Source of the DNA: Novipirellula aureliae
Lineage (GTDB): Bacteria; Planctomycetota; Planctomycetia; Pirellulales; Pirellulaceae
Reading direction: 5' to 3'
Length of the DNA: 64,000 nt
NCBI RefSeq assembly: GCF_007860185.1
Contig: NZ_SJPY01000001.1
Coordinates: 457,132 to 521,131 of the forward strand
Below, one piece after another: positions 1 through 64,000 of this stretch. The translations under genes and the position numbers were made by a program. The notes beneath the pieces were generated by a model, which was given only the letters and a program-made list of their open reading frames with translations, made no database searches and had not been told where the DNA came from. How positions within the stretch are numbered: position 1 is the stretch's first letter; each line of letters begins with the position of its first letter.

Positions 1-3000
1 GCCAAATCTTCGCAGGCGTTACCGAGCGACAGGTAGGCGGCATTGCCGTTCTCAACATCAACGATTTCCTTTTCAAGCATCTCACAAGCGTTGATGGCAC
101 TCGATCGAGCTACCAAGAGGGTTTCCTTACGAGTATCGGTTGGCCCAAGAAATGCCGCGCTGATTAAAATATTCGCGTGTCGCCAATAGGCGTCGTAAAG
201 CAATTCTCGGTAATCGTTTCGAGCCTCCAATTTTTCAATCGCGGTAGATAATTCATCCGCGGCGTTCTTCAATTCGGAATTGCTCGACAAGGTTCCCGAT
301 CGCAAATTCGCACGGTGATAATGCAAAAACGCCAACTGAATAGCAATCTCAGGACTGTCGGGCCATGTTTGGGTCGCCTTCGAAAGGTAAGCTTCCAGCA
401 GGTCCAATGTTTCATGATCGTAGACCTTCCTTGATGACTCGTGCAGCTCACGAGCGAATTCAGCAGCAAGCAACCAATACTTCGTCCGTTCATCGGGAGA
501 CTTGCCGAGATCACTAGCGGCAATCGCCGCACACATTTCAAGACATCTCAGTTTTTCTTTGAAAGGATATTCCGGATCCTCATCTTTGAAGTACACGTTG
601 GCATTGAGTGCGTGCAAACAGAATTTTTGGAGAACTTCTTTGTTGACGATGCTTGGAATGTCCCAGTCCGATCGATCCGATTTGCTACGCATAATCAGTC
701 GCTGAACCTGTTTCATTAGCGGAGTCAAAATCTGGCTAACCAAATCACGATCGTAAGAATTGGAACCAGCAATGCCAACGTCCAAAGCGGCAACGCCCGA
801 CCGCAACAACAGCGAGACACTTTGCCCGCGGGTCGATGTCGATGCCGCCTCGTTGAGATCCAGAGCGTACTCAAAAGCCGCACGGTAGAGTTGGGCATCA
901 CTCGAGACCGCTTTTCCGGTGGCAATGGAGCTCTCTAGCCGATCTTTAAAGGGCACCAATTGGGCCTTAATCGATGCATCATTCAAACTCTTATTCTGTA
1001 CCGAAAACTCAGCAATGTTCTTCAACAGTTTTTGAAGTCTCAGCTCAGCCCTGATGGTTCCAGAGTCGCTATTGTCACCTTCAAGCCACCACTGGGCTGG
1101 TTCGATATACTCAGCCCCCGCGAAACCACTGACAAAGCGGCGTTTGATAACGTCATCATCGGCAACCCCCGACGATTTGGTTGCGTAGGAGAGTAACGTT
1201 GACGCGATCCAAATACATCGGGTGGACCCCAGCTGTTCGCGAACGATGGCTGACGGATCACCTTCGCTAATGGATTTCCACGCGTTTGCTGCTTGTCGTG
1301 CATCATCATCCTGTTCCCCTAACAATCCCTTCAAGTAGTTTTGGTAGTGGTTGCTGACTAGCGACTCGTAGGGATGGAGGTCCGCTTGAAAGGATCTTTT
1401 TATGGAAGCAATTTCTGATCGGCTCAACGATCGATCTTGTAGCGTCGCATCCTCCAATTTGATGGCGGACTTGAAGAAGGCGTTGATGTTCAGCGGTTCA
1501 GAGGCATCCTGTTCCAAAACGCGGAAAAGGTCAGGATGGCGGAACGACTTAGGTCCATTAGCAACCGATGCCAGCAGCAGTAGTGTATCAAGTGCCGGTG
1601 GTCGTTTGGCTCGTGACGCATCGACAAGTAACTGGCTGGCCTGACAAAATACGATCGCTTCCTCGATACTCGCTGGAATCGGTTTCCGCAATCGCTGACC
1701 GATCATTTCGTCAAGCAAAGCTTCCATCGGTTGTTTGAAAAAATCATCATTGGAGCGATCCAATTTTTGAGACAATTCGGAAAAGAAGCGATCAGCATCA
1801 TCGGGACGATTCAAATTTTGAATCATTAGGTCAAAGATGGCCAACTTATTTCGAGTCGCTTCATCAAACTCATCTTGCTTTGGAAACTTGTTGTAAGCAG
1901 TTTCCAGTTCTTTCCAGTTCTTTTGTGACGCCAGTGTTTTCAAATTGCTGAGTTCGGCATCGCTATAAATGTTGGGCCATGTTTTGCCGATCACCAAGCG
2001 TTTTTCGTTATCGGTGTCATAAGCGGTGGTCAAATCGGGAAAAAATTTCTCAGACATCTGTTTCCACCGATTCAGACACCATGCCGGTAGTGAATCCTTA
2101 TCGGATTGATTGATAGCTTCTTGTGCGGATGCAATATCGTTTAAAGCCGGATCCTCCGTGTAGTGTCCTGGCTTGGCGTTGGGTACAAAATGCGTAAGCG
2201 CCAAAGCGGTCGCCGCGGTCGCGAACTGTTTTTCATCAGCGAACGTATCCGGCTGGTCGCGAAGCGACGAGCGAATTTGGTCCGCGATCGGTTCGTCGAC
2301 CGCTAAGTTCTCTAAGACGGCAAATTGAAGCTTCGCAGCCAAGAGCTTTGTTTTGAAGCTCAAGCCCTTTTCGGTGGCTCGATCGATGATTCGCTCCGGC
2401 CCGTCCTGGTAGGTCGCTTCGAGTCGCTGCAGATCGTCTTGGATGTATTGGTTCTTGTCACCTAAGCCGCCGAAAGCGACTTGATCCAAGATGCCATTCA
2501 ACCAGTCATCGCAGGCGTTCGACGCAAGCGTTTCAATCGATTGTTTTAGTTCAGGGTCGGAGAGCGTACTTGGCAGAGCACTTTGTGATTCCTCAATGAC
2601 TTTGCGCAGCGGATCGAGATGGAGAATGAATTTGTCGGATTCGTTGCTCGCTTGAAAACCCTTGAATTGCTCGAACGCATATTTTGCTTTTTCAAATCGG
2701 TCCTTGGCAATTTGGCCACCATCAAAACCGAAGAACGAATCGTAGGATCGACGATCCAAAGTTCGCCATGCCCACAAACCACCGCCTGTCGATGCAGCCA
2801 ACAAGATCGTTGCGACCAACAACTTCAGTGGAGTGATTCCACCCCGGCGGTCGACCCCGTTGGCGATTGCCAAAGCGTCGATAAAGTCGGTACAGGAAGG
2901 GAATCTTTTCATCGGATCCACCTCCATCGCCCGTCGCAACACTTTTCGTTCGGGACTCGCTAATTGGTTCAATTCCAACTTGCCGGTACATTTCGCAAGC

Positions 3001-3938
3001 GCGATGTTCGCCTCGGTCGTCATGTCAAAGGGCAATAGACCCGTACGAAGTTCGAAGTAGGTAATGGCTAACGAATACTGATCGACCGATCGACTATAGG
3101 TACGACCTTGCAACACCTCGGGTGCAGCATACGCGGGCGAAGCAAACGCTTGCCGCGTCGTGCGCATATCACCTTCGAACTTATGAGCGAGCCCAAAGTC
3201 ACACACCTGTGCTTCGCCGCCGACGAGCAAGATGTTTTGAGGTTTGATGTCACAGTGGTAAATGCTGTGTTCTTGATTGAGCAAATCGATCGCTCGAGCC
3301 GATGCGCGCAGATACCGAATCGTTTCCGCAGCATCGAGTCCATACGAAATATCGTTCGTTCCTACCGGTATGCCCGCTTCCACGCGAACTTGTTGTAAGC
3401 GGTCGTAAAGGGTGCAGTCGCCGAGCCCCATCACGACAATCAATTCTTCCGCCTTGGGTTGATCGCCTCCAAAAGGTGTGACGGTTTCCTTTGCTTCGGG
3501 TGGACGAAATTCACCTTGTGAACCAATTGCCATCGTCCCACTTGGCGGTTGTTGGGAAGGTGGTGACGGTGATGGTTGAGCGGGAGGATGAGTCGCGGGT
3601 GTTCGTTGGGCAGGTGATGGAAAAAAGAGACTGCTGTCGGGATTGATCGCTTCGGTCTCCCCTTCGGCCAACAATCGACCTTCGGAATCCTTGGTCCAAA
3701 AACCGTGAACCGGGCAAAGGTTGGGTTGCCGGACATTACGAAGGGTTCGCAGAGCGCTGAGTTCTTTGCGACCGCCCACTTTTTCGAGCGGTACGATTTT
3801 CAGGGCGACATGGGTCCCTCCTGCAGCTCGAGCAATCCATACCGAACCAGCCATACCGCTGCCAAGGGGGCGAACAAGAGTGTAGCCGGGAACGATCTCC
3901 TGGCCAGTTTGATATTGGTTTCTCTGCCCATGAAGCAT
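1..3938 (-). CDS. Ser/Thr protein kinase, membrane-anchored, 3' end outside window
   Basis: Eukaryotic-like protein kinase with a long extracytoplasmic or accessory tail. About 1,312 codons are visible and the frame is still open at base 1. The glycine loop PLGSGMAGSVW is at residues 24-34 and the ATP lysine is K47 (VALK). The catalytic loop HCDIKPQN has D230 and DFG has D247, so the kinase looks active. A Pro/Ser-rich insert of about 60 residues (roughly 100-160) interrupts the N-lobe/hinge region. One membrane helix lies at about 371-390 (LLVATILLAAS). The following 900 or more residues are helix-rich with no domain I recognise. ATG 3938 was chosen because AGGAG sits 9 nt upstream. Substrates are unknown. 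It stands alone, divergent from the Cys-rich gene at 4448. Confidence 0.9.
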   Translation of the reverse strand, partial: MLHGQRNQYQTGQEIVPGYTLVRPLGSGMAGSVWIARAAGGTHVALKIVPLEKVGGRKELSALRTLRNVRQPNLCPVHGFWTKDSEGRLLAEGETEAINPDSSLFFPSPAQRTPATHPPAQPSPSPPSQQPPSGTMAIGSQGEFRPPEAKETVTPFGGDQPKAEELIVVMGLGDCTLYDRLQQVRVEAGIPVGTNDISYGLDAAETIRYLRASARAIDLLNQEHSIYHCDIKPQNILLVGGEAQVCDFGLAHKFEGDMRTTRQAFASPAYAAPEVLQGRTYSRSVDQYSLAITYFELRTGLLPFDMTTEANIALAKCTGKLELNQLASPERKVLRRAMEVDPMKRFPSCTDFIDALAIANGVDRRGGITPLKLLVATILLAASTGGGLWAWRTLDRRSYDSFFGFDGGQIAKDRFEKAKYAFEQFKGFQASNESDKFILHLDPLRKVIEESQSALPSTLSDPELKQSIETLASNACDDWLNGILDQVAFGGLGDKNQYIQDDLQRLEATYQDGPERIIDRATEKGLSFKTKLLAAKLQFAVLENLAVDEPIADQIRSSLRDQPDTFADEKQFATAATALALTHFVPNAKPGHYTEDPALNDIASAQEAINQSDKDSLPAWCLNRWKQMSEKFFPDLTTAYDTDNEKRLVIGKTWPNIYSDAELSNLKTLASQKNWKELETAYNKFPKQDEFDEATRNKLAIFDLMIQNLNRPDDADRFFSELSQKLDRSNDDFFKQPMEALLDEMIGQRLRKPIPASIEEAIVFCQASQLLVDASRAKRPPALDTLLLLASVANGPKSFRHPDLFRVLEQDASEPLNINAFFKSAIKLEDATLQDRSLSRSEIASIKRSFQADLHPYESLVSNHYQNYLKGLLGEQDDDARQAANAWKSISEGDPSAIVREQLGSTRCIWIASTLLSYATKSSGVADDDVIKRRFVSGFAGAEYIEPAQWWLEGDNSDSGTIRAELRLQKLLKNIAEFSVQNKSLNDASIKAQLVPFKDRLESSIATGKAVSSDAQLYRAAFEYALDLNEAASTSTRGQSVSLLLRSGVAALDVGIAGSNSYDRDLVSQILTPLMKQVQRLIMRSKSDRSDWDIPSIVNKEVLQKFCLHALNANVYFKDEDPEYPFKEKLRCLEMCAAIAASDLGKSPDERTKYWLLAAEFARELHESSRKVYDHETLDLLEAYLSKATQTWPDSPEIAIQLAFLHYHRANLRSGTLSSNSELKNAADELSTAIEKLEARNDYRELLYDAYWRHANILISAAFLGPTDTRKETLLVARSSAINACEMLEKEIVDVENGNAAYLSLGNACEDL

Positions 3939-3947
3939 TTGGGCGTT

Positions 3948-3952
3948 CTCCT
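3948..3952 (-). promoter_or_regulatory. Shine-Dalgarno of the kinase gene
   Basis: AGGAG on the minus strand, 9 nt before ATG 3938. It fixes that start over the upstream in-frame GTG. Confidence 0.7.
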
Positions 3953-4447
3953 GCGAATAGGACACTCGTGTGGAGGGTACCAGTCTTGGATTGACACCCC
4001 ACGTTAATGATCTAGTGTACCGCATTGGAGGGGGCGTCAAGTGACCAAGTGATTGTGAATCACCTAGGCTCCATCCGGCGCGCCCATGACCCGCAGGATC
4101 GAAAAAATAAAATGAATTCTTTTGACTCGCTTGAGTTGCCGCCTTTCATCCATTTTATTTCGATGTCCTGCGCTTAGAAGCCGTCAATTTCAACGCTGCG
4201 GGTGAGTGTGCGATCGGGAATCCAGAATCATGACTGAGCCGTCGGCTGAGCTGCAAGTCTTGGGACTTCTTTCGGAATTCTGAAATTCCCAAGGATTTTT
4301 CGGTTGCCCCGGATTGGGGGGCAACCTAGGGTTCTTCAGTTTTGTGAACACGTTGGTTGTGTTCGCGGGATCGATTGATGCACGTCTTGACTTGCATCAA
4401 GACCCACCCCAACCCAATAAACATCCTTTGCTGGAGTTTCCGCTCAA
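3953..4447. other. Divergent intergenic region with hairpins
   Basis: This is the roughly 500 bp between the minus-strand kinase and the plus-strand Cys-rich gene, so it must hold both promoters. I see no convincing -35/-10 pair. The arms GGTTGCCCC (4302-4310) and GGGGCAACC (4318-4326) form a perfect 9-bp stem with a 7-nt loop, about 120 bp before the start of the Cys-rich gene. A weaker inverted repeat (CTTGGGA...TCCCAAG) lies just upstream. There is no T-run, so a leader structure or operator is as likely as a terminator. Confidence 0.4.
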
Positions 4448-5284
4448 ATGTCCTACCGATCAATCAAAGCAACCGCTTTCATTCTAACCATCCTTCTAAC
4501 TGGACCCGTTTCCTGGGCAGGTGGGCTTTGCAACAAGTGCAAGGGCACTGGATGTTGTGAAGAGATGGTCACTGAAACATGTACCGTCATGAAAACCGTG
4601 ACCGAAACTTGCTACCGCGAAGAACAACAAGTCAAAGTCATTCAAGTGCCAAAGGTCATTCAAGTCGAAAAACTTGTTCCATACGAATACACCGCTTGGG
4701 TTCGCGTCAAGAAAGAAGACCCACAAGAGATTGAAATCAAGACTCCAAAATTCCGCTGGGTCGATCAAGAATACACGATCAACGTACCCGGTAAAGATAC
4801 GGTCACCAAGATCCGCAAGCGAACGGAATTGGTTCCAACGATCAAGTATTGTACCGTTAGCGAAGATCATGGATGCTGGGAAACCAAAATGGTGGCAACC
4901 GAGACTTGTGGTGGATGCTTGTGCTGTGAAAAAAGAGTTTGGTGTCCCAATATCGTCCAAGTGACAAAAGAGACCACGGTGATGGAAAAGGTTTGTGTCG
5001 AAGAACCTTATACTTGTGAAGTCGCGATCTGTGTACCGATCAAGAAGACTCGCCGAGTAAAAGAGTACTTTACAAAGACGGAAAAGAAGGTCATCAAGAA
5101 CCCCTACTGGACGCTCGAACCACGCAAGCGTACCAAGATGGTTACCGCTTGTGTCCCTGAAACCGTCTACGAAGAAAAGACAGAAATTTGTACGGTGAAA
5201 GTGCCTTACAAAATCGAAAAGCAAGTTCCATGCACCGTCACACGCCAAGTACCCAAAGAATGCCCTTGTGCATGCCAAGGCTAG
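4448..5284 (+). CDS. Secreted cysteine-rich protein, YTV-like envelope protein candidate
   Basis: 278 aa. The N-terminus SIKATAFILTILLTG...WAGG is a signal peptide. The mature part has about 22 cysteines and repeated short Val/Thr/Lys/Pro stretches (VPYEYTAWV, VTETC, PYTCEVAICVP, VPYKIEKQVPC, CTVTRQVPKECPC). This layout resembles the planctomycete YTV class of Cys-rich wall-associated proteins, which are thought to be disulfide-crosslinked; the assignment is inference from composition and motif rhythm. The first cysteines (CNKCKGTGCC) resemble a zinc-knuckle or DnaJ-type CxxCxGxG spacing. A repeat element (5310-5431) follows directly. No catalytic residues are evident, so a structural role is most likely. 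Confidence 0.75.
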   Translation: MSYRSIKATAFILTILLTGPVSWAGGLCNKCKGTGCCEEMVTETCTVMKTVTETCYREEQQVKVIQVPKVIQVEKLVPYEYTAWVRVKKEDPQEIEIKTPKFRWVDQEYTINVPGKDTVTKIRKRTELVPTIKYCTVSEDHGCWETKMVATETCGGCLCCEKRVWCPNIVQVTKETTVMEKVCVEEPYTCEVAICVPIKKTRRVKEYFTKTEKKVIKNPYWTLEPRKRTKMVTACVPETVYEEKTEICTVKVPYKIEKQVPCTVTRQVPKECPCACQG

Positions 5285-5309
5285 CTTTTATTGAGGCATC
5301 AATCATAGC

Positions 5310-5431
5310 GTAGTGGATCTTGTCAAAGATCCTGACCATAGCGTAGTGGATCTTATTAAAGATCCTGACCATAGCGTAATGGATCTTGTTAAAGATCCTG
5401 ACGCATGGGGATCTTTAACAAGATCCACTAC
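5310..5431. repeat. GTAGTGGATCTTGTTAAAGATCC-type palindromic repeat cluster
   Basis: Three direct copies of GTAGTGGATCTTGTTAAAG/ATCC-like units start near 5310, 5343 and 5376. An inverted copy (GGATCTTTAACAAGATCC, 5409-5426, then ACTAC) follows. Each unit is itself a hairpin (GGATCTT/AAGATCC) and the whole cluster can fold into a longer one. It lies between the Cys-rich gene and the converging aminotransferase gene, where it could also stop transcription. Related copies lie at 28218, 29860 and 47578. Confidence 0.85.
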
Positions 5432-5472
5432 TCTTTTACCTTCCCTTTGTGGATCTGGCGGTTCCCGAATTT

Positions 5473-6894
5473 TCAACTCATCGAGAGTTTCCACTTTTGG
5501 AGTGCTTTGTCAAGTAATTCGATCGCGGCATCAATGTGTTCATGGGTCGTGATCGTCGGTGGCGGCAGGAATCGGATACGAGTAGGATTGGATCCGCAAA
5601 CGAACCCTAACAAGCCTACCTCGTACATGATATCCAGCAAAGCCTTAGCGTGTTCAAAGCTGCCGTCACCTGGGGTAAAGACAAGCATCATCACTTCACC
5701 AAATGGACCTTGCATCTGTTTGGGGTATTTTTCAGATAGCTCCGTCAACTTTTCTGCAAAATAGCGACTTCGCTTCACGTTCGTTCCCTCAGCTCCGAAG
5801 CAACCGTTTGCTTCCAGCGCGTCGAGGGTAGCGAGACCCGCCGCAATCGACGCGGACGCTCCGGTGAACGTTTGACTTAGCACCGGACCCTTTGGTACAA
5901 AATCTTTGCCGTAGAGCGTTGCACAAACCTGTGTAATTTTTCCAACCGTCACGATATCGGCAAACTCATCGAGTTTGTAATGTTGGAACGCAAATGGTCT
6001 TGTAGTACGAGAGAAGGTTTGAATTTCATCGAAGATGATAGGGATGCCTGCTTCGCGAAGTGGGACGCAAAGCGCTTTGAAGAAATCATGACTGCCAGGA
6101 TAGTAGCCGCCTTCTCCTGCAATCGGTTCCGCCCAAAATGCGGCGTATCGACCGGGGTGACGTTTTAACAATCGATGCAATTCGTCAACGGCGCACTGCC
6201 GACTGAGCTCGGGATTTGTGGCACTACGAAATGGCAAATAGTCGACTTGTAACGCGAGTGGTAAACCGATGCGGTAATTTGGACGATCGGTCAGTGCAGC
6301 CAAGGCCAACGAACGGCCTGCAAAGGCATTGTCAAAAGCAAGGATTCGATCGGCCGGGGCCTTGTGATGGAGTGCAATCTTCAGTGCGTTCTCGTTCGCC
6401 ATCGCACCACTTGTCGATAGCAAACAATGATCCAATCGGGCACCACTGCTGCTGGCCATCGAGATTAACCGTTCGCACATTTCGACCGTTGGTGGATGTT
6501 GTTGCAAGTTACCTTGCATCACGGTGTCCTCGAGTGCTCCGTCGATGGCAGCGTCAATGATATTGGGATGGCTGTGCCCGCATCCATGGACACCAATCCC
6601 GCCGATCATATCGAGCTTGACACTGCCGTCTGCCAATTCGACATAGAGTTCGTGTCCGAGCCCCGATGATAAGTAGGGCCAAATGGGTGCTCCACCGCGA
6701 ACGGTTTGGAGTCGCTCGAGCAATCGCTCGTACTGCGGACGTAGGGGCTCACTCGGCCCCCGAACATGGTCGAGTTGAGCACCATGATCGGAAACCGCCT
6801 CAGCGATCAAGCGTTTGGCCTCTGCAATTCGAGGGTCGCGACGCAGCGAATCCGCATGAGTGGAAGTATGAGTTGCTGATTGAGATTGAACCAC
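5473..6894 (-). CDS. Class III PLP-dependent aminotransferase
   Basis: 473 aa, fold type I. The cofactor-binding features are STSGAMANENALKIA (phosphate cup), FDEIQTF with the conserved Asp that contacts the pyridine nitrogen, and TVGKI with the likely Schiff-base lysine. Length and order fit the acetylornithine/ornithine/4-aminobutyrate/lysine aminotransferase group. The substrate cannot be told from sequence. The start is GTG 6894, with GGAG 9 nt upstream (CGGAGctttgcagg). The gene stands alone between the Cys-rich gene and fliA, so context gives no pathway. The N-terminal 50 residues are longer and more divergent than in typical ArgD. Confidence 0.88.
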   Translation of the reverse strand: MVQSQSATHTSTHADSLRRDPRIAEAKRLIAEAVSDHGAQLDHVRGPSEPLRPQYERLLERLQTVRGGAPIWPYLSSGLGHELYVELADGSVKLDMIGGIGVHGCGHSHPNIIDAAIDGALEDTVMQGNLQQHPPTVEMCERLISMASSSGARLDHCLLSTSGAMANENALKIALHHKAPADRILAFDNAFAGRSLALAALTDRPNYRIGLPLALQVDYLPFRSATNPELSRQCAVDELHRLLKRHPGRYAAFWAEPIAGEGGYYPGSHDFFKALCVPLREAGIPIIFDEIQTFSRTTRPFAFQHYKLDEFADIVTVGKITQVCATLYGKDFVPKGPVLSQTFTGASASIAAGLATLDALEANGCFGAEGTNVKRSRYFAEKLTELSEKYPKQMQGPFGEVMMLVFTPGDGSFEHAKALLDIMYEVGLLGFVCGSNPTRIRFLPPPTITTHEHIDAAIELLDKALQKWKLSMS

Positions 6895-7237
6895 CCTGCA
6901 AAGCTCCGAGTTGAGAGAACATCGTATTCGAAACGAAAGTGACGTTGGAAAACGACAATCCTAGCGTCAAAACGAGGATCTGTTCAGCCCCTAAAGACTA
7001 CACGGAGAAGCATTTTTTCAGCAGCAAAGCGGGGCTATTCGGTCGATGAATTTCGCCCCGCTCCCACGAATCGAGGGGGGTGGGGCGAATTTCTTTTCGG
7101 GCGTGCGGTTTGTAGTCGCCACTTGATTCCTCCGCTGAGACAAGCTCGACGGAAGGATGTTCCACGTTTCAGAATTTCTGAAGTCGACGCCATTCGGGAC
7201 AAGCCCGGCGGATGCAGGAGTCTATTCGAAAAAACGT
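6895..7237. other. Intergenic region downstream of fliA and upstream of the aminotransferase
   Basis: No gene seen. The arms TTCGCCCC (7052-7059) and GGGGCGAA (7082-7089) form an 8-bp stem with a 22-nt loop, about 150 bp past the fliA stop. It may be a weak terminator of the flagellar block. It must also contain the aminotransferase promoter, which I cannot place. Confidence 0.3.
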
Positions 7238-8035
7238 TTACGCCCCGAATTCGACTCGGCGCGGGCCTAACTGCGATTGCAATCGGTTGACGATCGATGT
7301 GTGCATCTGACTCACTCTCGATTCGGATAAATCCAACGTCGCTCCGATCTCTTTCATCGTCAATTCTTCGTAGTAGTAAAGAATGATGATTAAGCGCTCG
7401 TTGCGATTGAGTCCTTTGGTTACCAAACGCATCAAATCGTTCTTTTGGACGCGAATTGTTGGGTCTTCACCCTTCTTGTCCTCAAGAACATCGATTTCGC
7501 GAACGTCTTTGTAGCTGTCCGTTTCGTACCACTTCTTATTAAGTGAAACGACACCGACCGCGTTGGCTTCGGTTAGCATCTTTTCGAGTTCAGCAATCGA
7601 GATTTCCATCTTCTCAGAAAGCTCTTGATTGGTCGGAGCGCGCCCAAACTTGGTCTCGAGTTCTTTCTTAGCCAAAGCCAATTTGCTTGCTTTGCTACGA
7701 ACGAGTCGAGGAACCCAGTCCATCGTGCGAAGCTCGTCTAGCATTGCTCCACGGATTCGTGGAACGCAGTACGTTTCGAACTTGACGCCCCGTTCCATAT
7801 CGTAAGCATCGATGGCATCCATCAAACCGAAGATACCAGCACTGATGAGGTCGTCGAGTTCGACGCCATCGGGCAAACGTTGCCAAATCCGTTCGCCGTT
7901 GTAGCGGACGAGCGGCATATACCGTTCGACTAACCGATTGCGTAAATCTTCGTAATCCGGCGAATCTTTGGTGATCTGCTTGAAATCTTTCCAGACTTGT
8001 AGGATTTCTTCATCGGTTGTGACTGTGGCTGCCAT
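7238..8035 (-). CDS. fliA: RNA polymerase sigma factor, FliA/WhiG family (sigma-28)
   Basis: 265 aa. Sigma factor that directs RNA polymerase to late flagellar, motility and chemotaxis promoters. Region 2 is clear (LRNRLVERYMPLV..., DLISAGIFGLMDAI, FETYCVPRIRGAMLDELR), as are region 3 (RAPTNQELSEKM) and region 4 with its helix-turn-helix (LTMKEIGATLDLSESRVSQ). Length matches the family (about 240-260). The start is set at ATG 8035 because GGAGG lies 5 nt upstream. An in-frame ATG 39 bp further up has no Shine-Dalgarno. It is the last gene of a minus-strand flagellar group with flhA and flhF, a common neighbourhood for fliA. Confidence 0.95.
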   Translation of the reverse strand: MAATVTTDEEILQVWKDFKQITKDSPDYEDLRNRLVERYMPLVRYNGERIWQRLPDGVELDDLISAGIFGLMDAIDAYDMERGVKFETYCVPRIRGAMLDELRTMDWVPRLVRSKASKLALAKKELETKFGRAPTNQELSEKMEISIAELEKMLTEANAVGVVSLNKKWYETDSYKDVREIDVLEDKKGEDPTIRVQKNDLMRLVTKGLNRNERLIIILYYYEELTMKEIGATLDLSESRVSQMHTSIVNRLQSQLGPRRVEFGA

Positions 8036-8040
8036 GCAAT

Positions 8041-8045
8041 CCTCC
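8041..8045 (-). promoter_or_regulatory. Shine-Dalgarno of fliA
   Basis: GGAGG on the minus strand, 5 nt before ATG 8035. It decides between two in-frame start codons. Confidence 0.75.
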
Positions 8046-8244
8046 GTGACCAAAAATGTAGAGGTCCGCTTCATGCGAAACCTATCAGTGGACGATAGAT
8101 AACATCAGTTCTCTGATGCAACCATTCGTTTCACTGTTGAAATCGTTAATAAAATCCAATACGGCCTGGAATCGCTAGCATCCGTGCTGGCAAAAACCAA
8201 GTCCGTCTTGGAGACCCTTCGATGAACCCCGCGAACATCCATGT

Positions 8245-8520
8245 TCATGGTTCCTTCGAAGGATTGTTCTCTAACTCACTTGTCATTGTCTTGACACTTT
8301 CAACGTACCATTCGACTCGGCGTCGAAAGGCAGCTTCGATCGTATCACGGACAACGTAGTCGATGATCCATCCCGCGACCCATCCAATTGCAGCAAACAC
8401 GACCAAGGCTCCGATCGCCTCGAGGGCGATGTTGTCAGCGAATTCGCCGAACAAGGTTCCTCGGACAATCACCAAAGCCATTGCAAGAGCACCAAGGCAT
8501 AATGCGAAGCTTCGAGTCAA
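8245..8520 (-). CDS. Small two-helix membrane protein in the flagellar block
   Basis: 91 aa, unrecognised. It has two hydrophobic segments, residues about 4-22 (FALCLGALAMALVIV) and 35-58 (AIGALVVFAAIGWVAGWII). A charged amphipathic tail follows (DTIEAAFRRRVEWYVESVK). The apparent start is TTG 8520 with a GGAC-like site upstream, so the N-terminus is uncertain. It occupies the slot between flhF and fliA where many bacteria carry flhG (an MinD-like ATPase), but it shows no Walker motif and is not FlhG. A flagella-linked role is suggested only by position. Confidence 0.6.
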   Translation of the reverse strand: MTRSFALCLGALAMALVIVRGTLFGEFADNIALEAIGALVVFAAIGWVAGWIIDYVVRDTIEAAFRRRVEWYVESVKTMTSELENNPSKEP

Positions 8521-8684
8521 GGTTCATTTCGTCCTATGCAAACAATGAAGTGGGACACAATCTCTGATTCGTTTTAGGCAAGTCGCCTCTGTATCTGTAT
8601 CGGTCATTTCTAGGTTGAAGCTTAGTTTTCTTTTCGATAAAACTTCTTCAAACTTACGGTCGATTATTTCGTTTGGGTAACGTG

Positions 8685-8700
8685 GCCTAGCGTTCTAGGC
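8685..8700. other. Hairpin downstream of flhF
   Basis: GCCTAG-cgtt-CTAGGC is a perfect 6-bp stem with a 4-nt loop, about 45 bp past the flhF stop. There is no T-run, so terminator function is doubtful. Nothing else is seen in 8521-8740. Confidence 0.3.
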
Positions 8701-8740
8701 AGGGTTGACTGTGGTTTCAAGCTGGAAGTCTCGGCCACGT

Positions 8741-9859
8741 TTATGCGATATTTAAATGTTGATTGGAAATGAGCTGTGGGAACAATCGCATCAGCAACAC
8801 CTCCGCTTCGGCTGGTTGTATGTCGTCAGGGACTTGTTGTCCGTTGGTCAAGTAGCTCAGCGGAATTCCTGCGAAGTCCTCCGAGGCGGCAATGGCCGAC
8901 AAGATACCTGCGGTACAAGTGGTCTCGTCAAGTTTCGTTAAAATGGCTGCAGTCGGATGCGCCGGAGCAAAGCCTTTGAGCACCGATTGGATGGTTGACA
9001 CACTGCTCGTCGCCGCCATCACCAAATGAGTCTCATCGGGCTGGGCCATTCGTAGCAGATCGACCAACTGATCGATGCGTGCATCACTCGATGGACTTCT
9101 GCCTGCGGTGTCGAGAAGCACCAAATCGACGTCGCCAAGCCGTTCGATCGCCGGTTGCATCTGGGATGGCTTTTCGACCACCTCCATCGGCAAGTCCATG
9201 ATTTCGGCATAGGCCTTTAGTTGTTGGACCGCCGCGATTCGAAACGTATCGATCGTGACCAAACCAACTCGCCGCCGTTCTTGGATACGAAATCCGGCCG
9301 CCAGTTTTGCGATGGTTGTTGTTTTGCCAACCCCCGTCGGACCGACAAGTGCGACAACATGTTTGGCACCGGGCTGAGTTCGAATGGGACCACCGATGCG
9401 AGTTTCTCTAGCGATCGAACGGTGCAAATGTTCCAACCATGCATGGTCGTTCGATTCGCCGAAGGAAGCGGCGAAGCTATCGGTCGCGTGAAGCCAACGA
9501 TCTGCGATCTTTGGAGAGACACCAGAATCGATGAGCCGAATTCGGTATTGGTCGAGTGGCCCTTCTGATTCCACATCGTTGTCCATGAAGCGGCTACGAA
9601 TGGGATACGCTATCGAGTCGTTCGTTTCATCCTTTTCGAAATCATTTGTGTTTTGAATGTTGGTTGATTTAGAAGTGACGGTCGTTTCATCGCTATCGCG
9701 AAGTCCAGCGGTTACTTCGACATAGGTTCGGCCTAACCATCCCATCCATCCGTCGCGGACTTGACGAGTGTGTAGCACCGACGCGTCCACGCCCATTTGG
9801 TTGCGGATTTCTTCGAGGGCATCTTGTAGGTTGGCGGCTCGGAAGGTTCGGATATGCAT
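8741..9859 (-). CDS. flhF: Flagellar biosynthesis GTPase FlhF
   Basis: 372 aa, SRP-type GTPase that controls flagellar placement and number and helps bring early flagellar proteins to the membrane. The N-terminal B domain starts MHIRTFRAANLQDALEEI, and an acidic, variable linker (about 55-95) follows. The NG domain has G1 LVGPTGVGKTTTIAK (about 170-184), the typical TIDTFRIAAVQQLKAYAE, G3 LLDTAGRS and G4 LTKLDET. Its partner FlhG is not encoded next to it. It lies 95 bp downstream of flhA and is probably cotranscribed. Confidence 0.95.
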   Translation of the reverse strand: MHIRTFRAANLQDALEEIRNQMGVDASVLHTRQVRDGWMGWLGRTYVEVTAGLRDSDETTVTSKSTNIQNTNDFEKDETNDSIAYPIRSRFMDNDVESEGPLDQYRIRLIDSGVSPKIADRWLHATDSFAASFGESNDHAWLEHLHRSIARETRIGGPIRTQPGAKHVVALVGPTGVGKTTTIAKLAAGFRIQERRRVGLVTIDTFRIAAVQQLKAYAEIMDLPMEVVEKPSQMQPAIERLGDVDLVLLDTAGRSPSSDARIDQLVDLLRMAQPDETHLVMAATSSVSTIQSVLKGFAPAHPTAAILTKLDETTCTAGILSAIAASEDFAGIPLSYLTNGQQVPDDIQPAEAEVLLMRLFPQLISNQHLNIA

Positions 9860-9954
9860 AGCTGCGAGTTACCCTCGCTCGAATTGGATGATGAAAGGAA
9901 CGTGAATGCTGGGTTGAGTCAATTGCACAATCGATTGACAACCACTCGATTTGT

Positions 9955-12024
9955 CTATTTGTCGCTGATCACTCCGTACGACTCAATCTTGGTATCTTGG
10001 GTGATTTCGTTGTAGGACAATACTTTTAGCCTTGGGATCGAAGCACTTGTGATTTGTCTCAATCCCGGTCGGATTCGCGGACTGACCAAAACGATCGGTG
10101 GATAGCCTGCGGTCATTAGTTTCTTAACGCCTTCTTGGATCTTTTCGCAAGTGAGGTCTACCGCTTGCGGGCTCATTCGCACAAAAAGTCCTCGATCGCC
10201 ATGCTCGATTCCCGCCGCGATCCGATCTTCCATTGCCGGATCGAGCGCCAGAACATGTAACCGGTTGTCTTGGTCGCGGTAGCGAGTGCTGATCGTTCTT
10301 GCCAAACGATGACGAACGTACTCGCAAAGCCAGACGGAATCTTTGGTTCGTGGCGCGAAATCGCCGAGCGTCTCAAGAATGATACTCAGCTGACGAATCG
10401 GAACATCCTCGCGAAGCAACATTTGCAATACCTGCTGGACTTCGCTAACCTTCATCGCTCCAGGGATCAACTCGTCGACGACTGCAGGCGAAACTTCCTT
10501 TAGCTCGTCAATCAAATGCTTGGTCGCATCGCGGGACAATAATTCGTCGGCATGACGGCGGACGATCTCTTGCAGATGCGTCGCCATGACGGCGCCAGGT
10601 TCGACGGTGGTATAGCCATAGATCGCCGCTTGCTCGCGGCGCATTGGATCGATCCAAACCGCTGGTTCGTTGAACGTCGGATCACGAGTCGGTTCGCCTT
10701 CGATCACTCCCGTCGTTTGGCCACTGTCGATAGCCAATAGCTTATCCGGGCGAGCCATCGCTCGAGCGACGGTATTGCCCGCAATTCGGATTTCATATTC
10801 ACTCGGATCCAAACTCATTTCATCACGCACGCGAACCTTGGGCAAAACGATCCCAATATCCGAAGCGATTGAATTGCGTACGCCCGTAATTCGCTGCATC
10901 AAATCGCCGCCACGAGATGGATCGGCAAGGCTCAGCAGTCCCAGTCCGATCGTCATTTCCATCGGATCGACCGTCAAAAAATCTTCGACTCGTTTCGGTG
11001 GCGGAGCAGCGGCGGCTACCTTGTCCGCGGATTCACGGGAATCTTTATCGGCGATTCGCTGCGTGTCACGACGATTCATAATGACCGCCAAACCGATGCA
11101 GCCGAACCCCAAGGTCGCCATCGGAATGGTTGGCAGGTTGGTCACGATCAACAGTAGTAAGAACGCACCCGAAACCGCCATCGCTTTGGTATTACCAAAG
11201 AGTTGTTGTAGAAACAGGACGGGCAAGTTGGTCTTCGCGGTACTTCGCGTTACCAACAATCCAGCGGCCAGCGAGATCAGCAGCGCGGGCACTTGGCTGA
11301 CCAAACCGTCACCGATCGTCAGCTTGGTGAACAGTGCGCCCGCTTCGCTGAATGTCATCCCAGCCTGAACGACACCGATAAACAAGCCGCCAATCACGTT
11401 GACGATCGTAATCACAATGCCCGCGATCGCATCGCCGCGAACGAACTTACTCGCACCATCCATTGCCCCGTAAAAGTCGGCTTGAGAACTGACCTCCTCG
11501 CGGCGCTTCTGCGCTTCCTTCTCGTCGATCATGCCCGCATTCAAGTCGGCATCGATCGCCATTTGACGACCTGGCATCCCATCGAGAGCGAACCGGGCGG
11601 CGACTTCACTGATCCGTGTCGCACCCTTGGTAATCACGATGAACTGGATCAAGACAATAATAACAAAGATGATAATTCCGACTTCAATTCGATCCCCGGC
11701 AACGAATTCGCCGAATGTCTTGATCACACCGCCCGCTGCATCCATCCCCAATGAATCCGCTCCGGTCAAGATTAGACGCGTGGTCGCAATGTTGAGGACC
11801 AATCGGCCCAGAGTCGTGGCCAGAAGCAGAGATGGAAAGACGCTGAATTCCTGAGGCGTTGGAACGTAGATCGTCGTTAGCAAAATGATCACGCCAATGG
11901 TAATATTGAGCGCCAAAAACAAGTCCATCAGGATTGCTGGTAGCGGCATCAAAATCACAACCAAGCAGCCGATAATTCCAATCGGCAAGACGAGATCACG
12001 ATAGCGAAGTAAGAACGACAGCAC
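9955..12024 (-). CDS. flhA: Flagellar type III export gate protein FlhA
   Basis: 689 aa. Inner-membrane export gate of the flagellar type III secretion system. The N-terminal half has about eight membrane helices. Between helices 4 and 5 it carries the FHIPEP signature region (VAARFALDGMPGRQMAIDAD, then a loop with EKEAQKRREEV). The C-terminal cytoplasmic domain (from about residue 335) binds export substrates and chaperones. Length agrees with the family (about 690). The start is GTG 12024 with no good Shine-Dalgarno; no better in-frame start was seen. It is followed by flhF, and the FHA gene lies 265 bp upstream on the same strand. Confidence 0.95.
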   Translation of the reverse strand: MLSFLLRYRDLVLPIGIIGCLVVILMPLPAILMDLFLALNITIGVIILLTTIYVPTPQEFSVFPSLLLATTLGRLVLNIATTRLILTGADSLGMDAAGGVIKTFGEFVAGDRIEVGIIIFVIIVLIQFIVITKGATRISEVAARFALDGMPGRQMAIDADLNAGMIDEKEAQKRREEVSSQADFYGAMDGASKFVRGDAIAGIVITIVNVIGGLFIGVVQAGMTFSEAGALFTKLTIGDGLVSQVPALLISLAAGLLVTRSTAKTNLPVLFLQQLFGNTKAMAVSGAFLLLLIVTNLPTIPMATLGFGCIGLAVIMNRRDTQRIADKDSRESADKVAAAAPPPKRVEDFLTVDPMEMTIGLGLLSLADPSRGGDLMQRITGVRNSIASDIGIVLPKVRVRDEMSLDPSEYEIRIAGNTVARAMARPDKLLAIDSGQTTGVIEGEPTRDPTFNEPAVWIDPMRREQAAIYGYTTVEPGAVMATHLQEIVRRHADELLSRDATKHLIDELKEVSPAVVDELIPGAMKVSEVQQVLQMLLREDVPIRQLSIILETLGDFAPRTKDSVWLCEYVRHRLARTISTRYRDQDNRLHVLALDPAMEDRIAAGIEHGDRGLFVRMSPQAVDLTCEKIQEGVKKLMTAGYPPIVLVSPRIRPGLRQITSASIPRLKVLSYNEITQDTKIESYGVISDK

Positions 12025-12195
12025 AAAAACACTCGTAGCATAGGTACACCGGGCGATCCATTCGCCACGCCCACGCGAGACTACCGAAAATCAGCACACA
12101 GCGTCTAGTGAAATTTCCAATGGAAAATATCGCCAATGCTAGCAACGAGATTCTTGTTCTTTAGGGCGGCTACACGCCAACACGGCCGATTCGGC

Positions 12196-12309
12196 CAATC
12201 CGGCCAACACGCCCACTCAGCCGATTCGCCCATTCGGTCAACACGGTCAATCCGGCCAACACGCCCACTCAGCCGATTCGGCCATTCGGTCAATCCGGCC
12301 ATTCGGGGT
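12196..12309. repeat. 52-bp tandem repeat overlapping the end of the FHA gene
   Basis: Two near-identical copies (12196-12247 and 12248-12293) begin CAATCCGGCCAACACGCCCA and differ at only a few bases. A partial third copy (CAATCCGGCCATTCGG, from 12291) follows, and less regular CGGCCGATTCGG pieces lie upstream to about 12180. The second copy contains the FHA stop codon (12290-12292), and the protein's C-terminus PEWPD is encoded within the repeat edge. Confidence 0.8.
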
Positions 12310-12952
12310 CAGCGATTTTGCGGGCCATGGCCGACAATCGCGATTGGGCATCGAGCAGACGTTGCCAAGAGGAGAATTTCAGGACGACTTCGTCTTGTGT
12401 CTCGTCCGTTTTGGCACCTTCGATTAGTTTGTGTAAGCGAGATTGCAGGTAGTCGAGAATCTCACAGAGTTGAGCTTTTTGTCCGGGCGTCAAGTCGTCG
12501 GGTATCGACGGCACTTCCATCATCTGGATCACGTCCGCCGGATAGGGCGACTTCGGTTCCTGGCTCAACTCCAAAGCGATTGAATTGTCTGACGAGGACA
12601 TCTCTCGGCTGAGGGTCGGATTGTCATTGCCCATTGCCGCCAAGCGAGCCGCAATTTGTTCTTCGGAGCCGACCAGGATCAAACTGCGGCCGACCGCGAT
12701 CAAATCGCCATGCCGCAATATTTTTAGCTGGCATTCGGTCCCGTTCACTTTCGTCCCATTGGTACTGTCCAAATCGGTTAGCACCAAACGCTCGTTATCG
12801 CGTTGAACCTTAAAGTGACAACGGCTGACTCGTTCGTCATTCAATTGGATATCGTTGCCCTCTTCACGTCCGATCGTCAACGGCGGTTGCAGGTCCTCGT
12901 AGACCTTGCCGCGATCAGCTCCGTGTAGAATCTTAAGGGTCACACCCGGCAT
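12290..12952 (-). CDS. FHA domain protein
   Basis: 220 aa, cytoplasmic. An N-terminal FHA domain (about residues 5-95) carries the phosphothreonine-recognition motifs: LTIGREEGNDIQL, SRCHF and TNGTKVNGT. FHA domains bind phosphothreonine peptides, so this is a likely reader of the Ser/Thr kinases abundant in planctomycetes. The C-terminal half (about 110-220) is acidic then helical (GQKAQLCEILDYLQSRL...) and unrecognised. The start ATG 12952 is clear. It is on the same strand as flhA, but the 265-bp gap with repeats argues against simple cotranscription. Confidence 0.88.
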   Translation of the reverse strand: MPGVTLKILHGADRGKVYEDLQPPLTIGREEGNDIQLNDERVSRCHFKVQRDNERLVLTDLDSTNGTKVNGTECQLKILRHGDLIAVGRSLILVGSEEQIAARLAAMGNDNPTLSREMSSSDNSIALELSQEPKSPYPADVIQMMEVPSIPDDLTPGQKAQLCEILDYLQSRLHKLIEGAKTDETQDEVVLKFSSWQRLLDAQSRLSAMARKIADPEWPD

Positions 12953-13139
12953 GGCAAAGTCCGAAGGGTTAGAAAGTCGGTAAGCACGTTGTTTAACAGT
13001 TCCTATCGACGACGCGAAACGATCGACGACTCATTATAGCGGCAAAACGCTCAAAGGTGAATTATGAGGAAGAAATGGCCCCCTAGACCGCCGCCGTCCA
13101 CCCTAAGCATACGCCACTCTACCCTAGTACGCGAAAAAT

Positions 13140-14354
13140 TTACTCAACTTGTGCAATAACACATTTTAAATAATCGGTTTCGGGGCAAGATATCGCAATT
13201 GGATGATCCGGAGCGGGCCCTCGGTTCTCCAACATCACCAAATCTCGCCGCCGTCGACGCCCCACATCCAATAGCATGTTCAAAAAGTCGGTCCTCGAAA
13301 CGCGGCCCGAACAGCTGCAGGTCACCAAGACCCCCCCGGGTGGTAGCAGATCGACCGCCATCGCATTGATCCGTCGGTAGGCTCGCATTGCTGTATCGAC
13401 TTGGTGTCGATTGCCCGCAAATCGTGGCGGGTCCAAGATCACCGCATCAAACGACTGAGCCGCTTCGCCGAGTCTCTTTAGCTCGTCGAAGCAATCGGCG
13501 ATTCGATAATCGGTGCTGCCGAACGAGTCGGTATCGAGCCCGTTGCGAACGATCGCCTGCTTGGCCTGCTCAATTGCAGGAGCGCTCGAATCGATCCCGG
13601 TCACCGAAGCCGCTCCATGCTTGAGGGCCAGCAAACCAAAACCGCCGTTATAGCAACATACGTCCAGTACGCGTCGTCCGTTCATGTATTGGGCAGCCGC
13701 CAAATGATTCAGTCGCTGGTCCAAATACCCCCCTGTTTTTTGCCCGCCATGTAGATCTACCGCGCATTTTAGGCCGTTTTGGGTGTAGATCACCGACTCT
13801 TCGATCGCATTTCCATCGAGCCATTCATTGAGGGTTTCAAGACCTTCGTACTTGGCGGTTTTTTCATCCATGCGGACCATCACGCCGCGAGCGGATAGCG
13901 TGCGTTGCAAATGCGAAAGAATGGGTGCTTGCCAACGGGTCAATGCGCCAGCGGTAAATTGGACTCCCAAGCAATCCGCATAGCGGTCCACAATCAAACC
14001 GCTGAGCAGATCGGATTCGCTAAATACGATTCTCTCGGCTCCATGGGTATCGAGTTCGCCGGTCAGTCGTCGCCGCGCGATGGCTGCGTCGATCCGCGCC
14101 AGGAAGAAGGCGTCATCCATTTGCACATTGGCGTCGAAGGAATAAAGCCGGATCCGCAGACGACTGTTGGGATTGATCAAGCCACGAGCGATCCAATTAC
14201 CCTCGAAATCGAGCAAATCGACTACTTGCCCGCAGGCAAGGTCATCGCCGGTTTCGGAGAGGGCATGAGCGTGAACCCACGGGTGCCGAGCCAAAAACGG
14301 AAATTGCCGCGACGGTTTCAGACGTAGCGGGATGGGGGTAGATGAATATTCCAC
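13140..14354 (-). CDS. rlmI: Class I SAM-dependent rRNA methyltransferase, RlmI-like
   Basis: 404 aa. Predicted 23S rRNA m5C methyltransferase (RlmI methylates C1962 in E. coli). An N-terminal PUA-like domain (RHPWVHAHALSE..., GNWIARGLINPNSRLRIRLY) precedes a central EEHE-type domain. The C-terminal Rossmann domain has motif I VLDVCCYNGGFGLLAL, motif IV LDPPRF and the conserved TCSCSG cysteine motif. GGQKTGGYLDQRLN matches the family's HKTGYYLDQR. Residue order and length agree with RlmI (about 396 aa). The start is GTG 14354, where AGGA lies 6 nt upstream. The longer reading frame to TTG 14435 adds 27 residues the family lacks. Confidence 0.9.
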   Translation of the reverse strand: MEYSSTPIPLRLKPSRQFPFLARHPWVHAHALSETGDDLACGQVVDLLDFEGNWIARGLINPNSRLRIRLYSFDANVQMDDAFFLARIDAAIARRRLTGELDTHGAERIVFSESDLLSGLIVDRYADCLGVQFTAGALTRWQAPILSHLQRTLSARGVMVRMDEKTAKYEGLETLNEWLDGNAIEESVIYTQNGLKCAVDLHGGQKTGGYLDQRLNHLAAAQYMNGRRVLDVCCYNGGFGLLALKHGAASVTGIDSSAPAIEQAKQAIVRNGLDTDSFGSTDYRIADCFDELKRLGEAAQSFDAVILDPPRFAGNRHQVDTAMRAYRRINAMAVDLLPPGGVLVTCSCSGRVSRTDFLNMLLDVGRRRRRDLVMLENRGPAPDHPIAISCPETDYLKCVIAQVE

Positions 14355-14360
14355 GAAAAT

Positions 14361-14364
14361 TCCT
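14361..14364 (-). promoter_or_regulatory. Shine-Dalgarno of the rlmI-like gene
   Basis: AGGA, 6 nt before GTG 14354. It supports the shorter start. Confidence 0.6.
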
Positions 14365-14523
14365 AGTTGAATGATTGGAGAGTCGACGGACTTAGCATGG
14401 TCGATTTCCAGAAAAATCGAAATGCCCGCTCGCAAGTTTCACGTAAACTAGGCACAATGGAGACGTTTAATGTTTAGATGCTAGGTTGTCTGGCCCGATA
14501 AACTTATCCGTAGTGAAAGCCCA

Positions 14524-14940
14524 GTAGCAGCGTCTCTCCGAGACGCTGAATTTACAAATCGTAGCCGCGTCTCTCCGAGACGTTGAATTTACGAATCGTA
14601 GCAGCGTCTCTCCGAGACGCAGAATTACGAATCGTAGCCGCGTCTCTCCGAGACGTTGAATTACGAATCGTAGCAGCGTCTCTCCGAGACGCTGAATTAC
14701 GAGTCGTAGCAGCGTCTCTCCGAGACGCTGAGTTACGAATCGTAGCCGCGTCTCTCCGAGACGTTGAATTACGAGTCGTAGCAGCGTCTCTCCGAGACGT
14801 TGAATTACGAATCGTAGCCGCGTCTCTCCGAGACGTTGAATTACGAATCGTAGCAGCGTCTCTCCGAGACGCTGAATTACGAATCGTAGCAGCGTCTCTC
14901 CGAGACGCTGAATTTACGAGTCTCGGAGAGACTCGGCTAC
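14524..14940. repeat. Array of 11 palindromic 36-bp repeats (GCGTCTCTCCGAGACGC core)
   Basis: Eleven head-to-tail units of 36-37 bp, each with GTAGC(A/C)GCGTCTCTCC, then GAGACG(C/T)TGAATTAC and GA(A/G)TC. The core GCGTCTC-TCC-GAGACGC is a hairpin. The last unit is followed by an inverted partial copy (TCTCGGAGAGACTCGGCTAC, 14921-14940). The whole unit is conserved, with no variable spacers. The array fills the gap between the divergent rlmI-like and fdxA genes, just before the fdxA start. Open frames within it (VAASLRD...) are a by-product of the period being a multiple of three. Confidence 0.95.
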
Positions 14941-14991
14941 AGAGATACACTCACTTTTTGAATCGTCTACTAGAATGAAGGTTAGATAGTT

Positions 14992-15276
14992 ATGACACAT
15001 GTTGTTTGCGAGCCATGCTCGGGATGCAAATACACTGACTGCGTTGTCGTATGCCCCGTAGAATGTTTCTACGAAGGCGATCAAATGCTTTACATTCACC
15101 CCGAAGAATGTATTGACTGTGAGGCATGTGTCCCCGAATGTCCCGTCGAGGCAATTTTCCACGAGGACAACGTTCCTGAGGAGTGGAACAGCTACATCGA
15201 ACTGAATGCCGAAAAATCGGAATCGGATGAATGTGAAGTGATTACCGAGAAGAAAGAGCCGCTCTGCGACGATTAG
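14992..15276 (+). CDS. fdxA: Ferredoxin, 7Fe type (FdxA)
   Basis: 94 aa, soluble electron carrier. The N-terminal cysteine set ([17 protein letters not shown]) follows the FdxA 3Fe-4S pattern EPCxxCKYTDCVxVCPV. The second set, [13 protein letters not shown], binds a 4Fe-4S cluster. The family's Cys-rich N-terminal half is followed by an acidic tail. Length is slightly below the usual 105-112 aa. It is a single gene with its own start at ATG 14992 directly after the repeat array. The redox partner is unknown. Confidence 0.93.
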
Positions 15277-15354
15277 TCGATTCGTGTTGCCGAGAATTCT
15301 TGTGCATAAAATCGACTGCAAGGCGACTTGGAGTTTAAGTTTGGGCACTGTTTT

Positions 15355-15384
15355 CGTAGTGGACTTCGGGCGAAGTCCACTACG
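15355..15384. terminator. Perfect 14-bp inverted repeat between convergent genes
   Basis: CGTAGTGGACTTCG and CGAAGTCCACTACG are exact reverse complements separated by 2 bp, so the hairpin is very strong. A second inverted repeat (GGAAAGTC...GACTTTC) follows to about 15406. It lies between the ends of fdxA (+) and the TlpA-like gene (-) and could stop transcription both ways, though it has no long T-run. The GTAGTGGA start links it to the repeat family at 5310. Confidence 0.5.
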
Positions 15385-15417
15385 GAAAGTCTTGGCGACT
15401 TTCGCTACGGTGACTCC

Positions 15418-16728
15418 CTACTCACTTGAGGCGATTCGGCCTCCGACCGAGAGCACGTCGAGTTCATCACGGAGGCGTTTGGTTAGCTCTTCTTCGCCTG
15501 CGAAACCGAGATGCACCGATTCGATCACCCCGTTCTTGCCAATCACGACCGTTTGGGGAATGGCGTTGGCTTTGTAGCTTTCCGAGATCTTGCCACCTGC
15601 GTCCATGATCGGGTCGATATCCCACTGTTGTTGCGCGATGAACTCTTTTACTTTCCCTTCGGTTTCATCCACGTTGAGCGGCAAAAAGACGACGTCTTTA
15701 TCTTGGTAGTCTTCGCTCACCTTTTGAATGATCGGTAGTGCGGCGACACAGGGTACGCACCAGGTGGCCCAAAAATCGATCACAACGACTTTGTCCTTTA
15801 AGTCATCGAGTGTCATGGTTTTGCCGTTGAGCGTTGTCGCTTCGAAGTCGGGCGCCTTTTCTCCCAGCATTGGGTGTTCGTTGACAGCACCAGCGATCGC
15901 TTGGGCGTAGTCTTCGAGTGATTCATATTCAACCGATTCTTCGGAAGGCTGAAAACGAAACAGTGAATCGGGAACCTCTCCGCTGATGCGCCAAGACAGA
16001 AAGTCAAACCGGATTTGATACTCATAGCCTTGTGGGACTCGGAGTTCTCCGGTGCTCCGGAGCATTGGGGTCAGATCGATGAGTAGTCGGAGTGGTTTCG
16101 GCGGGTTGTCTTGTGTGATCCAAAAATCCCATGTGACGGCATCGTCTTGTTCCCCTTTGAGATGAACCGCAGGCGTGACGCCACGGAACTTATCTCGATC
16201 GACAATTTCGATCGACTTCATGCCGTTAAGAAACGTGTTGGATGGATCGACGCTGGCCAGCGTCAACGCCAAGACAGGTTCGGGATAGGGGCCCATCGGC
16301 AGCGGCAGTGCAACGACGGCCTCTCTTAAACCAACGGGTTGATCGATCTTGTAGAACGCTTCGGGAGCCAAGCGAACGATCATCTCTTTTTCGTTGCCAT
16401 AAATCCGCGTCCGCTGGTTCGGCTCTTTCAAGTAGATGGTGAACCGATCGGGTGATCGTGAAGCGATTTGATAGGTCGACTCTTGGGAATCGACGATTTG
16501 GCCGCCCGAGACCGATTCGGTTAGAACCTTCACCGTCGCTCGCGATGCATCGGCTTGTTCAATCGACGAAAAAAGTGGCTCGAGTACTTCGAGGACGTCA
16601 TCGGGAGCGACAAACTTGGTTGCTGCCGTTTCATTGTCATCCGGCATCGTCGCGACGTCGTCCGCTGCCGATAGGGTAAGCATCGAACCGACCAGAAGAA
16701 AAGGAAGCGTGATAAGGCGGGCAGGCAT
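15418..16728 (-). CDS. Secreted TlpA-like thiol-disulfide protein with N-terminal DUF2092-like domain
   Basis: 436 aa. A signal peptide (ARLITLPFLLVGSMLTLSAAD) is followed by a beta-rich region of about 230 residues resembling DUF2092/LolA-like lipid-binding folds. The C-terminal thioredoxin domain has the redox motif WCVPC (about residue 324), the preceding VVIDFWAT and the cis-proline region AIPQTVVIG. It is expected to act outside the cytoplasmic membrane on disulfides, as TlpA/ResA proteins do. The partner is unknown. The frame extends to TTG 16737 but ATG 16728 is the likelier start. The zinc-ribbon membrane gene lies about 100 bp upstream on the same strand. Confidence 0.88.
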   Translation of the reverse strand: MPARLITLPFLLVGSMLTLSAADDVATMPDDNETAATKFVAPDDVLEVLEPLFSSIEQADASRATVKVLTESVSGGQIVDSQESTYQIASRSPDRFTIYLKEPNQRTRIYGNEKEMIVRLAPEAFYKIDQPVGLREAVVALPLPMGPYPEPVLALTLASVDPSNTFLNGMKSIEIVDRDKFRGVTPAVHLKGEQDDAVTWDFWITQDNPPKPLRLLIDLTPMLRSTGELRVPQGYEYQIRFDFLSWRISGEVPDSLFRFQPSEESVEYESLEDYAQAIAGAVNEHPMLGEKAPDFEATTLNGKTMTLDDLKDKVVVIDFWATWCVPCVAALPIIQKVSEDYQDKDVVFLPLNVDETEGKVKEFIAQQQWDIDPIMDAGGKISESYKANAIPQTVVIGKNGVIESVHLGFAGEEELTKRLRDELDVLSVGGRIASSE

Positions 16729-16830
16729 AAATGACAAACTCTAGTGGGGGGCTCGCTACGAGAATTAGTGAACGTAAAAGGTGTTAGCAACGTGATGGAA
16801 ACGACGCGGAACCTGAGCGAATTTCCATCC

Positions 16831-17763
16831 TTAGAGGAGAATTAGCAACCCGATGATGATTCCGAGCACGCCGCCGGCGACATTGGTCGCGATAACGATA
16901 GGGGTTTTTACCGTTGTCGTACCGTAGAATTCACGTGGCCTTTGCTGGTGCAGATAGACCCAAGTGAGTGAGCTGATACAAATTGACGCGATTGTGATAA
17001 TGATTTCAGCGATGTTCAGATCTGTTAACAGATCATCTGCAAGTGAGAAAAGATAATAAATGACAGTAAAAGAGTAGGAAAGAAGTAGGACATACCAGCA
17101 TACTTTGTTTCGAATGAAGCACGATGCGCAAACGGCTATTGTCCACACCCACACTGCCCAAAACAGAAACACGATCACGGTAAGGACGGTGGAAAAATTT
17201 TCCATTTCGGGGTCCAAATGTTCCCGAATATCCGCCTCGCTAAAAAAGATACCAAGCCAAATCAGAGTAAAAAACAGGGCAATAAGGAAAAACAATCCAG
17301 AATACAAAACATTGATCACACCCACTGCAATCAACAGTCCTGGCCGAGCACCGGCACTTTGGTCGTGTTCCGAAGCGGTCGGCCCGTATTGCTGCATGAG
17401 CTTACCGCCAGCCGATGGAGCGGATGCGACCGCACTGCTAGGCCGATGTACTGGTGTCACGCCTTGCAAATCCTTCTCGTTCAGTTCATCGAACAGCCCC
17501 GCATCGAGTCCACCAAAGTTGCTTGCGGCTGCTGGTGGTTGCGGCCGTGCCGCTGGCTGTTGAGGATGTGCCGCAGCAGGCCTTTTCGCCTGGGGTCGAG
17601 GGGACGATTGACCTCCCGCTGCTGGACGTCCCGCTGCTGGACTGCCCGCTGCTGGACGTCCGGGTGCCCGCAGCTTCTTGCCGCAGGAGCATTGGACGAT
17701 TTTGCCTGCAGCGGTTTCCGGAATGTTTAGAACCGCGGCACAACCGGGACACTTGATCTTCAT
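16831..17763 (-). CDS. Zinc-ribbon multi-helix membrane protein
   Basis: 310 aa. The N-terminus KCPGCAAVL...VQCSCGKKL is a zinc ribbon (CxxC...CxC) of the type found at the start of many planctomycete membrane proteins. A low-complexity Ala/Pro/Gly/Gln linker (about 33-85) and then about five membrane helices from residue 145 onward follow (GLLIAVGVINVLYSGLFFLI, LTVIVFLFWAVWVWTIAV, VLLLSYSFTVIYYLF, IIITIASICISSLTWV, VLGIIIGLLIL). The role is unknown. The start ATG 17763 is clear. It sits upstream of the TlpA-like gene on the same strand. Confidence 0.8.
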   Translation of the reverse strand: MKIKCPGCAAVLNIPETAAGKIVQCSCGKKLRAPGRPAAGSPAAGRPAAGGQSSPRPQAKRPAAAHPQQPAARPQPPAAASNFGGLDAGLFDELNEKDLQGVTPVHRPSSAVASAPSAGGKLMQQYGPTASEHDQSAGARPGLLIAVGVINVLYSGLFFLIALFFTLIWLGIFFSEADIREHLDPEMENFSTVLTVIVFLFWAVWVWTIAVCASCFIRNKVCWYVLLLSYSFTVIYYLFSLADDLLTDLNIAEIIITIASICISSLTWVYLHQQRPREFYGTTTVKTPIVIATNVAGGVLGIIIGLLILL

Positions 17764-18106
17764 AATAGCGGAAAAGTTAGGCGAAAAGAGAAGGCGAAGG
17801 ATTTGTGTCCCACAAGCGATCAGTCAAGTCAGACGTCTATCTTACACCGACACCCCCGTCTTCGCGCCCGGCTTTTCAAAATGCTAGATTTTTTTCAAGT
17901 TGTACAAGGGGCTACAAGGGGCAAAGCCTGGACTAGGTATACAGAAGGGCCTTTGGCCCGGAGCGATGTCTAGACCCAACGCGTCCAAAACTCTCGGGCG
18001 AGTTCCCCTACTGCGGAATTCTCACACCTTGTGGCCTTCCCGCTTGACGGGGCGGCCAAGTTTGCCAAGCTGTATCCTTTTTACCTGATAAAACCTGGGG
18101 AAAACC
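17764..18106. other. Intergenic region before the DUF2760 gene
   Basis: No gene seen. It contains a short direct repeat (GGGGCTACAAGGGGC, near 17910-17930) and a purine-rich GGGGAAAA just before ATG 18107 that serves as the Shine-Dalgarno region. Promoters for the two divergent neighbours must lie here but cannot be placed. Confidence 0.3.
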
Positions 18107-18667
18107 ATGGGATTGGGCATCGCATTACGAGCCTTTTCAGCAGCTCTCTTCAACAAACAGGCGGCGGATAAAATCCGCAAAGCGCTCGATCAAGAGATCA
18201 CACAGGCCGAAGAACCAAAACTACCGGCTCCCGCCCCCAAGCCAGTTGAATCGCCTAAACCAGCAACATCCGTGCGCAGTGATGCGGTCACGTTGCTGTC
18301 GGCACTCCAGCGTGAAGCCAGGCTGATCGATTTGGTCCAGGAGGATTTGGCAAACTTTTCCGACGCCCAAGTCGGTGCCGCCGCACGACCGTGCCTGACC
18401 CAATGTGCCTCGACATTGGCAAGGTTGTTTGAATTGAAGCCCGTTGACGATTCGGGCGAAGGATCGCTTGTGCAGGTGGATGCCGAGAATTCGATCGCAC
18501 GCTATCAATGGTTGGGCGAAGGCGGGCAGAGCGAGCAAACGAGCACTGCGGGGAAATTGGTCCACCAAGGCTGGCAAGCCACGAAAGTTGAACTGCCTCG
18601 GTGGACGGGCCGCGACGCCGATGCGACCATCATCGCTCCTGCTCAAGTGCAAAGATCTAACGGATAA
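18107..18667 (+). CDS. DUF2760 protein, first gene of the Hsp70-like cluster
   Basis: 186 aa, cytoplasmic. A short N-terminal segment with Pro/Lys linker (PKLPAPAPKPVESPKP) precedes the conserved domain (ALTLLSALQREARLIDL-like start at about 62, AAARPCLTQCASTL, then beta strands to the LVHQGWQATKVELPRW end). This matches DUF2760 as I remember it. DUF2760 genes commonly precede two Hsp70-like genes. It lies 7 bp before the next gene, so the two are very likely cotranslated. Molecular function is unknown; a co-chaperone role is inference from context. Confidence 0.82.
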   Translation: MGLGIALRAFSAALFNKQAADKIRKALDQEITQAEEPKLPAPAPKPVESPKPATSVRSDAVTLLSALQREARLIDLVQEDLANFSDAQVGAAARPCLTQCASTLARLFELKPVDDSGEGSLVQVDAENSIARYQWLGEGGQSEQTSTAGKLVHQGWQATKVELPRWTGRDADATIIAPAQVQRSNG

Positions 18668-18674
18668 ATTAACG

Positions 18675-20480
18675 ATGAAACCTACCTACTCGATCGGCAT
18701 TGACTTAGGAACCACCCATTCGGTTCTCGCCTACAGTCGGCTGCAGGATACTGCCGATATTCAGCTATTGAGGATTCCGCAAATCGTCCAGCCGGGGCAA
18801 ATCGAAGCACTCCCATCGCTGCCGTCCTTTTTGTACTTGCCTCGCGAGGGTGAGATCGATTCATTGCGAACGCCGTTTGAACAGGACCCAGGTCGTGGGA
18901 TAGTCGGAGCCTATGCACGCAGCCAAGCGGCCGAGAACCCTCAGCGGGTAGTCGTGGCAGCCAAGAGTTGGTTGTGTCACAGTAAAGTGGGTCGCACCGA
19001 TGCCGTTTTGCCTTGGCAATCGCCAGCAGAAGTACCGAAGGTTTCCGCTTACGATTGTACGCGGCGTTTTTTGTCGCACTTAGTCGCTGCATGGAATACC
19101 GAGCACGCCGATGAACCGCTCGTCGATCAGCAGGTCGTTTTAACCGTGCCTGCATCATTTGCTCCGGCGGCCCGTGAATTGACGCGGCAAGCGGCCATCG
19201 ATGCGGGCTTGCCGGAATCGTTTGTGCTGCTCGAAGAACCACAAGCAGCCGTTTACCGTTGGTTGTCGGCTAAGGGTGACGATTGGCGAAAAGCACTCAA
19301 GCCAAACGACGTCATGCTGGTTGTCGATGTCGGCGGTGGGACAACCGATTTGACGCTTGTGACCGTTTCGGAGATTGACGGGGAATTGAACCTGCGGCGG
19401 TTGGCGGTCGGCAATCATTTGCTGCTCGGCGGTGACAACATGGATCTGGCTCTGGCTCACTTCGTTAGTGGGCGCTTCTCGGAGCAGGGACACGACTTGG
19501 ATCCTTGGCAAAGTATTTCGCTTTGGCACGCATGTCGTCATGCCAAAGAACAACTGCTAGCGATTGGCGGCCCTGACAAACAAACCGTGTCGATACTCGG
19601 CCGCGGCAGTTCCTTGATTGGTGGCACGGTGTCAACGGAGCTAACCCGACCTGAAACCGCCGAGCTGATCGTCGACGGATTCTTTCCGAAGTGTCGTCTC
19701 GACGACCGTCCCGAGAAGAACGTCGCGTCTGGTTTTCAAGACATCGGTTTGCCCTACGAGTCCGATCCGGCGGTCACAAAGCATGTCGCCGCCTTTCTGG
19801 CAGGGCAGGCAGCGACAGACTCAACCTCAGGCGAATCGGCTCCACTGATGCCGACGCATGTGTTGTTCAACGGGGGTGTGTTTCGCAGTGAAGTCCTGCA
19901 AACCCGAATGCAAGAAACGATCGAAGAATGGTGTGAATCGCCTCCGCAAGTGCTTGGGGGGCTCGACAATTTGGACACATCGGTCGCCATCGGAGCCGCC
20001 TATTATGGCTGGATCAAGCAAAACGGCGGCATCCGAATTCGCGGCGGCACGGCGAAATCGTACTACGTCGGCATCGAGACGGCTGGTTTGGCAATCCCAG
20101 GTGTCCCACGACCGCTGCGAGCCGTCTGCGTGGCACCGAAGGGGATGGAGGAAGGGACGGAAGCCGAAGTGCCAGGAGAAGAGGTTGGGGTGTTGGTTGG
20201 CAAGCCCGCTCAATTCCGTTTCTTTGCTTCATCGGTTCGTGCGGAGGACCATGCCGGAACGAGGCTTGAACGGTGGTCGAAAGAGGAGTTGGTGGAAATG
20301 GATCCCGTCAGTGTTTGTTTGTCCGCAGGCTCGGTTGACGCAGAGGCCGAAGCAGGGCCTTCCTTCGTACCGGTCCAGTTCCGAAGCCGAATTACGGAAC
20401 TAGGGATGTTTGAACTATGGTGCCACAGCACCCGTAGTGAAGATCAATGGAAGATGGAGTTCAACGCTAGGGAAGAGTAG
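18675..20480 (+). CDS. Hsp70-family ATPase (first of pair)
   Basis: 601 aa, cytoplasmic. The actin-like ATPase domain is complete: phosphate-1 GIDLGTTHSVLA at the N-terminus, phosphate-2 VDVGGGTTDLTLV, and an adenosine motif near LFNGGVF...VAIGAAYYG. After about residue 450 the sequence (GTAKSYYVGIE... onward) is beta-rich and unlike the DnaK substrate-binding domain in length and motif; there is no EEVD-like or lid region. The start is ATG 18675, 7 bp after the DUF2760 gene, with no Shine-Dalgarno, which suggests translational coupling. An upstream in-frame start at 18444 would overlap DUF2760 and is rejected. Confidence 0.88.
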   Translation: MKPTYSIGIDLGTTHSVLAYSRLQDTADIQLLRIPQIVQPGQIEALPSLPSFLYLPREGEIDSLRTPFEQDPGRGIVGAYARSQAAENPQRVVVAAKSWLCHSKVGRTDAVLPWQSPAEVPKVSAYDCTRRFLSHLVAAWNTEHADEPLVDQQVVLTVPASFAPAARELTRQAAIDAGLPESFVLLEEPQAAVYRWLSAKGDDWRKALKPNDVMLVVDVGGGTTDLTLVTVSEIDGELNLRRLAVGNHLLLGGDNMDLALAHFVSGRFSEQGHDLDPWQSISLWHACRHAKEQLLAIGGPDKQTVSILGRGSSLIGGTVSTELTRPETAELIVDGFFPKCRLDDRPEKNVASGFQDIGLPYESDPAVTKHVAAFLAGQAATDSTSGESAPLMPTHVLFNGGVFRSEVLQTRMQETIEEWCESPPQVLGGLDNLDTSVAIGAAYYGWIKQNGGIRIRGGTAKSYYVGIETAGLAIPGVPRPLRAVCVAPKGMEEGTEAEVPGEEVGVLVGKPAQFRFFASSVRAEDHAGTRLERWSKEELVEMDPVSVCLSAGSVDAEAEAGPSFVPVQFRSRITELGMFELWCHSTRSEDQWKMEFNAREE

Positions 20481-20828
20481 TGACTCGTTACAAGGCTGCT
20501 GCCGAGTCACGGGATGTATCGCAGGCTCACGAGCAGCGAGCACGGGAGGCGAGAGCCTCCTACCGTCGTGTGAGGTTGTGTAGTTTCTTCATTCATTTCA
20601 GTCAACAACTTAACAACCTCTCCCAAGCGAAGCTTGGGGGAGGTCGAACGCGGCGTCAAGCCGTCGTTCGGGAGGGGGCCTACACGATGTGCTTCGTGCA
20701 AGTGCCGTACGGGCCCCCTCCCTCGCGAACGCCTTAAGGGCGTCGCTTGACCTCCCCCGACTGCGCCGGGAAAGGCAAAAAAGGCGTAGACGCTTGGGAA
20801 CACCAGGTCGATAACATAAAAAAAACAA
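20481..20828 (+). repeat. Intergenic repeat with imperfect long inverted repeat
   Basis: Between the two Hsp70-like genes. From 20601 (GTCAACAACTTAACAACC) to about 20700 the sequence matches a copy near 49997-50103 on the same strand. The stretch 20634-20684 (GGGGGAGGTCGAACGCGGCG...) is imperfectly repeated in inverse at about 20710-20758. The inserted element separates genes that are usually adjacent. Confidence 0.75.
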
Positions 20829-23723
20829 GTGTCAAACAACTCACCAAATATCACCGACGACCTTTTGCCAGCTGCGTCTCGCTACGTGGTCGGTATCGAT
20901 TTGGGCACGACGAATTGTGCGGTTTGCTTTGTCGATACAGCCGATGAATCATGGGGAGTCGAGACGTTCAAGATTCCTCAATGGGTCGATTTCGGACAAC
21001 GCGAACAACGCGACACGTTGCCCTCGTTCCATTACGAGTTGACTGCGGAAGAAGCGGCCAGCGACCATCGTCTGCCTTGGCAAACCTCTCCATCGAACCA
21101 CTGCGTCGGAGTTCTCGCTCGCGATGCGGGCGGACGTCATCCCGGACGGCGGGCTGCTTCGGCAAAGAGTTGGCTATGCCATGAGGGTGTGGATCGGACT
21201 TCGGATCTATTGCCTTGGCATGGTGATGCTGACGTGACTCGGCTATCGCCTGTGGAAGCGTCATCACGTTACCTCAACCACCTTCGATCCGCGTGGGACC
21301 AAGCCAATCCAGACAATCCTCTTTGCGATCAAGATGTCGTCATCACCTTGCCAGCATCGTTTGACGAAGTGGCGAGAGAATTAACCGTTAAGGCGGCAAA
21401 ACAAGCTGGCCTGCCCCGAGTCTATTTGATCGAAGAACCGCAGGCCGCCTTCTACAGTTGGATCGACCGCCAAGGTGACGATTGGCAAACACGAGTCAGT
21501 CCCGGTCAATTGATCCTGGTATGCGACATTGGTGGCGGAACGACCGATTTGACATTGATCCGAGTTCGCAAGGCAGGCGAAATGGGCGATCAGGTGCAAT
21601 TTCATCGCGTTGCGGTCGGAAGACACCTGATTCTTGGTGGGGACAACTTGGACCTTGCGGTTGCCCGCATGGCCGAAGCCAAACTCATTGCTTCCGGCGG
21701 GGCCGGCACGGATTCCCAACTGGCCGCCGATCAATGGGACCGTTTGGTTCAAGTGTCGCGGTCGGTCAAAGAGGTCATGTTGTCGTCCAATCGGCCTGAC
21801 ACCTACACGATCCATTTGCCATCCCAGGGTTCAAAACTCGTCGGTGGCTCGATGCAAGTGCAAGTTACTGCACCGGAGATTGATCAAACCCTGCTCGATG
21901 GATTTTTTCCCGATGTTTTGCTCGGCGAGAAGCCAACTTCGGGCGAAAGCGGGTTCCAGGAATTTGGGTTGCCCTATGCATCCGACCCTGCCGTCACTCG
22001 TCATTTGGCGGCATTCTTGAGTGAACATCGCCGCAGCGGGCTTGATGCTGACGAAATGGACGCTGCCGATCGGCCCGACTTGGTATTGTTCAACGGAGGT
22101 GTGATGACCGCGCCCGCGATTCGCAGCCGGATTGTGAACCTGTTGTCGAAATGGTTTGGGGAATCGAGCGATTGGAAGCCAGAGGTTTTGTCATCACCGC
22201 GGTTGGATTTAGCGGTTGCGCACGGGGCGGCCTACTACGGGATGGTTCGGCGCGGTGAAGGCGTCCGAATCGCTGCGAACTTGGGCCGTTCGTATTACAT
22301 GCAGGTCGCCGCCTCAAACGCACCGAATTCCGAGGGTCCGGATCCCGACACGCAGCCCTGCCAAGCTCTGTGTTTGATACCGGGCAAAGCGGAGCCGGGC
22401 CAACGGTTCCGAGCCGACGGCAACCCGCTCAGGTTAAAGATTGGCACGCCGGTCCAGTTCCCACTCTGGGTGAGTAGCACGCGGCTAGCGGACTCGGTTG
22501 GCGAACTGGTCCAGATTGACCGTACGGAAATGTCACCGCTGCCACCGATTTGTACGGCACTCGTTCAGGGAAAAAAGCGACTCGATGAGGAAGTGAAAGT
22601 CGTTATCGAAGCGGAGTTAAGTGAAATTGGTACGATCGGATTGTTTTGCGTCGATGCGGAATCGAATAAGCGTTGGCGATTGGAATTCGACATTCGTAGT
22701 ACGCTTGAAACCGACCGGGAAGCCCACACGGGCTCAGGTGAAGCATCCGGTATTATCGATGCAGAGACGATGGAACAATGCGGACATGCCATTGCGTCAG
22801 TGTTCTTGAATGCGGATTCAACGACGCGGCAGCCGCCTAACAAGTTGGTCAAGACGTTGCAATCGATTAGCGAATTGTCACGCAATCGTTGGCCGCCTTC
22901 GTTGCTTCGAGACATGTGGCAATCGCTGATCGAAAACGAGCAAGGACGGCGGCAATCGGCTCAGCATGAAGCGAGATGGTTGAATTTAGTGGGCTTCTGT
23001 TTGCGGCCTGGTTACGGCGTTGCCGTCGACGATTGGCGAGTCGCGCAAACCTGGCGAGTCATTCATGGCAAGTTAGCGTTTCCGGCACTATCGTCACGTA
23101 CCGAGTCGATGATTCTTTGGCGGCGAATCGCGGGTGGGTTGACCAGTGGCCAACAAGAGCAATTGGCGGCTCCACTGATCAGCCTCTTGAAAAATAAGAC
23201 GCGGCGAATCGAAGCTCACGAGGCATCCGAAATGTGGCGGATGCTGGGTGCGATGGAAAGATTGCACGTCAAGGCGAAAGTCGAATTGGGGTTGTTGGCG
23301 TTGGCTGCGATGAAGCAGAAAAAGAATGAAAATCTACGGCCAGCACTGTTGTGGGCACTCGGGAGACTGGGCAGCCGCCAAGGAGCCTACGGGCCCCTCA
23401 ACGCCACCGTGCCTGTCGAAGAAGCATCGCGTTGGGCAGGCGAACTTCTCGATGGAGCCAGTTCTAGGGGTGAGGACTTGTTTGGGTTCGCCGAGAACCA
23501 AAACCTATTGTTGTTATCGATCGTCCAGATGGCTCGTAAGACAGGCGACCGCCATCGCGATTTTTCAAACCAGCGGCGCGAAGCGATGGCTGTCCAGCTT
23601 GAACTGCTCGGAGCAAACGAGCATCTCGTCAAATTGTTGACCGTGGGCGGAACGTTGCAAAGTGACGAGGAAGCCGTCATCTTCGGCGACTCGCTGCCAC
23701 TCGGCATTCGTTTGATGCGCTAG
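20829..23723 (+). CDS. Hsp70-family ATPase with C-terminal DUF3731-like region (second of pair)
   Basis: 964 aa, cytoplasmic. The Hsp70 ATPase domain has VGIDLGTTNCAVCF near residue 20, VCDIGGGTTDLTLIRV, and LFNGGVM...AHGAAYYG. It lacks a DnaK-type substrate-binding lid. The C-terminal third (about 620-964) is helical and HEAT-like (LVKTLQSISELSRNRWPP, LWALGRLGSRQG), matching DUF3731-type tails from memory. It starts with GTG 20829 in an A-rich context with a weak Shine-Dalgarno. With the preceding DUF2760 and Hsp70 genes it forms a conserved trio of unknown client specificity. Confidence 0.87.
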   Translation: MSNNSPNITDDLLPAASRYVVGIDLGTTNCAVCFVDTADESWGVETFKIPQWVDFGQREQRDTLPSFHYELTAEEAASDHRLPWQTSPSNHCVGVLARDAGGRHPGRRAASAKSWLCHEGVDRTSDLLPWHGDADVTRLSPVEASSRYLNHLRSAWDQANPDNPLCDQDVVITLPASFDEVARELTVKAAKQAGLPRVYLIEEPQAAFYSWIDRQGDDWQTRVSPGQLILVCDIGGGTTDLTLIRVRKAGEMGDQVQFHRVAVGRHLILGGDNLDLAVARMAEAKLIASGGAGTDSQLAADQWDRLVQVSRSVKEVMLSSNRPDTYTIHLPSQGSKLVGGSMQVQVTAPEIDQTLLDGFFPDVLLGEKPTSGESGFQEFGLPYASDPAVTRHLAAFLSEHRRSGLDADEMDAADRPDLVLFNGGVMTAPAIRSRIVNLLSKWFGESSDWKPEVLSSPRLDLAVAHGAAYYGMVRRGEGVRIAANLGRSYYMQVAASNAPNSEGPDPDTQPCQALCLIPGKAEPGQRFRADGNPLRLKIGTPVQFPLWVSSTRLADSVGELVQIDRTEMSPLPPICTALVQGKKRLDEEVKVVIEAELSEIGTIGLFCVDAESNKRWRLEFDIRSTLETDREAHTGSGEASGIIDAETMEQCGHAIASVFLNADSTTRQPPNKLVKTLQSISELSRNRWPPSLLRDMWQSLIENEQGRRQSAQHEARWLNLVGFCLRPGYGVAVDDWRVAQTWRVIHGKLAFPALSSRTESMILWRRIAGGLTSGQQEQLAAPLISLLKNKTRRIEAHEASEMWRMLGAMERLHVKAKVELGLLALAAMKQKKNENLRPALLWALGRLGSRQGAYGPLNATVPVEEASRWAGELLDGASSRGEDLFGFAENQNLLLLSIVQMARKTGDRHRDFSNQRREAMAVQLELLGANEHLVKLLTVGGTLQSDEEAVIFGDSLPLGIRLMR

Positions 23724-23922
23724 GGCCAAGAACCTCCGTTCTACGATCACGCCTGCCGTCGCTTCGCGACTATTCAGAAAAGCAAGAAGACAAGACGAGT
23801 CGAGCCGTGTACATAACCAGGCAACCGTCGAACGATTCCCCAAAAATCGTCCCGCCAAAACAAAGCAAGCCACCGATAGGCGTTCTATCGATGGCTGTTC
23901 TGCGAAGACTGAATTCTCAACC

Positions 23923-24179
23923 GTAGGCGAGTCTCTCCGAGACTCGAAACATTGAGTGTCTAGTAGGCGAGTCTCTCCGAGACTCAAAACATTCAGCGTC
24001 TAGTAGGCGAGTCTCTCCGAGACTCGAAAGATTGAGTGTCTAGTAGGCGAGTTTCTCCGAGACTCAAAACATTCAGCGTCTAGTAGGCGAGTTTCTCCGA
24101 GACTCAAAACATTCAGCGTCTAGTAGGCGAGTCTCTCCGAGACTCGAAACATTCAGCGTCTCGGAGATACGCTGCTACG
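23923..24179. repeat. Six 40-bp palindromic repeats (GAGTCTCTCCGAGACTC core)
   Basis: Six units of 40 bp of the form GTAGGCGAG(T)CTCTCC, GAGACTC, then (G/A)AAACATT(C/G)AG(C/T)GTCTA. The core is a 7-bp stem with loop TCC. The last unit ends in an inverted partial copy (GCGTCTCGGAGATACGC). It is the same class as the array at 14524, with GAGTCTC replacing GCGTCTC. It lies downstream of the second Hsp70 gene. Confidence 0.93.
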
Positions 24180-24180
24180 T

Positions 24181-24285
24181 TACGACAGGGATTTGCCAGC
24201 CAAACGAGGTCAAGATGTGCGCGTTGCTTTTAGCCAAGCGTTGACCACCGGTCGCGAAGAAGTGAAACTCACCATCGCCTTGTGA
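24181..24285 (+). pseudogene. Possible C-terminal remnant of a lost gene
   Basis: Directly after the repeat array, one frame reads as ordinary protein for about 34 codons and ends in TGA (RDLPAKRGQDVRVAFSQ, then ALTTGREEVKLTIAL). It has coding-like composition, unlike the surrounding spacer, but no start: upstream the frame runs into the repeat. A gene whose 5' part was deleted or replaced by the repeat would explain it. Family not recognised; chance is not excluded. Confidence 0.3.
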
Positions 24286-24643
24286 ATGTAGCGACTGAAC
24301 TAGCGGGAAGGTTTCGATAGGCGCTAACCAATTGTTGAGAGCCGAAAAAACGGAATAGAGTAACCAGAGAAGCGATCGAAATGGAGCTGCCGACGGAATC
24401 AGCTCCCGCTACGGGTGTGGCTTATCGTCACAGCGTCCTGCGAAGTGAGCAAATACGCACAGAAAGTGGGTTACCGTCTTCGCCAGCATGGTGGTCTTGA
24501 AAAAAATGAAATGGAATAGAACTGAAATGGCAGGAGCATCGTGATGGATACCGCTTGAAAATGTCGGTTTTCCTCGAAACTGCTTTGCACCGGCTAGGAT
24601 TTTTTCGTAAATTAGCATGATAAATTCGGCTGACTTTTCCGCC
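24286..24643. other. Rest of the long spacer before the cbb3 locus
   Basis: Part of a spacer of about 1.1 kb (23724-24813). The first part (23724-23922) and this stretch contain no gene I can support. A 97-codon minus-strand frame at 24409-24702 has no recognisable motif or good start and is not called. Confidence 0.3.
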
Positions 24644-24660
24644 TGCGACAAACTGTCGCA
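24644..24660. promoter_or_regulatory. Palindrome TGCGACA-AAC-TGTCGCA upstream of ccoNO
   Basis: Perfect 7-bp arms with a 3-bp centre, about 155 bp before the ccoNO start. It could be an operator for a dimeric regulator or a short hairpin. It does not match the FNR box (TTGAT-N4-ATCAA). Confidence 0.4.
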
Positions 24661-24765
24661 TTGGCGAATGAGACATAATCGCTCACCTTTAGCGCAGACC
24701 ATTCTCTACTCTCGCATCCATATCGGTTGTGCGTTGGAACTTATAGACTCCCAACACGTTCATTT

Positions 24766-24786
24766 ACAAACGCGATTAGCGTTTGT
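24766..24786. promoter_or_regulatory. Palindrome ACAAACGC-GATTA-GCGTTTGT just upstream of ccoNO
   Basis: Perfect 8-bp arms with a 5-bp spacer, ending 27 bp before the start codon. It is a candidate operator for the cbb3 locus or a hairpin in the mRNA leader. It is not an FNR-type site. Confidence 0.5.
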
Positions 24787-24800
24787 GACTTTGAGGAATT

Positions 24801-24805
24801 AAGGA
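24801..24805 (+). promoter_or_regulatory. Shine-Dalgarno of ccoNO
   Basis: AAGGA, 8 nt before TTG 24814. It supports a TTG start rather than the longer frame from 24727. Confidence 0.6.
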
Positions 24806-24813
24806 ATAAAACG

Positions 24814-27141
24814 TTGTCGATTGAGACCCCCTCCGGCTTGTCCGCTGATCAAGACCCTAGTGAATTGGAACGGACTGGCACTCAAGAAGTGCTAGAGACG
24901 TATTCGTATGACGATGACATTGTCCGCAAATTTGCCACCGCCACCTTGGTGTGGGCGGCGATTGCCACAATCGTTGGGTTGATTGTTGCCCTGTTGTTGG
25001 TGCTGCCCAACATGTTTGGCGGATTGGAGTGGCTTAGTTTTGGCCGTCTTCGTCCGCTACACACCAATGCGGCTATCTTCGCTTTTGCGGGCAATGCGAT
25101 TTTCGCTGCGGTCTACTACAGCACTCAGCGTTTATGCAAGTGCCGGATGTGGAGCGACACGCTAAGCCGTTTGCATTTTTGGGGCTGGCAAGCGATTATT
25201 GTTGCCGCAGCGATCACGTTGCCTTTGGGGATCACACAGAGTAAAGAGTACGCTGAGTTGGAGTGGCCGATTGACTTGGCGATTGCGGTTGTCTGGCTCG
25301 GCTTTTTCGGTGGCAACTTTTTAATGACGCTGATCCACCGCCGCGAACGGCACATGTATGTGGCATTGTGGTTCTACATTGCGACGATTGTGACCGTGAC
25401 GGTGCTTCACGTTTTCAACAATTTGGTGATCCCGATTGGGTTGGCCAAGAGTTATCCCGTCTACGCGGGTGTTCAGGATGCGTTCATGCAGTGGTGGTAT
25501 GGGCACAATGCGGTAGCGTTTTTCCTGACAACACCGTTCCTTGGTTTGATGTACTACTTCCTACCGAAGGCAGCGAACCGGCCCGTCTTTAGTTACCGAC
25601 TTTCCATCATTCACTTTTGGTCGTTGGTCTTCATCTACATTTGGGCAGGACCTCACCACTTGCATTACACCGCATTACCCGAATGGGCATCGACGCTGGG
25701 AATGCTCTTTAGTGTGATGCTTTGGATGCCGTCATGGGGTGGGATGATTAACGGGCTGTTAACCCTTCGCGGTGCCTGGCAAAAGGTTGCGACGGATCCC
25801 GTTTTAAAGTTCTTTGTCGTTGGGATCACGTTCTACGGTATGTCGACATTTGAAGGTCCCTTGCTGAGTGTGAAGAGCGTCAACGCGTTAAGTCACTACA
25901 CCGATTGGACAATCGCTCACGTTCACTCGGGTGCATTGGGCTGGAACGGTATGATGTCATTTGGGATGCTCTATTGGTTATTGCCTCGCTTGTTCCAAAC
26001 CAAGTTGTGGAGCACCACGTTGGCATCGGCTCACTTTTGGGTTGCGACGATTGGGATTCTGCTTTACATCGTTCCGATCTATGCAGCGGGTTTGATGCAA
26101 GGTTTGATGTGGCGTGCGATGGACGAAACGGGCAACCTCGTCTATCCCGACTTTATCGAAACGATTCAATCGATCATGCCGCTATGGTGGTTGCGAGTGC
26201 TTGGTGGTTTGTTGTTCGTCAGTGGCATTTTAATGATGGCGGTGAACTGGTTCATGACTTGGTCGACTCGCCCGGCGGTATATGAGGTGCCTGTCTATCA
26301 ATCGCCTCGATTAGCGGCGAAGTATGAAGAAGTCGAGCCAACGCAGAAGAGCAATCTGGAAGACGTGCCGGTACTCGATACGGCACGAAGTTTGGAAATC
26401 TGGTCGCGAATGGGCTGGCATCGACGTTGGGAACGTTTGCCTGTGCGGTTTACGATCCTTGCGACCTTGGCAGTGGTCATTGCCAGTTTGTTCGAGATCA
26501 TTCCGACGTTTTTGATTCGCAGCAACGTGCCAACCATAGCAACGGTCAAACCTTACACGCCTCTCGAATTAGCCGGACGGGACATCTTCGTTTCGGAAGG
26601 TTGTTACAATTGCCATTCGCAAATGATTCGTCCCTTTGTGGCCGAAACCAAACGTTACGGAGAATACAGCAAGCCTGGCGAATCGATCTACGATCGTCCC
26701 TTCCAATGGGGCAGTCGTCGGATCGGTCCCGACTTGGCTCGAGAAGGTGGCAAGCAGAGTAGTTTGTGGCACTGGTTGCACTTTGAGAATCCCGAGCAGG
26801 TATCTCCCGGAAGTGTGATGCCGAGCTACATTCATCTGTTGGAAACGTCGCTGAACTTCGAACGCACGAAAGACCGTGTTTGGGCGGCTCGAACGCTCGG
26901 TGCACCATACGATTTCGAATTAGAGGAAGCACCCCAGATGGCTCGTAAACAAGCCGAATCCATTGCAGCCGACATTGTTTCTCAGGGCGGACCGGTGTCG
27001 CGCGGTGGCGTGATGACACTCGATTCGCAAGCGGTTGCCTTGATCGCTTTCTTACAACGCGTCGGCATCGATATCTTCGCTGCGCCCGAGACGGCTGCGG
27101 ATCCAGCCGCAGAACCCGAGGCGGAAGTCGCCAGCCGTTAA
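24814..27141 (+). CDS. ccoNO: cbb3 cytochrome c oxidase, fused subunits I and II (CcoN-CcoO)
   Basis: 775 aa. High-affinity terminal oxidase: reduces O2 to water and pumps protons. The CcoN part (about 45-530) has 12 or more membrane helices with the heme and copper ligands visible: HTNAAIFAF, YGHNAVAFF, HHLHYTALPEW and HVHSGALGWNG. The CcoO part (from about 545) has a membrane helix (LATLAVVIASLFEIIPTFL) and a periplasmic monoheme cytochrome c domain, EGCYNCHSQMIRPF (about 595-608), with a likely Met ligand in GSVMPSY. The two subunits are separate genes in most proteobacteria. The start is TTG 24814 on Shine-Dalgarno evidence. It heads the oxidase locus; ccoQ follows after a repeat-filled gap of about 120 bp. 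Confidence 0.96.
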   Translation: MSIETPSGLSADQDPSELERTGTQEVLETYSYDDDIVRKFATATLVWAAIATIVGLIVALLLVLPNMFGGLEWLSFGRLRPLHTNAAIFAFAGNAIFAAVYYSTQRLCKCRMWSDTLSRLHFWGWQAIIVAAAITLPLGITQSKEYAELEWPIDLAIAVVWLGFFGGNFLMTLIHRRERHMYVALWFYIATIVTVTVLHVFNNLVIPIGLAKSYPVYAGVQDAFMQWWYGHNAVAFFLTTPFLGLMYYFLPKAANRPVFSYRLSIIHFWSLVFIYIWAGPHHLHYTALPEWASTLGMLFSVMLWMPSWGGMINGLLTLRGAWQKVATDPVLKFFVVGITFYGMSTFEGPLLSVKSVNALSHYTDWTIAHVHSGALGWNGMMSFGMLYWLLPRLFQTKLWSTTLASAHFWVATIGILLYIVPIYAAGLMQGLMWRAMDETGNLVYPDFIETIQSIMPLWWLRVLGGLLFVSGILMMAVNWFMTWSTRPAVYEVPVYQSPRLAAKYEEVEPTQKSNLEDVPVLDTARSLEIWSRMGWHRRWERLPVRFTILATLAVVIASLFEIIPTFLIRSNVPTIATVKPYTPLELAGRDIFVSEGCYNCHSQMIRPFVAETKRYGEYSKPGESIYDRPFQWGSRRIGPDLAREGGKQSSLWHWLHFENPEQVSPGSVMPSYIHLLETSLNFERTKDRVWAARTLGAPYDFELEEAPQMARKQAESIAADIVSQGGPVSRGGVMTLDSQAVALIAFLQRVGIDIFAAPETAADPAAEPEAEVASR

Positions 27142-27145
27142 GAAC

Positions 27146-27230
27146 GTAGCCCAGGCTTCCAGCCTGGGGCACACTACACCCAGGCTAGAAGCCTGGGGCA
27201 CAGATACCCAGGCTAGAAGCCTAGGCTACG
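27146..27230. repeat. Three CCAGGCT-AGAAGCCTGG palindromes between ccoNO and ccoQ
   Basis: GTAGCCCAGGCTTCCAGCCTGGGGCAC-like units occur three times, each a hairpin (CCAGGCT/AGCCTGG). The outer ends GTAGCC and GGCTAC are also inverted. This is a repeat family separate from those at 5310 and 14524. It sits inside the oxidase gene cluster, where a hairpin could change message stability or subunit ratio. Confidence 0.85.
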
Positions 27231-27262
27231 ATGATGAACCTTTTATTAGAAGTACTTTATTC

Positions 27263-27445
27263 ATGTTAACTGACGTAATTCGAGGGATTGACTACAGCGA
27301 TTGTGCCGAGATGGCGCTGGTGTTGTTTTGTTTCGCCTTCGGTTTGATGTTCCTTGCCACGATGCGATTATCGCGAAACGCGACCGATCGAATGGCCGCC
27401 ATTCCGCTATCCGATAATGTGGAGACCCCTCGCGATGAATTCTGA
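27263..27445 (+). CDS. ccoQ: Small cbb3 oxidase subunit, CcoQ-like
   Basis: 60 aa. One membrane helix (MALVLFCFAFGLMFLATM) is followed by a short charged tail. Position between ccoNO and ccoP, size and topology fit CcoQ, a small subunit that stabilises the complex. The sequence is too short and variable for identification by motif alone. Its last 11 bp overlap the start of ccoP. Confidence 0.75.
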   Translation: MLTDVIRGIDYSDCAEMALVLFCFAFGLMFLATMRLSRNATDRMAAIPLSDNVETPRDEF

Positions 27446-28193
27446 CAAAACCAGCTCAACGGACGGAACGCAGCAAGACGAAATCGTCGGGCATATCCCT
27501 GACGATCCGCTTACCGGTCATGCTTACGACGGGATCCAAGAGTTTGATAATCCACTACCCGGATGGTGGAAATGGATGTTTATTGGATCGATCTTTTTTG
27601 CCTTCCCCTATTGGGCTTTCTATCATGGTGGAGCGGAAGGCCGAACGGTCGAAGCACGCTACGATCAAGCTCTCGCTGCAAACATTCGTCTACAATTCGA
27701 AGAGATTGGGGAACTGAAACTCGATCGCCCCACCGTGCTCAAGTACTTGTACGAACCCTCGTGGTTACGAGTGGGGCAAACGGTTTTCAAAACGCATTGC
27801 GTTTCCTGTCATGGTGCGGATGGCGGCGGTTTGGTGGGTCCGAATTTGACCGATGATGAGTATAAAAACATAAAGGACATTGGCGATTTTCTAAACGTTC
27901 TTCAGAATGGTGCAGCGGGTGGAGCGATGCCAGCGTGGAAGAATCGTTTATCCGCAAACGAAATTCTGTTGGTATCGAGCTATGCCGCAAGTTTGCGGGG
28001 CACCGAACCGGCATCGGGCAAGAATCCTGAAGGACGGACGATCGCTCCGTGGCCTGATGCGCCTTCCGAAGATGCCGAAGCTTCGAAGGAAGCCGAATCA
28101 CCCGAGGCTGAGTCGCCCGAGGCCGAATCACCCGAGGCCGAATCACCCGAGGCCGAATCACCCGAAGCCGAATCACCTAAAGACAATGCCTAG
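27435..28193 (+). CDS. ccoP: cbb3 oxidase subunit CcoP with a single c-heme
   Basis: 252 aa. It delivers electrons to CcoN-CcoO. The N-terminal cytoplasmic stretch and anchor are typical (LTGHAYDGIQEFDNPLPGWW, then a helix at about 49-65). It has only one heme c site, HCVSCHG (about 121-127), with a probable Met ligand in GGAMPAW. Classical CcoP has two heme domains. The C-terminus is a low-complexity tail with about six (ESPEA) repeats. The start is ATG 27435, overlapping ccoQ by 11 bp; a longer frame from 27354 would overlap ccoQ heavily and is rejected. Confidence 0.92.
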   Translation: MNSDKTSSTDGTQQDEIVGHIPDDPLTGHAYDGIQEFDNPLPGWWKWMFIGSIFFAFPYWAFYHGGAEGRTVEARYDQALAANIRLQFEEIGELKLDRPTVLKYLYEPSWLRVGQTVFKTHCVSCHGADGGGLVGPNLTDDEYKNIKDIGDFLNVLQNGAAGGAMPAWKNRLSANEILLVSSYAASLRGTEPASGKNPEGRTIAPWPDAPSEDAEASKEAESPEAESPEAESPEAESPEAESPEAESPKDNA

Positions 28194-28217
28194 TGCATTG
28201 TCAGCATTGAACGTAGC

Positions 28218-28300
28218 GTAGTGGGTCTGCGTAGTGGATCTGCGTAGTGGATCTTGATAAAGATCCTTGTTCCATGGGGATCTTTAACAAGATCCACTAT
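28218..28300. repeat. GTAGTGGATC-type palindromic repeat downstream of ccoP
   Basis: Two short (GTAGTGG(A/G)TCTGC) and one full GTAGTGGATCTTGATAAAG unit, then the inverted GGGGATCTTTAACAAGATCC. Same family as 5310, 29860 and 47578. Confidence 0.85.
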
Positions 28301-28374
28301 CGCCAGCCCCGTTCTTATCCAAGACAAACCGTTAGGCAACTTTTAAGCGCGCTCGAGCGTGCGAGAACACCAAT

Positions 28375-29832
28375 ATGAGTACTTCCTCGCCACGTGGCGA
28401 CCTACCCGTTGTCGACAAATCGGACAATGGAAAAACGAACGCAGAGCAATCCGCGATGCTGGAGGCGCCGGAGCATGTATTGAGCACGCTTGAGCAAGAT
28501 GGAACCCGGCGTTGGTTGCGCCCGAAGTTGTCGACGGGTTATTGGTGGAAACGTCGCCGCTCGGTCGCATACGCATTGATCGCATTTTTCGTAGCCCTTC
28601 CACATGTGCGAATTGGCGGGATGCCGCCTGTCTTGTTGGATGTCCCGTCGCGTCGCTTCGTTTTCCTGGGCCATACGTTCCTGCCCACCGATACCCTGCT
28701 GTTGGCACTCGTCATGCTCGGCGGTTTTTTGACGATCGTTCTAGCGACCGCGCTGAGCGGTCGGGTGTGGTGTGGTTGGGCGTGTCCGCAAACGGTTTAC
28801 ATGGAGTATCTGTTTCGCCCCATCGACCGCTTGTTCGAAGGGACGGTTGGCAAAGGCGGTAAGCCGAAGAACAAGATCGAAGGTTGGCGTTGGTTTGCCC
28901 GATTTGCAGTCTATTTAGTTCTCTGCATGGTGCTTGCCCATACGTTTTTGGCCTACTTTGTCGGTACGGATCAACTGGCGATTTGGTTGACGGGTTCACC
29001 ATTTGATCATCCGGTTGCCTTCTTGGTCATGGGAGCTGTAACCGCCTTGATGATGTTCGATTTTTTGTATTTTCGAGAACAAACCTGCTTGATCGCTTGT
29101 CCTTATGGACGCTTTCAATCGGTGATGCTCGATCGGCAAAGTTTGATTGTTGCCTACGACCCGAATCGGGGCGAGCCACGAAAGAAGGGAAAGCGAGTTG
29201 AAGGGGATGGGCTTGGAGATTGTGTCGCTTGCAACCAATGTGTTGTCGTCTGTCCGACCGGAATCGATATTCGCGATGGTTTGCAGTTAGAGTGCATCAA
29301 CTGTACCCAGTGCATCGATGCATGCGACGATGTGATGACCAAGGTCCATAAGCCGACCGGATTGATTCGTTATAGTTCGCAAGACGCGTTGGCGGGAAAG
29401 CCACCGAAGGTTTTTCGATTGCGAACGGTTGCTTACCCACTTTTGCTATTAGCGGTAGGCATCGGCTTTTTCGCCGTTTTGTCGACCAAATATGCGTTCG
29501 ATGCCCGCTTGATCCGAGGTAAGGGAATGCCGTTTACGCGGCAAGATCAAGGGACGATTAGTAACCAATTCCGTCTTCGTCTCGTTAATCGGACCAACGA
29601 GACGCGAACCTACACGGTGGAAATGATGGACCCAGTATCGGCAACGATACACGAGATCGAGGCGGAAAAAACGAAACTCGAAAGCAACGGTACGACGCTG
29701 GTTCCGCTAATGATCGAAATTCCGACGAAAGCGTTTGGCCCAGCCGGCAACGCCGATGGTAGAATACGAGTTACCGATGATGCCGGAAATGAGCGACTTT
29801 TAAGAATGCAGCTATTAGGCCCCCGGCGATAG
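28375..29832 (+). CDS. ccoG: cbb3 oxidase accessory ferredoxin CcoG (FixG/RdxA)
   Basis: 485 aa, membrane-bound iron-sulfur protein needed for cbb3 assembly, thought to reduce copper for CcoN. Four to five membrane helices are visible. The Cys motifs include RVWCGWACPQTVYMEY and CLIACPYGRFQS; the ferredoxin domain has CVACNQCVVVCP and CINCTQCIDACD for two 4Fe-4S clusters. The C-terminal immunoglobulin-like domain (after about 375) is typical of the family (QGTISNQFRLRLVNRTNE). Length is normal (about 470-490). It is flanked by repeats on both sides but stays in the oxidase gene order. Confidence 0.96.
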   Translation: MSTSSPRGDLPVVDKSDNGKTNAEQSAMLEAPEHVLSTLEQDGTRRWLRPKLSTGYWWKRRRSVAYALIAFFVALPHVRIGGMPPVLLDVPSRRFVFLGHTFLPTDTLLLALVMLGGFLTIVLATALSGRVWCGWACPQTVYMEYLFRPIDRLFEGTVGKGGKPKNKIEGWRWFARFAVYLVLCMVLAHTFLAYFVGTDQLAIWLTGSPFDHPVAFLVMGAVTALMMFDFLYFREQTCLIACPYGRFQSVMLDRQSLIVAYDPNRGEPRKKGKRVEGDGLGDCVACNQCVVVCPTGIDIRDGLQLECINCTQCIDACDDVMTKVHKPTGLIRYSSQDALAGKPPKVFRLRTVAYPLLLLAVGIGFFAVLSTKYAFDARLIRGKGMPFTRQDQGTISNQFRLRLVNRTNETRTYTVEMMDPVSATIHEIEAEKTKLESNGTTLVPLMIEIPTKAFGPAGNADGRIRVTDDAGNERLLRMQLLGPRR

Positions 29833-29859
29833 TCGCTCGTTCGCATCAAGACGGATCAT

Positions 29860-29913
29860 GTAGTGGATCTTGTTAAGGATCCCTCATCGCAAGGGATCTT
29901 TCGCAAGATCCAC
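29860..29913. repeat. GTAGTGGATC-type palindromic repeat between ccoG and fixH
   Basis: GTAGTGGATCTTGTTAAGG followed by the inverted half GGATCTTTCGCAAGATCC. Same family as 5310, 28218 and 47578. Confidence 0.85.
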
Positions 29914-29956
29914 GAGGGGGTGCGGCGAAGCCGCTTTCAGTTAAAGGTTCAAACGA

Positions 29957-30505
29957 ATGAAAAATGAAAAAGTTAGTCGTGAGTCAAATCGGATTGCGAA
30001 CCATAAAGCAGCCCTACGCTGGGGTGGCTTCGTGGTCGCGCTTCTCACCGTGCAAGTGCTCGTTGGTGTCTATGCCATCTACCTTGCCTCCGGCGATCCA
30101 TCGGTCGCGGCACTTCCGAATTACTATGAAAACGCATTGAACTGGGACGAAAAGGTCAAGGCGGAGGCGTTTTCAAGAGAACTCGGTTGGACGTTGGTTC
30201 TGGGGGCAATCGAAGATGGCGGCACGGTAGGGCTCCAGGGGAAATTGACGGACAAAGATGGCTCGCCCGTCTCGATCGCTTCGGGAACGATCGAGTTGTA
30301 TCATCACGCGCGGGCTTCCGAGATCGATCAGATCAGGCTGAAACCGAGTTCCGAGGGGACCTTCGGCATCGTCGGTTGCTTGCCGACCGACGGTTTGTGG
30401 CAAGTCAATGGAAAATTCACAAATGGTGATGGAACCGAGTTTGTAGACTCGCGAGTATTGATGGTCCATTCGTCGAATCAAAGATCCACACCGCAAGGGG
30501 GTTAG
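29957..30505 (+). CDS. fixH: FixH family protein (CcoH-like oxidase assembly)
   Basis: 182 aa. A single N-terminal membrane helix (WGGFVVALLTVQVLVGVYAI, about 22-43) is followed by the family's SxPSVAALPNYYxxAL-like segment and a beta-rich outer domain. FixH/CcoH is needed for cbb3 assembly and stays with the complex. The start is ATG 29957. The next gene begins 3 bp after its stop, so they are cotranscribed. Confidence 0.9.
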   Translation: MKNEKVSRESNRIANHKAALRWGGFVVALLTVQVLVGVYAIYLASGDPSVAALPNYYENALNWDEKVKAEAFSRELGWTLVLGAIEDGGTVGLQGKLTDKDGSPVSIASGTIELYHHARASEIDQIRLKPSSEGTFGIVGCLPTDGLWQVNGKFTNGDGTEFVDSRVLMVHSSNQRSTPQGG

Positions 30506-30507
30506 AA

Positions 30508-31347
30508 GTGTTTACGTTGGGAATGGCTGTGTTTGTCGCTAGCCTTCTGGGTAGTTTACACTGCATTGGAATGTGTGGCCCGCTGGCGCTTTGGGTCACC
30601 GGTGGCGGTTCGAGCCGATCGACGATTGTCTCCTACCACCTGGGCCGATTAACGACTTATATGATTGCCGCAGTCGCCGCAGGGATTCTGGGTGCGGCCG
30701 TTTCGTTCGGTGGAGAGATGGTTGGTTTTCAATCAGCCGCGGCAATCATCGCAGGGTCCTTGTTGATTGCGGTGGGGCTCTATCGATTGGCTCAGCTCCA
30801 TCCAAAGTTCAGCACACTGTTTGCCTTCTCCACAACGGGACCATCCAAGGTGGCGAGCGTTTTGCAAAGGTTCAAGCCACTGATTGAACGGCGTGGCCGG
30901 AATGGCAAAGCTTATCTCGGCGGCTTGATTACGACTTGGCTTCCCTGTGGTTGGTTGTATCTGTTTGTTTTGGTGGCCGCTGGGACGGGAGGGCTATTGC
31001 CTGCGATCGTTGTCATGTTTTCTTTCTGGGTCGGCACCCTGCCAGCATTGACCGCAATCCTTGTGGGTGCCCGGTCGTTGACCCCACGGCTGCGCGGGAT
31101 GCTTCCGATCGCGGCCAGCATTCTGCTGATTGTGACGGGACTCTACACGGTCACCGGACGCGCGGCCGTCGATGTTTCCTCGCTCGTCGCGCCGACGATG
31201 GCAGGCGATTTGTCCGCAAGCTCGATGGTCGATTTGAAGAACGAACCGCTGCCGTGTTGTTCCGGTGAAGCGGTGGAGGAAGCCGGCGTTGATGCTGAGG
31301 AGCCGCCATGCTGCGATGCGGAAAGTGACGATGAACCGGACGATTGA
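30508..31347 (+). CDS. TauE/SafE-like membrane protein of the cbb3 locus
   Basis: 279 aa. Six or so membrane helices with the family's N-terminal GLLGSLHCIGMCGPLA-type motif (here SLLGSLHCIGMCGPLALW) and the second TWLPCGWLY motif. These paired HCxGMCGP and PCG signatures are typical of the SafE-like proteins that sit in ccoGHIS loci and are thought to take part in metal or thiol handling. The tail carries two CC pairs (LPCCSG, PPCCDA) in an acidic stretch, possible metal sites. It starts with GTG 30508, 3 bp after fixH, and overlaps ccoI by 17 bp. Confidence 0.88.
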   Translation: MFTLGMAVFVASLLGSLHCIGMCGPLALWVTGGGSSRSTIVSYHLGRLTTYMIAAVAAGILGAAVSFGGEMVGFQSAAAIIAGSLLIAVGLYRLAQLHPKFSTLFAFSTTGPSKVASVLQRFKPLIERRGRNGKAYLGGLITTWLPCGWLYLFVLVAAGTGGLLPAIVVMFSFWVGTLPALTAILVGARSLTPRLRGMLPIAASILLIVTGLYTVTGRAAVDVSSLVAPTMAGDLSASSMVDLKNEPLPCCSGEAVEEAGVDAEEPPCCDAESDDEPDD

Positions 31348-33844
31348 CGAGTCGAAGACGGAAGTAGCGGCGGAGGGAACGGTCGAATGTGCCCATTGTG
31401 GATTGCCTTCGCCACGGCCTCGCGATGAGTCGGAACCCGCATTCTGCTGTAACGGGTGCCGCGGTGCATGGCAATTGATTCACGGTTGGGGCTTAGAAGA
31501 TTTCTACGCGCTTCGTGATTGTGATCCGAACGAAACGTTTGCCGAAAAGAACCATCGTACATTCGAGGATTTGGATGACCCGAAGTTGTTGCTTCCATCG
31601 GTTGTCAAAACGGTTAGCGGACCCGATGGTATTTCGCTTGCCAAAGTGCGGTTGTCGATCAGCGGGCTACATTGTGCGGCCTGTTCCTGGCTGATCGAAC
31701 AAACGCCGAACCATGTCATTGGCTGGTACTCCGCTGAAGTCCAAATGCATTCGCGATCGGTCGAATTGCTCTACGATCCGTCGTTGATTCGGCTTAGTGA
31801 ACTCGGACAACTGCTCGATCGGATTGGGTATCGGGTCCAACCGTACGATCCGTCGAGCGAGCGGGACGCCAGTGACCAGGAGAGCCGTCAATTGTTGGTC
31901 GAGGTAGCGATTGCCGGATTTTGCGCTGCCAATGCAATGTGGATTGCGGTCGCTCTCTATGCTGGAACGTTTACCGGGATCGCCGATTCGCATCGTGGCC
32001 TTCTGCGCCTTGTCGGTGTCGGTTTGGGGGCACTCGCAGTGCTCATCCCTGGGCGTCTTTTTATGCGTGGGGCATGGGCATCGTTGCGGATGAGAATTCC
32101 GCACATGGACCTGCCCGTTGCGGTAGGACTTTTGGCTGGATTGGTCGCCAGTATCTACGGCTTGTTCGTCCCGGCATCGGAGATCTATTTCGACTCGATT
32201 GCGACGCTCGTGTTTTTTCTACTTGTCGGTCGTTGGATTCAACTTCGGCAACAACATAACGCCGGTCGCTCAATCGCCGCACTCTTGAACCTCACACCTG
32301 CTGCAGCAACCCGTGTCGATAAGCAGGATGGAGTTGGGCAGGATGGACTGGTGCGTGTACCTGTGCGAGAGATCGTTCTTGGTGACGTGGTGAAAGTTGG
32401 ACCGGGTGAGAGTATTCCGGTCGATGGGGTGGTAACGCAAGGGGAATCGTACGTCGATCGATCCCTGTTAACCGGCGAGAGTCGGCCGATTGCGATCGGT
32501 GTTGGCGACACGGTTGAAGCGGGAACGGATAACCTCGAATCGGACATTTTGATTTGCACGACCGCGACTGGAGGACAAACGCGGCTTGGCGAATTATCAC
32601 AAACCGTTGCATCGGCAGCTGCAAGTAAAACGCCGATCGTTCAGTTGGCGAATCGGATTGGTGGCTGGTTCGTCTGCATCATTTTGACATTGGCCATGAT
32701 TACCGCCATCGTTTGGTGGCAAATCGATTCCTCGGTCGCCTTGAGTCACAGCGTTGCCTTGTTGATCGTTGCTTGTCCATGTGCTTTGGCATTGGCAACC
32801 CCATTGGCGATCGCAGTCGCCGTCGGCCGACTTGCCGAACGCCGGATCCTGGTTCGTAGCGGTGATTCCATTGAACAACTGGCAAAGCCGGGAACGATTT
32901 TTTTTGATAAGACCGGCACGTTGACGCAAGGCCGAATGCAGGTGACCGATTGGTTCGGCGATGAGGAAACGCTTTGCATCGCTGCGATGGTGGAAGCGAA
33001 GGTTGGCCACCCGATCGCGCGAGCGATTGTCAGCTATGCGAAAGCAAACACAAAGATTGAGATGCGAGACAATACGGTCGTTACGAATGTTATCAATCGA
33101 GTTGGCATCGGTGTCGAAGCCGAGATGGATCAGTCGCGTTACCGAATCGGAAGTGTCAAATGGTTATCGATCGATGAGGTACGAAAGAGTGTTGCCCAGC
33201 AATCGAGGATCGACTCGATTTTGAATTCCGGTTCGACTCCCATTGTTGTGCTACGTGACTCCGAATTGGTTGCCGTTTTAGGCGTCAGTGATCCGCTTCG
33301 CAGCGAAGCGGTCGAAGTGATCGGAAGGTTACGATCGTCGCAGTGGAAGGTATCGATTTTGTCGGGCGATCATCAAGCGATTGTTCGCTCGGTTGCTGCG
33401 AAATTAGGAGTCCCCGAGGAATACGCACTGGGTGCACAAACGCCTGAGCAAAAATTGTTGGCCATTCAAAACGCGAAGGGAAATGGTCCTGTCGTGATGG
33501 TCGGCGATGGTGTCAACGACGCCGCAGCATTGGCAGCAGCCGACGTCGGCGTGGCACTTAGAGGGGGGGCAAACGCATCGCTAGCTGCGGCACCGGTATT
33601 GATTGGTAACAGTCATCTCGGTGGCATCGTTACCTTGATCACTTCCGCAAAACGGACCGTTCGCTGCATTCGTGATAACTTTATTGTTTCGATTAGCTAC
33701 AATGCGGTTGCCGCGGTCTTGGCAATGACGGGTGTGATCAGTCCATTGATTGCAGCGGTATTGATGCCGATTAGTTCGTTAACGGTCTTGACCATGACAT
33801 TGGCAACTCCAACGGTTTCGCCGAGTCAAAGTGTTGAGACATAG
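31331..33844 (+). CDS. ccoI: Copper-transporting P-type ATPase CcoI (FixI)
   Basis: 837 aa, P1B-type ATPase that exports copper for insertion into cbb3 oxidase. The N-terminus has a CAHCGLP and FCCNGC cysteine domain typical of FixI, then a heavy-metal domain with GLHCAACSWLIE (about 111-122). The transport motif is CPC (about 481-483, IVACPCALAL). The phosphorylation site is DKTGTLTQG (about 527) and the hinge is GDGVNDAAAL (about 724). The start ATG 31331 has GGAAAG upstream and overlaps the TauE/SafE-like gene by 17 bp; the longer frame from 31265 is rejected. It ends the oxidase cluster. No ccoS follows. Confidence 0.95.
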   Translation: MNRTIDESKTEVAAEGTVECAHCGLPSPRPRDESEPAFCCNGCRGAWQLIHGWGLEDFYALRDCDPNETFAEKNHRTFEDLDDPKLLLPSVVKTVSGPDGISLAKVRLSISGLHCAACSWLIEQTPNHVIGWYSAEVQMHSRSVELLYDPSLIRLSELGQLLDRIGYRVQPYDPSSERDASDQESRQLLVEVAIAGFCAANAMWIAVALYAGTFTGIADSHRGLLRLVGVGLGALAVLIPGRLFMRGAWASLRMRIPHMDLPVAVGLLAGLVASIYGLFVPASEIYFDSIATLVFFLLVGRWIQLRQQHNAGRSIAALLNLTPAAATRVDKQDGVGQDGLVRVPVREIVLGDVVKVGPGESIPVDGVVTQGESYVDRSLLTGESRPIAIGVGDTVEAGTDNLESDILICTTATGGQTRLGELSQTVASAAASKTPIVQLANRIGGWFVCIILTLAMITAIVWWQIDSSVALSHSVALLIVACPCALALATPLAIAVAVGRLAERRILVRSGDSIEQLAKPGTIFFDKTGTLTQGRMQVTDWFGDEETLCIAAMVEAKVGHPIARAIVSYAKANTKIEMRDNTVVTNVINRVGIGVEAEMDQSRYRIGSVKWLSIDEVRKSVAQQSRIDSILNSGSTPIVVLRDSELVAVLGVSDPLRSEAVEVIGRLRSSQWKVSILSGDHQAIVRSVAAKLGVPEEYALGAQTPEQKLLAIQNAKGNGPVVMVGDGVNDAAALAAADVGVALRGGANASLAAAPVLIGNSHLGGIVTLITSAKRTVRCIRDNFIVSISYNAVAAVLAMTGVISPLIAAVLMPISSLTVLTMTLATPTVSPSQSVET

Positions 33845-33849
33845 TTGGC

Positions 33850-34314
33850 TTATTTCACCGGACGATGTAGATATTTTTGGTAGGCTTCCACGGCTAGCTT
33901 GTCGCAGCGTTCATTTTCGACGTGACCATCATGTCCTTTGACGTGATTGAAAACGATCTTGTGCTTTTGCAACAGTTTGTCGAGGGCACGCCATAGTTCT
34001 TCGTTCTTGATCGGGACGAGTTTTGAACCGTCTTTGCGTTTCCAACCTCGTTTTTTCCAACCTGCCATCCAACTACTGATGCCTTGGCCGACGTAGGTGC
34101 TGTCAGCATGTAGGGTGACTTCGCACGGTTCCTGGAGCGCTTCCAAGCCTCGGATCACGGCGGTCAACTCCATCTTGTTGTTGGTCGTATCGGGTTCCCC
34201 GTCGCTGCGCTCAAGTTCTTTGTCCGTTTTGGGGCAACGAAGAATAAAGGCCCATCCGCCTGGTCCGGGATTACCGCTGCAGGCACCATCGGTAAAAAGG
34301 TCAACTTGTTTCAT
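33850..34314 (-). CDS. rnhA: Ribonuclease HI
   Basis: 154 aa. Cleaves RNA in RNA-DNA hybrids. The active-site acidic residues are in TDGACSGNPGPGGW (D), NKMELTAVI (E), LHADSTYVG (D) and VENERCDKLA (D). The handle region (GWKKRGWKRKDG) and KGHDGHVENERCD loop with the catalytic-assist His are present. Length is exactly that of typical bacterial RNase HI. It ends 5 bp from ccoI, convergent with it, and lies just downstream of the sensor kinase gene. Confidence 0.97.
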   Translation of the reverse strand: MKQVDLFTDGACSGNPGPGGWAFILRCPKTDKELERSDGEPDTTNNKMELTAVIRGLEALQEPCEVTLHADSTYVGQGISSWMAGWKKRGWKRKDGSKLVPIKNEELWRALDKLLQKHKIVFNHVKGHDGHVENERCDKLAVEAYQKYLHRPVK

Positions 34315-34326
34315 GCTATCTATCGG

Positions 34327-36183
34327 TTATCGGTTATCGGTTTTGGGTTGTTCGGTGATCGAGCGTTTGGCGCCGGAGGTTGGCAACGGGGCAGGCGACA
34401 AGAGTGTTGAAGCGAGCAGGTTATCGTTAGCGATTTGCTCGTTCAGCCGCCAGGGCAATGTTACCCAAAAGGTGCTACCATGTCCGAGCTCGCTTTCAAA
34501 GTCAACTTCGCCACCGAGTAGTTTCGCCAACTCTTTGACGATCGATAAACCTAATCCAGTGCCTGAAAATTCGCGAGTCAGTCCTTCATTGTTTAGTACG
34601 TTTTGACTCTGACGAAATTTTTGGAAAATGATTGGTTGATCTTCTTCGGCGATTCCGACGCCGGTGTCTTTGACGAGTAAACGAAACTTTCCGTTTTGCT
34701 TGTCCTCGACTCGCACCGTGATCATGCCGCCTTCGGGGGTGAACTTGATTGCGTTACTGAGTAGGTTGTTGATAATTTGGCCGAGCTTGTTTTGATCTTG
34801 GTAAGCTTTGGGCAATTCGTCGGAGGTGTCGATGGTCAGCGAAATATTCTTTTCTTCGGACAATGAATGAATCATATCGCATTGGGCTGAAACCAAGCGT
34901 CCGACATCGAATTCGCTACAGCGCAGCTCCATCTTTCCTGCTTCGACTTTGGCCAGATCGAGAATGTCGTTAATCATTTCAAGCAGTAGCCGGCCACTCT
35001 TTTGAATGTTGGCGGCGTAGCGGCGTTGTTTGTCATTGAGAGAATCAATTCCCGCCAGGACTTCCGAAAAGCCGATGATACTGTTGAGCGGCGTTCGTAA
35101 CTCGTGACTCATGTTGGCCAAGAAGTCACTTTTGAGACGGTTTGCTTCGTAGAGTTGCAGGTTCAATTGAGCGAACTGGTCAACGCGAGCATCGAGTTCC
35201 CGGTTCACTTCTTGAATCTTGTCTTGCGTTTCGGTCAAGTGACGAAGCATTCGATTAAACGCATCGGCTAGTTCACGAAACTCGTCTTCGGTATCGATCG
35301 TGGCACGTTGGTTGGTATCCCCATGCGTGATCGCGTCACTGACGTCTCGAAGATGATAGAGCGGCTGCAAGACCAGGAAGCGAACAATCGCATGCAGGAC
35401 GAAGAGCGTCGCAGCAATGATCGCCATCGCCAAGGCAATCACGATCGCGCGAATCCATGTGGTTTGATCGTGAGTCTCTTTATAGGGCATGCTGATCCGA
35501 AAAACGCGATACGGATATTGAGACGCCAACTTCACCGGATCATCATTGGGCGATGTCGAGATCGAGCCGCCGGAAGGGCTATGGCAGGACAAAACGCAGG
35601 TCGGCTTGAAGAAAACCGGATAGTAATAGATGTAGCGGTCATCGATCGGACCGTCTTCGGCAAACACGGTCGTACCCAGTAGTCCGATTCGGCTCATCGC
35701 CTCGTTGTCCCCTAGATCGAGCGGACGTTCGATATCGGGTCGGTCTTCGCCAATTTGTCGTGACAACCAAGCACGGTACTGCGGTTCGAGCTGCTCGAGC
35801 CTCAATAATTCGTGCTCCGTCTCGGGCTGGGCGATCGCGGGCAAGTTCTCGTACGGAATCGAATCTTGCAACGCCAATACTTGAAAGTCGATTTGATCGT
35901 TGAGTAGCTCTGTTCTTAGTCCGCCAAGGATGAGTTCGACGCGAGAGACCTTCTCGTTGGGGACTTCGGAGGCCCATTCCGCGTCGCTATGCAACATGTA
36001 AAGTTCAGCAGCCGCATAGTCGCGAGCCCGCTGCTGGGTCGTATTGGTGACCAACCGCTTGGCGAGTAATTGAACGACGAAGAATGCGGCGCACATCAGG
36101 ACCAGAATCGCTGAACCAAAAAAGAGCAGACATTTCCGCTCGAGGCTCATCGATGCGAAAACGCCCTTGATGAAGCGAAACAT
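34327..36183 (-). CDS. Sensor histidine kinase with periplasmic CxxxCH motif
   Basis: 618 aa. Helix 1 is at about 19-41, the sensor domain at about 42-245, helix 2 at about 248-272, then HAMP, a coiled coil, HisKA with the phosphoacceptor His in FLANMSHELRTPLN (about 361) and HATPase_c (NLLSNAIKF, DTGVGI, GTGLGLSI). The sensor domain resembles DUF3365/Tll0287-like domains, some of which bind heme c through CxxCH. Here the motif is CVLSCH (about 195-200), one residue longer. It lies immediately beside the cbb3 locus, so redox or oxygen sensing is a reasonable inference. No response regulator is adjacent. A three-copy TATCGGT repeat (34318-34345) overlaps the stop. Confidence 0.9.
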   Translation of the reverse strand: MFRFIKGVFASMSLERKCLLFFGSAILVLMCAAFFVVQLLAKRLVTNTTQQRARDYAAAELYMLHSDAEWASEVPNEKVSRVELILGGLRTELLNDQIDFQVLALQDSIPYENLPAIAQPETEHELLRLEQLEPQYRAWLSRQIGEDRPDIERPLDLGDNEAMSRIGLLGTTVFAEDGPIDDRYIYYYPVFFKPTCVLSCHSPSGGSISTSPNDDPVKLASQYPYRVFRISMPYKETHDQTTWIRAIVIALAMAIIAATLFVLHAIVRFLVLQPLYHLRDVSDAITHGDTNQRATIDTEDEFRELADAFNRMLRHLTETQDKIQEVNRELDARVDQFAQLNLQLYEANRLKSDFLANMSHELRTPLNSIIGFSEVLAGIDSLNDKQRRYAANIQKSGRLLLEMINDILDLAKVEAGKMELRCSEFDVGRLVSAQCDMIHSLSEEKNISLTIDTSDELPKAYQDQNKLGQIINNLLSNAIKFTPEGGMITVRVEDKQNGKFRLLVKDTGVGIAEEDQPIIFQKFRQSQNVLNNEGLTREFSGTGLGLSIVKELAKLLGGEVDFESELGHGSTFWVTLPWRLNEQIANDNLLASTLLSPAPLPTSGAKRSITEQPKTDNR

Positions 36184-36545
36184 AGAGACGCGGCTATTTG
36201 AGGGATGTTGGATGTTTGGGGGGCGGAAGTCGCCAAGACTTGCGGATTTTCAGGATCGTTGCGGGTCTAGTTTGACAAATTTTCGCTCTCAGCGGCACCC
36301 AAGTATTTTAGAGTGAAAAAGGCAAACATTTCGATCCTTATAACTGGCAAAACCGTTTTTTGCGACTAAAGTCCTTAAATTAACCATCCAGCGCTGCTTG
36401 CCGGAGCAACAAGTCGTAACTAGCATGGACGGTTGATGAAATAGGTGCCCTGGCTTCCAAAACACGCAGAAAGCTGGGAATTCGCATGCTCACCTGTGTA
36501 AACCGCACGTAACCCATACCGTCTTCGTATGGAGGAGACAGCTTT
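36184..36545. other. Divergent region between the sensor kinase and the SHD1 protein gene
   Basis: About 360 bp with no gene I can support. It must hold both divergent promoters, but I see no clear -35/-10 pair. Confidence 0.3.
36531..36536 (+). promoter_or_regulatory. Shine-Dalgarno of the SHD1 protein gene
   Basis: GGAGGA, 9 nt before ATG 36546; one of the strongest sites in the window, suggesting high expression. Confidence 0.7.
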
Positions 36546-38375
36546 ATGAACCGCACGGCCCGAACCATTTTCCGCTTTAGTACCGTTGGTACGCTCACGT
36601 TAATCTTGGGCATCAGCCCGGCATCGGCAGGCTGGCTTCTACATCATATGCGATGTGGCTCACGTGCCAACGAGTGCTGCGAGCCGATTGTATGTTGCCC
36701 TCCTGCACCGGTATGCTGTCCAGCACCGGTCGTTTGCTGTCCCCCGCCCGTCGTTGGCAATTCCTGTGATTACGGCGTGGTTGACATGGGTGTGGTCGAT
36801 TATGGAGCTGTCGATAGGAGCATGGCAGTACCGAGTGGCGAAGTGATTTACGATTCTCAGCCGCTGCCATCCGCTCCTTCACAAGAGAGTGAGATTCCGT
36901 CCAACCAGCAAAATGAATTTGAAAGTTCTAGCGACAGCGATTCGGCTCCACCATCGCCTTTCGAAGAGCAAGCGGCTCAATCCGAGACGCCTGCGGACAA
37001 TACGGAAATGGAAGCTTCGGCCACAGAGCCGGACGTAGATCCGGAAACGGACTCGCCTTCGTCTCCATCGACCGAAGAACCGGCGGCGGATGATTTGTTT
37101 GGCGGTGCTGAGATGGAAGTTGAGCCCGAAATGGAAAGCCCTTCGCTGGACGAACCGGTCGCGGAGCCAGACAATTCTGATGACCTATTCGGCAATCCAC
37201 CTGCGGATGAGATGCCCGAATCCGTCATGCCCGAAACCGAGATGCCCGAAGCTGAGATGCCTGAAACCGAGATGCCTGAAACCGAGATGCCCGAAGCGGA
37301 GATGCCCGAAGCGGAGATGCCTGAATCCGTCATGCCCGAGCCCGTCATGCCCGAACCTGCGTTTCCTGAATCGGAAGGTGACAGCGGCATGGATGACTTG
37401 TTCGGCAACCCAGCCGACAACGAGGCACCGGCAAACAGCGGTGGCTCGGATGATTTGTTCGGCGATCCCCCCGCTGGAAATGAAGCCCCAGCCGACGGCG
37501 GTGGCATGGACGATTTGTTCGGCGATCCCCCCGCTGGAAATGAAGCCCCAGCCGACGGCGGTGGCATGGACGATTTGTTCGGCGATCCCCCCGCTGGAAA
37601 TGAAGCCCCAACCGATGGCGGTGGCATGGACGATTTGTTCGGCGATCCGCCTGCTGGAAATGAAGTCCCAACCGATGGCGGTGGCATGGACGATTTGTTC
37701 GGCGATCCGCCTGCTGGAAATGAAGCCCCAGCCGACGGCGGTGGCATGGACGATTTGTTCGGCGATCCGCCTGCAGTCGAAGAAGTTCCAACCGATGGCG
37801 GTGGCATGGACGATTTGTTCGGTGATCCGCCTGCAGTCGAAGAAGTTCCAACCGATGGCGGTGGCATGGACGATTTGTTCGGTGATCCGCCTGCAGTCGA
37901 AGAAGTCCCAACCGATGGCGGTGGCCTGGACGATTTGTTCGGTGATCCACCCGCCGTCGAAGAAGCACCAGCCGATGGCGGTGTGGACGACCTATTTGGA
38001 ATGCCGACGTCAAGCGATGATTCCGGTGACTTCGACGATCTATTTGGTCGGAGCGACCGTGAAGCCGATTCAGACCAAATGACTCAACGAGACTCGCGTC
38101 GTATGGGTGAGAGATTGGTTGTCACTGAAAAGCAATTTCCGCCTCACTTCTCGCTGCAAGAAACCTCGGTGCGAGTTTGGATCGACAACACCTCCACCTT
38201 CCGAACCGAAGGTCGTTTGATTGAAATTTATGATGGTTTCGTACGCTTGCGAAAGACCAACGGAAAGACTTGCTCGGTTCCAATGTCACGAATGTGCGAT
38301 GCGGACCGTGCATATGTTGAATCGATCAAAAACCAGATCGAAACGTCACGCGTAGCGATGTTGACTAGCAAGTAA
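36546..38375 (+). CDS. Secreted repeat protein with Cys-rich N-terminus, DDLFG repeats and SHD1 domain
   Basis: 609 aa. A signal peptide (about 1-28, ...ILGISPASAG) is followed by a Cys/Pro segment (ECCEPIVCCPPAPVCCPA). Next is an acidic Ser/Glu/Pro region with a five-residue MPE(S/T/A/P)xM repeat (about 217-275), then nine near-identical 20-residue units beginning DDLFGDPP. DDLFG occurs 14 times in all. The C-terminus (about 541-605, VRVWIDNTSTFRTEGRLIEI, DGFVRLRKTNGK, PMSRMCDADRAYV) is an SHD1 domain (SLA1 homology domain 1), known from planctomycete and eukaryotic proteins; in yeast Sla1 it binds NPFxD endocytic signals. The repeats may be spacer or ligands for such a domain. Function unknown. 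Confidence 0.85.
   Translation: MNRTARTIFRFSTVGTLTLILGISPASAGWLLHHMRCGSRANECCEPIVCCPPAPVCCPAPVVCCPPPVVGNSCDYGVVDMGVVDYGAVDRSMAVPSGEVIYDSQPLPSAPSQESEIPSNQQNEFESSSDSDSAPPSPFEEQAAQSETPADNTEMEASATEPDVDPETDSPSSPSTEEPAADDLFGGAEMEVEPEMESPSLDEPVAEPDNSDDLFGNPPADEMPESVMPETEMPEAEMPETEMPETEMPEAEMPEAEMPESVMPEPVMPEPAFPESEGDSGMDDLFGNPADNEAPANSGGSDDLFGDPPAGNEAPADGGGMDDLFGDPPAGNEAPADGGGMDDLFGDPPAGNEAPTDGGGMDDLFGDPPAGNEVPTDGGGMDDLFGDPPAGNEAPADGGGMDDLFGDPPAVEEVPTDGGGMDDLFGDPPAVEEVPTDGGGMDDLFGDPPAVEEVPTDGGGLDDLFGDPPAVEEAPADGGVDDLFGMPTSSDDSGDFDDLFGRSDREADSDQMTQRDSRRMGERLVVTEKQFPPHFSLQETSVRVWIDNTSTFRTEGRLIEIYDGFVRLRKTNGKTCSVPMSRMCDADRAYVESIKNQIETSRVAMLTSK
37441..37980 (+). repeat. Nine 60-bp tandem repeats inside the SHD1 protein gene
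   Basis: Exact 60-bp period encoding 20-aa units (DDLFGDPPAGNEAPADGGGM and variants). Copies fall in two subtypes, (A)GNEAP/VP in the first five and (A)VEEVP in the last four, suggesting stepwise duplication. Antisense frames across it are artefacts. Confidence 0.95.
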
Positions 38376-38398
38376 GCTCGGATCCGAGTTTCGAACGC

Positions 38399-38440
38399 AA
38401 ACCGAACGGATGACAAAATCGCTTGTCCGTTCGGTTTTTT
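38399..38440 (+). terminator. Rho-independent terminator of the SHD1 protein gene
   Basis: ACCGAACGGA (38401-38410) and TCCGTTCGGT (38426-38435) form a perfect 10-bp stem with a 15-nt loop, followed by TTTTTG. It lies 24 bp past the stop codon. Confidence 0.85.
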
Positions 38441-38726
38441 GTTGCCATCGCCTAAAGATGCTGAGGGAAGCCTGAAGTCGAATCCTCCAGCGAGTGGGAA
38501 TTCGCGATTCAGCTGTGAGATCATTTGCGAGACAACCCGCAGGCGGCGGTCCGATTTGAAACGGCGAAATTACGGAGATGGCGGAACGGTCAAGGCGGTT
38601 TTGAGACAATACGAGGCTGACAAGGCGGTCTTTCTGTCTCATTTGCTCGACCAGAATCCATCCGCTTGATTTTGGTATACTCGATATCTCGGCAACTCTT
38701 TTCCACTACCTCTCGATCTGAATGCT
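38441..38726. other. Spacer before the pseudokinase gene
   Basis: No gene seen. TATACT (38676-38681) is a plausible -10 element about 45 bp before the start codon, with no matching -35 at normal distance. Confidence 0.3.
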
Positions 38727-40355
38727 ATGCCCCGCAGTCGTTTAGGCCCTTTGGCAATCGAAGCAAAACTTGGCGATTTTCCGTCGCAAAGTTGTGTTTG
38801 GCGAGCGATTCACGTCAAACTCAAACGGTCGGTCGCCGTCAAAGTCTTTTCGTCTCCCTTTGGTGCGACCCCCGAGGTTAGGACCGACTTCGCATCGGAA
38901 TGGGAAACGTTGAAAACCCTTTCTCATCCTGCGCTCGTTCGATGCTACGGAGGTGGTTTCGAAAACAACGACGCCTACTTGGCCTACGAGCTTGTTGATG
39001 GTGAAACGTTGGCTTCCCATTTGGAGCGGAAATCGAGGATGTCGTGGGAATCGGTTCTCGAACTGGCCGAACCGCTCGTTGATGCTCTACGATATCTCCA
39101 CGAGCATTCAATCCAATATGCGGCAATCCAGCCGGATAAAATCATGATCGCTGGACTCAGCCCGATTCTGATTGATACTCGAGTCAATCGGTTTGGCACC
39201 AGTATGAAAACATCACGTCCACCGACCGTTCAAGAGATCGCACTGCGCCCACCCGAACTACTTCGAGATCCTGCATTGGTTAGTAACCGATCGGACCTTT
39301 ATTCGCTCGGGGCCACATTGTACTTTGCCTTGACCGGGCGGATGCCAATCCAAGGAGAGACGGTCGAAGAGGTGATGGAGAATGTTGCCAATCAAAAGCC
39401 GGTTTCGCCGGCATCCTTGGTAATGGATTGTCCGGTTTGGCTCGACAAGCTGATTATGCAACTATTGGAAAAAGACCCTGCCAAGCGTCCCTTTGGAGCA
39501 CCAGCGGTGACGTTGGCGTTGGCAGAAGTGCGTCGCAGAAGCATGTCTAAAACCGGGGTGGCCGAACATGCGTCGAGCGGTTTTAGTCCGCTCAGCGTGA
39601 CCGATCAAAAGGATCGAGATGAAGCGAGAACGTTGCTCGGACGACACTTGGTTCGCGAACAAGCGATCCCCGATGCCACCGTTTGGCATGACAAACCGTG
39701 GGTCCTGGTTGGAGCGCTCGTCATGATTCTCGGGTTGTTGGCTTATTTGGTTTGGCCTCTTAGCGAAAATCAAATGCGCTCTCGCGCCGAGGAATTGTTG
39801 ACACGAGATACCCAATCATCGCTCAATCAAGCCAAAGTCAATTTCCTGCGTCCGATGCTCAATCGGTTCCCCGATGGAGAACACGCCGATTGGGCGGCAG
39901 AACAGATTGATCGCGTCGATATGCTGCAGGCGGAACACGCTTTATCAGTCAAGCTAAAACGAAATTTGCCGATCCGAAACGAAGGCGAACGCTTGCTAGC
40001 GGAGGCACAAAAATTTGAGCGATTCGGTGATACCGCAACCGCACTCGATCAATATCGAAGCATGTTGACGCTACTCGGCGATGACGAGAAGTATCGACCC
40101 TATGTCAATTTGGCCCGCCGACAAATCGCCAAGATTGAAACCCAATCGGTTGCCAAAGATGAGGCGGCGATCATGATCCAAGCAAAACTTGACCAAGCCG
40201 ATCAATCGATGCTGCGTGGCAATGTCGTTGCGGCAAGAGAAATTTGGTATAGCATTATCGATCTTTATAGAAATAACGCCAACGTCGCACCGCTTGTGGA
40301 GAAAGCTCAAACGCGAATTCGCGAAAACCAAACCCCATCGGATACCAATGAATGA
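38727..40355 (+). CDS. Membrane-anchored pseudokinase (inactive Ser/Thr kinase fold)
   Basis: 542 aa. The kinase fold is recognisable (VAVKVF lysine, LSHPALVRCYGG, AYELVDGETLASHL, ALRPPELL, RSDLYSLGATLYFALTG, EKDPAKRP). The catalytic residues are gone: the HRDIKPxN loop is YAAIQPDK with Ala for Asp, DFG is replaced by IDTR, and the glycine loop is degenerate (LGDFPSQSCVW). It should therefore be a scaffold or regulator. A single helix (WVLVGALVMILGLLAYLVW, about 325-343) precedes an extracytoplasmic helical, TPR-like part (about 350-542). It overlaps the next small membrane gene by 8 bp (ATGAATGA). Confidence 0.85.
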   Translation: MPRSRLGPLAIEAKLGDFPSQSCVWRAIHVKLKRSVAVKVFSSPFGATPEVRTDFASEWETLKTLSHPALVRCYGGGFENNDAYLAYELVDGETLASHLERKSRMSWESVLELAEPLVDALRYLHEHSIQYAAIQPDKIMIAGLSPILIDTRVNRFGTSMKTSRPPTVQEIALRPPELLRDPALVSNRSDLYSLGATLYFALTGRMPIQGETVEEVMENVANQKPVSPASLVMDCPVWLDKLIMQLLEKDPAKRPFGAPAVTLALAEVRRRSMSKTGVAEHASSGFSPLSVTDQKDRDEARTLLGRHLVREQAIPDATVWHDKPWVLVGALVMILGLLAYLVWPLSENQMRSRAEELLTRDTQSSLNQAKVNFLRPMLNRFPDGEHADWAAEQIDRVDMLQAEHALSVKLKRNLPIRNEGERLLAEAQKFERFGDTATALDQYRSMLTLLGDDEKYRPYVNLARRQIAKIETQSVAKDEAAIMIQAKLDQADQSMLRGNVVAAREIWYSIIDLYRNNANVAPLVEKAQTRIRENQTPSDTNE

Positions 40356-40662
40356 ATCGCAAGCTAGTTCCATTGGTAAGGTAGGAACCGAATCAGTGAT
40401 CGAAGCCAAATTGGCGAATCAAGATTCGGTGACGACCGCAGCGGCATCCGAAAGCTATCTGCAAAGCCGGATGGCGGTACTCGGTATGCTGTTTCTGGTC
40501 ACTGGAGCTCTCGGAATACCGCTATTGTGGATGAACAAACGTTTTTCAACACGCGAGCGAGTCGTATGGGCGGTTGTCGTATCGATTTACACCGCCGCAC
40601 TGCTCTACTTCACCTACATCCTATGCATGTGGAGTTATCACCGAATCGTTGGGATCGCTTAG
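40348..40662 (+). CDS. Small two-helix membrane protein coupled to the pseudokinase
   Basis: 104 aa, unrecognised. A polar N-terminal half (MNESQASSIGKVGTESVIE) precedes two membrane helices (MAVLGMLFLVTGALGIPLLW, about 49-68, and VVWAVVVSIYTAALLYFTYI, about 77-96). Its ATG overlaps the stop of the pseudokinase gene (ATGAATGA), so translation is likely coupled and a shared complex is plausible. Confidence 0.72.
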   Translation: MNESQASSIGKVGTESVIEAKLANQDSVTTAAASESYLQSRMAVLGMLFLVTGALGIPLLWMNKRFSTRERVVWAVVVSIYTAALLYFTYILCMWSYHRIVGIA

Positions 40663-41036
40663 GCTTGACCGTCGTAGCGGAAGCTGTCGAGATCTCCGCT
40701 CTTTTTTTTGGGGGGACGAGACTCACTAGACGAGACTCACTGGACGAGGCTTTTTGGACGAGGCTTTTTGGACGAAGCTGAATCGTCCACTTCGACGCGG
40801 AAGGAAGGAGTGACTCCTGGCGATAGCAGAATCGTTTCTCCGAAACCATTCGCCGGATCGACCGCGAATGGGAGGTTTAGTTGTTGGCAGTCGTTGCGAA
40901 CCTCCCTCGGCTCTCCAAGCGGAAAGCGTTTACGGTTAGGAAGCGAAGACGGGATCGATTCGATCCATGGATACTATCCGAGATGGCGATCGGAGCGAGA
41001 GCGCCGCCTCAAGGCTTGCTGAAAAGCAACAGCGTG
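40663..41036. repeat. Spacer with a 14-bp tandem repeat
   Basis: About 370 bp without a gene. GACGAGACTCACTA-type units of 14 bp recur from 40715 to 40780: two of the form GACGAGACTCACT(A/G), two of the form GACGAGGCTTTTTG, and a partial GACGAAGCTG. A T8 tract stands at about 40702-40709. It is the downstream end of both neighbouring genes. Confidence 0.7.
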
Positions 41037-42266
41037 CTATGCGTGCACGGTTTCGAGTTTTTCGCCTTTCGGTTGATGGATCGCGGACAAAAGCTCGCCA
41101 AACCAAGTGCAATCGATATTAAATGCTTTGCCGCCTTTGATGCGTTCGAACTCGATCGCGCGAAGTTCGTCACCCCGATCTTGGTCTTCACCGATCACAC
41201 CGCCTTCGCCAATCAACGCACAATCGACCGCCTTCTCGGCACAGCGGGCGATGAGATCGATATCTTCGGCATTGGCACGAGCCGCACGGCTGTAGTAGCC
41301 ACTTTTTTGAATCAAGGTTTTTTCGGCACCAATCAACTTGGCAAATTGTTTACCGAACCATTTCCCAGGGTTCACACTATCGAGCTTGTAATGACCGAAG
41401 GCGTCCTTGGGGACTTCCTTACCACGTGATTCCATTTCTTCGACGATCGTGTCGACGCCTGCGCCTTCCGAGATAAAAATGTTCACGCAGTCGAACTCAT
41501 CCATCACTTTTCGAAGTCGTTCTGCTTCACTATCCAAATTGAAGTGCATTTCGGGCACGTAAACCCCATGGACCTCTTTTCGTTCGCGACTCAAGCCTGT
41601 TTCAGGCAAAAAGTCGAGCGCTTCGAGCCGTTCGCGATATTTTTCAGCTGTCGCTGCGGTCAACCATCCGCAATTGCGTCCCATCACCTCATGCACGATC
41701 AACATGCGTGGATTGGCGTTGTGTTCGGCAACCACATTTTCGAAGAACCGAGCACCCTGTTCCGCAGCCGTCCAAGCGCCGAGGCTTTGACGAATGGGAA
41801 TCACATCATTGTCGATCGTCTTCGGCAAACCGACGACGGTCAACTCATAATCATTCTTCGCCAGGAATGCAGCTAAATCCGCTGCCGTCGTATTTGTATC
41901 ATCGCCGCCGATTGTATGCAGGACATCGACACGGTCACGGCGTAATTGCTCAGCAGCGACTTCAAGTGGATCATCGCCGGGCTGAACCAATTGCCGTTTC
42001 ACACAATCATCGATGTTGGTCAACTTGACACGGCTATTTCCGATCGGACTGCCACCATGTTGGTGCAACACCTTTGCCTTATCACGGATCGCTTGAGTCA
42101 CCAAAAAACTGTCGCCGAGTAGCAATCCTTTGTACCCTGAGCGGTAGCACAAAATCTCGACCTCGGGTGCCTTTTCGGTATAACTCTCGATCAAGGCGCC
42201 GATAGCGGACGACAAGCAAGGCGCGAGGCCCCCTGCGGTAAGGATTCCAACTCGTTTGACAGACAT
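41037..42266 (-). CDS. pfp: 6-phosphofructokinase, PPi-dependent type
   Basis: 409 aa. Phosphorylates fructose 6-phosphate reversibly with pyrophosphate. The PFK fold begins KRVGILTAGGLAPCLSSAI. The nucleotide loop reads GGDDTNTTA, with Asp where ATP enzymes have Gly, and the catalytic motif is PKTIDND (Lys where ATP enzymes have Gly). Both are marks of PPi dependence. EVMGRNCGWLT and the C-terminal substrate region are present. It is transcribed away from the mannose-1-phosphate gene, with a shared 560-bp upstream region. Confidence 0.93.
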   Translation of the reverse strand: MSVKRVGILTAGGLAPCLSSAIGALIESYTEKAPEVEILCYRSGYKGLLLGDSFLVTQAIRDKAKVLHQHGGSPIGNSRVKLTNIDDCVKRQLVQPGDDPLEVAAEQLRRDRVDVLHTIGGDDTNTTAADLAAFLAKNDYELTVVGLPKTIDNDVIPIRQSLGAWTAAEQGARFFENVVAEHNANPRMLIVHEVMGRNCGWLTAATAEKYRERLEALDFLPETGLSRERKEVHGVYVPEMHFNLDSEAERLRKVMDEFDCVNIFISEGAGVDTIVEEMESRGKEVPKDAFGHYKLDSVNPGKWFGKQFAKLIGAEKTLIQKSGYYSRAARANAEDIDLIARCAEKAVDCALIGEGGVIGEDQDRGDELRAIEFERIKGGKAFNIDCTWFGELLSAIHQPKGEKLETVHA

Positions 42267-42830
42267 ATCTCTCGACTCCGATACGACGGGGAAAAAATGT
42301 GAGTTTCTATTTTCAGGAAGATCGGCGTTTTGGTAAAGGCAAAGAATCGTCCGAACGGGCTATCGAAGAGAAGATCGCCCGCACGCCGGTTCTGCGGCGT
42401 GCCAACTCGCCCTAGAAGAAGCGTTTGTGACGATTTGATGTTGAGGTCGAGGCTTTCGCCGATTTCAACGACAGCGAAAATCGGCCAAAGCTTGGACGCC
42501 AACCGTATAGCATCCGTAAAGTAGCATTTGGGCCATCCGCAATCGGACCGGATGAGCGATGGTTTTTCGGGCACTCGGCGGCTTCAGAAAACGAGGCTGA
42601 GCCGCTGCGAGATTTCTCCGACACTTCAGCGTTCAGCGGCATTCGTTTGATGATTCCCCTTTTTCGCCACGCTTGAACTCCCGTCGAGTCGTCCAAGGAT
42701 CGAGCCCTACCGACGACTCGCTCCTCTGAAACTTACCCTAAACCGCTTGTCGATCCAGCTTTTCATCGTCTACGCTTGGGTGGATCCAACGACTCATTCC
42801 ACATTCACTTTTCAATGGCGGACGATTTTT
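42267..42830. other. Divergent region between pfp and the guanylyltransferase gene
   Basis: About 560 bp with no gene I can support. A perfect 8-bp stem GCACGCCG-gttctg-CGGCGTGC lies at 42381-42402. The guanylyltransferase frame is open back to 42747 but has no earlier convincing start. Confidence 0.35.
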
Positions 42831-43907
42831 ATGCTACACGCAATCATAATGGCAGGTGGTAGCGGCACTCGGTTTTGGCCCGCCAGCCGCCAGCTTCGCC
42901 CCAAACAACTGCTCAACCTGCACGGCGACCGATCGATGATCCAATCGACGCTTGACCGACTCGGAAATTTGGTGGCACCCGAGCAGCAGATGATTATTAC
43001 CGGCAAAGTGCTTGTCGATGCGATTGCCGAGCAGTTACCAGAATTGCCGAAGCAGAATATTGTCGGAGAGCCATGTCGCCGCGACACCGCCCCGTGCATC
43101 GGTTTGGCCGCTGCATTGGTGCAGCATCAAGATCCCGATGCTGTGATGGCGGTGATGCCATCGGATCATGTCATTACCTCGCCTGAACGTTTTCAAGCAG
43201 CACTCAAAACGGGTGAGAAACTGATTCAAGAGGACCCAAGCCGAATTGTCACATTCGGAATTCGCCCCGACTATCCCGCCGAATCATTCGGATATATCGA
43301 ACGAGCAATCGCGATCGAAAACAGCGAAGCTGCCGTTTTTCAAGTCAAACAGTTCCGCGAAAAGCCGAATCGAGAAACCGCTCAGGCGTATTTGGACGCA
43401 GGCACGTTCTACTGGAACGGCGGTATCTTTCTATGGAAAGCTTCCACGATCCTCAAGGCTTTGCAGGAAAACGCCCCTGAGATTTATGCTCACATCGATG
43501 CGATTGCCAAACGCATCGGCCAAGACGATTATCCCCAAGTGTTGGAGCGAGAGTTCGCTGCGATCGAAGGCAAGTCGATCGACTACGCTGTGATGGAAAC
43601 CTATCCGAACGTGGTTGTCATTGAAGCGGATTTTCCCTGGGACGATGTCGGCAGTTGGCAAGCACTATCCCGGCTGCACGAGCCAGACGAAGACGGCAAT
43701 ACGGTCGTTGGTTCCCATGTCGCCATCGACTCAAGTGGCTGTATCATCCACTCAACAGGCGAGCACACGATCGTCACCATCGGACTCGACGACATGATTG
43801 TCGTTCAAACGCCCGACGCAACCTTGGTCGCTCCAAAACACGCCGAAGAACGAGTCCGAGAAGCTGTCAAAGCCCTCGCCGAGCGCGGGCTCGATGGGTT
43901 GCTTTAG
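42831..43907 (+). CDS. manC: Mannose-1-phosphate guanylyltransferase
   Basis: 358 aa. Makes GDP-mannose from mannose 1-phosphate and GTP for polysaccharide or glycan synthesis. The signature is AIIMAGGSGTRFWPASRQ followed by RPKQLLNL, and further hallmarks are PSDHVI, FGIRPDYPAESFGYIE, FYWNGGIF and FPWDDVGSW. It lacks the C-terminal phosphomannose-isomerase half found in bifunctional enzymes. The start is ATG 42831, which places the nucleotide motif at the very N-terminus as in the family; the longer frame is rejected. Confidence 0.95.
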   Translation: MLHAIIMAGGSGTRFWPASRQLRPKQLLNLHGDRSMIQSTLDRLGNLVAPEQQMIITGKVLVDAIAEQLPELPKQNIVGEPCRRDTAPCIGLAAALVQHQDPDAVMAVMPSDHVITSPERFQAALKTGEKLIQEDPSRIVTFGIRPDYPAESFGYIERAIAIENSEAAVFQVKQFREKPNRETAQAYLDAGTFYWNGGIFLWKASTILKALQENAPEIYAHIDAIAKRIGQDDYPQVLEREFAAIEGKSIDYAVMETYPNVVVIEADFPWDDVGSWQALSRLHEPDEDGNTVVGSHVAIDSSGCIIHSTGEHTIVTIGLDDMIVVQTPDATLVAPKHAEERVREAVKALAERGLDGLL

Positions 43908-43935
43908 ATCCGGTTTAGGTGCGTAAAAAAATGGG

Positions 43936-43967
43936 AGGCAAAAAGTTCAATCAAGCATATTTTGCCT
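43936..43967. terminator. Weak hairpin between convergent manC and the collagen-like gene
   Basis: AGGCAAAA (43936-43943) and TTTTGCCT (43960-43967), 16-nt loop. It could act in either direction as a weak terminator. Confidence 0.35.
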
Positions 43968-43988
43968 ATTCAGATCGGTGAGTGTTTT

Positions 43989-46900
43989 TCATGTGCTGGT
44001 AGGCGTGGAAACGGACTCAGGTGTTGCTTGCTCGGTTGCGAGCGGGACCAGTAATTCGGATCGTTGTTTGGCAACTTCATATTCCAATTGCGCCCGTGCC
44101 ACATCCGCTTGCTGCTCGCGCTTGACCAAATGGTCGTAGACTTCGCCTGACATCACCCGGTCGGTTTCCTGCAACAACTCGGGGTCGTAGGTAAGTCCAG
44201 GAAACGTTTGTGCCGACGTATACTTATTGAGCGAGACATTCTGTTTTCGCAGTTCGGATTCGGTCTGCTCGATCAACTTGTCCGCCAAATCACGAGCCGC
44301 TCCTTGCGGCACTTTGTTCTTCGCGGTTCCAAATGGATCGTAGTCATCGGGTGCCGTCCATTTGTCCCACCAAGTCATTTTCTGGCCGAAGATGCTAGCG
44401 CTGATCCGATCCACCCGATTGACCATGTACTTTGATACCGCACGACTGCGTTTGAACAACGCGGTTGGAATGAACAACGAATCCCAGATCGTTTTGCTCC
44501 GCCAAGCCATGTAGTGAATGTTGCCTAGCAAATCAATCAAGAGTCCGATCGATGCTTCGTTCTCTTTCATTTGCTGGAACGTGACCCCGTAGTTGAGCGA
44601 CCGTTCGGCGAGATAATTCAGTTTGGGCATCAGCGGGCGCACGCCACCGAGTCCCCAGGTTCGGCAGGTTCGTGCCACGTGTTGTTCGTTATAAAGATCG
44701 ACTAAAATCGAGTCGATCAATTCGTGCCCGATTTGCTTGATCTCGTCATTGGTCAATGGCCGATCGATGTAATGTTCGTTGAATCGAGGAAAGGTTCGCT
44801 CGCTGACCAATCGAATAAAGCGATCGACCTTGTCTTCGAATTTCAACGCTAAGAAAATACCGTGCTTGTTTTGTTCGCTGTTGATGAAGTCCTCATCGGC
44901 CACCGCGATCGCGTCGGCTTCAAACAGGACGGCTGAGCCTTTACTCGAATCGAGAGTACGGCGGACTTCTAGTTTTCCGACTTTCCGTTTTCGAAAAAAT
45001 CCCCATGACGTATCGGTATCGCCAGTGTCATAGCGGTGAACGATGACCCAGCGATGTAGCGGATCAACCTTTGTCAATTTCCGTTGTAAATCACGTGCTT
45101 CATTGACAAGCCACCGAGCATCGGGTTGGAACAAAAAAGTTCGTTTGTCGATTGGGAATTCGTGAACGCTGCCAAGAGCGGCAGCGGCAACGTCGGCCGC
45201 ACCACTGGTCACCCCGCCGACCACCTCTCCACTACGGGCGACGTATTTCGATAGTTTCTTGATCCGTTTGATAAATGCCTTTTGCGTCTTCAACCCACTC
45301 GGCGATTTTTCGTCGCTGATCGGAATCAGTGAGGTTTCGAGTAATTTTTCACCACCCGTACGTGAATCGCCGACGACGTAGAACGAGATGTTGAAGTCGG
45401 CTGCCGCGCGTAAGAACTGAGACTTGGCCAATTGGTTGAACGCGGTTGTCTTTCCTGCTGCGGTAAAGTAATAGTTGTTGGGGATGATGACGGTCATCCC
45501 CGCCCAATCCTCTAAGATCGATTTGTCTTCGTTGACTTTGCGGACCAGATCCAAAAAACCGTAATAGGCAACATCCCAAACATCCAAGCCGCTACCGAAA
45601 TAGTCAGCCAATTGCGTCCATTTTTGGATGTCATCGACATCGGTTTTTTGGTTCGCGATCAACAGGAAACGCGATCCTTCGTCGCGGCGATAGATTTCCG
45701 ACACACGGATCGTTTCACGTCGGTAATCGATTCGTCGGTACTGGTCATGTCGATCACTCGATTGAGGGCGTTGGGCGTGCAAGTCGACGCCGAGTACGAA
45801 CGCTTGATAGGCGATCACGTCGCCTGAGTCTCGAATGCCAATGCGCGTTTCGATCCAACGCGTTTCACCTGGGGCCAAATTGCGAACGGCATGCCGGAAT
45901 TCTTGCTCGAGTAAATCGCAAGGACGATCGGCATCGTCGAAAAAGAGCAATTGCCCGAGATCGACGTCGCCGCCGAGCAACCGAGCACCGGTTTGCACAC
46001 TGCGGAAGGTCAATGCATCGTCAAACGTTTCGCTACTGACGTTGGTGATTCCGTAACGAACGCGAGTCGATTCGCCTGGCGCTAGACTGTTGAGCGCGAT
46101 CACGTCGGTCAACTCGATCGGGAATCGCACCTCGACGATTTCAGCGTTTTCAAAATTGCGAAAGGGTCGATGGATACCACTTTCCATAAACGCCACGGGG
46201 CTTATCGGATGGTCGAGTGTGAATCCGCGTTTGCGAGGTCCTGAGACAATCACGTCCGCCAATCGAAGGCGAAGCCCCGCATCGGAAAAGGTGTACGATT
46301 CATTCGGCGCAAGCGAGCGTGGTAAGACCAAGTCGATCTCGTCGCAAAGTAACCAATCGTCGGATGGCAAAAAGGTACGGATGGAGTAGTTTGGCGGTGT
46401 TGGCATGCCACCACAATTGCGCACCGTGACATTATCAACGCTGACCAAAGAGTCGGGTTCGAGAATCTCGTATTCGCTAGCGATATCGAATGAGACAAGT
46501 TCCAAATCGTAGGGGGCATCGTATTGCTGTTTCGATCCGTTTGCATGATGGACGACGATTGATAGTTTCCCATCATTGCCGCTGCGTCCATCGAGGGCTC
46601 GGCGTCGTGACGGAGCGCCATTTCGTCCGCTTGGCCCTGAAAAGCCGCCGGGGTTGCTGCGCATGACGGTTCGCGTTCGCCGCTTGCCCTGCGAATCGGT
46701 GTAGGACTGTGTTTCGGTCCAGTGGTAGCTATTGCCGCCGGGACCACCGGGACCGCCCGGGCCGCCCTTTGCTGGTTCACCGGCAAAGCCCAGGTCGCCC
46801 CCCGAGAGGTCACCTTTCATCAGCATGAGAAGGCCCAGGTTCTCCGCCTCGACGACTACCGTGATTTGTCCGCCATCGCCGCCAACCTCGCCATCGGTAG

Positions 46901-47456
46901 GGTTACCGGCATCACCACCGTCACCGCCCGGACCACCGTTACCGCCGCGGCTGTAGCGGGTGGCGTTGCGTCCTTTGTGTCCGCGAGCTCCCGGTTGCCC
47001 GTCGCCACCGCGTCCGCCACTGCCCGCCCGCCCGCCGGTCGCATCGATAAAGATGTAGCCTGAATCACCGATCGGGTGTGACGCTTCGATCGGTTGCCGG
47101 GAATGGCCAGGGGTCACCGCCGAACCAGAGATCGCGACGACACCACGATCGCGAGAATTTCCGCTGTAGCCAATCTCGATCGTTGCCGATGCCGCACTCT
47201 TTCCCGGTTTCGCTGGCGTTGCATCTTCGCCGTCGCGGCCATCCGCACCTGGACGGCGCACCGGATCGAAAAAACTGCGTCCGTCGATGCCATCCGCTCC
47301 GTCATCGCCCGCCAAATCGAAATGCAATAGACACTCGCGTTCGGCATCCGAATGAAAGGCACCCGAGTCGGATTGGTTTGCATTCGCAGCGGGCGGGCCC
47401 GGATGGTCGGGTGATTTCAGCAAATCTCGGAGCTGGTTGTGACGAGAAGTGTTCAT
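43989..47456 (-). CDS. Very large collagen-like protein of unknown function
   Basis: 1,155 aa, no signal peptide or membrane helix seen. The N-terminal part (about 45-300) has patches of collagen-like Gly-X-Y sequence (GDDGADGIDG, GGRGGDGQPGARGHKG, GGPGGPGGPGGN). Two beta-sandwich-looking regions (about 300-580) follow. The C-terminal half (about 580-1155) is alpha/beta and unrecognised (LIANQKTDVDDIQKW, MTVIIPNNYYFTAAGKT, FYVVGDSRTGGEKLL), ending in a charged coiled coil. ATG 47456 was taken because the stretch before it runs to a TTG with no Shine-Dalgarno. Proteins of this plan with a 'DUF7932'-like region occur in planctomycetes from memory; that is not checked. It stands alone. Confidence 0.75.
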   Translation of the reverse strand: MNTSRHNQLRDLLKSPDHPGPPAANANQSDSGAFHSDAERECLLHFDLAGDDGADGIDGRSFFDPVRRPGADGRDGEDATPAKPGKSAASATIEIGYSGNSRDRGVVAISGSAVTPGHSRQPIEASHPIGDSGYIFIDATGGRAGSGGRGGDGQPGARGHKGRNATRYSRGGNGGPGGDGGDAGNPTDGEVGGDGGQITVVVEAENLGLLMLMKGDLSGGDLGFAGEPAKGGPGGPGGPGGNSYHWTETQSYTDSQGKRRTRTVMRSNPGGFSGPSGRNGAPSRRRALDGRSGNDGKLSIVVHHANGSKQQYDAPYDLELVSFDIASEYEILEPDSLVSVDNVTVRNCGGMPTPPNYSIRTFLPSDDWLLCDEIDLVLPRSLAPNESYTFSDAGLRLRLADVIVSGPRKRGFTLDHPISPVAFMESGIHRPFRNFENAEIVEVRFPIELTDVIALNSLAPGESTRVRYGITNVSSETFDDALTFRSVQTGARLLGGDVDLGQLLFFDDADRPCDLLEQEFRHAVRNLAPGETRWIETRIGIRDSGDVIAYQAFVLGVDLHAQRPQSSDRHDQYRRIDYRRETIRVSEIYRRDEGSRFLLIANQKTDVDDIQKWTQLADYFGSGLDVWDVAYYGFLDLVRKVNEDKSILEDWAGMTVIIPNNYYFTAAGKTTAFNQLAKSQFLRAAADFNISFYVVGDSRTGGEKLLETSLIPISDEKSPSGLKTQKAFIKRIKKLSKYVARSGEVVGGVTSGAADVAAAALGSVHEFPIDKRTFLFQPDARWLVNEARDLQRKLTKVDPLHRWVIVHRYDTGDTDTSWGFFRKRKVGKLEVRRTLDSSKGSAVLFEADAIAVADEDFINSEQNKHGIFLALKFEDKVDRFIRLVSERTFPRFNEHYIDRPLTNDEIKQIGHELIDSILVDLYNEQHVARTCRTWGLGGVRPLMPKLNYLAERSLNYGVTFQQMKENEASIGLLIDLLGNIHYMAWRSKTIWDSLFIPTALFKRSRAVSKYMVNRVDRISASIFGQKMTWWDKWTAPDDYDPFGTAKNKVPQGAARDLADKLIEQTESELRKQNVSLNKYTSAQTFPGLTYDPELLQETDRVMSGEVYDHLVKREQQADVARAQLEYEVAKQRSELLVPLATEQATPESVSTPTST

Positions 47457-47577
47457 AAACGGCGGAGAGGGGAGCAAAACGGTTTCGAAATTCAGCAGGC
47501 TATAGTGTATGCGATGGAGCAAGATGAGTGGGATAGGCTAACGCTTTGTCAGGGATAAGAATTAGGGTAGGGTGGCG

Positions 47578-47630
47578 GTAGTGGATCTCGTTAAAGATCC
47601 CCATGCGGAAGGATCTCTAACAAGATCCAC
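47578..47630. repeat. GTAGTGGATC-type palindromic repeat
   Basis: GTAGTGGATCTCGTTAAAG then the inverted GGATCTCTAACAAGATCC. Same family as 5310, 28218 and 29860. Confidence 0.85.
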
Positions 47631-47721
47631 GCCTCAAAGGCATCACGGATAAGGCATCACCGAGTATTCGTTATACTGGATACCGGCGAATATCCAATTG
47701 TCACTTCTTTCAAACGCTAAG

Positions 47722-48540
47722 ATGAGCAAGTCAATGTCTGATCTAAACCGTGATATATTTTACAAGCACTCGGGGCGAATGGGCTTAGCGGTACCCGCGA
47801 TTTTGATAATCGGGTTGCCCGCCGTCGCGGTATTGTCAGCCATCTATTCTTACATCGTTGTCTATTGCCCCGTGATTGGGTACGTCAATATTCTTTTTCT
47901 TGGTGGTTACATTGTCGCCGGTGGATTTGTCCTTGCGGCGCTAGCAAAAATCTCCAAATGCCGTAGTCCGATGATCCTTTTCCTGCTTGGTCTTGTCGCT
48001 GGCCTTGTCGGCCTCTATTTCGCTTGGGTCTTTTTCATTCATGCTTATGCCCGCTACGCAGGACAGCCACTGCCGATAATACCGCTCGTCCTTAGTCCTG
48101 CTGGTATCTGGGAGATGACGAAGGCGATCAATGGCGACGGTTGGTGGGGGCCGAGCGGTATCGCACAATGGGCACTCGTGAGTATCGAAGCAGTGGCAAT
48201 CGTTGGCGGTTTGACTTTGTTGACGATGAACAGCATCGATCAAGAAGCGTTCTGCGAGGATTGCGGAACATGGTGCGATTCGTTTGAAACGATGTACTTG
48301 GCGATGCCAGCTGAGATTGCCGGGAAGAAGTCGTCAGAATTGAACCATTTAGAATTGCTAGCCTTAGACGAAGTCGATACATCGACTTATCCACGAATCG
48401 ATGCGGAGGTTTTGCAGTGCAGTGGGTGCAAGAAGACGCAAGCGATACGCTTTAAAAAGGTCCACCAGTATATGGACGAAGGGCAACTAAAGGAATCGAG
48501 CGAAGCGATCCCAGGGATTCTGATGCAGCGGTCTTCATAA
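47722..48540 (+). CDS. Four-helix membrane protein with C-terminal cysteine pairs
   Basis: 272 aa, unrecognised. About four membrane helices lie in the first half (AVPAILIIGLPAVAVLSAIY, VNILFLGGYIVAGGFVLAAL, MILFLLGLVAGLVGLYFAWV, and a fourth near 145-165). The cytoplasmic C-terminal half has CEDCGTWC and CSGCKK cysteine pairs, a possible zinc site. The start is ATG 47722 rather than TTG 47698. Its role is unknown; its neighbour is a separately transcribed PQQ-propeller gene. Confidence 0.7.
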   Translation: MSKSMSDLNRDIFYKHSGRMGLAVPAILIIGLPAVAVLSAIYSYIVVYCPVIGYVNILFLGGYIVAGGFVLAALAKISKCRSPMILFLLGLVAGLVGLYFAWVFFIHAYARYAGQPLPIIPLVLSPAGIWEMTKAINGDGWWGPSGIAQWALVSIEAVAIVGGLTLLTMNSIDQEAFCEDCGTWCDSFETMYLAMPAEIAGKKSSELNHLELLALDEVDTSTYPRIDAEVLQCSGCKKTQAIRFKKVHQYMDEGQLKESSEAIPGILMQRSS

Positions 48541-48576
48541 CCCGCCGACGTCGTTTCCTCATTGGATTGCAAGCGA

Positions 48577-49812
48577 TTATTTCTCGATGCAGTACAGCAT
48601 CGACTTGCTTCTCAAAAACAATTGATTTCCCGCCACGGCCGGCGAAGCCATGAAGCCATCGCCGAGCGTTGTTTCGGCAAGCGGCGAGTAGCTGCGTATT
48701 GGCAGTAGCGTCAAGATTTCACCGTCCATATTGAAAAAGTAGAGTCTTCCACTGGCATAGATGGGTGAGGCGGCGAACGTACCCTGCAAACGATGTTTCC
48801 AAACGATTTCACCCGAGTCGAGCTCACGGCATGTCAAAATCCCTTCATCGGTAACCATAAAGATTAGATCGCCAACCACGATGGGTGAGGAGCGTTTTGC
48901 GACGCTCTTTTTACTCGACCAAACGATGTTCGAATCGGTGATGTTTCCTTTTCCACCCGCGAGAACAGCGACGATTGCTCCTAGTCCGTTGCTAAGCAAT
49001 AGCGTGCCATCGACCAGGATAGGGCGTGCCGAGGCGTTCATGCCACCGTGGTATACCGTCCATATTTCGTTACCGGTTTGCGGATCATAAGCGATGGTTG
49101 CCACTGCACTGGGGTAAATCAGTTGGTCTTGTCCGTTTACATTGATCACTTCCGCGGTCCCGTAGGCTTTCATCTGGTCACCAATATCGGTGCCGTAATC
49201 GATGCTGCGTTTTTTTCGCCAAAGGGTCTCGCCCGTTTGGGCATCGAGAGCGACGACGAATTGGACATCAATGCCGTCGAAAGCGATGAAAATCTTGCCG
49301 TCGTATAGAATCGGCGATGACGCTGGACCGCGATAATGGTCGCACTCAAAGTCACGCCGCTCCCAGACAAGATCGGCGCTCGCGGTGTCCAGACATGCTG
49401 TTAAGTAGGCACCGAAATGAACGTAGACACGTCCCTCTTCAATCACGGGCGTCGGCGACGCGTAGCTGTTCATCGGATGGCAAGACGATGGCTCTTTGTT
49501 CTCGATAAGTACCTTGTCATGGACGATCCTACCACTCATGCGATCAATGCACACTACCGACATTCGCTTGCCATCTGCGGTTGCGGTCGTCAACCAGATT
49601 TGGTCTTTCCAAACGACGGGCGACGACCACCCCTTGCCATGAATCGGTGTTTGCCACGTGATAACGGATTGATCGATCGCGATTGGTAAATCCGCATCGG
49701 CCGCAATGCCGTCACCGGATGGTCCGCGAAACTCGGGCCACGCCGACTCATCGGCAAACGATCGGGTGGCGAGAAGCAAAGGAAAAGCTAATGCCAGTAA
49801 ACGAATAAGCAT
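48577..49812 (-). CDS. Secreted PQQ-like beta-propeller protein
   Basis: 411 aa. A signal peptide (MLIRLLALAFPLLLATRSFA, 1-20) is followed by PQQ/BamB-like propeller repeats (WQTPIHGKGWSSPVVW, GETLWRKK, GNEIWTVYHG, GEIVWKHRLQGTFAASP). WPEFRGPSGDG at the start of the mature part is typical of the planctomycete PQQ-binding-like family. Cofactor binding cannot be shown. The start is ATG 49812; the upstream frame to 49932 is rejected because it would place the signal peptide 40 residues in. Confidence 0.88.
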   Translation of the reverse strand: MLIRLLALAFPLLLATRSFADESAWPEFRGPSGDGIAADADLPIAIDQSVITWQTPIHGKGWSSPVVWKDQIWLTTATADGKRMSVVCIDRMSGRIVHDKVLIENKEPSSCHPMNSYASPTPVIEEGRVYVHFGAYLTACLDTASADLVWERRDFECDHYRGPASSPILYDGKIFIAFDGIDVQFVVALDAQTGETLWRKKRSIDYGTDIGDQMKAYGTAEVINVNGQDQLIYPSAVATIAYDPQTGNEIWTVYHGGMNASARPILVDGTLLLSNGLGAIVAVLAGGKGNITDSNIVWSSKKSVAKRSSPIVVGDLIFMVTDEGILTCRELDSGEIVWKHRLQGTFAASPIYASGRLYFFNMDGEILTLLPIRSYSPLAETTLGDGFMASPAVAGNQLFLRSKSMLYCIEK

Positions 49813-50307
49813 GGTGTTTCGCCGTTGAAAAATGGAGTGGGTTTCAGATTGATAGTTTATACACAATTGTTTGGTCACATTCGCATTTCTTTGGGCCCGA
49901 CCCAACCTGGGCAGAGCTTCTGGTTTGGGCAAGTCGTTCTAACCACTTACTTCAACCTTCCGGCGAAGCGGTCGTACGGCTTTTAACTCCAGCCAAGTCA
50001 ACAACTTAACTACCCCCAAAACGGAGTTTGGGGGAGGGCGAACGCGGCGTCAAGCCTCCGTTCGGGAGGGGGGGGCCAACACGATGTGATTTGTGCAACA
50101 AGCGTAAACGCGTGCAAACAAGCACTCAAAAACCGGACGACTTTGAAGCCAGGCAGACCTCGGAAAGTCGAGTTTTCAACGAGATTTCAGAGGAGGCCCT
50201 TCCCACTTTGAAACGCCCGTTCCCGAACCTCGGCGCTTCGCTGGTCCGAGCACCCCAAACTTCGTTTGCGGAGCGTGAAGGAGTAGGGAGTTCCCCGCTT
50301 CGACGGG
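49813..50307. repeat. Spacer holding a second copy of the 20601 repeat
   Basis: From 49997 (GTCAACAACTTAACTACC) to about 50103 the sequence follows the copy at 20601 with GGGGGAGG(G/T)CGAACGCGGCG, GTCAAGCC, CGTTCGGGAGGGGG and CACGATGTG in the same order. The rest of the spacer shows no gene; the reading frame there is a by-product. Confidence 0.75.
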
Positions 50308-53300
50308 CTAATCTTTTCTCTTGGCTTTGCGTTTTGCTTCTAGCAGCCTTTCGGTGTAGCTCGGGCCTTCGTCGGGTTGCTGCTCAATCGTCGGTTTCGT
50401 TTTCGATGGTGCGACTCGAATGTCACCGATCGTATCGGTTGCGGATGATTCGGCTTGTTCCGCTGCGGAGGGTTCGAATCGTATGCTTGTTCGTCTCTGC
50501 TCAATCGTATTGCCTAGTGAATCTTTGCTCTTACGAAGTGCATCGAGCCGTGCCGTTGTTTGCGTTTCAACCTCGTTGGCGCTGCCGCGAAGTCGGTCAA
50601 TGGTCCGCCCGACCCAGTTGAAATTGATTGCGACGCGACGAACAAAAACGTCACCAAGAAATAGTCCACAACTGACCAGCACGAACCAAGGCCATGCATC
50701 CTTGAAACTTCTGGCTAGAGACAAGCCACCGCGAAATGCGTTGGAATCGATCAGCTCTTCGCTAGGTTGTCCTTCGAGTGGCGGAAAGATCTCGCCTGGA
50801 TCGCCACCACGAGGTTTGGTCGAAGCGAGTGCTTGTAACAAGGCTTGGTTCGTTTCACGGACGCGGAATTCATCGCTATAGGGAACCGTCACGCCGGTGG
50901 TCAGTGGTGCGGCACCGGGGCCAGGGATAACGTTGACAAAGTAGCTGCCAGCTTCATCCGCTGGAAAGGTACCAACATAACGTCCGGGAGCGGTTTGGCG
51001 CATTCTTAGCGGCAGCGGCTTTAAGCTGGGGTCGAGTGCGGATGCATTCATGTCCAAGAAGTTTAGAAATGAGTCGTCTTGATCGAGTGCACTGACGACC
51101 ACCTGCACCTCTCCATCTCGCACCTGAGTCGCGACCGAAAATTTACCACGATCGCCGGTCGGACGCATCAGCCAACGCACCAACTGGGCATAAAACTTTT
51201 CGTACCCAGGCCACTCGGTCCAAGCCGATGCCCATCGTGCACCGGAGTCTGTGGTCAAAACGGCGGTGCGTCCGAGGCCGTAAGTCCAAACGGCCAAGAT
51301 GGTCGCATTTTCAGGCGAATCGGGTTTGGGAGATTGAATCAAGACTTGTGCCAATGGGCTATCTTTGGTTTGGGTTAGGACGAACCCATTGACGTTTGGC
51401 AAGGAGCGGTCGACGCCGTCGAGCATCGCGTGTGGAAAGATGATTTCAGGCGACGCTCCACCGGGAGGTTCGTAGACCAAAGGACGCGATACACGGCGTG
51501 CTTCGCGCTGGAAGATCTTCGGCAATGCCCTGCCGTCGCGAACGGCGTAGTACTTGCCGCCCGTCGCTTGAGCGATCTCTTGCAGCCGCCGACTGTCGGA
51601 CAAGCCATGCGATTCAACCGCCACGGTGCTGATCGTAATATTGTTGGTTTTAAATGATTGGATGGTCGTCGGTGATGGAGCGCTAGGATCACCGTCACTG
51701 ATGATGATACAGTGTTTGATCGACGCGGGCGTTCGCGTCAAACCAGCGACGGCCATCTTCATCGCTGGGTCGAACTGAGGCATATCGCCGGGGGTCATTC
51801 GTCCGACCGCAGCGAGCATCGCTTTGCGATTCACACCGACTTCGAGCAATCCATTGCGACCACCCCAAAGCCAAGCATCGCCGTTAAAACTCCAGTGCAA
51901 CACACCGGCATAGTCGGCCGGTCCAAGTTGTTCGATTGCCGAACGAGCGATCACCTTTTGCCAATAATTCCCCTCTGCCATCTCGCTGGCGTGCATGATA
52001 CATGCTAACGCTCCGACCGCTTGAATCTTCGTGTTGCGAATTTTGAAATCGACCGGCATCGCTTTTTCGAGTTCCGTTCCTGCCCAATAGCCAGCACCAA
52101 ATGCTTCGGGACCTCCGATCATAAATAGCCCCGCCCCGAGTTGCTGTGTGTTTCGCACCAGCATCTCGATTTGCTCGTCCGAGAAGGAACTGACCAGTTC
52201 GCTCGATTCGCCTGCGATGCGAGGTACGTTCGCCAAAATCACGGCGTCGTAAGCTTGTAGTTCTGCTAATGAGCTGAACAGATCATCGCTCGGCATCGTG
52301 ACGACCTCGATGTTGTTATCACGAAGTGCTTCCGTCATCAAATCAAAGTCACCGAGGCGTGTTTTGTTCTCGATGATAAGGACGCGGCCTTTGCCTCGCA
52401 CATAGGTGTAAGCGGTGGCGCTATTGTTTTGGCGGATTCCATCATCGTCGGCGGTGTCGGGAACAAATTCGGCTTCGTAAGTGTACGCCGCAGGTTGTTC
52501 AATTTGATGCCGCAATGGAAAAACGTTCTTACCACGGTCGAGCGTGACCGATTGTTCCAGCAACAGCGATTCTTCGCCGCCAACGTTTTGCTTGACTCTT
52601 AGTTTTCCATTGACCGGTTTACTAACACTTGCATCAGAGTAATTACTGATGACGACACGTGCTTCGAACGGTTGCCCCTTACGAATGTTTTCGGGCAGGT
52701 CAATCTTTTCGACAAGAACTTCGCTTTTGGCATCGAGTTGAACGGGGACAACATCGATCCCAATTCCCGATTCGGCAGCTCGAGCAGCTAGTTTTTGTGC
52801 TTGCCCGATGTTCTCGTTTCCATCGGTCACAATCACGATTCGCCGCGACGAATCTTCGGGCATCGAAGCTTGGGCTAAATTGAGCGCCGATTCCAAGTTG
52901 GTCGCATCGGTGCGATCACGTAAACTTTCAAGTCGCCTAAGCGGAGGGATGTCGTCATCAAAGGGAGGGACTTCGATCGAAGCGTCGCGGCCAAAGACGA
53001 CGATCCCCGCGCGGTCTTCACGCTGGCTGTCGCGGTGCCTGCGGACGTTGCGGGTAACGTAGTCGAGCATCGCTTGCCGTTTGACTCGCGGGATACTCTC
53101 GGATTGATCGAGCAAGTACATGACCGTGACCCGGTCGCTGACCCACACCAATTGAACGCCCGCGAGAGCCAGGACGACGCACGACCAAACCGACGATCGA
53201 AATAAGAATGCCAAGAAACGGCGAAAACGACCGAGCGCGGCCAATGAGCGATAGCCAATCCACCAAACCAGTGGTAGTCCCAACAACAGCCAAAGATAGG

Positions 53301-53334
53301 CAGGATGGTCAAAGGAGAGGTGGAACGGAAGCAT
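50308..53334 (-). CDS. Large membrane protein with VWA and glutamine-amidotransferase-like domains
   Basis: 1,008 aa. Two membrane helices at the N-terminus (LWLLLGLPLVWWIGYRSL, SSVWSCVVLALAGVQLVWV) are followed by a VWA domain with a MIDAS-like DQSES (about 76) and an IVTDGNENIG motif (about 172). A central region resembling class I glutamine-amidotransferases, without the full catalytic triad visible, lies at about 310-500, and another VWA-like segment with IISDGDPSAP is near 565. A C-terminal helix (WFVLVSCGLFLGDVFV, about 880) precedes a charged Glu/Lys tail. Such proteins are usually encoded near MoxR ATPases; none is in this window. The role is unknown. Confidence 0.88.
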   Translation of the reverse strand: MLPFHLSFDHPAYLWLLLGLPLVWWIGYRSLAALGRFRRFLAFLFRSSVWSCVVLALAGVQLVWVSDRVTVMYLLDQSESIPRVKRQAMLDYVTRNVRRHRDSQREDRAGIVVFGRDASIEVPPFDDDIPPLRRLESLRDRTDATNLESALNLAQASMPEDSSRRIVIVTDGNENIGQAQKLAARAAESGIGIDVVPVQLDAKSEVLVEKIDLPENIRKGQPFEARVVISNYSDASVSKPVNGKLRVKQNVGGEESLLLEQSVTLDRGKNVFPLRHQIEQPAAYTYEAEFVPDTADDDGIRQNNSATAYTYVRGKGRVLIIENKTRLGDFDLMTEALRDNNIEVVTMPSDDLFSSLAELQAYDAVILANVPRIAGESSELVSSFSDEQIEMLVRNTQQLGAGLFMIGGPEAFGAGYWAGTELEKAMPVDFKIRNTKIQAVGALACIMHASEMAEGNYWQKVIARSAIEQLGPADYAGVLHWSFNGDAWLWGGRNGLLEVGVNRKAMLAAVGRMTPGDMPQFDPAMKMAVAGLTRTPASIKHCIIISDGDPSAPSPTTIQSFKTNNITISTVAVESHGLSDSRRLQEIAQATGGKYYAVRDGRALPKIFQREARRVSRPLVYEPPGGASPEIIFPHAMLDGVDRSLPNVNGFVLTQTKDSPLAQVLIQSPKPDSPENATILAVWTYGLGRTAVLTTDSGARWASAWTEWPGYEKFYAQLVRWLMRPTGDRGKFSVATQVRDGEVQVVVSALDQDDSFLNFLDMNASALDPSLKPLPLRMRQTAPGRYVGTFPADEAGSYFVNVIPGPGAAPLTTGVTVPYSDEFRVRETNQALLQALASTKPRGGDPGEIFPPLEGQPSEELIDSNAFRGGLSLARSFKDAWPWFVLVSCGLFLGDVFVRRVAINFNWVGRTIDRLRGSANEVETQTTARLDALRKSKDSLGNTIEQRRTSIRFEPSAAEQAESSATDTIGDIRVAPSKTKPTIEQQPDEGPSYTERLLEAKRKAKRKD

Positions 53335-53468
53335 GTATGCGAACCTGCGAAATGACTAACCTTCGTATTGCGGTACGTGAATCGTACCACAAAACGAGGC
53401 TATCCATACAGTCAAGTCCGATAAGCCAAACGGGGTTCCGCTAGCCCAAACCGGGGACTCGGGTGATC

Positions 53469-53792
53469 TTAAAAGACGTCCAAAATAAAGTGGTGACCTT
53501 GGTGGAAGCGGCGGCTACTGGGGTAATAGTTGTGCCAATTCTTGTTGTACACCGGAATCTGCATCTCTTGCGGATAACGCTGGTACATACTGCCATTGCT
53601 TTGAAAGTACTCTTGGCTATAGAAATTTTGCGGATAGTATACGTACGGATAGTGATAGAAGCGGTTCCAGTCACGAGGACCGGGTTGGCCTCCCCATTGT
53701 TGGCCGTAGGCTCGTTGGTCGGCCGAGGCAGAGTCGGCGGTGGCGAGGCAACCACAACAGACCACAGCAGCAAGTATTAGGTGGCGGATCAT
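53469..53792 (-). CDS. Small secreted Tyr/His-rich protein
   Basis: 107 aa. A signal peptide (LILAAVVCCGCLATADSASA) is followed by a mature part rich in Tyr, Asn and Gln: RFYHYPYVYYPQNFYSQEY and a closing RRFHQGHHFILDVF. I recall closely similar small proteins in many Pirellulaceae, often labelled 'calmodulin-binding protein'; that name is not supported by anything visible here. The start ATG 53792 is clear. Function unknown. Confidence 0.82.
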   Translation of the reverse strand: MIRHLILAAVVCCGCLATADSASADQRAYGQQWGGQPGPRDWNRFYHYPYVYYPQNFYSQEYFQSNGSMYQRYPQEMQIPVYNKNWHNYYPSSRRFHQGHHFILDVF

Positions 53793-54087
53793 TTGTTTTC
53801 TCCCACTCGGGGTCTTCGTTTTGGGTCTTCAGTCGAAAGGGGGCCACAAATTCGGACCCGCCGTGATTGTAAAAAGGTTTGCAGTATGAGTATCGGCACA
53901 ATCGGTACCACCGGTTTAACGCTTCGTGATGCGAATTGTCCCTTAAATCGTTCCATACCTCGAATTTTTTGATACTCTGGGCGATCTAGGCCAAAGATCG
54001 GCTTCTCAGTTTGCCCCTGGGCCACTTATGATGTTGATATGGGTTTTACCCGTTTTGCTCAAATATCCTTCCTCCAGAGTCCATTCC

Positions 54088-55440
54088 ATGTCGCTTCGCC
54101 TCGTTGCCACACTCGCTCTGACCATCTCTTTTGCCACCTTTACCGATAATTTTGCTCAGGCGTGCCCGTTTTGCAGTGCCGTGGGTCAAACCATTCGTCA
54201 AGAGATGTCGATCATGGATGCCGTCGTGATTGCCACGTCGCTCCCCCACCAAGTCGGTTTTGATCCTGACACGGGTGAAGTCCGGATGCGGATCGAAGAG
54301 ATCCTCAAGGGCGATGACTTGGTCAAAGTGGGTCAAGAAGTCGATGTCATCCTCTATGGCGAAGTCAAAGAGGGCGAGAGGTTCATGCTCTCGGGAGTCG
54401 ATCCACCCGACCTGCAGTGGTCTTGTTTGCCGTTGAGCGAACGAGCGGAAATCTACGTGCGAAAAATTCCGACGCTTCCCGAGGATGAGGGCCAGCGGTT
54501 GAGGTTTTACTACGATTACTTGCAAGACGACGAAACGATGCTCTCGAGAGACGCTTATGACGAATTCGCGATTTCTTCGTATTCTGCTTTCAAGGAGATG
54601 GGACGGATCATCGAGCACGACAAGCTAATGGAATGGATGTCGATTCCCGATCTGAGTGCCGACCGCAAACGGTTGTACTTGACGATGTTGGGGGTGGTTG
54701 GCTCCGAGCAAGATTTACCCTTTTTAGAAGCCATGATGCGAAGCAGCCAAAAGAGCAGTCGCAGCGGTCTCGATGCGCTGATCGGGTGTTATCTAACGCT
54801 GTCCGGTGAAAAGGGCTTGTCGCTGGTCAACGACTTATTCCTCGACAACAAGAAAGCGTCCTACGCTGACACGTATGCAGCCATCATGGCGATCCGATTC
54901 CACGGGACCGAGGGGGATGTGATCGCCCGCAGCGCGTTGGTCGAATCGTTGCACCTCGTCCTCGACCGCGAAGACCTGGCTGATTTGGTCATTCCCGACT
55001 TGTCGCGTTGGTCGGATTGGAGCCAAGTTGAAAAGATGAAGGAGTTATTTCTAGAAGCGGACGCGGACAACAACTGGGTGCGAGTACCCGTGGTGAACTA
55101 TCTAAGGGCGTGCCCGCTACCTGAAGCGGATGAGGCACTCAAGGAGTTGGAGAAGGTTGACCCCGAGAGTATCCAGCGGGCGAGCACCTTTTTCTCGATT
55201 CCGGTCCCGGCGCAGGACACCAGCGGTGATGACGCGTCGATTCTGCGTCCATCCGATCGTTACGTAGCGGCGTCTCTCCGAGACGACGAAGCAAGCGGCG
55301 TGTTTGCAGCCGTGCGGCGAGAAAAATCGTTTGTAAACCCGCACAAATCGAACCCTTGGCATTTGTTTTACGTAGTCTCTTTAGCCCTGTCGTCCGTCAT
55401 GATTGGGCAATACTTGATATTGTCGGGCGGTGCTCTCTAG
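54088..55440 (+). CDS. Secreted CPFC protein with helical repeats and C-terminal anchor
   Basis: 450 aa. A signal peptide (RLVATLALTISFATFTDNFAQA) leads to a CPFC motif at the mature N-terminus (QACPFCSAVGQT), an OB-like beta region (about 45-130) and a helical HEAT-like repeat region (about 175-365). A membrane helix lies near the C-terminus (HLFYVVSLALSSVMIGQYLI). V393-E402 are encoded by a copy of the CTCTCCGAG palindromic repeat (55264-55290). The start is ATG 54088. It begins a likely operon with the two DUF3299-like genes (62-bp and about 94-bp gaps). Function unknown. Confidence 0.78.
   Translation: MSLRLVATLALTISFATFTDNFAQACPFCSAVGQTIRQEMSIMDAVVIATSLPHQVGFDPDTGEVRMRIEEILKGDDLVKVGQEVDVILYGEVKEGERFMLSGVDPPDLQWSCLPLSERAEIYVRKIPTLPEDEGQRLRFYYDYLQDDETMLSRDAYDEFAISSYSAFKEMGRIIEHDKLMEWMSIPDLSADRKRLYLTMLGVVGSEQDLPFLEAMMRSSQKSSRSGLDALIGCYLTLSGEKGLSLVNDLFLDNKKASYADTYAAIMAIRFHGTEGDVIARSALVESLHLVLDREDLADLVIPDLSRWSDWSQVEKMKELFLEADADNNWVRVPVVNYLRACPLPEADEALKELEKVDPESIQRASTFFSIPVPAQDTSGDDASILRPSDRYVAASLRDDEASGVFAAVRREKSFVNPHKSNPWHLFYVVSLALSSVMIGQYLILSGGAL
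55264..55290 (+). repeat. Palindromic repeat unit inside a coding sequence
   Basis: GTAGCGGCGTCTCTCC then GAGACGACGAA matches the unit of the 14524 array (GTAGC(A/C)GCGTCTCTCC...). It is in frame and encodes VAASLRDDE within the CPFC protein. Confidence 0.85.
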
Positions 55441-55502
55441 CTCGCCATCGCCTCGGGTTTGCCCGTAGCGGTTTGTTTCAATCCCCAAAGGTCAATACCG
55501 AT

Positions 55503-56207
55503 ATGACTATGACTGCCGAACCAAAAATGTCGACCACAGAGCTCTACATGTCGACTTCGGACTCATCGGTCGATTTCCCCTATCGAGCACTTAGCCGGGC
55601 GGCGATTTACTCGATCTTCTTCTTCGTTTTGTCACTGCTGGGTTTGATCCCTTTGTTCGCTCCGATGATTGTCTTGGCACTGATCGGATTCGGGTTTGCG
55701 CTCGCAGGCCTACGAGCGATCCGGCGGTATCCGAATGAGTTCAGTGGTATCGGTATTGCTCGGTTTGGCATCATTGCCAATGCATCGTTGTTCGTATGTG
55801 CCTTAGCAATGCATACGTACATTTACATGACGGAGGTTCCCGAAGGATACACGCGGGTCCCGTTTTATGAGCTGAAACAACCCGACAACGCCCCCGACGT
55901 CCCGACTGAGTTTGCAATGGAAATTGATGGTGAAAATGTCTTTATCAAAGGCTATATCCATCCTTCCTCCGGTGGTGGATTGCTAAGACAATTCATTTTG
56001 GTGCCCGACCTTGGCACATGTTGTTTCGGCGGCCAGCCGCGAAGCACGGCGATGATCGAGGTAACCGTGACAGGCGGAAAGAGCGTCGAGGGAGGAATGA
56101 CGAAGCGGAAATTGGCTGGCAAATTTATTCTTAACCGCGTTCCACAAAAGAAGACTGACTTTGACAACATTGTGTTCTATCGCTTAAAAGCTGACCAAGT
56201 CCAGTAA
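55503..56207 (+). CDS. Membrane protein with DUF4190-like helices and DUF3299-like domain
   Basis: 234 aa. Two membrane helices with a Gly-Arg loop (AIYSIFFFVLSLLGLIPLFA, then FGFALAGLRAIRRYP and IANASLFVCALAMHTYIY) resemble DUF4190. The C-terminal extracytoplasmic domain (about 130-234) carries ENVFIKGYIHPS, FILVPDLGTCCFGGQP and TVTGGKSV..., the pattern of DUF3299 as I remember it, with a conserved Cys pair (CCFG). The start is ATG 55503. The next gene carries a second DUF3299-like domain. Confidence 0.78.
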   Translation: MTMTAEPKMSTTELYMSTSDSSVDFPYRALSRAAIYSIFFFVLSLLGLIPLFAPMIVLALIGFGFALAGLRAIRRYPNEFSGIGIARFGIIANASLFVCALAMHTYIYMTEVPEGYTRVPFYELKQPDNAPDVPTEFAMEIDGENVFIKGYIHPSSGGGLLRQFILVPDLGTCCFGGQPRSTAMIEVTVTGGKSVEGGMTKRKLAGKFILNRVPQKKTDFDNIVFYRLKADQVQ

Positions 56208-56213
56208 GTTCAG

Positions 56214-56300
56214 TGTTCAGTGTTCAGTAAGTCCAGTAAGTTCAGTAGCCGTGTCTCTCTGAGAGGCGAATCGCAGCGGTGTCTCGGAGAGACACCGCGA
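56214..56300. repeat. Palindromic repeat between the two DUF3299-like genes
   Basis: Short direct GTTCAGTGTTCAGT pieces are followed by GTAGCCGTGTCTCTCTGAGAG and GCGGTGTCTCGGAGAGACACCGC, a strong hairpin. It is a variant of the 14524 family and ends just before the next reading frame. Confidence 0.75.
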
Positions 56301-56301
56301 C

Positions 56302-56865
56302 TTGTTCCACAAACCCTTGGGTATTGTTTTGACATTTTTACTCGCTCGCCATCGCCAAGCCGTTGCCCTTTTGATGTTCGTTTTTCTCTCGAGCATGGCA
56401 ACGGCTCAGGAGGAGGAGACTCGCAAGCCGGTTGAGATTCGCAAGAGCAGCGAAGCATCGATTGCGAAGGGGGATATCACCTTTGATGATCTACAGTTTG
56501 AGATCACGAAGGATGCCTCCTTCGAAAAAGGGATGTTAAGCAAAGACGTCAAACGGCTTGATGGGTTGAAGGTCAAACTTCGCGGCTACATTTTGCCGAG
56601 CACCTTGTTCAAAGAAACCGATATCGAGCAATTCGTTTTGGTTCGTGACAACCAAGAATGTTGTTTTGGTCCCGGTGCGGCATTGTTCGACTGCGTGATC
56701 ATTGAAATGCTTCCCGGCCGGACGACCGATTTTGTGACTCGCCCCGTCACGGTGACGGGGAAGTTCAAAATCGAAACGGAAAAGTACAAATATCCTGGCG
56801 GCAAAGGGCCTGGCGGGGCCAGCCATTTTGCGATCTTCAAAATTGCTGGCGAATCGGTAAAGTAG
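56302..56865 (+). CDS. Secreted DUF3299-like protein
   Basis: 187 aa from TTG 56302; a start at TTG 56329 (LTFLLARHRQAVALLMFVFL) is equally possible. The signal peptide is VALLMFVFLSSMATAQ. The mature part has LDGLKVKLRGYILPST, FVLVRDNQECCFGPGAAL and PVTVTGKFKI, the same core as the preceding protein, including the CCFG pair. The tandem arrangement suggests duplication or a shared complex. Function unknown; the Cys pair could bind metal. Confidence 0.75.
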   Translation: MFHKPLGIVLTFLLARHRQAVALLMFVFLSSMATAQEEETRKPVEIRKSSEASIAKGDITFDDLQFEITKDASFEKGMLSKDVKRLDGLKVKLRGYILPSTLFKETDIEQFVLVRDNQECCFGPGAALFDCVIIEMLPGRTTDFVTRPVTVTGKFKIETEKYKYPGGKGPGGASHFAIFKIAGESVK

Positions 56866-56885
56866 TCAATCAACGACTTGGGCCG

Positions 56886-58205
56886 CTATTCGGGCAACCT
56901 GCCTTGCTCGACCATTGGGAAATCGCCCGTCAAGCCTTCCACCATGAACGCAACCAAGTCCTTCTTCTCTTGCTCGGTCAGGTTTAGCTTCATCATTTTG
57001 TCGCTGAGCCAAGGGTTGGCGTGTCCGCCGAGGTCATACCATTCGATCACTTCTTCGAGTGTTGCTTGGCTACCATCGTGCATGTAGGGCGGCGAAGCGG
57101 CGACATTTCGCATCGTTGGCGTTTTGAATGCGCCACGATCCTTGTCTTCTTTCGTGATTTCATAACGTCCAAGGTCAGGCTTCTCTGCGTCCATTCCAAC
57201 GCCAATATTGTGATATTGTTCGTCCGTGAAATTCGCACCGGCGTGACAAGCGGTACAGTTCGCTTTTCCAAACGTCAACTCCATTCCTCGCTCGGCCGAT
57301 TCACTCATCGGGTGTTTCGCATACGCGGCTTTCAACGCATCGTATTGCTCCTTCAATTCCGGTTCTTCATCCAAGTAATCCAGGTCCTCGGCAAACGTTT
57401 TTTCAAACTGTTTTAGTGGAGCATAGTAGTCATAAGGTGCTGGCCCGGTCACGATTGCTCGTTCGAAGGTTGCAAGAGCTTTACCCACATTCTCGATCGT
57501 TAATCCATCGGGGAAAATCGCATTGAATTGAAGTTTGTAACCTGGGATCGCGGTCAGACATTCGACACAGGTTGAATGTGTATTTCCCATTTCGATCGGG
57601 TTTTCGATCGGACCAACGGCTTGCTCTTCGAGCGATGCGGCGCGTCCGTCGTGGAATTGAGCTTTGCTCAAAATGCGATTGTAAGCGACGGGTGAATTGC
57701 GATTTCCCTCTTGATCACGCACACCAATCCCGAACTGCGTATTGGCACCGTAGCCTTGGTCTGGGTCGTGGCAAGACGCACATGAAATGGTGGAGTCCGA
57801 AGAGAGACGAGGATCGAAATAAAGTTGTCGCCCCAATTCGATCTTCGCTCGGGTCATTGGATTGTCGGCTGGTATGTGGAGATTCGCTTTCGCGGCATCA
57901 AGCCCCTGTGGAAGCGATACCTCGAGGGTCTCGTGGACGCTGGGGTTTGCCAACCATTCCATCAATTCCTCTGTCGTCAAATCACCTCCGCTAGAATCAC
58001 TGGTTTGGGGAATGCCGGTAAGCAGGTCTCCTTCCCCAAGCACCACTTGGTTGGACATCGCTTTCGATGCGGTTGGTAGATCGGCCATCGCGACCGAATG
58101 AGCACTGACAAGCAGTATCGCTACCGAGAGCGTTAGAGAGCATACGCTTGGACAGGTGGTTGGCAACAACGGTTTGGTCAAATGACGATTGCACATAAAA
58201 GTCAT
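56886..58205 (-). CDS. Secreted di-heme cytochrome c peroxidase (MauG/CcpA family)
   Basis: 439 aa. Reduces hydrogen peroxide with electrons from cytochrome c in the periplasm. A signal peptide (SLTLSVAILLVSAHSVAMA) is present. Heme site 1 is ISCASCHDPDQGYG and heme site 2 is NCTACHAGANFTD. Family motifs include LGRQLYFDPRLS, FGIGVRDQEGNRNSP and FKTPTMRNVAASPPYMHDGS with the distal Met/His region. Several in-frame ATGs precede the signal; 58205 is a best guess, 58196 is close. It stands alone and converges on the DUF3299-like gene. Confidence 0.93.
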   Translation of the reverse strand: MTFMCNRHLTKPLLPTTCPSVCSLTLSVAILLVSAHSVAMADLPTASKAMSNQVVLGEGDLLTGIPQTSDSSGGDLTTEELMEWLANPSVHETLEVSLPQGLDAAKANLHIPADNPMTRAKIELGRQLYFDPRLSSDSTISCASCHDPDQGYGANTQFGIGVRDQEGNRNSPVAYNRILSKAQFHDGRAASLEEQAVGPIENPIEMGNTHSTCVECLTAIPGYKLQFNAIFPDGLTIENVGKALATFERAIVTGPAPYDYYAPLKQFEKTFAEDLDYLDEEPELKEQYDALKAAYAKHPMSESAERGMELTFGKANCTACHAGANFTDEQYHNIGVGMDAEKPDLGRYEITKEDKDRGAFKTPTMRNVAASPPYMHDGSQATLEEVIEWYDLGGHANPWLSDKMMKLNLTEQEKKDLVAFMVEGLTGDFPMVEQGRLPE

Positions 58206-58456
58206 CTCGTGGTGGTAAGGAGGTAGGAAGGGGGGCAGCATTCGGATCAAGCGGCCCATTGTAACCGAGTTGTCCCGCGGTTTCATCTATTGGCTCAGCG
58301 AATTCAGGCAGCCTCGCCGCGGGTGTCGCTCTGTTCCCCGAGCGGAAAGCGTTCACCGGCTGGCTCGTTCCAAGTTACGAACCCAGGTCTTTCGATTTTC
58401 AGCAGCCGAGATTTTTTCCGCCCCAAACGAGACGGGTTGACTACGTCGACAAGCCA

Positions 58457-59545
58457 CTAACGGACGACTCGCCCGCTCGTGCTGCCGCCCATTAACGATT
58501 CCACTTCCGCACGTGTCGAATAGTTGACGTCGCCGAGAATGCTGTGTTTCAGACAGGATGCGGCGACGGCGAAACGGAGTGCCGTTTGTGGTTCGCTTAG
58601 CTCATCGGTCGTCAACGCAAAAATCAGTCCTGCGGCAAAGGAATCCCCGCCACCCACACGATCAACGATGTTCTTAATCGAATAAGCATGGTAGTTGCCG
58701 TTTTCGTCGAGCGGGGCAAAGTACGGTTGGTCGCTAGACGCGTCATAGAGCATTGCACCCCAATTGTTGTGCGAAGCCGAGATACTTTCGCGTAGCGTGA
58801 TGCCAACCTTTTTGACATTGGGGAACTGAGCTACCAATTGTCGAGCGACGTCGGGGTAGCGACGGGTATCGAGAATCCCACTTTCCACATTCGTCTCGTG
58901 GGCGTGAATGCCTAGTACATCGGCGCAGTCCTCTTCGTTGGCAATCACGACATCGAGATAAGGCAGTAGTTTTCGCATCGTTTGCTCGGCCAATTCACGA
59001 GGTTTTTTCGACGCCTCCCATTGCCAAAGCTTTTTGCGAAAATTCAGGTCACAGGACACGGTGACTCCCGCAGCCTGTGCGCGCTCAGCGGCCACCCGTG
59101 TTGCCTCGGCGGCGGTTGCTGACAACGCAGGCGTGATCCCGCTGAGGTGCAACCAGGATGCGTCGACGAAGATCTGGTCCCAATCATATTCGTCCGCTGG
59201 CGTGATCGAGATCGAGGAATCCGCACGGTCGTACACGACGTTACTCGGTCTTTGGTTGGCACCGGTTTCCAAAAAGTACAGACCCAACCGACCGCGGTCG
59301 GTACGCACAACCGAATGGGTATCGATGCCAACCGAGCGGAGGGTGTCGATGGTTGCATCGGCGAGAACATGCTTGGGCAGCGCGGTCACGAATCGTGCTT
59401 GGCCGCCAAAGTTACAAATCGATGACGCAACACTGGCTTCTGCACCGGCATAGATGACGTCAAATTGACGGGTTTGTCGTAAGCGTAAATGGCCGGGGGT
59501 TGCCAAGCGGCACATGATTTCGCCAAAGGTTACAATCGTGTTCAT
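58457..59545 (-). CDS. kdgK: Sugar kinase of the PfkB family, likely 2-keto-3-deoxygluconate kinase
   Basis: 362 aa. PfkB fold with ITFGEIMCRL-type start (here IVTFGEIMCRLATPG), GAEASVASSICNFGG, the sugar-binding stretch and the C-terminal signature DRVGGGDSFAAGLIF with the catalytic Asp. Its neighbour encodes KDPG aldolase, so phosphorylation of KDG to KDPG is the likely reaction. It is divergent from eda with a 170-bp shared upstream region. Confidence 0.88.
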   Translation of the reverse strand: MNTIVTFGEIMCRLATPGHLRLRQTRQFDVIYAGAEASVASSICNFGGQARFVTALPKHVLADATIDTLRSVGIDTHSVVRTDRGRLGLYFLETGANQRPSNVVYDRADSSISITPADEYDWDQIFVDASWLHLSGITPALSATAAEATRVAAERAQAAGVTVSCDLNFRKKLWQWEASKKPRELAEQTMRKLLPYLDVVIANEEDCADVLGIHAHETNVESGILDTRRYPDVARQLVAQFPNVKKVGITLRESISASHNNWGAMLYDASSDQPYFAPLDENGNYHAYSIKNIVDRVGGGDSFAAGLIFALTTDELSEPQTALRFAVAASCLKHSILGDVNYSTRAEVESLMGGSTSGRVVR

Positions 59546-59701
59546 AGTCTTGCGTGAGTGGGATGTAGCGATGTCGAGAATTGGAACCGATTATCTTACA
59601 ATGGTCAGAGGCAACCACAAGTGTTGCTGTTTCACCGCGAGGGCATCGCCCCGCGAACGCGTCACAAAAACGCGTCCCTACGGGCGCGCAGCAAACGAAA
59701 C

Positions 59702-59707
59702 AAAGGA
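59702..59707 (+). promoter_or_regulatory. Shine-Dalgarno of eda
   Basis: AAAGGA, 8 nt before ATG 59716. It supports that start over ATG 59707, which overlaps the site. Confidence 0.6.
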
Positions 59708-59715
59708 TGAACAAC

Positions 59716-60381
59716 ATGAAATCACTATTTTCAGCCGACTTGCTCCAGCGAATCGAGAGGTGTGCTGTGATCGCCGTCCTCGTGATCGACCGCGTGGAGC
59801 ATGGTCCTCCATTGGCCAAAGCACTTCTAGCGGGTGGGATCGATGTGATGGAATTGACGCTTCGGACCCCCGAGGCCATTGGGGCCCTGCAGGCGATTCG
59901 CGCCGAGGTTCCTGAGATGGTCGCAGGGATTGGCACGATTTTGACGGCGGAGCAAGTCGACGAGGTGGTTGCCGCCGACGCCGCCTTTGGAGTCGCCCCC
60001 GGCTTCAATCGTCGCGTCGTTGAAAAAGCACAAGAGCGAGGTTTGCCTTTTGCACCAGGCGTCACAACCGCGTCGGAAATCGAGGCAGCTGCCGAAATGG
60101 GATGCCGAGAACTGAAGTTTTTTCCAGCCCAGCCAAGTGGCGGAATGGCCTATCTGTCAGCCACCGCAGCACCCTACGCGCATCTCGGTTTGCGATTCAT
60201 TCCGCTCGGTGGTTTGAACATGGGTAATATGGCGGACTATCTGAAAAGCGACTTGGTTGCGGCGATTGGCGGATCATGGATCGCACCAAGGAATCTCATC
60301 AAACAAGAGGACTGGTCTGCAATTACCGACAACGCTGCCGAGGCAAAACGGCTAATTGAGCGGATCAAGGCTGCTAGCTGA
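59716..60381 (+). CDS. eda: 2-keto-3-deoxy-6-phosphogluconate aldolase
   Basis: 221 aa. Splits KDPG into pyruvate and glyceraldehyde 3-phosphate. The active-site motifs are VIAVLVIDRVEHG, MELTLRTPEA (Glu), GVGTIL-like GIGTILTA, and ELKFFPAQPSGG with the Schiff-base lysine. Length is standard (about 213). With the divergent kdgK it can process KDG from gluconate, galacturonate or alginate-type sugars. The start is ATG 59716 because the ATG at 59707 would overlap the Shine-Dalgarno. Confidence 0.95.
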   Translation: MKSLFSADLLQRIERCAVIAVLVIDRVEHGPPLAKALLAGGIDVMELTLRTPEAIGALQAIRAEVPEMVAGIGTILTAEQVDEVVAADAAFGVAPGFNRRVVEKAQERGLPFAPGVTTASEIEAAAEMGCRELKFFPAQPSGGMAYLSATAAPYAHLGLRFIPLGGLNMGNMADYLKSDLVAAIGGSWIAPRNLIKQEDWSAITDNAAEAKRLIERIKAAS

Positions 60382-60787
60382 GTGTTTTGCTCCTGTTTTC
60401 CGCAGGGAATTTGAAAGAATTGTGTAAAATTGAGGGAAAAAGTATGCGAAACGCCAAACATTGGGCATACTAGGGGACGCTGAACGATTATTCGATCGTT
60501 CAGCGTGGTCGATTGTTGGCTTTAGGTCACTTATTGGGGCCAGCGTTGTACCATTTTGAAATCGCTTGTTTACAATAATAAAGGTGGATTCGAGAACGCT
60601 ATGCTGGTCCTAATGGCTGGTTCAGGATCGAATGCACAAGCGAATGCACAAGCGAATGTCCAAGCGGTTACGCGATTCACAGCAGAGCAACGACGAAAGC
60701 ATACAGGCTGAATAGAAACAGGCTGAATAGAAACAGGCCAAAGGAAAAAACAGGTTCAAGAACCTAAATTGAAGGGTAGAAAGTTAT
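60382..60787. other. Spacer with two inverted repeats before pilM
   Basis: About 405 bp without a gene. ACGCTGAACGAT-tattcg-ATCGTTCAGCGT (60477-60506) is a perfect 12-bp stem; AGTATGC...GCATACT (60441-60471) nests just before it. Together they may end eda transcription, though no T-run follows. Short repeats (CAAGCGAATG, ACAGGCTGAATAGAA) occur at about 60640-60740. Confidence 0.4.
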
Positions 60788-63106
60788 ATGGCTGCTAATG
60801 AGGGAGTGTGGGGAATCGAGATCGGTCAATCAGCGCTCAAAGCGTTGCATTGTTCGTTGGTAGACGGTGAGGTTGTTGCCGATGCCTTCGATTTAATCGA
60901 ATACCCAAAAATCTTGAGCCAACCGGATGCCAATCCTGATGAATTGATTGCCGATGCGCTTGAACAATTACTGCAGCGGAACGATGGTTTCAATGACAAC
61001 GTCACGATCAGTGTACCGGGGCAAAGTGGTCTAGCGAAATTTTTCAAGCCACCTCCGGTCGAAGTCAAAAAGATAGCGGACATCGTCCGCTACGAAGCAC
61101 GCCAACAGATTCCGTTCGATTTGGCGGACGTGGTTTGGGATCATCAAATGATGCCTGGCAGTATGATTGAAGAGGGCTACGCTTTGGAAAGCGAAGTCGG
61201 GCTGTTCGCGATGAAGCAAGAACAGGTCTATCGGCAAATGAAACCGTTTGCGGAAGCTGATCTGGAAGTGGACCAAATTCAGTTGGCTCCGATCGCGCTC
61301 TACAATATGGTCGCATACGACCGGATGCATGAGCGTCTCGATAACGAGATTTTTGACCCCGACAATCCGCCTAGCTCCATCGTGCTCTTGTCGATTGGCA
61401 CCGATTCGAGCGACTTAATCATCACCAATGGTTTTCGCATTTGGCAACGCAGTATGCCGATCGGTGGTAATCACTTTACGCGTCAATTGTCAAAAGACTT
61501 GAAATTGACGTTTGCCAAAGCGGAGCATTTGAAACGCAATGCTCGTGAAGCGACCGACCCGAAGTTAGTCTTTCAAACGATGCGTCCGGTGTTTAATGAT
61601 CTTGTCACGGAAGTCCAACGATCGATCGGGTTTTTTCGTAGCATCGACAAGCAGGCCGAAATTGGCGAAATGCTGATCTCGGGCAATACGGTCAAAATGC
61701 CGGGTTTGGCTGCATACTTGGCAAAGAATTTGGGCTTCGAGGTCAACACACTCGACCGCTTCAATCGTCTCAGTGGCGATGATGTGTTGTCGATCCCCAC
61801 ATTCCGGGACAACGCACCCACGTTTGGCGTTTGTTACGGATTGTGTCTACAAGGATTGGACTTGGCACCGATTCACGCCAGTTTGGTGCCGCAAGAGATT
61901 TTGACCGAGCGTATGATTCGAGCCAAGAAACCGTGGGCCTTGGCCGCCGTTGCGGCGCTGTTGGTTGGGATGCTCGGGCACTACATTTTTGTCGAACGGA
62001 GTTGGGCGGTAACGCATCCCGATCTTTGGCAACAAGCTCAATCCGCAGTGACGCAAATGTCGAGCTATTCGGGACAACAGAAAGAGGCCGATGAGCTGTT
62101 GTTGACGAAATTAACGTTCCTCAATGAGCTTGGGAAAGAGGTGTCGGGAAATGCCGAAAAACGTTTGAAGTGGATGGAAGCTCTGCAAGCGATCAATTCG
62201 GCAATTCCTCGGATGGAATTCCCTGACGGCAAGATCCCCAACGCAAAAGAATTGCCCTATGAAGATCGCATTGATATTCACATCACTCGGATCGAGAGTA
62301 AGTATGTTAGCGATCTGACACTATGGTGGTCCTTCTCAACGGCCGCACGATTCAAGGAAGAAATGCTAAACTGGACCAAAATCACTGGGAAACCGATTCC
62401 TGATGATGTCGACACCGATCCCTACGCAGGATTCGGTACCGAGGCGGGTATGGCGGCGCCTGCGGAAGCACCCATTTATGATTCAGCCTATGATTCAGCA
62501 GGGACTGCCTATGATTCAACAGGGACTGCCACCGGAGAGTTTGGCGCTGAGGTGAACCCAGCATTGGCGAAACTCGCCACGTTGCAAGGACCTTCCGGTG
62601 ATGGATGGATTATCGAAATGCATGGGTATCACTACTACAACAGTTCGAAGTATATGGGCAAGGAAGGCAATAACCACATTCAGGCCTACTTGACGACCAA
62701 CTTCATGCTCAAACCGATTCTGGTTCCTGATGAGACGGGCAAGATGGTTTCATTCACGCCGCGCCAATTTGGATTTTCGTATCCGATTTTGCTTGAGGAT
62801 GGGAGACCTCAGTTGGTTTCAATCCCCAATCCTGATTTCGATCCTGAAGCGATCGCCTTGGCCCAACAGGCCTTGCAGATGAATGAGATTCCACTCGGAC
62901 AAACGGCTCAAGAGCTAGAAGATCTCATCGAAGAACCCGCTACATTGGAGGTTTTGAAGCTTGACTTCGTTTACCAAATCGTTTGGCAACCGACGACGAT
63001 GGCGGACCGGTTGGAAGTCAAGCGTCTCGCCGAAGAAGCCAAGGCCGCCGAGGAAGCCGCTGCCGCCGAGGCCGCGGCCCAATCGGTTGCCGCCATACCA
63101 CAGTAA
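60788..63106 (+). CDS. pilM: Type IV pilus inner-membrane platform protein, PilM-PilN fusion
   Basis: 772 aa. The N-terminal part (about 1-360) is an actin-like PilM domain (VWGIEIGQSALKALHCS, VTISVPGQSGLAKFFKPP, PFDLADVVWDHQ, LLSIGTDSSDLIITNG, ISGNTVKMPGLAAYL). At 362-385 it passes into HASLVPQEILTERMIRAKKP, which resembles the INLLP-type N-terminus of PilN. A membrane helix (about 386-404) and a PilN-like extracytoplasmic domain ending in a charged Glu/Ala tail follow. PilM and PilN are usually separate proteins that bind each other. The next gene looks like PilO. Confidence 0.85.
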   Translation: MAANEGVWGIEIGQSALKALHCSLVDGEVVADAFDLIEYPKILSQPDANPDELIADALEQLLQRNDGFNDNVTISVPGQSGLAKFFKPPPVEVKKIADIVRYEARQQIPFDLADVVWDHQMMPGSMIEEGYALESEVGLFAMKQEQVYRQMKPFAEADLEVDQIQLAPIALYNMVAYDRMHERLDNEIFDPDNPPSSIVLLSIGTDSSDLIITNGFRIWQRSMPIGGNHFTRQLSKDLKLTFAKAEHLKRNAREATDPKLVFQTMRPVFNDLVTEVQRSIGFFRSIDKQAEIGEMLISGNTVKMPGLAAYLAKNLGFEVNTLDRFNRLSGDDVLSIPTFRDNAPTFGVCYGLCLQGLDLAPIHASLVPQEILTERMIRAKKPWALAAVAALLVGMLGHYIFVERSWAVTHPDLWQQAQSAVTQMSSYSGQQKEADELLLTKLTFLNELGKEVSGNAEKRLKWMEALQAINSAIPRMEFPDGKIPNAKELPYEDRIDIHITRIESKYVSDLTLWWSFSTAARFKEEMLNWTKITGKPIPDDVDTDPYAGFGTEAGMAAPAEAPIYDSAYDSAGTAYDSTGTATGEFGAEVNPALAKLATLQGPSGDGWIIEMHGYHYYNSSKYMGKEGNNHIQAYLTTNFMLKPILVPDETGKMVSFTPRQFGFSYPILLEDGRPQLVSIPNPDFDPEAIALAQQALQMNEIPLGQTAQELEDLIEEPATLEVLKLDFVYQIVWQPTTMADRLEVKRLAEEAKAAEEAAAAEAAAQSVAAIPQ

Positions 63107-63196
63107 ACCGTCCCCAGTCATAAACCGCCCCTCGTAACGCGTCTACTACTACTTCACTTTTCTATTCGCCTGCTCGTCACTTAACCGAGTTATCTC

Positions 63197-64000
63197 ATGG
63201 GTCAACTAAAAGAACAATTCGCCGTCGTCATGCGTTACGGGTTTTGGATTGGAATCGCTGTTTCGGTTCTCGTGTCGCTTGTCGTTTGGTACTTGGCAAC
63301 GTCAAGCTTGGTGGCGGAACGAGAGAGCCAGAAACAAAAGATTAATAGCGCGTTCACTTCGGTGTCGAGTTTGCAAGGAGAGTTAGCGACGCATCCCAAT
63401 CCCGCTTCGCATGAGGTGATGGAACAGATGATTGACGCTAGGACCGACATCGTGTTACAGGCTTGGAAAGACATGTATGAACGCCAACGCGGCTTGTTGA
63501 CTTGGCCTGATTCCCTGCAACAGGATTTCATTCGTGAATACGAAGACTTGATTCCGATCGAAAAGTATATCGATTTCCCGCCGACCGAAGCACAGAAAAA
63601 AGAAACCTATTTGTTGAGCCGGTATGGAACGTATATCGGCCGCGTTTTGCCGGACATCGCCAAGTATGCACGTACCGAATGGGTGGCAACTTTCGATCCC
63701 AACCGAGCAACCCCGACAAAGAAAGAACTCGATCAACGCAGAATCTCGGGTCGCGAAAATCGGCCTTTGGTTGAGTGGAGCTCAACAAGCCAACAAAGCC
63801 TCTTGAATGACCTGTTTCCCTGGCGAACCAAACCTTACCCATCGACTTTGGAAGTTTACTACTCTCAGGAAAATCTGTGGATCTTAAAGCAATTGCTACA
63901 GATCATTGATACCGTTAACAAGGATGCTAACGAGCCATTTGAGGCGAAGATTCACGCTATCAAGGCAATCAAAATAGGTCGATCCGTCAATTTCAATGCC
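63197..64000 (+). CDS. PilO-like bitopic membrane protein, 3' end outside window
   Basis: 268 codons visible, still open at the right edge. One helix near the N-terminus (YGFWIGIAVSVLVSLVVWYL, about 14-33) is followed by a helical, Gln/Lys-rich extracytoplasmic part with a coiled-coil feel. Position directly after the PilM-PilN fusion (90-bp gap) and topology fit PilO or a pilus platform partner; the sequence itself is too divergent to be certain. The start is ATG 63197. Confidence 0.7.
   Translation, partial: MGQLKEQFAVVMRYGFWIGIAVSVLVSLVVWYLATSSLVAERESQKQKINSAFTSVSSLQGELATHPNPASHEVMEQMIDARTDIVLQAWKDMYERQRGLLTWPDSLQQDFIREYEDLIPIEKYIDFPPTEAQKKETYLLSRYGTYIGRVLPDIAKYARTEWVATFDPNRATPTKKELDQRRISGRENRPLVEWSSTSQQSLLNDLFPWRTKPYPSTLEVYYSQENLWILKQLLQIIDTVNKDANEPFEAKIHAIKAIKIGRSVNFNA

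What the first reader, a model, noticed from the sequence alone, without database searches (positions are those of the whole stretch)
43989..47456. Giant collagen-like protein with an unknown alpha/beta half
Gly-X-Y patches combined with a long uncharacterised C-terminal half, no export signal, and a monocistronic setting. It might be a large intracellular or non-classically exported machine.
Basis: partly seen in the sequence, partly recalled or inferred. Interest (0 to 1): 0.6.

Follow-up and report, generated by a model that had tools for sequence, protein, structure and literature searches.

The report
Conserved glycine-rich, non-collagen multidomain protein
A planctomycete gene that looks like collagen encodes instead a conserved, probably intracellular, folded multi-part protein whose second half matches no known family, with relatives in a second bacterial phylum and, for the first half, in a giant virus.

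Summary
The gene is real: one ATG-started ORF, window 43989-47456 (-), 1155 aa, monocistronic, single copy. It is probably not collagen. Residues 40-305 hold short Gly-X-Y patches (longest run 6 triplets) whose glycine positions are conserved. In a model of the N half (pLDDT 80.7) the Gly-rich blocks carry no DSSP class, which fits a polyproline-II (Obg- or snow-flea-antifreeze-like) bundle; dihedrals could not be measured. The only Pfam match is DUF7932 (residues 317-445), within an Ig-like region. The C half (586-1155) matched no Pfam, NCBIfam, PHROGs or PADLOC family credibly and no PDB sequence; its model is poor (pLDDT 51.6), and profile comparisons with TIR, caspase and receiver domains showed no relation. 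C-half matches occur in 12 of 149 sampled genomes of the family (own and one divergent copy included); full-length relatives occur in another planctomycete family and in the phylum of a 'Polyangia' genome. The N half also matches a 1137-aa giant-virus protein by structure. Both halves are under purifying selection. Best reading: a cytosolic docking rod (PPII-like domain plus Ig domains) joined to an alpha/beta-helical regulatory or catalytic half. Biochemical function is inferred.

The parts
43989..47456 (-). whole gene, 1155 aa plus stop, ATG start
   Evidence: start supported by L002 and L003
46542..47339 (-). residues 40-305: Gly-rich domain, beta-strands with probable polyproline-II segments between them
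   Evidence: model (strands at protein residues 42-47, 90-97, 134-138, 198-203, 244-253, 298-303; Gly-rich stretch 140-189 without DSSP class, block pLDDT 95, 89, 63, 79, 94); 46 conserved Gly columns; PPII state inferred, dihedrals not measured
46122..46508 (-). residues 317-445: DUF7932 (PF25560), beta-sandwich in the model
   Evidence: E 8.6e-12, 46 bits against cut-off 27, profile positions 1-130 of 130
45702..46121 (-). residues 446-585: second Ig-like beta-sandwich
   Evidence: C3b: Z 10.1, rmsd 3.0, 112 aligned over protein residues 403-585; fold only
45312..45701 (-). residues 586-715: alpha/beta lobe A with W627 invariant in 19 of 19
   Evidence: low-confidence model; conservation
44841..45167 (-). 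residues 764-872: second conserved core B (R802 and G827 invariant in 19 of 19, E830 in 16 of 19)
   Evidence: fold not established
43992..44840 (-). residues 873-1155: mostly helical part and variable tail (E924 invariant in 19 of 19)
   Evidence: low-confidence model

Best explanation
Shown: an intact, single-copy, monocistronic gene for one member of a family of roughly 1,000-1,200-residue proteins that align from the Gly-rich domain to the helical part in two bacterial phyla. Modelled: the N half is a Gly-rich domain of beta-strands and probable polyproline-II segments, followed by two Ig-like sandwiches, the first being DUF7932; the C half is an alpha/beta lobe, a second conserved core and helices, with no recognisable family. 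Inferred: the protein stays in the cytosol; the rigid N half is a rod that docks on a large partner or polymer, as the Gly-rich PPII domain of Obg docks on the ribosome; the C half binds a ligand or partner and is the regulatory or catalytic output. It is not a collagen fibre.
For: DUF7932 match over the whole profile. N-half model pLDDT 80.7, pTM 0.56, with strands between Gly-rich segments and Ig-like fold matches. Conserved glycine columns and W246, T247, R262, V302. PPII bundles of this composition exist in Obg, snow-flea antifreeze protein and other unrelated proteins, and Obg's binds the large ribosomal subunit (passages of PMC8409303). No leader or TM segment by hydropathy. dN/dS about 0.06 (L017/L020) and 0.11 (L018/L004), similar in both halves.
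Against: No sequence relation of the Gly-rich domain to Obg (hhalign probability 4.4%; 5.4%). PPII state not measured. pTM 0.56 means that the placing of domains is uncertain. C-half model poor (pLDDT 51.6). Two distant relatives (L024, L027) seem to have a hydrophobic leader, so location may differ within the family. No partner, ligand or expression evidence. No conserved neighbour gene that would name a pathway.
Confidence: 0.4

Rival explanations
1. The C half is an enzyme of a fold family not in the libraries, and the N half only places it. Candidate active-site residues are R802, E830 and E924 near W627.
For: Two conserved alpha/beta-type cores and a helical part aligned across phyla; W627, R802, G827 and E924 invariant in 19 of 19; C-half dN not higher than N-half dN.
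Against: No cluster of invariant His, Cys, Asp or Lys: K876 is kept in 17 of 19, E830 in 16, D628 is replaced in several distant members. No family or PDB sequence match.
Confidence: 0.25
2. A protein exported by a non-classical route, or delivered into prey or protists, with the C half as effector.
For: Family found in the phylum of a Polyangia genome (predators are common there, recalled) and, for the N half, in Mimiviridae viruses of protists; possible leaders in L024 and L027, by eye.
Against: No leader in the window protein; no secretion genes named beside it; no neighbour conserved throughout.
Confidence: 0.12
3. A TIR- or caspase-like immune effector: lobe A would be a diverged TIR or caspase domain.
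For: Weak fold hits to BcThsB (E 0.50) and SPARTA TIR-APAZ (E 0.17), to caspase-1 (Z 5.2), and a caspase sequence hit (E 0.81).
Against: hhalign of lobe A with TIR 0.4% and caspase 0.5%, no better than the receiver control at 0.5%; the model is of low confidence; PADLOC shows nothing. The known families scored only 0.2-3.5% against each other, so the test cannot exclude a remote common fold.
Confidence: 0.08
4. A collagen-like fibre or adhesin, as the title of the finding implies.
For: Gly-X-Y patches; some published bacterial collagen-like proteins have few repeats (Bucl2 3-19; passages of PMC4565658).
Against: No PF01391 match at E<=10; glycine positions fixed between phyla, while repeat numbers of collagen-like regions vary between strains; strands between the Gly blocks; no leader or anchor by hydropathy.
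Confidence: 0.05

Closest known systems
DUF7932 (Pfam PF25560), uncharacterised
   Same: Residues 317-445 match the whole profile above the curated cut-off; so do 8 of 9 other relatives scanned and 9 of 9.
   Different: The Pfam model covers 130 of 1155 residues; the Gly-rich domain and the C half are outside it.
Gly-rich PPII domain of Obg GTPase (PF01018)
   Same: Gly-rich segments alternating with strands, probable PPII (model; passages of PMC8409303).
   Different: No sequence relation (4.4% and 5.4%); no PF01018 or GTPase match listed.
Bacterial collagen-like proteins (PF01391)
   Same: Gly-X-Y patches.
   Different: Short, interrupted and position-fixed; no PF01391 match.
Terrestrivirus sp. 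DUF7932 protein A0A3G4ZNF8 (Mimiviridae, Klosneuvirinae)
   Same: N-half structure: Foldseek E 1.5e-39, TM-score 0.66 on the query, 573 columns, 23% identity; similar total length, 1137 aa (lineage).
   Different: rmsd 8.3 over the whole alignment; its C half was not compared, and no DNA of it was found in viral contigs.

Membership tests
DUF7932 (PF25560) | profile score above the curated cut-off of 27 bits | tested here: met
   46 bits, E 8.6e-12, positions 1-130 of 130
Bacterial collagen-like proteins | match to the collagen repeat family PF01391 | tested here: not met
   only DUF7932 listed at E<=10
Bacterial collagen-like proteins | continuous Gly-X-Y repeat | tested here: not met
   patches only; longest run 6 triplets, 68 of 2000 shuffles reach it; 8 triplets in each of 8 orthologues
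Bacterial collagen-like proteins | trimeric triple helix | not testable with these tools
   needs circular dichroism or a structure
Obg / PF01018 | sequence relation of the Gly-rich domain to the Obg N-domain | tested here: not met
   hhalign 4.4% and 5.4%, against 13 Obg sequences of relatives
Gly-rich PPII-bundle proteins (structural class) | bundle of left-handed PPII helices | tested here: inconclusive
   confident Gly-rich blocks without DSSP class; no dihedrals; fold searches barely tested residues 30-315
Ig-like beta-sandwich (fold only) | structural match of residues 403-585 | tested here: met
   C3b: Z 10.1, rmsd 3.0, 112 aligned; a common fold, shows no function
TIR, caspase (C14) or receiver domain | profile relation of lobe A or core B | tested here: not met
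   six hhalign comparisons, 0.2 to 0.5%; profiles of 23, 22 and 18 sequences
TIR, caspase (C14) or receiver domain | structural match of lobe A | tested here: inconclusive
   poor model; weak hits only
Sec-exported protein | N-terminal signal peptide or TM segment | tested here: not met
   hydropathy only; SignalP not available

The most novel reading that the evidence does not exclude
An unstudied cytosolic machine shared by bacteria of two phyla and giant viruses of protists: an independently evolved PPII-bundle docking domain and Ig rod, joined to an alpha/beta-helical enzyme of new fold, used in encounters between microbes and protists.
Probability: 0.1. Interest if true: 0.75.

Novelty: new variant of a known kind. 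Interest (0 to 1): 0.4.

Why it matters
About 1,100 residues that align across two bacterial phyla, with a structural relative of the N half in a Mimiviridae virus, have as their only annotation a 130-residue family of unknown function. The Gly-rich part may be a further, independently evolved PPII-bundle fold that passes for 'collagen-like' by eye, which would warn against that label elsewhere. The C half is a clear target for structure determination.

Tried and rejected
Collagen reading: rejected. Obg homology of the Gly-rich domain: my first idea; hhalign 4.4% and 5.4%, kept only as an analogy. TIR, caspase and receiver origin of lobe A: no relation found. Lobe A against core B: 4.7%, no evidence of duplication; DUF7932 against the second Ig-like domain: the 18.7% hit only joins the overlapping ends of the two excerpts. 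Operon partners: besides genomes of one genus, what is shared is small: one 137-139-aa gene directly upstream in L019 and L021, two neighbours shared by the window and L030, and a family of roughly 500-aa genes near the orthologue in 5 loci (L015, L016, L017, L019, L020), which has two copies in three of these and which I therefore did not count. Protein-kinase-like ORFs lie in the flanks of several loci (mutual similarity; only the window's was checked with Pfam); such kinases are common in these bacteria (recalled), so I did not count this either. Weak names at chance level or under the cut-off: PRK10515 (E 0.15), F1 capsule anchor (E 0.22), DUF3786 (2 of 9 members, E 0.0034) and four more, Ras-like SRP receptor beta (E 1.3). 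Promoter scan: 1 site, on the other strand, against 3.0 expected; 9 terminator-like sites against 4.9 expected, none used. Dropped: the match in G072 (E 7.5e-4, two stops inside); the four matches below Pfam's cut-off, of which G569 (L079) gave no A1-profile match and the other three were not fetched. From the 19-row alignment I left out L025, L027 and L082 (cut or split), L022/L032 and the other near copies; L075, L078 and L026 in it lack the N-terminus. No relative of the window protein in plasmids, phages or viral contigs. Papers PMC7159879 and PMC8195603: passages only, nothing on this family.

Full report
Observation. The ORF at 43989-47456 (-) is intact, 1155 aa from ATG. The same-genus copies L002 and L003 begin at the aligned ATG. 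Neighbours are convergent below (ends 43907; PF00483 and ManC_GMP_beta-helix, that is mannose-1-phosphate guanylyltransferase-like) and divergent above (starts 47698, no Pfam match), so the gene stands alone. One match was found in its own genome.

Is it collagen? The longest Gly-X-Y run is 6 triplets; 68 of 2000 shuffles of residues 30-305 reach this, so run length proves little; in the 8 orthologues of that call the longest run is 8. Pfam's collagen family is not among the matches up to E 10. The glycines sit in fixed columns: of 55 columns in residues 40-305 that are identical in at least 17 of 19 sequences, 46 are glycine, and S243, W246, T247, R262 and V302 are held in 17 or 18. Published collagen-like regions vary in repeat number between strains, though some have as few as three repeats (passages of PMC4565658).

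Structure. The N half (residues 30-585, 9 sequences) was modelled with mean pLDDT 80.7 and pTM 0.56. The 10-residue blocks of the Gly-rich stretch 140-189 have means 95, 89, 63, 79 and 94 and no DSSP class, and strands lie between the Gly-rich segments. This is what a Gly-rich polyproline-II bundle would look like; such bundles occur in unrelated proteins and are overlooked by common assignment programs (passages of PMC8409303). I could not measure dihedral angles, and the fold searches barely tested residues 30-315, so this remains an inference. Residues 317-445 are DUF7932. Residues 403-585 match complement C3b and other Ig-like sandwiches (Z 10.1, rmsd 3.0, 112 residues), a common fold that shows no function. 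The C half (575-1155) was modelled poorly (pLDDT 51.6, pTM 0.41): an alpha/beta lobe at about 592-700 and helices from about 863 are suggested. No PDB chain matched with E<=0.001; VIA-align gave at best Z 7.5 (helices) and 6.1 (lobe), below the level the tool calls meaningful.

The C half. Nothing credible in Pfam, NCBIfam, PHROGs or PADLOC and no PDB sequence relative. Because the weak fold hits included TIR, caspase and receiver domains, I built profiles of these from genomes of the same bacterial family (23, 22 and 18 sequences) and compared them with lobe A and core B (19 sequences each). All six probabilities were 0.5% or lower. The three known families also scored low against each other (0.2 to 3.5%), so this test excludes only near relation.

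Family and distribution. Orthologues at 55-77% identity occur in Rhodopirellula, Rubripirellula and allied genomes. In 98 relatives, 7 gave a match, own genome and one chance match included. A sample of the family gave a C-half match in 12 of 149 genomes, own included; one, G801, is divergent. DUF7932 was found in 5 of 392 genomes sampled from the phylum, own included, and in 0 of 14 control genomes, and in 13 of 282 (9 above cut-off) of the phylum of G482, whose record is titled 'Polyangia bacterium' (phylum Myxococcota is recalled). Of 17 loci examined, 16 held an open frame matching the full-length profile, 13 of these over 1,000 aa. The twelve distant rows of the alignment are 25-31% identical to the window. 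The tree sets the window's clade apart (support 1.00), with G801's copy outside it. One distant member (L023) has an N-terminal zinc finger weakly like Prok-RING_1 (E 0.0048, below cut-off). In the viral structure library the best match of the N half by far is a 1137-aa DUF7932 protein of Terrestrivirus sp. (E 1.5e-39, TM 0.66, 573 columns, 23% identity; next match 4.4e-05); LCMiAC02 has a weaker one (E 0.02, 24% identity, 256 columns). Terrestrivirus belongs to the Klosneuvirinae, Mimiviridae and comes from forest soil (abstract in the listing; passages of PMC6243002). Three scans of viral contigs returned no relative.

Constraint. dN/dS is about 0.06 for L017/L020 and 0.11 for L018/L004, slightly lower in the C half; for the window against L003 and L014 dS is saturated. 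The Gly-rich domain is the part most conserved over distance (36% mean identity of the distant rows to the window, against 22% for lobe A and 26% for core B; glycine accounts for much of it).

Mechanism. There is no gene conserved beside it throughout, no leader by hydropathy and no invariant catalytic cluster: in the C half only W627, R802, G827 and E924 are invariant in 19 of 19. I commit to a cytosolic docking rod with a regulatory or catalytic C half. Shown: gene, family, conservation, DUF7932. Modelled: PPII-like and Ig-like N half. Inferred: location, docking, output. The enzyme reading is close behind.

Known or new. It is a member of DUF7932 by Pfam's criterion; it is not a member of the collagen-like or Obg families by the tests made. 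'DUF7932' does not occur in the held library of papers (0 papers); searches for collagen-like or glycine-rich proteins of planctomycetes and myxobacteria and for a giant-virus link showed nothing on this family in their listings. Hence 'new variant of a known kind': Pfam knows the middle domain, but I found no description of the whole architecture.

Noticed in passing
window 47581-47630; also 5313-5428, 28247-28297, 29863-29913: A near-palindromic 20-base intergenic repeat (GTGGATCTTGTTAAAGATCC type), mostly as facing pairs about 30 bases apart, one pair just upstream of the gene: 10 matches in the window (0 in shuffles) and 463 in the genome (219 + 244; control 0).
   Followed up: partly
window 14524-14919 and 23923-24161: Tandem arrays with related units: 36 bases x 10.9 and 40 bases x 6.0, both containing a CTCTCCGAGA core.
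   Followed up: no
window 36546-38375: Protein with an SHD1 domain (E 8.1e-15), a 60-base x 9.1 tandem repeat inside the gene and a sub-cut-off match to nucleoporin FG repeats (E 6.3e-06).
   Followed up: no
L023 residues 45-77 of ORF 230-3691 (+): A distant relative carries an N-terminal zinc finger weakly like Prok-RING_1 (E 0.0048, below cut-off), unlike the window protein.
   Followed up: no
L080 (G801), ORF 2933-6424 (-): A genome of the window's own family has a divergent copy (29% identity) that falls outside the window's clade, which suggests transfer or old paralogy.
   Followed up: partly
L019 7467-7877 and L021 7534-7950: A small gene (137-139 aa, 67% identical) sits directly upstream of the orthologue in these two loci.
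   Followed up: no
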